DNA of 20,273 nucleotides, taken from a virus. This document shows, piece by piece, positions 1 through 20,273 of the stretch. The notes under the pieces are model-generated. The model was not told the origin of the DNA. It made no database searches and was given only the letters and a program-made list of their open reading frames with translations. The stretch spans positions 1 to 20,273 of IMG/VR virus record IMGVR_UViG_3300042453_005986. One strand, written 5' to 3'. The number at the start of each line of letters is the position of its first letter. Positions within the stretch are counted from its first letter, which is position 1. The position numbers and the translations under genes are program-made.

Positions 1-447
1 TTAGTATCCCAGGTTTAGTTCTTGAGCTTCATCAGCCAATTCCTGAAGCGCATCTTTGCTACAACGTTCCTGCCGCTTCTTGTACTCGAGCAAATCAATA
101 AGTTTGATAAGCCGATTCTGACCAACTTTGCGATGGCAGATGTCATCCGAGTCGAGTACTTGATCCAAATAGGATTTCGAAACATTCAGTATGTCTGCTG
201 CTTGTTGATTCGTTAGCTCCTCGTCCATCGACATCAACTTAAACGGCTTACCTTCTGACATCACCGAGAGGACTTTGGTCAGCACGGTGACCACGGCATG
301 CGGAATCTCTACAGCCTCAACGTTGCCCTCACGCTGCAACATGACTTGCGAATCTCGCAAAATTCCACCGGCAAGTGCTTGGCTGAAAGAACTGGCCTTT
401 TCAGCATCTTTTTCAGATGGAACGAAAGTCTCGTCGACAATTTCCAC
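1..447 (-). CDS. Helix-turn-helix (excisionase-type) antitoxin-like protein
   Basis: The gene probably encodes a DNA-binding antitoxin of the kind paired with PIN-domain toxins. Its C-terminal half has an excisionase-like helix-turn-helix beginning LTNQQAADILNVSKSYL, followed by a basic wing (HRKVGQNRLIKLIDLLEYKKR) and the tail ELADEAQELNLGY, an arrangement typical of this antitoxin group. The N-terminal part is acidic and would be the toxin-binding or dimerisation region. An in-frame TTG at 468 would extend it by seven residues. I prefer the GTG at 447 because AAGGAG lies six bases upstream of it, while nothing comparable precedes the TTG. The stop codon occupies bases 1-3, so any partner toxin gene would lie just outside the window. 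The role is inferred from the family; the helix-turn-helix is directly visible. Confidence 0.75.
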   Translation of the reverse strand: MEIVDETFVPSEKDAEKASSFSQALAGGILRDSQVMLQREGNVEAVEIPHAVVTVLTKVLSVMSEGKPFKLMSMDEELTNQQAADILNVSKSYLDQVLDSDDICHRKVGQNRLIKLIDLLEYKKRQERCSKDALQELADEAQELNLGY

Positions 448-553
448 TTCAATCTCCTTGATGTTCAATCGGTCTGATTCGTAATGCCAGTGCCTAAAGA
501 TAGGTTGTGTTTCCGATCAAACCTAGTGCCTGCCTCGGCAGCTGTCAGCTTGG

Positions 554-772
554 TCAATTTTCGAAAAGCTCCTCACGCACGGCGTCCCATGCTTCTCCCT
601 TGTCTGGATCAGTAAAGAACGCTTGCTCGCGCCGCAAGAATTCCGTCTTAAGCTGTTCAGATACGGGCGATGGGCCATCTGCCGCCAAGCGATCGAGCAC
701 TGACATCGCCAAATTGAACTGAAGTTCTTTGGGTAAGGCCTCAATGGCCGCCAGTAGATCGTTTTGCTTCAT
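554..772 (-). CDS. Putative addiction-module (RelB/ParD-like unstable antitoxin) protein
   Basis: This 72-residue acidic, helical protein resembles the 'putative addiction module component' family (TIGR02574/PF09720). It shows the family layout: an N-terminal helix (LLAAIEALPKELQFNLAMSV), a middle rich in Leu, Asp and Arg, and the C-terminal EAWDAVREELFEN. Family members normally precede a RelE/ParE-like toxin gene. Here only 106 bases separate its stop from the start of the next leftward gene, and no toxin is encoded there. It is therefore an orphan antitoxin, perhaps a remnant or an anti-toxin factor acting on host modules. GGGAG lies eight bases before the ATG. It is divergent from the sigma-factor gene across the operator-bearing spacer. 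Confidence 0.75.
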   Translation of the reverse strand: MKQNDLLAAIEALPKELQFNLAMSVLDRLAADGPSPVSEQLKTEFLRREQAFFTDPDKGEAWDAVREELFEN

Positions 773-1088
773 CTTGTGTCTCCCAATCAGGTTTCTACTT
801 GACCATCCTACCTCGGTCAGGCGGCTCTGAGAAGAAACGCGAACTGGACCCTATCACTCCGACCGGGAGAAACTCGGATTTGCAGAAAATGCAGGCATTT
901 TTTGGGTTTTCCAAGTTGCGACATGTTCTGTCGCGTTGCGACACGACTTGTCGCGGCTGGTCCTCGGTTGAGAGGACGTGAATCGCCCGACTGACCGCTA
1001 CCTGCGTTTCCGCGAGTCGGTCTCCGGCGCATTCTGGTAACGGTCTGAGCGGCTGTGGTCATGCCATTCCTCCAACCGGAGGAAGAAA
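773..1088. promoter_or_regulatory. Divergent control region between antitoxin and sigma-factor genes
   Basis: This 316-base spacer separates two divergent genes and I see no gene in it. It contains the tandem operator-like sites at 918-954 and, just before them, a hairpin AAAATGC-AG-GCATTTT (886-901) followed by more T residues. The hairpin could be a short terminator or another binding site. The strong ribosome-binding site of the sigma gene, GGAGGA at 1078-1083, lies at the right edge. The position and the symmetric sites suggest a regulatory switch region, but no promoter can be assigned with certainty. Confidence 0.5.
918..954. promoter_or_regulatory. Two tandem operator-like palindromes, GCGACA-N5-TGTCGC
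   Basis: Two 17-base palindromes with perfect six-base arms, GCGACA and TGTCGC, and five-base centres lie at 918-934 and 938-954. The centres differ (TGTTC and CGACT). Conservation extends to TT on the left and G on the right. The sites are 20 bp apart centre to centre, about two helical turns, so dimers bound to both would face the same side of the DNA. This is the usual pattern for a dimeric repressor. The cognate protein is unknown; the HTH protein at 1-447 is one candidate. Confidence 0.65.
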
Positions 1089-1778
1089 TTGACTGCGTCT
1101 GAATACCAAAGCCAGATGGTCCCCTTCGCAATGGAGCTGGCAAATCGCATCTCGCTGCGTCTCGAACATCACAACTCGCTGACGTCGTTCGAGATCGAGG
1201 ACATCGAACAAGAGCTTCTCACTTACGTTCTCGAACGAGCCACGCAATTTGATCCCGCCAAAGGAAGCGTCGAAGCCTTTGTGACACAAATGATGCGGAC
1301 GGCCGCCGCTTGTCTCATCCGAGGATCGAATCGGCGACGCAGTAACCCGCCGCCAGGGCGCGTCGTCGACTCGCTGTCGAAGATGGTCGAAGGGCCTGAT
1401 CGTAAGTCTGAGGAGCTTAACCGTGGGCTCTCTTCCGCCGATGGCACACGCCGTCGCCAGACCGAACCACGCGACCCATTTCGTGACGTCGAGTTGGCCG
1501 ATGCCGTTTACCATCAGATCAACACTCTGCCTCGCCGCTACCGTCGCATCGCGCGGCTTCTGCGCACTCACAACCAAAACGAGATCGCAAACAAACTCGG
1601 TTTATCGAAACGAAAAGTTTCGCAGGTTTTAGCAGGGATTCGTGAGCATTTTGCGAGTGTCGACTGGAGTGAATCCGGATTTTCTTGGGACGTCGTTTCT
1701 CCAAATTGCATAGCTAGTTCTGGAGAGGACAACGCTTTTCAAACCACCCAAGAATCTGAAATGGAGAAATCTGCATGA
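1089..1778 (+). CDS. RNA polymerase sigma factor, ECF-like (phage-encoded)
   Basis: This 229-residue protein has the two-domain plan of ECF-type sigma-70 factors. Region 2 is at about residues 28-80 (EDIEQELLTYVLERA, then FDPAKGSVEAFVTQMMRTAA). A polar linker leads to region 4 at about 155-190 (INTLPRRYRRIARLL, then a helix-turn-helix NEIANKLGLSKRKVSQVLAG). It would direct host RNA polymerase to phage promoters. The start is TTG, supported by GGAGGA five bases upstream; no better ATG exists nearby. The gene opens the rightward operon and its stop overlaps the next start (ATGA). About 40 residues follow region 4. The DNA coding for this tail (1685-1729) recurs at 18556-18600, so it may also be a promoter. 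Region 4 is clear; region 2 is more diverged. Confidence 0.82.
   Translation: MTASEYQSQMVPFAMELANRISLRLEHHNSLTSFEIEDIEQELLTYVLERATQFDPAKGSVEAFVTQMMRTAAACLIRGSNRRRSNPPPGRVVDSLSKMVEGPDRKSEELNRGLSSADGTRRRQTEPRDPFRDVELADAVYHQINTLPRRYRRIARLLRTHNQNEIANKLGLSKRKVSQVLAGIREHFASVDWSESGFSWDVVSPNCIASSGEDNAFQTTQESEMEKSA
1685..1729 (+). promoter_or_regulatory. Promoter-like element, copy 1 (inside sigma gene)
   Basis: This stretch matches 18556-18600 at 34 of the first 40 positions without gaps. The shared blocks are TTGGGACGTCGTT, CAAATTGCATAG, TAGT and CTGGA. TTGGGA and GCATAG are exactly 17 bases apart in both copies, which is promoter-like spacing. This copy lies within the 3' end of the sigma gene, 45 bases before the next start codon (1775). 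It could drive the rest of the early operon from inside the regulator gene. That the local sigma factor uses it is inference. Confidence 0.5.
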
Positions 1779-2014
1779 GCGCACCCGCCATGAATATCGA
1801 ACAGCGCGTCACTGTCTCGCTCGCCTTGCAGCGATACCTGCGAGCCGTCGAACGCTTCGAAGCAGCCTCGAACGAGTTCAACGAATCCTGCCAGATCATT
1901 CGTCAGGCACTTCCTCGTGAGAGCCGCTTCGTCGCCAACATCATGCACCAGCATTACCTGGTAACCAGCGACAACGAAGGCAACTTCGAGGTCGAGTCCG
2001 TCGACACGGTTTGA
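1775..2014 (+). CDS. Small hypothetical protein, coupled to sigma factor
   Basis: I do not recognise a family. The 79-residue product is mainly helical at its N-terminus (VTVSLALQRYLRAVERFEAA) and ends with acidic residues (EGNFEVESVDTV). Its ATG overlaps the sigma-factor stop (ATGA), with GGAG about ten bases before the start, so it is probably co-translated with the sigma gene. An internal ATG six codons in is an alternative start. A role as a sigma partner or anti-sigma factor would be a guess from position only. The promoter-like element at 1685-1729 lies directly upstream. Confidence 0.6.
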   Translation: MSAPAMNIEQRVTVSLALQRYLRAVERFEAASNEFNESCQIIRQALPRESRFVANIMHQHYLVTSDNEGNFEVESVDTV

Positions 2015-2067
2015 TTCGCAACCTGTCATTCCCCTTTTCGACCTCCTCGCTGAAAGATCCGAAAGCG

Positions 2068-2292
2068 ATGTCAACAAGACTTTTACCTCATGAACCCGGT
2101 GATCGGAAGTGCCTGAAATGCAACAAAACGTTTCGTTCCAAGAGTGCAGCTAACCGCATTTGCAAGAAGTGCTCGCAAGTCAATTCGTCACTGAAGGTAA
2201 GTGCAGCTCAGCTCGCTCGGGAACGAGGCGAGAGACGCCTCAATGGCAATCTGATCGAAGAACCAGACACCTACGAGATGAACCGCTTCTAG
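2068..2292 (+). CDS. Small zinc-ribbon protein
   Basis: The product of 74 residues carries a CxxC...CxxC zinc-binding motif (KCLKCNKTFRSKSAANRICKKC) in its first half, followed by a basic helical tail and an acidic end. Such small zinc ribbons bind nucleic acid or mediate protein contacts; the exact role is unknown. I chose the ATG at 2068, preceded only by a weak GAAAG. A TTG at 2011 that overlaps the previous stop would add 19 residues of unremarkable sequence and could give translational coupling, so the start is uncertain. It lies between the sigma-linked small gene and the recombination genes. Confidence 0.65.
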   Translation: MSTRLLPHEPGDRKCLKCNKTFRSKSAANRICKKCSQVNSSLKVSAAQLARERGERRLNGNLIEEPDTYEMNRF

Positions 2293-2344
2293 GCATCTCT
2301 TTGACCAAAAGTACTCGTCACAACACCGATTCATAAAAGCACCC

Positions 2345-3391
2345 ATGTCCCAAGTCACTCCACAAACCGAAACGAACGATAAGACGCTGCTGACCTATTC
2401 GGCGCTCAATACGTTTCGCAATTGTCCGCGAAAGTATAAGAACCGTTATCTCGATAATCTTCGGCCGCGTGAGCGTGCAGAGGCGTTGTCGTTTGGCAGC
2501 GTGGTCCATACGGCAATCGAGCTTTGGTATCGGTCGCAATATGCTGAATCTCGGCTTCGCGATGTCCTCACGTACATTGATGATGCCTTCGAAAATCGCA
2601 TGGTCGATTCCAACCAGATGGTTCAATGGCATTTGGCTAAGGCGATGTTCCGTGGTTACGCCGAACGCTATGGAACTGAAGAGTTCGAAATCGTCGAAGT
2701 TGAAAAGGAGTTCGTCGGCGAGATCCGCAATCCTGACACCGGACGGCAGAGTCAAACATTCCGTATCGCGGGCAAGGTTGATGGCATCGTACGTTGCCAC
2801 GATGGTTTGTATCTGCTCGAGCACAAGACGGCATCTACCGTTGATGCGAGCTATCTAGACAAGCTGTGGACCGACACTCAAATCGCCTTGTACTGCTATT
2901 ACTTACGCGAACTTGGCTATCCGATCGTTGGCGTCATCTACAACGTGCTCCTCAAGAGTCGGCTTAAGCAAGGTAAAGGCGAAACGCAGGAAGAGTACGA
3001 AGTTCGTCACGCGGAACTTGCTGCCAAAAACAAGAGCGGCAAGTCGACTGCGAAACGCCAGATGCCTGAGACGGATGATGAGTTTCAGTCGCGACTGACT
3101 GAATGGTACTCACGTCCCGAGGCGTTCCATCGCGAATTCATTTATCTCTCCGAAGACCGACTTGCCATGTTGCAAGACGAGGTGTGGGAGATCACCCAGC
3201 AATATCTCGATGCCCGACGGCGTGGCAAATGGCTGCTCAACACCTCGAACTGTTTCTCGTACCAACGACCGTGCGAGTACTTGGCTTACTGCCAATCGGG
3301 ATTCAATCCAAACGTCGCTGACAACCTGTACGAGATCGCTCTCCCCAACGAAGAGCTATCTCGTGTTGATTCTGAAGCACCACAGTTCTGA
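2345..3391 (+). CDS. PD-(D/E)XK nuclease, RecB/AddB/Cas4-like, with probable Fe-S cluster
   Basis: This 348-residue protein belongs to the PD-(D/E)XK superfamily (PDDEXK_1, PF12705). It shows the N-terminal YSALNTFRNCPRKYK motif, His55 in SVVHTAIE, Asp146 in GKVDG, Glu159 and Lys161 in EHKT, and Gln179 with a following Tyr-rich helix (QIALYCYYL). Those residues form the metal-dependent nuclease site. Cys27 together with Cys303, Cys310 and Cys316 fits the split four-cysteine iron-sulphur staple of AddB and Cas4 proteins, although the C-terminal spacing (x6, x5) is not the classic x2, x5. It probably resects DNA ends for recombination with the Sak4-like ATPase and DUF669 protein that follow. 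A Lys-rich insertion lies at about residues 205-240. The ribosome-binding site is weak. Confidence 0.85.
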   Translation: MSQVTPQTETNDKTLLTYSALNTFRNCPRKYKNRYLDNLRPRERAEALSFGSVVHTAIELWYRSQYAESRLRDVLTYIDDAFENRMVDSNQMVQWHLAKAMFRGYAERYGTEEFEIVEVEKEFVGEIRNPDTGRQSQTFRIAGKVDGIVRCHDGLYLLEHKTASTVDASYLDKLWTDTQIALYCYYLRELGYPIVGVIYNVLLKSRLKQGKGETQEEYEVRHAELAAKNKSGKSTAKRQMPETDDEFQSRLTEWYSRPEAFHREFIYLSEDRLAMLQDEVWEITQQYLDARRRGKWLLNTSNCFSYQRPCEYLAYCQSGFNPNVADNLYEIALPNEELSRVDSEAPQF

Positions 3392-3411
3392 TTTGAAAGG
3401 AAGCCTGATTC

Positions 3412-4215
3412 ATGACAATGACTTTACCAACCACCAAGACCAAGCCGACTACGGACTTGGCCAAGCAATCGATCTTACTTTACGGCGTGCCAAAGCTCGG
3501 CAAGAGCTCGTTCGCCTCGCAATTTCCTGAGGCCATGTTCTTTGAATGCGAACCAGGTCTCAATCACTTGGAAGTGTTCAAGGTACCGACCTATTCGTGG
3601 GAAGCATTCTTAGAAGCTTGTAAGTTACTTGCGAAAGGCGATCACAACTTCAAAACGATTGTGATCGACACGGTCGACAACGCCTTCAAGATGTGCTCGG
3701 ACTATGTCTGTGCCAAGCATGGCATCGAGTACGAAGGTGATATGGGCCACGGCAAAGGTTGGGCTCTCGTTAAGAACGAATGGCATCGTGTGCTGACTCG
3801 ATTGGCTAGCTTGCCGTATGGTTTGATCCTCATCTCGCACGCGGTCGACAAAACGATCGAAACGCGAACGGGCGAATACACCAAGACGATTCCGAGCTTG
3901 CCAGATCGTGCTCGCAACGTCGTGTTGGGCCTAGTCGACATCATCCTCTACGGCGACTCGGTCTCTCGTAAAGACGCTGCGGGCAATCTCGTTGTTGATC
4001 GCGTGCTAAGAACCAAGCCTCATCCAACTTACGAGGCCGGCGACCGCACGGGTCGCTTGCCCGAGATGCTGCCACTCGACTATGCCGCCTTCAATTCGGC
4101 ATTCAGTGGCATCGCTTTGAATTCAACCGCACAGAGCCCAGCGCCCGGCAAAGGCCCTGCTGCATCTTCTTCCACTCCGGGCAGCACCCCAGCAGGAAAG
4201 GCTGTTAAGCAATGA
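3412..4215 (+). CDS. Sak4-like RecA-fold ATPase / phage nucleotide-binding protein (AAA_24)
   Basis: This 267-residue protein matches the phage AAA_24 (PF13479) family, which includes the Sak4 single-strand annealing ATPases. Walker A is GVPKLGKSS (residues 25-33), Walker B is TIVIDTVD with Asp86, and a third conserved segment is LILISHAVDK. The C-terminal 45 residues are low-complexity Ala, Pro, Ser and Gly ending in a basic VKQ, probably a flexible tail. It would load on single-stranded DNA to promote annealing or strand exchange, usually with the SSB-like partner encoded next. The next gene overlaps its stop (ATGA), so the two are likely made together. AAAGGAAG precedes the ATG. A second ATG two codons in is equally possible. 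Confidence 0.85.
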   Translation: MTMTLPTTKTKPTTDLAKQSILLYGVPKLGKSSFASQFPEAMFFECEPGLNHLEVFKVPTYSWEAFLEACKLLAKGDHNFKTIVIDTVDNAFKMCSDYVCAKHGIEYEGDMGHGKGWALVKNEWHRVLTRLASLPYGLILISHAVDKTIETRTGEYTKTIPSLPDRARNVVLGLVDIILYGDSVSRKDAAGNLVVDRVLRTKPHPTYEAGDRTGRLPEMLPLDYAAFNSAFSGIALNSTAQSPAPGKGPAASSSTPGSTPAGKAVKQ

Positions 4216-4676
4216 GCGATTACGAAGAATACGAAACCACCAACCAATCCGTTGATCTGTCGTCATTCGATAATGATTTCGCAACCGCGGAAGCTCCAGA
4301 GTATGACGAGGTCCCCGATGGCAAGTATCAGGCTCGTATCGAGTCAGTGAAACTTGAGAGTAGTCAAAAAGGTGACCCGATGATCAAGTTCGATTTGGAA
4401 GTGCTGTCTGGCTCGCAAGCCGGCCGACACATCTTCAAGAACTCGGTCATCACGCAAGCATCGATCCCTTATGTGAAAGGCGATCTGAAGACGCTGGGCC
4501 TGCAACTCTCCAAGTTCAGCGAATTGTCTGGGCGACTAGAAGAACTGCTCGATGTGACCTTAGAAGTCACGAAGCGGACTCGCGGTGACTACACCAACGT
4601 CTACTTCAATCGACGCATTCGTCTCGCGGCCACTTCGAACGGTGAAGTTCCATCGTCACCGGACATGCCGTTCTGA
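4212..4676 (+). CDS. DUF669-type single-stranded DNA-binding protein
   Basis: This 154-residue protein belongs to the DUF669 group, phage ssDNA-binding proteins found beside Sak4-like ATPases. Landmarks are DEVPDGKYQARIESVKLE, GDPMIKFDLEVLSG and the C-terminal TKRTRGDYTNVYFNRRI. The last residues, SSPDMPF, resemble the acidic Asp-x-Pro-Phe tip by which bacterial SSB recruits partners. That suggests it contacts host or phage replication proteins, which is an inference from the motif. It is translationally coupled to the ATPase gene (ATGA overlap). A strong hairpin follows 31 bases after the stop and may end or attenuate this transcript before the resolvase gene. Confidence 0.82.
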   Translation: MSDYEEYETTNQSVDLSSFDNDFATAEAPEYDEVPDGKYQARIESVKLESSQKGDPMIKFDLEVLSGSQAGRHIFKNSVITQASIPYVKGDLKTLGLQLSKFSELSGRLEELLDVTLEVTKRTRGDYTNVYFNRRIRLAATSNGEVPSSPDMPF

Positions 4677-4705
4677 TCGTTTGACGCTTGAGTTCATATG
4701 GGTAC

Positions 4706-4770
4706 GGCTGGGACGGAACAAGCGAATGAATCGATGTTAATCGGCCATTCGCTCCGTCCCGGCTTTCTTA
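4706..4770 (+). terminator. Long hairpin between DUF669 and RusA genes
   Basis: The left arm, GCTGGGACGGA then AGCGAATG (4707-4728), pairs with the right arm, CATTCGCT then CCGTCCCGGC (4746-4763). There is one three-base bulge (ACA) and one G-T pair. A T-rich stretch (TTTCTTA) follows. This gives about 18 base pairs. It is the largest simple hairpin in the early region and the only sizeable gap between early genes (4677-4792), so it is a plausible terminator or attenuator. Confidence 0.6.
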
Positions 4771-4792
4771 GATTCAGTGAAAGGAAGCAAGG

Positions 4793-5176
4793 ATGGTTAC
4801 CGAGTTTGATCTCCCCTATCCACCCTCGGTCAATCATTACTTCAGTTATTACCAGGGGCGTCCCGTTTTATCCAAGGATGCACGCACCTATCGACACCAA
4901 GTACGCCGCATTGCAATCGCCAAAAGCATAAAACCGCTGATGGGGCCAATTGCGATCCGCATTGATATCGCACCGCCCGATGATCGGCGTCGCGATTGTG
5001 ACAACGTTCAGAAGGCTGTTCTCGATGCATTACAGCATGCTGGTGTGTTCTGGGACGACTCGCAGGTCGTTTGGCTGCTGTCGATCAAGCACGAATCCAA
5101 ACCAAAAGGCGAGATCAAAGTTCAGATTGATGATGCCGAAACACAAACACTTTCTCACGCAATGGAGATCGTTTAG
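4793..5176 (+). CDS. rusA: RusA-family Holliday junction resolvase
   Basis: This protein of 127 residues, close to the 120 of Escherichia coli RusA, has the RusA hallmarks. These are the N-terminal LPYPPSVNHYF, the acidic site PPDDRRRDCDN with Asp68 and Asp70, Lys74 in KAVLDAL, and a further acidic pair at Asp88/Asp89 in GVFWDDSQV. These match the catalytic Asp70, Asp72 and Asp91 of the E. coli enzyme. It cleaves four-way junctions formed during recombination or resolves replicated phage DNA. AAGGAAGCAAGG precedes the ATG. It follows the hairpin at 4706-4770 and lies two bases ahead of the next small gene, so it begins a resolvase-small protein-primase cluster. Confidence 0.9.
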   Translation: MVTEFDLPYPPSVNHYFSYYQGRPVLSKDARTYRHQVRRIAIAKSIKPLMGPIAIRIDIAPPDDRRRDCDNVQKAVLDALQHAGVFWDDSQVVWLLSIKHESKPKGEIKVQIDDAETQTLSHAMEIV

Positions 5177-5178
5177 CC

Positions 5179-5445
5179 ATGTCGCAACTCACCCGTTTCA
5201 GTCGCCCCATCGTTCGGCATTTGCCGAGTCTCAATCTCGTTGTCCGTTTCGATGATTCGGGCATTTCCGTCCGCGCGTATCGCTGCCGCAAATGGAAAAG
5301 CGTCACATGGGCGCAGCTCGCGTCTCTGTCTGATGACTCGATGCCAGTAGTCAAAGCGTGCGAGGTCAAAGATGGACTACGAATGTTGAAAGCTCTTGGT
5401 GTGACCATCGCCAGCGAAGGAAGCGAGGTCACTCCCAAGCAATGA
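5179..5445 (+). CDS. Small hypothetical protein between resolvase and primase
   Basis: I do not recognise a family. The 88-residue basic protein contains beta-strand-like segments (LNLVVRFDDSGISVRAYRCRKW), followed by a helical part and the tail KALGVTIASEGSEV. It starts two bases after the RusA stop, with GGAG eleven bases upstream. Its stop overlaps the primase start (ATGA). The tight packing indicates co-expression with replication genes. Function cannot be assigned from the sequence. Confidence 0.6.
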   Translation: MSQLTRFSRPIVRHLPSLNLVVRFDDSGISVRAYRCRKWKSVTWAQLASLSDDSMPVVKACEVKDGLRMLKALGVTIASEGSEVTPKQ

Positions 5446-8015
5446 CAAACGTACCTTCCAATCTTACGCTTGAACATATCCCGCTATCGTTGCGATCGAC
5501 ACCGCAGTGGGTTGCATGGCGATACATCACGCGCGATGGCAAGCAAACCAAAGCGCCGGTGTCGCCCCATGATGGCAGTCTCGCTGATTCAACGTCCGGA
5601 AACACCTGGGGAACATTCGAAGACGCCGTCGAAGCATTTCAGAGTGACAGTTCGCTTGCTGGCGTCGGATTTGTCTTCACGGCCGATGATCCCTACTGTG
5701 GCGTTGATCTCGATAACAGTATTGACGCGGAGGGCAACATTAAACCGTGGGCTGTTGACCTACTGGCCAAGCTGGATAGCTACGCCGAGATCAGTCCTTC
5801 GCGACGCGGACTCAAGGTCTTCATTAAGGCCAATAAGCCAGGTAAACGTTGTCGGAAGGCTTATCACGATGGTGGAATCGAGATCTACGATCGTGATCGC
5901 TTCTTCACAGTAACGGGCGAGCGTCTCCAGGAATACCCCAGCGACATCAATCTCCGCCAACAGTCGCTCGACCTTGTGTATGGATCCGTCTTTGGAGGCG
6001 ATGAACCAGGTTCGGCCGTATCTCCCAATCGTGGACCATCACCTCCAAACGACGATCGTGTCTCGATCGCACTTAGCGATAACGAGATTATCGAGCTCGC
6101 TTGCAAGAAACCTCGCACCGGAGATAAGTTTCGATCGCTGTGGGATGGCAACTGGAATGACCATTACAACTCGGCCAGCGAAGCGGACTCTTCGGTCGTA
6201 TTCACGTTGGCTTATTACACCAAAGATGCCACACAAATTGATCGCATCTTTCGACAATCAAAGCTCATGCGATCCAAGTGGGATCAGTTGCATGGCAGCG
6301 AGTCCTACGGCGCGACTACGATCTCGAAGGCGCTTAATAATGTCACCAAACAATACACTCCGAAGCCTAAGCGAACCACAGCCAGTCGGCCGTTGCCACC
6401 GGAGCCCGCCAACGCTGGATTACCTTCCATCATCATCGATAATCGGCAGCTTGGCGATCTCACATCCCAGGCAATGGCGGCGATCAAACGAGCGAACTCG
6501 CCACCGACCACGTTTGTGCGATCCGGTGGGCTTGTCCGAATCGTCTATGACGAGCAAGACATTCCAAAGATTGAACCATTGGACGTATCTCGGATTCGTT
6601 GCCGGCTGACCGAGGTCGCCAATTTCTTCACGATGCGTAAATCGGATGGTGGCTACATTCCAATCGGCACTAATCCGCCGAAGACTCTTGCCGAGAATAT
6701 CTTGGCTCAAGAAGACTGGGAGCTTCCACCTTTGGTCGGCGTGGCTCGCGCTCCTATCCTACGTGCCGATGGCACGATCTGTACCACGCCTGGTTACGAT
6801 CCCACATCGAGGTTGATGTATTGTCCCGACCCTTCGCTCAATTTGATACCAGTCCCAGAATACCCGTGTGGTGAGGAGGTACGTGCGTGCGTTGACATTC
6901 TGCTTCAGGTAATCGACGAGTTTCCATTCGTCGACAATGCAAGTCGAGCAAATGCACTGGCGATCTTGTTTTCAATCCTCATGCGTCCCGTCATCAAAGG
7001 CCATGTGCCTTTAGCGATTGTCGACGCTCCGATGCAAGGAACCGGCAAATCGTTGTTGATCACGGCGCTGGCAAAGATCGCTGTGGGAAATGTTTCATCC
7101 GAGTCGATTCCAGCTAAGCAAAACGAGGATGAATGGCGGAAGAAGATCACCTCGATCTTGATGACATCGGCGTCATTCGTTTTGCTCGACAACATTCCGG
7201 ACAACACTACGATCGATTCTCCGATGCTGGCTGCAACGTTGACCTCGCGTGAGGTTTCGGATCGGCTCCTCGGTGGCAACCGAATCGTTTCACTTCTCTC
7301 TCGCGTTGTTTGGGCCGCCAGCGGCAACAACCTGCGTGTGACGGGCGACTTGCCCAGGCGTTCTTACAGCATACGGCTTGATGCCAACGCAGAACGGCCT
7401 TGGGAGCGAACCGGATTCCGCATTCGTGATCTTGAGCAATACATCGATGAGAACCGCGGCAACCTACTTTCCGCCGCGCTCACGATCATTAGAGCTTGGT
7501 ACACGCACGGTAAGACTATGGTGCCGATACCTGCGCTCGGAAGCTTTCAAGAGTGGGCAGACACAATCGGTAGCGTCCTAGCGTTCGCCGGTATTCCTGG
7601 ATTCCTCACCAATCTGGAACAGACTCAGGTCGTTCAAGACGAGTCAGCTCAGGAGTGGACAGCATTTTTCGATGCTTGGTGGGAGCGTTTCGGGGACCGA
7701 TTGCAAACGGCAGATGACATCTGTCGCGTTGTCGTTCCACCTAAAGACTCGCCGGTCGAGTACATCGACGATCCGCTTGTGAGGGCTCTACCAGAGCCTC
7801 TGTCCGCGAATCGAGATCGTGGCGAAGGTTCGTTCAAGCGATCGCTGGGACGTCATCTTTCTAAGCTTCGTGGGCGGGTGTTCAACGGCCGCAAACTGAA
7901 AGACGCGGGCGTCAACGCGAAGACCCACGTAAGACTCTGGCAGCTGGTTAACATGAGCGCACCACCAAAGATGCTCTTCGACATGGAGGGTGGCGATGAC
8001 TCTGCAAACGTCTAG
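5442..8015 (+). CDS. NrS-1-type primase-polymerase fused to a D5/SF3-like helicase
   Basis: This 857-residue replication protein has three parts. The first is an N-terminal primase-polymerase domain, with QWVAWRY near residue 22, the metal-binding GVDLD (Asp89, Asp91), and SPSRRGLKVFIK and GGIEIYDRDRFFTVTG further on. Next is a helix-bundle segment (SDNEIIELACKKPRTGDKF...KWDQLHG) like that of the NrS-1 polymerase family. The third is a C-terminal ATPase with Walker A (MQGTGKSLL, about 530-538), Walker B (SFVLLDNIPD, about 578-587) and the sensor VVWAASGNN. It would prime, copy and unwind phage DNA. I place the start at ATG 5442, which overlaps the previous stop; the frame is open further upstream but that sequence overlaps the preceding gene. 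Its last codons run into iteron repeats, as expected for an initiator beside its origin. Confidence 0.87.
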   Translation: MTNVPSNLTLEHIPLSLRSTPQWVAWRYITRDGKQTKAPVSPHDGSLADSTSGNTWGTFEDAVEAFQSDSSLAGVGFVFTADDPYCGVDLDNSIDAEGNIKPWAVDLLAKLDSYAEISPSRRGLKVFIKANKPGKRCRKAYHDGGIEIYDRDRFFTVTGERLQEYPSDINLRQQSLDLVYGSVFGGDEPGSAVSPNRGPSPPNDDRVSIALSDNEIIELACKKPRTGDKFRSLWDGNWNDHYNSASEADSSVVFTLAYYTKDATQIDRIFRQSKLMRSKWDQLHGSESYGATTISKALNNVTKQYTPKPKRTTASRPLPPEPANAGLPSIIIDNRQLGDLTSQAMAAIKRANSPPTTFVRSGGLVRIVYDEQDIPKIEPLDVSRIRCRLTEVANFFTMRKSDGGYIPIGTNPPKTLAENILAQEDWELPPLVGVARAPILRADGTICTTPGYDPTSRLMYCPDPSLNLIPVPEYPCGEEVRACVDILLQVIDEFPFVDNASRANALAILFSILMRPVIKGHVPLAIVDAPMQGTGKSLLITALAKIAVGNVSSESIPAKQNEDEWRKKITSILMTSASFVLLDNIPDNTTIDSPMLAATLTSREVSDRLLGGNRIVSLLSRVVWAASGNNLRVTGDLPRRSYSIRLDANAERPWERTGFRIRDLEQYIDENRGNLLSAALTIIRAWYTHGKTMVPIPALGSFQEWADTIGSVLAFAGIPGFLTNLEQTQVVQDESAQEWTAFFDAWWERFGDRLQTADDICRVVVPPKDSPVEYIDDPLVRALPEPLSANRDRGEGSFKRSLGRHLSKLRGRVFNGRKLKDAGVNAKTHVRLWQLVNMSAPPKMLFDMEGGDDSANV

Positions 8016-8017
8016 CG

Positions 8018-8456
8018 GCGAGGTTAGCGAGGTTAGCGAGGACATTTTTCAGGTCCGCAATCGTCGTGATGCATTGAATTGCGACACTCGGAGCAATGCC
8101 TTGAAAGCGTTTGGCGTTCGCAATTCGTCGGCGCGCAAGTGTGGTTCGAGCACCTTCCGTGGGCATCGTAATCTATTCGAAATTCGTCCTAAGTCCTGTG
8201 CTTATGGATGCTTAGATGCGTTTCGAGCTCATTCAGTCTTAGCGAGGTTAGCGAGGTTAAGCGAGGTTATGGTTTTGGGCTTAACCTCGCCCTGGAAACC
8301 CATGAAAACATTGGTGTTATTAGCAAAGGCGAGGTTAGCGAGGTTATTTCCTCCTATGCTCACATGTACGCACGCGTGCGTGCGCATGCGCGTGATAAAT
8401 AATCACGCGTATAGAAACGGGCTGAAAATAACCTCGCCTAACCTCGCTAACCTCGC
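8018..8456. other. Iteron array, candidate replication origin
   Basis: The nine-base unit GCGAGGTTA occurs seven times forward (8018, 8027, 8242, 8251, 8261, 8329, 8338), with a partial copy at 8036, and four times reversed as TAACCTCGC (8282, 8429, 8439, 8448). Several are directly abutting. Copies at 8261 and 8282 face each other with a 12-base loop, and 8329-8346 is mirrored by 8429-8456. The array starts three bases after the primase-helicase stop. Between the mirrored blocks lie the alternating tract and the AT-looped hairpin described separately. Iterons beside an initiator gene are the classic layout of an origin. I find no convincing gene in 8016-8752. Confidence 0.7.
8361..8410. other. 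Alternating purine-pyrimidine tract and AT-looped hairpin
   Basis: Bases 8361-8394 alternate pyrimidine and purine without a break for 34 positions, including the palindrome CGCACGCGTGCG (8369-8380); such tracts can adopt Z-DNA. Overlapping its end is a perfect hairpin, CGCGTGAT (8389-8396), loop AAATA, ATCACGCG (8402-8409). The structure lies between mirrored iteron blocks, where melting or primase loading would be expected. Confidence 0.65.
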
Positions 8457-8519
8457 CGGCGGGTTTTCGATCGCGCGAACGAAGATATCGGTAGCTTCAA
8501 TCGATCGCACGACGTTGCG

Positions 8520-8582
8520 CACTGACGCGAGATCTTTCGCAAGCTGCCCAACGCGTCGCCTCTCGCACTCATCGCGTCAGTG
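8520..8582. repeat. Perfect 11-bp inverted repeat
   Basis: CACTGACGCGA (8520-8530) is repeated as its complement TCGCGTCAGTG (8572-8582) with 41 bases between. A smaller hairpin, GGGCC-AACAGC-GGCCC (8582-8597), and an imperfect one at 8651-8675 follow. They lie between the iteron region and the methyltransferase gene and may be binding sites for a replication or control protein, or transcript structures. No function is demonstrable. Confidence 0.5.
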
Positions 8583-8752
8583 GGCCAACAGCGGCCCCCA
8601 CAACGCGTCTGCCACTATGGCACTCGATACCAAACATGTTTAGGTACTTCTGGCCCGAGACCACCAATCTTGGGCCGTGGGAACAGCCGCGCGATTAGGC
8701 ACAGTTTGTTTGTTTTGTCCGACCCCCAGCTCCCTAGCCAAAGGATTGCATT

Positions 8753-10147
8753 ATGACCATCACTTCCCTGCAGATTGAAATGTGGACGCTCGATCGAGTT
8801 CGTCCCTATGAAAACAACCCTCGCAACAACGACAAAGCCGTCGACGCGGTTGCAGCTTCGATCAAGGAGTATGGCTTCTCGCAGCCAATCGTTGTTGACA
8901 GCGACAGCGTCATCATCGTCGGCCATACGCGATTGAAGGCCGCGCAGAAGCTTGGACTTGAACGCGTCCCCGTCGTGGTCGCTTCGCACCTGACGCCAGA
9001 GCAAGTGCGTGCGTACCGAATCGCCGACAACAAGACCGCTGAGATCGCGGAATGGAATTACGATCTGTTACCGATCGAATTGTCGGCATTGCAGGAAGCG
9101 AACTACGACCTCGGGCTCCTGGGCTTCAACGCTGAGGAGCTCGCGAAGCTGATGGATACCGGCGTCAACGAAGGCTTGACCGATCCGGACGAGATCCCCG
9201 AGCCGCCAGACGAAGCGGTCACTCAACCTGGTGATCTTTGGATCCTCGGTAACCATCGGTTGCTCTGTGGCAACAGCTCATCGCCGGCAGATCTGGATCG
9301 TTTGTTGGCCGGCGCTACCATCCACCTAGTCAATACAGATCCGCCTTACAACGTGAAGGTTGAGCCGCGATCCAACAACGCAATCGCTGCCGGCCTGTCG
9401 TCGTTCACAAACGATGGAGCAGCTTCGAGGCTCAAAGGTGGCCAAGGCAACGCTGCTTCATTTGGGGTCGATCACGAGACTGGCAAACCGAAGCATGCGG
9501 CGACGCACAAAAAGCTTCGTGCTAAAGATCGTCCGTTAGCGAATGACTTCGTTAGCGACGAGGCTTTTGATCAACTGCTTGACGATTGGTTTGGAAACAT
9601 TGCACGCGTCTTGCTACCAGGTCGCTGCTTCTACATCTGGGGTGGCTACGCCAACTGCGGAAACTATCCACCAGTGCTTAAGAAGCATGGGCTGTACTTT
9701 TCACAGTCGATCATTTGGGACAAGCAGCATCCTGTCTTGACTCGCAAGGATTTTATGGGTGCCCACGAATGGGCGTTCTATGGATGGAAGGAAGGAGCCG
9801 GGCATAAGTACTACGGGCCCAAGAATGCGACGGACCTATGGCAGGTGAAGAAGATCAATCCACAGTCAATGTCACATTTGACTCAGAAGCCTGCGGAGCT
9901 TGCAGTTCGCGCTATGCAGTACTCGTCGGTGCAAGGTGAGAACGTGCTAGACCTCTTCGGCGGTAGTGGCTCGACGATGATCGGTGCCGAGCAATGCGGT
10001 CGCAATTCATTCTCGATGGAACTCGACACACTTTACTGCGATGTCATTGCAGACCGCTTCCAGCGCTTCACGGGTATCCCAGCGGTCTTGGAACGGACCG
10101 GCGAGTCGCCCATTCCAATGCAGCCTCGTGAACAGAACATGCGATAG
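8753..10147 (+). CDS. ParB-like domain/DNA methyltransferase fusion (orphan, beta-type)
   Basis: This 464-residue protein combines an N-terminal ParB/sulfiredoxin-like domain (VRPYENNPRNNDKAVD..., then VVDSDSVIIVGHTRLKAA and RAYRIADNKTAE, residues about 10-100) with an amino-methyltransferase domain. The catalytic motif DPPY is at residues 196-199 and the SAM-binding motif VLDLFGGSGST at about 400. That order, catalytic motif before SAM motif, is the beta arrangement, which fits N6-adenine or N4-cytosine methylation. No restriction enzyme is encoded nearby, so it probably protects phage DNA or marks it for regulation. It is preceded by the 737-base origin-like region and ends ten bases from the stop of the convergent leftward gene. 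The AAAGGA before the ATG is a fair ribosome-binding site. Confidence 0.88.
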   Translation: MTITSLQIEMWTLDRVRPYENNPRNNDKAVDAVAASIKEYGFSQPIVVDSDSVIIVGHTRLKAAQKLGLERVPVVVASHLTPEQVRAYRIADNKTAEIAEWNYDLLPIELSALQEANYDLGLLGFNAEELAKLMDTGVNEGLTDPDEIPEPPDEAVTQPGDLWILGNHRLLCGNSSSPADLDRLLAGATIHLVNTDPPYNVKVEPRSNNAIAAGLSSFTNDGAASRLKGGQGNAASFGVDHETGKPKHAATHKKLRAKDRPLANDFVSDEAFDQLLDDWFGNIARVLLPGRCFYIWGGYANCGNYPPVLKKHGLYFSQSIIWDKQHPVLTRKDFMGAHEWAFYGWKEGAGHKYYGPKNATDLWQVKKINPQSMSHLTQKPAELAVRAMQYSSVQGENVLDLFGGSGSTMIGAEQCGRNSFSMELDTLYCDVIADRFQRFTGIPAVLERTGESPIPMQPREQNMR

Positions 10148-10157
10148 GAGGTCACGT

Positions 10158-10475
10158 TCAAAACTTATGACTATGCCAAGCCTCATCTTCAAAGACATAG
10201 ATGTACTCCGCTCCGCAGTTCCTTGCGAATTCATGCAGGGCTGCGCGAGTGGGCATGACGACCGCGCGATTGCCGTCGGTGAATCGCTCGGGCGTTCCGT
10301 CGTTGGCGAGCGAGCGAATATCGCCACCCGCGACCAACGTACGCGCCGATTCGATCAAAGTGTAATGTTCTTTGAGGACTCTGCCGGCATGGTCTTGGTA
10401 GCCATCGAAGTGAAGATAGATCGCGGCGTAGCGACCATCTTCTTGCTTGCAGGCAATCGTTGCTCTTGTGGACAT
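10158..10475 (-). CDS. Small phage-type hypothetical protein with IYLHFDGY motif
   Basis: The 105-residue protein resembles small phage proteins with a signature like AIYLHFDGYQDHAGRVLKEHY, followed by a variable centre (GGDIRSLANDG) and a C-terminal EYIYVFEDEAWH. The family is widespread in phages but I know of no established function. It is the last of the twelve leftward genes and is 12 bases downstream of the DUF4314 gene, so the two are co-transcribed. Its stop faces the methyltransferase stop across ten bases. Confidence 0.72.
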   Translation of the reverse strand: MSTRATIACKQEDGRYAAIYLHFDGYQDHAGRVLKEHYTLIESARTLVAGGDIRSLANDGTPERFTDGNRAVVMPTRAALHEFARNCGAEYIYVFEDEAWHSHKF

Positions 10476-10487
10476 AGGTTGGTTTCC

Positions 10488-10718
10488 TTACTTCGAATGT
10501 TCGTGGTGGTTGGGTTCGACGATGGCGACACAATCGTCGGGCATCGTCAGCATGAGCGAGCGGCCGTTGTCCCAGTCGACATCGACCTGCGCCCAATCGC
10601 GGTGGTCATGAACGGCGACAACAGTCCCGAGCGATCCAACGGGGATTGGGTCTGGATCTTGTGGCATCGACACCAAACGGATGCGATCACCGTTCTTCAA
10701 TCGTGTGTGCATGGTCAT
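10488..10718 (-). CDS. DUF4314-like small protein
   Basis: The 76-residue product fits the DUF4314 pattern: an N-terminal KNGDRIRLVSMPQDPDPIPV, a beta turn GSLGTVVAV, then VDVDWDNGRSLML and an acidic VDE-like end (DDCVAIVE). The fold is probably a small beta barrel related to KOW/SH3 domains; its biological role is unknown. AAGGA is six bases upstream of the ATG at 10718. It sits 12 bases from both neighbours, in a tight three-gene cluster. Confidence 0.75.
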   Translation of the reverse strand: MTMHTRLKNGDRIRLVSMPQDPDPIPVGSLGTVVAVHDHRDWAQVDVDWDNGRSLMLTMPDDCVAIVEPNHHEHSK

Positions 10719-10730
10719 TGGTTCCTTGTG

Positions 10731-10946
10731 TCATTTGGTAGTTGCGTTGAGTTTGTCGAGCAGCTCGCCGGCTTGAGCCAGGCGTGCATTGACCTGTGCC
10801 ATCGTGTGAACGTTCCGCCATCGCAGCTTTGGATCATCCGGTTGTTGCAAAGCATCGAGCGATTGACGCAATCGATCGAGGTAGTCGCGTGCTACGAGGT
10901 GAAGGTTCTCGTAGGGAGCTGCTGGCTCAAGGTTTGGTTTGGCCAT
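10731..10946 (-). CDS. Small helical hypothetical protein
   Basis: I do not recognise this 71-residue protein. It is mostly helical and charged (ENLHLVARDYLDRLRQSLDAL, then AQVNARLAQAGELLDKLNATTK), suggesting a coiled coil or helical hairpin. I chose the ATG at 10946, preceded by AGGA, instead of the in-frame ATG at 10988, because the extra 14 residues lack a ribosome-binding site and would run through leader sequence. It heads the cluster with the DUF4314 gene. Confidence 0.62.
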   Translation of the reverse strand: MAKPNLEPAAPYENLHLVARDYLDRLRQSLDALQQPDDPKLRWRNVHTMAQVNARLAQAGELLDKLNATTK

Positions 10947-11198
10947 GGTTGGTTCCTGGTTGTTGGAGAAACGAAAGACGATCGCCAACAGTCAGCCAGC
11001 GAATCGCAAAAACATCAAGCCAACATGCGAGCATGTTTTGCGAAATTTCTGGAAACGTGTGGATGCGCCGGCGAACCGCAGTTTCGCGACGTGTCGCGTT
11101 GTGTTGAGCTTTGGGCTTATGTTCGCATCAACGAGAAAACGCCCACACGGTATAAACGTTGGGCGATTGGTGGGAAGCGTTCCGTGCTTCGGGCTTGT
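10947..11198 (-). repeat. Spacer with degenerate leader and palindrome
   Basis: This 252-base spacer has no gene that I can support. It contains the palindrome AACATGC-GA-GCATGTT and, on the leftward strand beside it, GGCTTGATGTT followed by TTTGCG. This resembles the first third of the 43-bp leader repeat, but the conserved CATGTGTGTCATCG end is missing. It also contains CGCGAC-GT-GTCGCG. It is probably a decayed leader for the cluster that starts at 10946. Confidence 0.4.
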
Positions 11199-11432
11199 CT
11201 ACAAGTCGTGCGGTACCAAGATGGCAGCGCCGTGGCCGGAAACCGCGATCGAATCTCCGTTGGTCGTTCGAGCGAACAGCGTGGGACCTTGGCGGATCAC
11301 ATCCACCACGCGGCCGACGTCGAGCTTGCGATTGTTGATCGTTCGCAGGTCGTAGGTGATGCCTGGCTCTGGCGTTGCGATCTCGCCGTCGGCCAGGTCA
11401 TCCACCGTTCGCAAATCGTAAAAGAGTTTCAC
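11199..11432 (-). CDS. Small hypothetical protein with repeated YDLRT motif
   Basis: This 77-residue protein contains a short internal duplication: FYDLRTVDDLADGEI and TYDLRTINNRKLDVG. The rest looks like beta strands (VVDVIRQGPTLFARTTNGDSIAV). I do not know the family. The start is GTG at 11432, supported by GGAGA about nine bases upstream. This ribosome-binding site directly follows the TAG stop of the HARE-HTH gene, so the two genes are coupled with a 12-base gap. Confidence 0.62.
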   Translation of the reverse strand: MKLFYDLRTVDDLADGEIATPEPGITYDLRTINNRKLDVGRVVDVIRQGPTLFARTTNGDSIAVSGHGAAILVPHDL

Positions 11433-11444
11433 CGGTTCGGTCTC

Positions 11445-12014
11445 CTAGCCTCGAACGGTGAAGCGTCCGCGTTCGGTCTTCACAAACTTGCTATCGTCGC
11501 CCTTGGCCAGGTCGCGGAGGATTGCGCTGTACAAGGTCGCGTGAGGCGTCTTGCCACCGGGACTGGTCCAGTAACCTTTGGCTTCCATCGCGGTGATCAG
11601 CTCTTGAGCATTCATCGGTTCGCTCGATTCGCCAAGAACTTTCAAGGCAGCGGCGACGCAGCTCAATCGCTTCTCGCCGGCGTCGCCCGTTTCAGTCGTT
11701 ACTGCCTTAGCTTTGCGTGGTTTCTTGAGGACCGCAACCGCCGTGGAAGAATCGCCTCCGATCGTTTCGACCGTTGCCGGTTCGTTCTCAACCACCGTTA
11801 CGTTGCCTTCGGTGGTGACCTTCGCACGTCCGCGCTTTGCACCCACTTCGCCCTGAAGGCGTTGAGCGCTCTTGATGAGAATCTTCTTGCCGGTTGCGAG
11901 GTTGGTTGCATCCCAGCCACCGCGAGGTTTCTCTGCATCGATTTGAATCTCGCATCGGTTGCCCGAAACGTTCGCGTAGTATTTGCCACCAATCTTTACT
12001 TCTGCCTTCTTCAT
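11445..12014 (-). CDS. HARE-HTH (winged-helix) domain protein
   Basis: The 189-residue protein has a C-terminal HARE-HTH winged-helix domain at about residues 117-188. Key segments are LSCVAAALKVLGES, MNAQELITAMEAKGYW, SPGGKTPHATLYSAI and FVKTERGRFTVRG. The N-terminal 55 residues look like a small beta domain (KIGGKYYANVSGNRCEI...), joined by a basic Ala/Lys/Thr-rich linker. HARE-HTH domains are found in RNA polymerase delta subunits and chromatin-linked proteins and are thought to bind DNA, perhaps modified DNA. A methyltransferase is encoded a short distance away, but a link is speculation. I chose the ATG at 12014 because GGAG lies ten bases ahead; an in-frame ATG at 12053 has no such site. 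Confidence 0.85.
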   Translation of the reverse strand: MKKAEVKIGGKYYANVSGNRCEIQIDAEKPRGGWDATNLATGKKILIKSAQRLQGEVGAKRGRAKVTTEGNVTVVENEPATVETIGGDSSTAVAVLKKPRKAKAVTTETGDAGEKRLSCVAAALKVLGESSEPMNAQELITAMEAKGYWTSPGGKTPHATLYSAILRDLAKGDDSKFVKTERGRFTVRG

Positions 12015-12059
12015 CTTCGTTTCTCCAAATCTGTGTTCGTGGTTGGCTGCCATCGTCAG

Positions 12060-12081
12060 GCCGATCGAACCACCGATCGGC
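12060..12081 (-). other. Perfect hairpin after the 12108 gene
   Basis: GCCGATC and GATCGGC form a seven-pair stem with an eight-base loop between the stop of the gene at 12108-12422 and the next start at 12014. No T run follows on the leftward strand, so it is more likely a transcript-processing or stabilising hairpin than a standard intrinsic terminator. Confidence 0.45.
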
Positions 12082-12107
12082 TACGCGCGTCCGTGTTGCG
12101 TTTCGGC

Positions 12108-12422
12108 TTATTGACCAAAGACCAAGTCCGACAATCCCTCGCAGAGAAAGTCGACTATCACCTGCACCTCTGTATTGACCGCCGGCACATCCAACCCGCG
12201 ATCAAAGTTGAACATCACTTTGCGATCGGCCAGGCGTTGAATCCAAAGCTTCGATATTTTGCTTTGGTTCAATTCGAAGGATTCGTGCTCGGCATGTTCG
12301 GCGAACACCAAGGCGTCGAAGCGGTAATCGTCGTTGATCTTGCCTTGCACCCAAGATCCGCCAGCGCCGCGGTTGCGATTACTGATCTTGGTGATCGTCA
12401 GGTCGAGGTCGTGTTGAGTCAT
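12108..12422 (-). CDS. Hypothetical protein, beta-rich, with FNFDRGLD motif
   Basis: I do not recognise this 104-residue protein with confidence. It has beta-strand segments (GSWVQGKINDDYRFDALVF), a short helix with SKISKLWIQRL, and MFNFDRGLDVPAV followed by a hydrophobic strand. Those features recall small phage proteins of unknown function. The ATG at 12422 lies 44 bases after the end of leader repeat 1. The GGAG ribosome-binding site is about ten bases upstream. An in-frame ATG within the repeat would add 17 residues, but the repeat is better read as an untranslated leader. Confidence 0.65.
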   Translation of the reverse strand: MTQHDLDLTITKISNRNRGAGGSWVQGKINDDYRFDALVFAEHAEHESFELNQSKISKLWIQRLADRKVMFNFDRGLDVPAVNTEVQVIVDFLCEGLSDLVFGQ

Positions 12423-12460
12423 CTGCTGGTCTCCGTTGCTTGGTTGGTGAATCGTTTTCG

Positions 12461-12503
12461 CGTTAACACACATGAGCCATGTGGTTTGAACCGCCTCAAG
12501 CCG
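12461..12503 (-). repeat. 43-bp leader repeat, copy 1
   Basis: On the leftward strand it begins CGGCTTGAGG, has an inner GGTT-CA-AACC, and continues CATGGCTCATGTGTGTTAACG. It precedes the gene starting at 12422. It abuts the stop of the gene at 12507, so almost no sequence separates that stop from this leader. Confidence 0.8.
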
Positions 12504-12506
12504 AAT

Positions 12507-12755
12507 TCAAAAGGAATTCGAATTCTTTTCTTCGATGCATACCTGCGTTCGGAAATGTTGGGCGAGCTTCGCTGCGGTGGCCTGCACATCGGCCAGTTCG
12601 TCGAAGAAAAGTTTCATGGTCGTTGGGTTGGAAGCGGCGAGGATCGGCATCTCTTCGATCGCTGCGTACAGGTCGCTGATTGTTTCCAACGCTCGCCGGT
12701 GTGCGCCGAGGAACTGGGCCGAGGTCAGGCGTGGTCGGTTCGTCATGGTTGGCAT
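12507..12755 (-). CDS. Small helical hypothetical protein
   Basis: The 82-residue product is largely helical (SAQFLGAHRRALETISDLYAAI, then FFDELADVQATAAKLAQHF) and ends in polar residues. I see no known domain. GGAG lies nine bases upstream of the ATG at 12755; a second ATG three codons later is possible. The C-terminal codons run through the near-palindrome AAAAGAATTC/GAATTCCTTTT, so a hairpin forms at the end of the message immediately before leader copy 1. Leader copy 2 precedes the gene. Confidence 0.62.
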   Translation of the reverse strand: MPTMTNRPRLTSAQFLGAHRRALETISDLYAAIEEMPILAASNPTTMKLFFDELADVQATAAKLAQHFRTQVCIEEKNSNSF

Positions 12756-12795
12756 CGTGTTGATCTCCATTTGTTCGTGTTTGATATGTCGTATG

Positions 12796-12838
12796 CGATG
12801 ACACACATGAGCCATGCGGTTCAAACCGCATCAAGCCG
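12796..12838 (-). repeat. 43-bp leader repeat, copy 2
   Basis: On the leftward strand this copy contains the most complete internal palindrome of the set, ATGCGGTT-TG-AACCGCAT, followed by the common GGCTCATGTGTGTCATCG. It precedes the gene starting at 12755. It is the only copy whose distance to its gene start (46 bases) is out of phase with the others. Confidence 0.8.
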
Positions 12839-12846
12839 AAGAGGAA

Positions 12847-12873
12847 AAGATTCTGAAGGTTTTCCAGAATCTT
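12847..12873 (-). terminator. Perfect 9-bp hairpin downstream of the 12900 gene
   Basis: AAGATTCTG and CAGAATCTT pair perfectly around a nine-base loop. On the leftward strand the stem is followed by TTCC, so the T run is short. It lies 27 bases past the stop of the gene at 12900-13172 and just before leader copy 2, the position expected of a terminator between cassettes. Confidence 0.55.
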
Positions 12874-12899
12874 CTCTCCGGCGCATCGATGTGTCGCAA

Positions 12900-13172
12900 T
12901 CAACTATCGCGACATGTTTCCCAAGCCCGTTTGCTGCCGTAGCAGATCTGACCGCCTTCGACGATGTAGACCGTGTGGTCGTCGGCAACGTCTTGGGCGT
13001 CGTCGTCTTCATCCTCATCGTCGGACGCGTCGTTCATGTCGCGTCCGCTGGTCACGCCGCAGATGCGGTTCTCGAAGGGCCAGTTCTGCTGGGTCATCAG
13101 TCGCACTTCGGCGTCGCCTCCGAACTCTTCGCGGTAGTCGTTGAGGATTTCGATCAAGGTGTCGAGATTCAT
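12900..13172 (-). CDS. Small acidic phage-type protein with QNWPFE motif
   Basis: The 90-residue acidic protein resembles small phage proteins that read LIEILNDYREEFGGDAEVRLMTQ, NWPFENRICGV, then a loop and VYIVEGGQICYGSKRAW. No biochemical function is known to me. Residues 46-66 are a very acidic insert (Asp and Glu in long runs). Start ATG at 13172 has GGAG about nine bases upstream, and leader copy 3 lies 44 bases before it. Hairpin 12847-12873 follows. Confidence 0.72.
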   Translation of the reverse strand: MNLDTLIEILNDYREEFGGDAEVRLMTQQNWPFENRICGVTSGRDMNDASDDEDEDDDAQDVADDHTVYIVEGGQICYGSKRAWETCRDS

Positions 13173-13210
13173 GTTTGGTTCTCCGTTTGGGTGAATGAAA
13201 ATTTGTTATG

Positions 13211-13253
13211 CGATAACACACATGAGCCATGCGGTGCGGACAACCTCAAGCCG
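13211..13253 (-). repeat. 43-bp leader repeat, copy 3
   Basis: This copy begins CGGCTTGAGGTT, has the most diverged centre (GTCCG), keeps CACCGCATGGC, and ends ATGTGTGTTATCG. It is the leader for the gene starting at 13172. Confidence 0.78.
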
Positions 13254-13280
13254 TCCTTGCAATGTTTTCAGCAGGTTTTT

Positions 13281-13556
13281 TCAGCATTTTTTGGAAGGCA
13301 AACATTCATCGATCGCGTCGGGCAACATGCTGCCGGAAAGGACGTCGATTGCTTCCTCAAACATGCGGAGCTCTGCTTCGAGGGCTCGAGCGGAATCTCC
13401 GGTCGCTATTACGAATGCGCCGGCCAGGTTGTCAGCCAGTCGCCTCAACCTCGAGACCAATTCACGGTAGTCCTCGCAGAGATCCAGCGCTGTGGCGCGA
13501 GGCATTTGTTTGAAGGCGGCTCTGATAGCAGTGGGTCTGGCGTTGATTCGAGACAT
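13281..13556 (-). CDS. Small helical hypothetical protein
   Basis: The 91-residue protein is predicted helical throughout, with a basic N-terminus (MSRINARPTAIRAAFKQ) and heptad-like runs (LVSRLRRLADNLAGAF, then ARALEAELRMFEEAIDVL). I do not recognise the family. The ATG at 13556 follows AGGAG by about nine bases. Leader copy 4 lies 50 bases before the start. No hairpin is evident after its stop; only a T- and G-rich stretch separates it from leader copy 3. Confidence 0.62.
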   Translation of the reverse strand: MSRINARPTAIRAAFKQMPRATALDLCEDYRELVSRLRRLADNLAGAFVIATGDSARALEAELRMFEEAIDVLSGSMLPDAIDECLPSKKC

Positions 13557-13600
13557 CGGTCTGTTCTCCTATTGCGTGATGAAAGCGGTTGGTCGCTGGG

Positions 13601-13643
13601 CGATGACACACATGAGCCATGCGGTTCAACCGACAGCAAGCCG
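13601..13643 (-). repeat. 43-bp leader repeat, copy 4
   Basis: This copy starts CGGCTTGCTGT, has CGGT-TGA-ACCG in the centre, and ends with the common GCATGGCTCATGTGTGTCAT. It precedes the gene starting at 13556. Confidence 0.8.
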
Positions 13644-13737
13644 AGTCCGCTAGCTTTCTCCCATGTTCTTCCATGTTTCTTAGGAGGCCTTACGGGCCCC
13701 GACGTTGGCCCGTGTTGCGATACTCTGAATGTTGGGG

Positions 13738-13829
13738 GCTTGGTCGAAGGTTCCGACAGGAACGCGATTGAGGGCGAGTGTCGCGACCAAGCGGAAGAAC
13801 GCCGCGCTTCCGTTCGCAGCGTCCGTGGC
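13738..13829 (-). repeat. 3' stem-loop repeat, copy 1
   Basis: GCTTGGTCG (13738-13746) pairs with CGACCAAGC (13784-13792) around 37 bases. The conserved block GGAAGAACGCCGCG then TTCCGTTCG follows. The same arms, loop length and flank recur at 14858-14950. Both copies lie directly downstream of a leftward gene, here the gene ending at 13848. It is probably a dispersed repeat acting as a 3' transcript structure. Confidence 0.6.
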
Positions 13830-13847
13830 ATTCCGCTGGTCTGTGGT

Positions 13848-14105
13848 TTAGAGGATCTTTCCAAGGCGGCTGTTCTTCATCGCGTCCAGGGCTTGGACCG
13901 CGTTGAAGTGTTCGGTGAGAAGTGGGCCGGCGCTGGGTGTTTGTTGTGCGTCGGCGATCTCAAGGGTTTCCGCGAGGGTCATCAATCCCTCTATCGCCTT
14001 GTAGTAGGCTTCGCGGATCTCTTGGGCTTGGTGGGCATCCATCGCCTTGAAGATCTGGCGAAGGGTTGCGTCGGTCGCTGCGTGTGGGTTGTTTGCGTTG
14101 GTCAT
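13848..14105 (-). CDS. Small helical hypothetical protein
   Basis: The 85-residue protein is helical and polar (TLRQIFKAMDAHQAQEIREAYY, then LMTLAETLEIADAQQT and HFNAVQALDAMK). I do not know the family. ATG at 14105 has CGGAGA ten bases upstream. Leader copy 5 lies 47 bases before it, and the stem-loop repeat at 13738-13829 lies after its stop. The spacer to the preceding gene is exactly 279 bases, the same length as the next spacer upstream. Confidence 0.62.
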   Translation of the reverse strand: MTNANNPHAATDATLRQIFKAMDAHQAQEIREAYYKAIEGLMTLAETLEIADAQQTPSAGPLLTEHFNAVQALDAMKNSRLGKIL

Positions 14106-14146
14106 GTTTGTGTCTCCGTTTCGGAAAAAGGTTTGAATCGTTTACG

Positions 14147-14189
14147 CGATGACACACATGAGCAATGCGGTTTCGATAACCTCAAGCCG
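14147..14189 (-). repeat. 43-bp leader repeat, copy 5
   Basis: This copy has GGTT-ATCGA-AACC at the centre and GCATTGCTCATGTG in place of GCATGGCTCATGTG. The change destroys one potential upstream start codon but leaves the second (ATGTGTGTC). It precedes the gene starting at 14105. Confidence 0.8.
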
Positions 14190-14342
14190 AGCATGCGAGA
14201 ATTCGAGAAAGATTCTGCAGCTTTCTCTTCTGCGCATCGCCCGTCGCGGAAGTTCGCGAATTGGGAGGACGCATATGTTGGCCCTCTACTAACTATCTAT
14301 GCAAAAGAGGTTGAACGAGGTCCCAAAGAAACTCGCGAGCAC

Positions 14343-14371
14343 TTCGCCGGCAGCGTTTGGCCGCCGGCGAA
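14343..14371 (-). other. Perfect 9-bp GC-rich hairpin after the 14385 gene
   Basis: TTCGCCGGC (14343-14351) and GCCGGCGAA (14363-14371) pair around an 11-base loop, starting 13 bases past the stop at 14385. No T run follows on the leftward strand. The spacer 14106-14384 otherwise contains leader copy 5 and a weaker AGAAAG/CTTTCT hairpin. Confidence 0.55.
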
Positions 14372-14384
14372 TCCGCGTTGTTCG

Positions 14385-14678
14385 TTAGTCTTTCCTCAAG
14401 AAGAACTCGAGCATTTTTTGTTGCTCGAGGAGTTTTGCAAGTTCCGCTTTGGCCTCGCGTGCAGCGCGGAGGTCACCCTCTGCGAAATCAACCCAGGACA
14501 TGCTGCATGGTTGGTCGGCCAGCAATGCCTCGGTGTCTTTGACCGCCCCTTGAGCGCGACGAAGCATGCATTGAGCCGCCTCGTCCATGCGGCGCATAGC
14601 ATCGGGGATCATCCATTTGAGCCGTCGCAGTTGGTCCTGGATCGCTTGTTCGGCGCTCGTTTGATTCGTGTCGTTCAT
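14385..14678 (-). CDS. Small helical hypothetical protein, possible coiled coil
   Basis: The 97-residue protein has long charged helices (EQAIQDQLRRLKWMIPDAMR, then REAKAELAKLLEQQKMLEFF) with Leu heptads at the C-terminus, which suggests a coiled coil. I do not recognise a family. ATG at 14678 follows CGGAGA by about nine bases. Leader copy 6 lies 47 bases before the start, and the GC-rich hairpin at 14343-14371 lies after the stop. Confidence 0.64.
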   Translation of the reverse strand: MNDTNQTSAEQAIQDQLRRLKWMIPDAMRRMDEAAQCMLRRAQGAVKDTEALLADQPCSMSWVDFAEGDLRAAREAKAELAKLLEQQKMLEFFLRKD

Positions 14679-14719
14679 GTGTGTTTCTCCGTTTGGGAAA
14701 GGGAATGGAATCGTTTACG

Positions 14720-14762
14720 TAATGACACACATGAGCCATGCGGTTTGAGTAACCTCAAGCCG
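14720..14762 (-). repeat. 43-bp leader repeat, copy 6
   Basis: This copy starts CGGCTTGAGGTT, has the centre ACTCA, then AACCGCATGGC and ATGTGTGTCATTA. An A-rich stretch (GAAAAACATTCTGAAAACAT) lies directly upstream on the leftward strand, like an UP element. It precedes the gene starting at 14678. Confidence 0.8.
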
Positions 14763-14857
14763 AATCCCGCATGTTTTCAGAATGTTTTTCGCTGCTTTTT
14801 CGCTGGCCCCTCATCGCACAACGTTCGAGTGTATTGCGTCCATCTGGATCTTGGGTG

Positions 14858-14950
14858 CTTGGTCGCATGTAGTGTGAAGAACGCGACAGTGCGCAAGTGT
14901 TGCGACCAAGTGGAAGAACGCCGCGATTCCGTTCGTGGCGTTCTATGTGG
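14858..14950 (-). repeat. 3' stem-loop repeat, copy 2
   Basis: CTTGGTCGC (14858-14866) pairs with GCGACCAAG (14902-14910), followed by GGAAGAACGCCGCG and TTCCGTTCG as in copy 1. It begins a few bases beyond the stop of the amidoligase gene at 14958. Arms and flank are conserved while the loop interior differs, which suggests the structure matters. Confidence 0.6.
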
Positions 14951-14957
14951 TAGCGGT

Positions 14958-15815
14958 TTAGGCCGCGCGGTCGTATTTGCGGGCGAGCTCGAGGAGTTTG
15001 GTTTTGATCGTCTTCCATTCCGGTTTGGTTTCGCAGGCGACCTCTCCGTAGACCTTATCGCGAAGGGCACCCTTGTACCAACCTTTGGTCCATCCGAGTC
15101 GGTAGAACAATCGGTTGAGTTCGGTTTCGCCAAGGCCGGCACCCGGGCGATCCCAGCAACTCTTAGTTCCTTCCTTCTTGATGTAATCCCATTCGCTGCA
15201 TCGTTTGGTGTTGAGGGCGAGTTCAACCAAACCCAAAACCATCATCAGGTATCCGACCACCTTGGTCTTGTTGAGCGTTCCGCCGAAGGCTCGGAATTCG
15301 ATTCGGTTCTTGCCGCGGGTCAGGTGGGTCAGGTTCAGCAGGTGGTAGCGATCCGATTCGCATCGGCTCTTGGCGTTGTCTTTGTTGCCGTATTGTTTGA
15401 TTCGCTTGGCGTACATCATCTGTTCGCGTTTGCGGGTTCCGGTCGAAGCGTAGATCGCTCGTTCGTGGTTGCCGACCAAGGAGATCAATCTTGCCAAGGC
15501 GGCTGCGTCTCCGTTCCAGCTAACCGTTATGTGCAAACCGCAACTCGAATTTACTCGGCCCCCGCGAGCGTTGATTTGGTCGATCGCGTTCTCGATCTGG
15601 CGTACGCCTTCAGCCCCTTTGAGTATCGGGCTTACAAACTCGCATCCTTTGCGAGAGGTGTTCTCGGGTCGGATACTTCCGTCGCGTTCTGCTTTCCATC
15701 CGGTTGGCAGCCAAGGTACTTGGTATCCGCTGTGGTAAGGTCCGATCGGTGTGTTGTCGGTGCTTGGGAGGGTGGTTTCGAATTCAATTCCGAAGGCGAT
15801 TTCGTTTGCGTTCAT
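14958..15815 (-). CDS. Amidoligase (glutamine-synthetase-like COOH-NH2 ligase) family protein
   Basis: This 285-residue protein fits the amidoligase family (PF12224), whose members have a glutamine-synthetase-like fold and are predicted to join carboxyl and amino groups using ATP. Motifs in order are FGIEFE (residues 8-13), DGSI (45-48), GCEFVSP (57-63), CGLHI (92-96) and NRIEFRAFGG (170-179). The acidic and Arg residues would hold metal and nucleotide. The substrate is unknown; the family is linked to peptide tags, cell-wall or small-molecule conjugation. ATG at 15815 is preceded by AAAGGAACAG; the frame is open further upstream, but through the leader repeat. It is the first and largest gene of the leftward array. 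Confidence 0.83.
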   Translation of the reverse strand: MNANEIAFGIEFETTLPSTDNTPIGPYHSGYQVPWLPTGWKAERDGSIRPENTSRKGCEFVSPILKGAEGVRQIENAIDQINARGGRVNSSCGLHITVSWNGDAAALARLISLVGNHERAIYASTGTRKREQMMYAKRIKQYGNKDNAKSRCESDRYHLLNLTHLTRGKNRIEFRAFGGTLNKTKVVGYLMMVLGLVELALNTKRCSEWDYIKKEGTKSCWDRPGAGLGETELNRLFYRLGWTKGWYKGALRDKVYGEVACETKPEWKTIKTKLLELARKYDRAA

Positions 15816-15868
15816 CGTTCTGTTCCTTTGTGGTTCGAGGTGTGTTTTGCGTCGCGTTTTTTGCGTCG

Positions 15869-15911
15869 CGATGACACACATGAGCCATGCGTTTCGAGGA
15901 ACATCCAGCCG
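15869..15911 (-). repeat. 43-bp leader repeat, copy 7
   Basis: This copy is the most diverged at its start (CGGCTGGATG) and has GTT-CCTCG-AAAC at the centre, with GCATGGCTCATGTGTGTCAT retained. It lies 59 bases before the amidoligase start, with A-rich sequence upstream. Confidence 0.78.
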
Positions 15912-15953
15912 ATTCCTGCATGTTTTTCCAGTAATTTTGCATGTTTCCAGAGA

Positions 15954-16054
15954 GGCCACCGGTGCCCCAACATTACGCCACCGTCGCGTCCAAACATGCT
16001 CCGCATAACGAGGCGAACATGCGGCTAAAACGCGACCGTCCGAAAACGGTGGCC
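15954..16054. repeat. Three nested inverted repeats between divergent gene blocks
   Basis: Outer arms are GGCCACCG (15954-15961) and CGGTGGCC (16047-16054). Middle arms are GTCGCGT (15983-15989) and ACGCGAC (16030-16036). Inner arms are CCGCAT (16001-16006) and ATGCGG (16019-16024). All are perfect and share one centre region. They lie between leader copy 7 and the packaging genes. A packaging-recognition site or divergent control site is possible; neither is shown. Confidence 0.5.
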
Positions 16055-16089
16055 CCACGTTTCGAGATGCCAATCCATGGAGGAATGCG

Positions 16090-16296
16090 ATGAGTGAAGG
16101 AAACAACCAGGTTGATCCGACGAGGCTTTCGGTAGAGCAAGCGGCGAAACTACTTTCAGCCGCTTACCGAGAACGCATCGAGCCGGAGAAGATCCGACTA
16201 GACCTACAAAACGGTGCGCCGGTGAACGTTGATGGAACGATCAACCTCGTGCACTACAGCGCATGGCAAGCAAAGGAGATGGGACGTGGCGAGTGA
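16090..16296 (+). CDS. Small protein before terminase (possible small-terminase or accessory)
   Basis: The 68-residue protein has a helical N-terminal part (RLSVEQAAKLLSAAYRERI) that resembles a short helix-turn-helix, then EKIRLDLQNGAPVNVDGTIN and a C-terminal helix. The start of the terminase protein (LCRLLNSTPLGEVISERQLYRHR) has a similar plan, so both may bind DNA. Position directly before the large terminase suggests a packaging accessory or small-terminase role, but there is no clear family match. GGAGGA lies six bases before the ATG. The gene overlaps the terminase start by 11 bases. Confidence 0.65.
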   Translation: MSEGNNQVDPTRLSVEQAAKLLSAAYRERIEPEKIRLDLQNGAPVNVDGTINLVHYSAWQAKEMGRGE

Positions 16297-18553
16297 TCCA
16301 AGGAAACTAAAACCAAGCGAGCTATGTCGTCTACTCAATTCAACGCCACTGGGCGAGGTGATCAGCGAACGGCAACTCTATCGGCATCGTCAACGCGCCG
16401 GCGCACGCATCGGCGACAACAAGACTGTTGACTTGCTTCGCTATTGCGCATGGATGCATGTCGTACGACATACGCCTCGCACGACAAACGGTGTAGATCC
16501 ATACGATGCTATGAAGGAAAGAGCGCGTGCTCGTAACGCAGCGCTTGCACTTGCTGGTCGCGACATCGGTGAACTACCAGAGGTCGATAACGTAGATCGC
16601 AAGGATCGTGCATCGCGTGACTTCAGGTACTTTTGTGAGACATACTTTCCGCTCACGTTTCATCTCGCATGGTCGCCGGATCATATCAAGGTCATCAACA
16701 AGATCGAGCAAGCGGTTGTGCACGGAGGTTTGTTCGCACTCGCGATGGCTCGCGGTAGCGGCAAGAGCTCGATTGCGGAAGTCGCATGTATTTGGGCAGT
16801 GCTGTATGGGCATCGCAACTTTGTTTGTTTGATCGGCAGCGACGAAGGTCATGCATGTGATATGCTCGATTCGATCAAAATCGAACTTGATAGCAACGAG
16901 TTGCTCTTAGCAGACTTCCCCGAGGTCTGCTTCCCGATTCAAGCCCTCGATGGAATCTCGAATCGCGCAAATGGCCAGCTCTATAAAGGCAAACGCACGC
17001 AGATCGGATGGACCGCCAAAGAAGTCGTCCTACCAACGATCGAAGGGAGCAGCGCCAGCGGAGCGATTATCAAGGTCGCCGGCCTAACCGGCCGCATCCG
17101 AGGTATGAAGTTCAAACGTCCCGATGGCAGAACAGTACGACCAAGTCTTGTGGTACTCGATGACCCGCAAACGGATGAGAGTGCTCGTTCGCTCTCGCAA
17201 TGTGCGAATCGCGAAAGTATCCTCGCCGGCGCTGTCCTTGGCTTAGCTGGTCCTGGCAAGAAGATCTCTGGCATTATGCCCTGCACGGTTATTCGTCCAG
17301 GTGATATGGCGGACAATATCCTCGATAGGAATCGCCATCCAGAATGGAATGGCGAACGAACCAAGATGGTCTATGCGTTCCCAAAGAATGACTTGTTATG
17401 GGAACGTTACGCCGAGATCCGCGCCGAAGGGATGCGTGGCGGTGATGGCGGTGAAGCGGCGACCGAGTTTTATCGGCAGAACCAAGCCGCAATGGACGAA
17501 GGTGCGATTATCGCTTGGCAAGAGCGATTCAACTACGACGAACTTTCCGCGATCCAGCACGCGATGAATCTCAAACTGCAAGACGAGGCAGCGTTCTTCG
17601 CCGAGTACCAGAACCAACCATTGCCTGCAGAAACGGTGGTTGACGGGATGCTCAAGCCAGAAGAAGTGTCGACGAAGATCAACCGCATGGATCGTGGCTT
17701 GGTTTCGATTGGCGCGAATCATCTTACCGCCTTCATCGACGTCCAGCAGAAGCTGCTTTTCTATGTGGTCGCCGCATGGGAGGACGACTTCACGGGATAT
17801 GTGATTGACTACGGTTGTTACCCCGACCAGCAGCGTCCGTATTTCACACTACGCGAGGCACGGCAAACGCTGAGCTCCGAAGCGACGGGAACCGGACTCG
17901 AGGGATCGATCTATGCCGGCCTCGACTCACTAACTTCAAAACTACTCGATCGCGAATGGCAGCGAGACGACGGCGCTGCGATGCGTATCGGTCGCTGTTT
18001 GATCGACGCCAACTGGGGCCAATCAACGGATGTGGTCTATCAGTTCTGCCGGCAGTCCAAGCACGCCGCTGTGATCACTCCCAGCCACGGTCGGTTCGTC
18101 GGCGCTTCGAGCTTGCCGTTTAGCGAGTATCGTCGCCGGCCAGGTGATCGAGTAGGACTCAACTGGCGTATCCCGAACGTACATGGCAAACGAGCCATAC
18201 GACACGTGGTCTACGATACCAACTGGTGGAAGTCGTTTATCAACGCTCGGCTTCGTGTTTCGATGGGCGATCGCGGTTGCCTCTCGCTCTTTGGTACGAA
18301 CGCCGAAACGCATCGTATGTTCGCCGAGCATTTGACCTCAGAGTACTTCATCAAGACCGAGGCCCGCGGTCGGAACGTTGATGAATGGAAGCAGCGACCG
18401 GAGCAGCCGGACAACCACTGGTTCGACTGCCTTGTGGGTTCCGCAGTTGCGGCATCGATGCAAGGAGCAATTTTATTTGGAATTGATTCAACACGCGAAA
18501 TAGCCCCAAAACGCTTGAGTTTTAAGGACATCCAGCAGAACCGACGCAAATAG
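16286..18553 (+). CDS. Phage terminase large subunit
   Basis: The 755-residue protein is the ATP-driven DNA packaging motor with nuclease. The ATPase domain has Walker A MARGSGKSS (residues 154-162) and Walker B LVVLDDPQTDE (288-298). The C-terminal RNase-H-like nuclease domain shows FIDVQQ with Asp485, a strand VVAAWEDDFTGYVIDYG, and LIDANWGQS with Asp574. The N-terminal 70 residues contain a helix-turn-helix-like segment not common in the ATPase core. I chose GTG at 16286, with AAGGAG seven bases upstream, over the longer frame from 16229, which overlaps the previous gene heavily. Downstream come a small gene and the portal, the usual packaging order. Confidence 0.88.
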   Translation: MASDPRKLKPSELCRLLNSTPLGEVISERQLYRHRQRAGARIGDNKTVDLLRYCAWMHVVRHTPRTTNGVDPYDAMKERARARNAALALAGRDIGELPEVDNVDRKDRASRDFRYFCETYFPLTFHLAWSPDHIKVINKIEQAVVHGGLFALAMARGSGKSSIAEVACIWAVLYGHRNFVCLIGSDEGHACDMLDSIKIELDSNELLLADFPEVCFPIQALDGISNRANGQLYKGKRTQIGWTAKEVVLPTIEGSSASGAIIKVAGLTGRIRGMKFKRPDGRTVRPSLVVLDDPQTDESARSLSQCANRESILAGAVLGLAGPGKKISGIMPCTVIRPGDMADNILDRNRHPEWNGERTKMVYAFPKNDLLWERYAEIRAEGMRGGDGGEAATEFYRQNQAAMDEGAIIAWQERFNYDELSAIQHAMNLKLQDEAAFFAEYQNQPLPAETVVDGMLKPEEVSTKINRMDRGLVSIGANHLTAFIDVQQKLLFYVVAAWEDDFTGYVIDYGCYPDQQRPYFTLREARQTLSSEATGTGLEGSIYAGLDSLTSKLLDREWQRDDGAAMRIGRCLIDANWGQSTDVVYQFCRQSKHAAVITPSHGRFVGASSLPFSEYRRRPGDRVGLNWRIPNVHGKRAIRHVVYDTNWWKSFINARLRVSMGDRGCLSLFGTNAETHRMFAEHLTSEYFIKTEARGRNVDEWKQRPEQPDNHWFDCLVGSAVAASMQGAILFGIDSTREIAPKRLSFKDIQQNRRK

Positions 18554-18555
18554 TT

Positions 18556-18600
18556 TTGGGACGTCGTTCGGACAAATTGCATAGTTAGTACTGGAAGAGG
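18556..18600 (+). promoter_or_regulatory. Promoter-like element, copy 2
   Basis: It matches 1685-1729, with TTGGGACGTCGTT, CAAATTGCATAG, TAGT and CTGGA in common and the same 17-base gap between TTGGGA and GCATAG. It begins three bases after the terminase stop and precedes the gene starting at 18639. A small hairpin, TCGAGT/ACTCGA (18604-18624), lies between. Because this copy is non-coding, conservation with the coding copy 1 points to a DNA signal rather than a protein one. Confidence 0.6.
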
Positions 18601-18638
18601 CTATCGAGTTTCTTTTTCACTCGAAGAGGGTTTCCAGT

Positions 18639-18836
18639 ATGTCAGACAACTTGCAAGAGACGATTCGCGAGAGTGCGAAAGCACCTGCTAAGGCATCTGG
18701 AGATGCCGGTAGCGTCGAGCAGCACAAGCTCACTGAGCAGATCGCTGCTGACAAGTATCTGGCATCCAAGGCGGCCGCCTCTCAACCGAAGCGTGGCCTT
18801 CGATTTAACAAGCTCGTGCCACCGGGTGCGGACTAA
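18639..18836 (+). CDS. Small conserved-looking phage protein before portal
   Basis: The 65-residue protein is hydrophilic, with a helical N-terminal stretch (LQETIRESAKAPAKASGDAG), a middle KLTEQIAADKYLASKAA, and a basic end GLRFNKLVPPGAD. In many phages a small head-tail joining or connector gene (gpW-like) lies between terminase and portal, and this could be its equivalent, though no motif proves it. The ribosome-binding site is a weak GAGGG about nine bases before the ATG. Promoter-like copy 2 lies upstream. Confidence 0.68.
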   Translation: MSDNLQETIRESAKAPAKASGDAGSVEQHKLTEQIAADKYLASKAAASQPKRGLRFNKLVPPGAD

Positions 18837-18870
18837 TCGGTTCGCAACTGATCGAGCTTGTTTCTATAGG

Positions 18871-18997
18871 CAGGGGTGTCGGGTTTAACAGAAGGGATTG
18901 ATTCACGGATGTTTAAGTTGTTGTCAGGGATTCTAAGCAGGAACGGCGATCGTAAAGATCGGTCGCTCGTCCGTGGACGCTCGGCCCGACACCCCTG
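18871..18997 (+). repeat. Perfect 13-bp inverted repeat enclosing the portal start
   Basis: CAGGGGTGTCGGG (18871-18883) is repeated as CCCGACACCCCTG (18985-18997). The 101 bases between contain the portal ribosome-binding site and start codon. If it pairs in the transcript it would close a loop around the start, which might limit portal translation. Confidence 0.5.
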
Positions 18998-20273
18998 GTC
19001 GTTGGTGAGAATGCTTGGACGCTACGACGCTGCGACCACCACGATCGACAACGTTCGCCACTGGGCGGCCGCTGACGGGTTATCGGCCAGTGCGGCCAAT
19101 AGCCCCGAAGTTCGTCGCACGCTACGCAACCGTTCGCGGTACGAGATCGCCAACAACTCTTATGCCCGCGGTATCTCGCTGACGCTGGCCAACGATTGTG
19201 TTGGTACCGGTCCTCGATTACAGATGCTGACCGCAGACGCGTTTGCAAATCGCTTTGTTGAGCAGGAGTTCTTCGCTTGGGCTGATGCAGTTGGCCTGGC
19301 AGAGAAGCTACGCACGATGCGGCTCGCTCGCGTTTCGGATGGTGAATCATTTGGTTTGCTAACTAGTAACCCAAGAATCGATTCGCCAGTTCAACTCGAT
19401 CTCAAGCTGGTCGAAGCCGAACAGGTCACATCGCCCATTTTGGCACTCGATAGTTATCGATACCTCGATGGCATTCGCTTCGATGAGCATGGCAACGCGA
19501 TCTCTTATGATGTCCTCCGAGAACATCCAGGCGACGACGCTTTCTCGTTAACCGAGAACTATGACACTATCGATGCCAGTTCGATCCTTCACTATTTCCG
19601 TAGCGATCGGCCAGGGCAAATCCGTGGCATTCCCGACATCACGCCGGCGCTGCCACTGTTTGCACAACTGCGACGATTCACGCTGGCCGTATTGGCGGCT
19701 GCCGAAACAGCGGCTGATTTCGCAGGGATTCTATACACCGACGCGCCGGCCGGTGGCGAAGCCGACGCCGCTGAACCTTTCGAACCGATCGAACTGGAGA
19801 AGCGAGCGCTCCTAACGATGCCCGGCGGTTGGAAGATGGCTCAGATGCACGCTGAGCAACCAGCCACGACTTACGCGGAGTTCAAACGCGAGATTCTCAA
19901 CGAAATCGCACGCTGTCTGAACATGCCGTTCAATGTCGCTGCTGGCAATTCGTCGGGCTACAACTACGCCTCCGGGCGACTCGATCATCAAACCTACTTC
20001 AAGTCGATCCGTGTCGAGCAGTCTCAAATGGCTCGCACCATTCTGGATCGCATTCTGTACGCGTGGCTGCGCGAAGCGATTCTCATCGAAGGCTATCTGC
20101 CCAACTCGCTTCGCACTCTCGACTCGTCGTTCGAGCATCAATGGTTTTGGGACGGACATGAGCATGTCGACCCAGCCAAAGAAGCCAATGCCCAGAAAAT
20201 CCGCCTCGCCAATCATACGACAACTCTGGCCCATGAATACGCGAGGCAGGGGCGTGATTGGGAGGCGGAACTT
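18909..20273 (+). CDS. Phage portal protein, lambda family (3' end beyond window)
   Basis: At least 455 residues are encoded and the frame is open at the right edge, so the gene is incomplete here. It matches lambda-type portals (PF05136): an N-terminal basic segment with RMLGRYDAATTTIDNVRHW, then ARGISLTLANDCVGTGPRL, DGESFGLL, and ASSILHYFRSDRPGQIRGIP. Later come EILNEIARCLNMPFNVAAGN, SGYNYASGRLDHQTYFKSI and WFWDGHEHVDPAKEANA. The portal forms the dodecameric vertex ring where DNA enters the head and the terminase docks. I chose ATG 18909, preceded by AGAAGGG. Unlike the leftward array, it uses TTA, CTA and TCA codons freely (11 times). Confidence 0.9.
   Translation, partial: MFKLLSGILSRNGDRKDRSLVRGRSARHPWSLVRMLGRYDAATTTIDNVRHWAAADGLSASAANSPEVRRTLRNRSRYEIANNSYARGISLTLANDCVGTGPRLQMLTADAFANRFVEQEFFAWADAVGLAEKLRTMRLARVSDGESFGLLTSNPRIDSPVQLDLKLVEAEQVTSPILALDSYRYLDGIRFDEHGNAISYDVLREHPGDDAFSLTENYDTIDASSILHYFRSDRPGQIRGIPDITPALPLFAQLRRFTLAVLAAAETAADFAGILYTDAPAGGEADAAEPFEPIELEKRALLTMPGGWKMAQMHAEQPATTYAEFKREILNEIARCLNMPFNVAAGNSSGYNYASGRLDHQTYFKSIRVEQSQMARTILDRILYAWLREAILIEGYLPNSLRTLDSSFEHQWFWDGHEHVDPAKEANAQKIRLANHTTTLAHEYARQGRDWEAEL

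Follow-up and report, generated by a model that had tools for sequence, protein, structure and literature searches.

What is the function of the short repeats that lie directly behind a viral primase-helicase gene, and to which part of the encoded protein do they belong? These questions are raised by positions 8018–8456 of the DNA analysed here (the window), which is an entire, linear IMG/VR record of 20,273 bp and is probably a fragment. A preliminary description had proposed that the region is an iteron origin in cis and that its repeats are the template-recognition sequence of the adjoining NrS-1-type primase-polymerase (PrimPol). The NrS-1 polymerase is a model self-priming phage replicase, and to our knowledge the replication origin of NrS-1 has so far only been guessed at. 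A conserved origin grammar behind the replicase gene, NrS-1 included, would permit origin opening, helicase self-loading and priming to be reconstituted from one protein and about 450 bp of DNA.

The iteron array and its central spacer

All 11 exact copies of the word GCGAGGTTA in the window (seven forward, four reverse) are found at 8018–8456, with none elsewhere, which confirms the number, the two orientations and the placement directly after the primase-helicase gene given previously. The stop codon of that gene ends at 8015, and the first iteron begins 3 nt after it. In 100 dinucleotide shuffles of the window, the expectation for this word was 0.11 copies and the maximum was 1. It forms the densest 9-mer cluster of the window, 11 copies in 439 bp, compared with at most two per 450 bp for other 9-mers and a maximum of three in shuffled sequence. 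The mirrored structures of the preliminary description were recovered as two pairs of inverted arms. The elements of the region are as follows.

8018, 8027, 8242, 8251, 8261, 8329 and 8338, plus strand: forward copies of the iteron word GCGAGGTTA, exact matches
8282, 8429, 8439 and 8448, minus strand: reverse copies of the same word, exact matches
8018..8035, plus strand: distal iteron pair, two forward tandem copies, exact matches
8242..8290: left arm, three forward copies (8242, 8251, 8261) and one reverse copy (8282–8290), exact matches
8329..8346, plus strand: central forward iteron pair, starting 47 bp past the start of the reverse copy
8347..8428: central spacer of 82 bp, proposed unwinding element; length kept and sequence replaced among relatives
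8361..8394: perfectly alternating purine–pyrimidine tract of 34 nt, Z-DNA-prone
8389..8409: hairpin-forming palindrome CGCGTGAT-AAATA-ATCACGCG, read from the sequence and paired in the RNA fold
8429..8456, minus strand: right iteron set, three reverse copies (8429, 8439, 8448), exact matches
8242–8270/8428–8456: inverted arms, 29 nt, 97%
8016–8036/8438–8458: inverted arms, 21 nt, 100%

The RRR-L layout of the left arm recurs in other clades. An ORF at 7990–8643 runs across the array and is most reasonably dismissed as spurious; annotated ORFs do get drawn over such arrays, as with NRS1_29 in NrS-1, under which the array of that phage lies.

The alternating tract at 8361..8394 is the longest of its kind both in the window and in a 61.5-kb relative, and in three contigs of 61–64 kb the contig-wide longest alternating run sits at the position of the spacer. 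The spacer is not AT-rich, with 50% AT in the window versus 81% in the vir525 relative L100. Its placement and persistence suggest that the alternating tract may substitute for an AT-rich unwinding element. The DnaA box TTWTNCACA, a criterion of classical iteron plasmid origins, is absent from the window, and no RepA-type initiator gene was present among the ten larger window proteins that were scanned. A tRNA search found none. GC skew, a check proposed earlier in its cumulative form, was followed in the window and in five long contigs and revealed no consistent extremum at the position of the array.

The primase-helicase gene and its neighbours

The gene upstream of the array encodes a protein of 857 residues whose match to PF22763, the NrS-1 HBD, identifies it as an NrS-1-type PrimPol. 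Foldseek comparison of its AF2 model (pLDDT 84) gave NrS-1 N300 (6jon) as the top match, at 4.6e-21, followed by the D5-type hexameric helicases MPXV E5, vaccinia D5 and AsfvPrimPol and by the SaPI5 primase-helicase 7ola. The C-terminal region, in which helices are followed by a beta hairpin in the secondary structure, is predicted from this pattern, rather than from a domain match, to be winged-helix-like.

5442..8015, plus strand: primase-polymerase/helicase, 857 aa (PF22763, 3.5e-23; AF2 model; Foldseek)
About residues 1–324: NrS-1-type PrimPol and HBD
About residues 325–715: D5-like helicase
About residues 725–837 (window 7614–7952): predicted C-terminal winged-helix-like domain
8753..10147, plus strand: ParB-N and N6/N4 DNA methyltransferase (PF01555, PF02195)

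The order of genes leading up to the array is sigma-like factor, PD-(D/E)XK exonuclease, Sak4-like AAA protein, DUF669 SSB, RusA, a small ORF and the PrimPol-helicase; past it come the ParB-N/methyltransferase gene, which also follows the array in close relatives, many small minus-strand genes, the large terminase and the portal. A type II hammerhead ribozyme scoring above the Rfam gathering score is located at 12041–12108 on the minus strand, just upstream of the minus-strand gene 11445–12053. An imperfect repeat of 60–80 nt with the core ACACACATGAGCCATGCGGTT...CCTCAAGCCG occurs on the 5' side of many of the small minus-strand genes between 12449 and 15974, with copies near 12449, 12784, 13199, 13600, 14135, 14708 and 15868, and is perhaps a common promoter or leader element.

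Conservation of the array and its link to the helicase half

The junction of gene and array is present in 13 loci, the window included, and in all 13 an iteron array lies directly 3' of the gene; these loci, on IMG/VR contigs and Planctomycetota MAG contigs, some named Pirellula, are partly related or duplicated and so are not independent events. In nearly all of them the core consists of a reverse copy, followed after 46–47 bp by two forward copies with a spacing of 9 bp and, some 91 bp further on, by reverse copies; L025 deviates on the right side. This spacing persists despite replacement of the spacer sequence, which is CG/TG-alternating in the window, L007 and L013 and made of ATGTACAT words in L024, L018 and L012; purine–pyrimidine alternation is significant in most close-relative spacers. 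Eleven of the 12 GCGAGGTTA copies on the 61.5-kb contig are inside the array. Among more remote loci (54–64% identity), L036 and L038 retain the GCGAGGTTA word in fewer copies, and in L037 and L041 the word is GCGGGGTT(A/T), altered in concert across the copies. Co-varying repeats at the corresponding position in related phages, which the preliminary description had called for, do therefore exist.

A repeat dispersed through the host genome was considered and rejected: when the genome collection was scanned for exact 18-mers, six of the matches were Planctomycetota contigs bearing the genes of this phage, and the other six were in unrelated taxa with only two or three tandem copies.

Several close relatives carry further features around the array. 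Immediately 3' of the array in L025 (8122–8487) is a free-standing ORF homologous to the C-terminal domain of the primase-helicase (HMM 4.7e-17); its product is perhaps an iteron-binding regulator. In L012 and L014, ORFs between the array and the methyltransferase gene contain an N-terminal stretch resembling that of the terminase (residues 27–84, 62%), joined to an HNH-like domain, and are perhaps homing-type inserts. Fragments of Sak4 (1–171), primase (389–581) and terminase (407–774) are fused directly in the IMG/VR contigs L030 and L031, a structure resembling either an internal-deletion genome or an assembly chimera common to both.

Searches with the whole primase revealed contigs that are alike over about residues 1–346 only; these have a different helicase (PF08706/PF19263) and no GCGAGGTTA. 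In L043 the N-terminal half is 94% identical, homology in the C-terminal half is undetectable and the array is absent from a contig that stops about 370 bp past the gene, while L044, with an N-terminal half 90% identical and no C-terminal half, lacks the array despite more than 1 kb of downstream DNA. The opposite combination is seen in L027, where halves that are 68% (N-terminal) and 94% (C-terminal) identical are accompanied by an 11-copy array of identical spacing.

Searches with the C-terminal half returned helicases of 24–39% identity fused to other primases, namely PF09250 PrimPols (L088, L112), CHC2/Toprim DnaG-type primases (L089, L096) and Toprim_3 (L103). Behind many of those that are 33–39% identical, the array layout is present with other words: GCGGGGACT in 12 copies with near-perfect dyad symmetry (e.g. 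RRR L / RR / LL / R LLL in L091), CGCAACCT in 12 copies in the same layout (L112), GTCGGTTT in 11, GCAGACCT in nine and GCGGGGATA in six, as determined from exact 8-mer counts, which degenerate arrays escape. Across seven words, the core spacings are 37 or 46–51 (L-R), 8–10 (R-R) and 76–101 (R-L), values that at the distant loci depend partly on the choice of matched copies. In the Methanosarcinales virus vir525, nine copies lie behind the phrog_10537 helicase, and no other part of the viral genome has a cluster of this kind. No array was seen in named large phages of Caulobacter, Brevundimonas and Ruegeria whose helicases are distant (under 30–32%).

Because of the swap contigs, and because the same grammar stands behind helicases with other primases, we conclude that the repeats follow the helicase/winged-helix half of the protein and not the PrimPol. 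The data suggest that origin and helicase half form a module moving between phages with unrelated primases, and such a module should aid origin finding in unannotated phage genomes. Since array and helicase half are adjacent, linkage by recombination could by itself produce such a swap pattern among close relatives; the concerted changes of the word and the recurrence of one grammar in unrelated words nevertheless argue for function beyond linkage.

Two other arrangements were encountered. Four loci with an NrS-1-type primase and a D5_N helicase (‘type B’; L044, L048, L052, L064) have no array by the 8-mer scan. Instead, an alternating purine–pyrimidine tract of 18–22 nt, enclosed by a compact dyad, follows the primase stop at a distance of about 70–150 nt; this arrangement may be a second origin design. 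At L071:7045–7334, six copies of GGCGACAA are clustered in about 260 bp, some 700–950 bp past a gene with an NrS-1-like N-terminal half and a DUF927 helicase.

Known origins, the replication-origin reading and its alternatives

In NrS-1 itself (AB746912.1), AGTGTAAC occurs 11 times in the genome, always within about 17062–17377, directly behind the polymerase gene. The core, with AT-rich DNA at its centre, reads L-48-R-9-R-95-L, where the final L is a degenerate copy, AAAGTGTGGT, picked by eye. The 48/9/95 spacing compares with 47/9/91 in the window. NrS-1 differs in its word, AAAGTGTAACC, in its AT-rich core, in the priming site inside the array and in a C-terminal half without tblastn homology. 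The published priming site of the NrS-1 polymerase is TTTGGTTA (PMC8718748). AB746912.1 has a single TTTGGTTA, on the minus strand at 17198, where two iterons of the array join; PMC7102993 states two copies for NrS-1. In Lactobacillus phage A2 (AJ251789.2), the GenBank rep_origin 32208–32717 is directly 3' of an NrS-1-like primase and contains opposed TACGGGAGGAT-like copies around a core; its word, its fewer copies, its AT-rich core and a helicase half without tblastn homology set it apart from the window. Smaller arrays of three to five copies occupy the corresponding place in Lactobacillus phages EV3 and CR28 and in a Listeria phage, and four further phages with NrS-1-like PrimPols have no array. 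In the literature searched, we found no description of the NrS-1 array or of a grammar common to unrelated primases.

The arrangement also resembles PICI/SaPI origins, which lie immediately 3' of the initiator gene with two iteron sets flanking an AT-rich melting region (PMC6092414). As in SaPIbov1, SaPI5 and EcCICFT073, the array is immediately 3' of a putative initiator gene and opposed iteron sets surround a putative melting region, here the fixed 82-bp spacer; the D5-like SaPI5 primase-helicase (7ola) is, in addition, a fold relative of the window protein. Those elements, however, are satellites packaged by a helper phage, and their melting region is AT-rich. With a large terminase and a portal of its own in the window, and with a tract that is alternating purine–pyrimidine rather than AT-rich, the phage is not a PICI. 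SaPI Rep and Cch2 bind iterons just downstream of their own genes through their C-terminal domains, and in the SCCmec Cch2 origin priming maps to the iterons (PMC7581432). Cch2, likewise a D5-like helicase, differs in having three AAGTG iterons and a primase that is a separate polymerase complex (CCPol-MP). The locus is thus of an already known kind, that of PICI/SaPI- and A2-type 3' iteron origins; new here are the host group, the fixed grammar and the Z-DNA-prone central tract.

Overall, we conclude that 8018–8456 is very probably the replication origin of the phage, this being the best explanation of the array, its exclusive position, its conserved grammar, its linkage to the helicase half, the predicted domains and the annotated origin of A2. 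The origin part of the preliminary description is therefore supported, and it is in keeping with it that the NrS-1 array encloses the published priming site. In the mechanism we envisage, the opposed iteron sets flank a strain-sensitive 82-bp tract and would be bound by the C-terminal winged-helix domain, as SaPI Rep and Cch2 suggest by analogy and with indirect support from the domain-swap linkage. The inverted iteron pairs would then receive D5-like helicase rings in opposed complexes, and these would open the tract between the sets, which is Z-DNA-prone in the window and AT-rich in NrS-1, A2 and vir525. Once its strands are exposed, the attached NrS-1-type PrimPol would start synthesis on them. 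The choice of binding domain, the melting, the loading of the helicase, the priming and the direction of replication are all inferred.

That the GCGAGGTTA repeats are themselves priming sites of the NrS-1-type PrimPol/HBD, presented on both strands, might be read from the GGTTA common to GCGAGGTTA and the NrS-1 site TTTGGTTA (PMC8718748), which falls within the NrS-1 array. GGTTA is, however, all that the two words share, and TTTGGTTA does not occur in the window. The tracking of the repeats with the helicase half is evidence against a PrimPol template signal: PrimPol–HBD segments 90–94% identical exist without the array, and the grammar also follows helicases joined to DnaG/Toprim primases. 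We consider this explanation very unlikely. The two array-less loci, L043 and L044, come close to the related primase lacking repeats that had been named as counter-evidence, and they weaken the recognition idea while leaving the origin reading unharmed.

An operator or partition array, through which a repressor or the downstream ParB-N/methyltransferase would govern transcription or segregation, is favoured by the presence of the ParB-N/methyltransferase gene as the next one in close relatives, and stand-alone DNA-binding domains such as that in L025 could be autoregulators. The array nevertheless goes with the helicase half regardless of the neighbouring primase, the next gene is a different one in NrS-1 and A2, the location matches the annotated origin of A2, and a sigma-70-type scan of 7900–8800 found no promoter or terminator; we rate this explanation very unlikely as well and, if anything, more so. 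Least credible, and in our judgement extremely improbable, is a structured RNA as the functional element, for instance in replication priming or regulation. The fold of 8230–8470 does have a z of -9.6, but long inverted arms give such folds regardless, and Rfam at the gathering threshold gave no match within the array. Tandem copies without partners, arms gained or lost, and words and spacings that are kept fit protein binding better.

Within the origin reading, each iteron could have two readers, the winged helix binding the 5' GCGAGG/GCGGGG duplex and the melted 3' GGTTA acting as the priming word of the PrimPol, so that binding and primer placement would be combined in one repeat; we regard this as a doubtful proposal. 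GGTTA is mostly retained with the NrS-1-type primase half, as in GCGAGGTTA, GCGGGGTTA and the TTTGGTTA of NrS-1, and homologous helicases with other primases have the words GCGGGGACT or GCGGGGATA instead.
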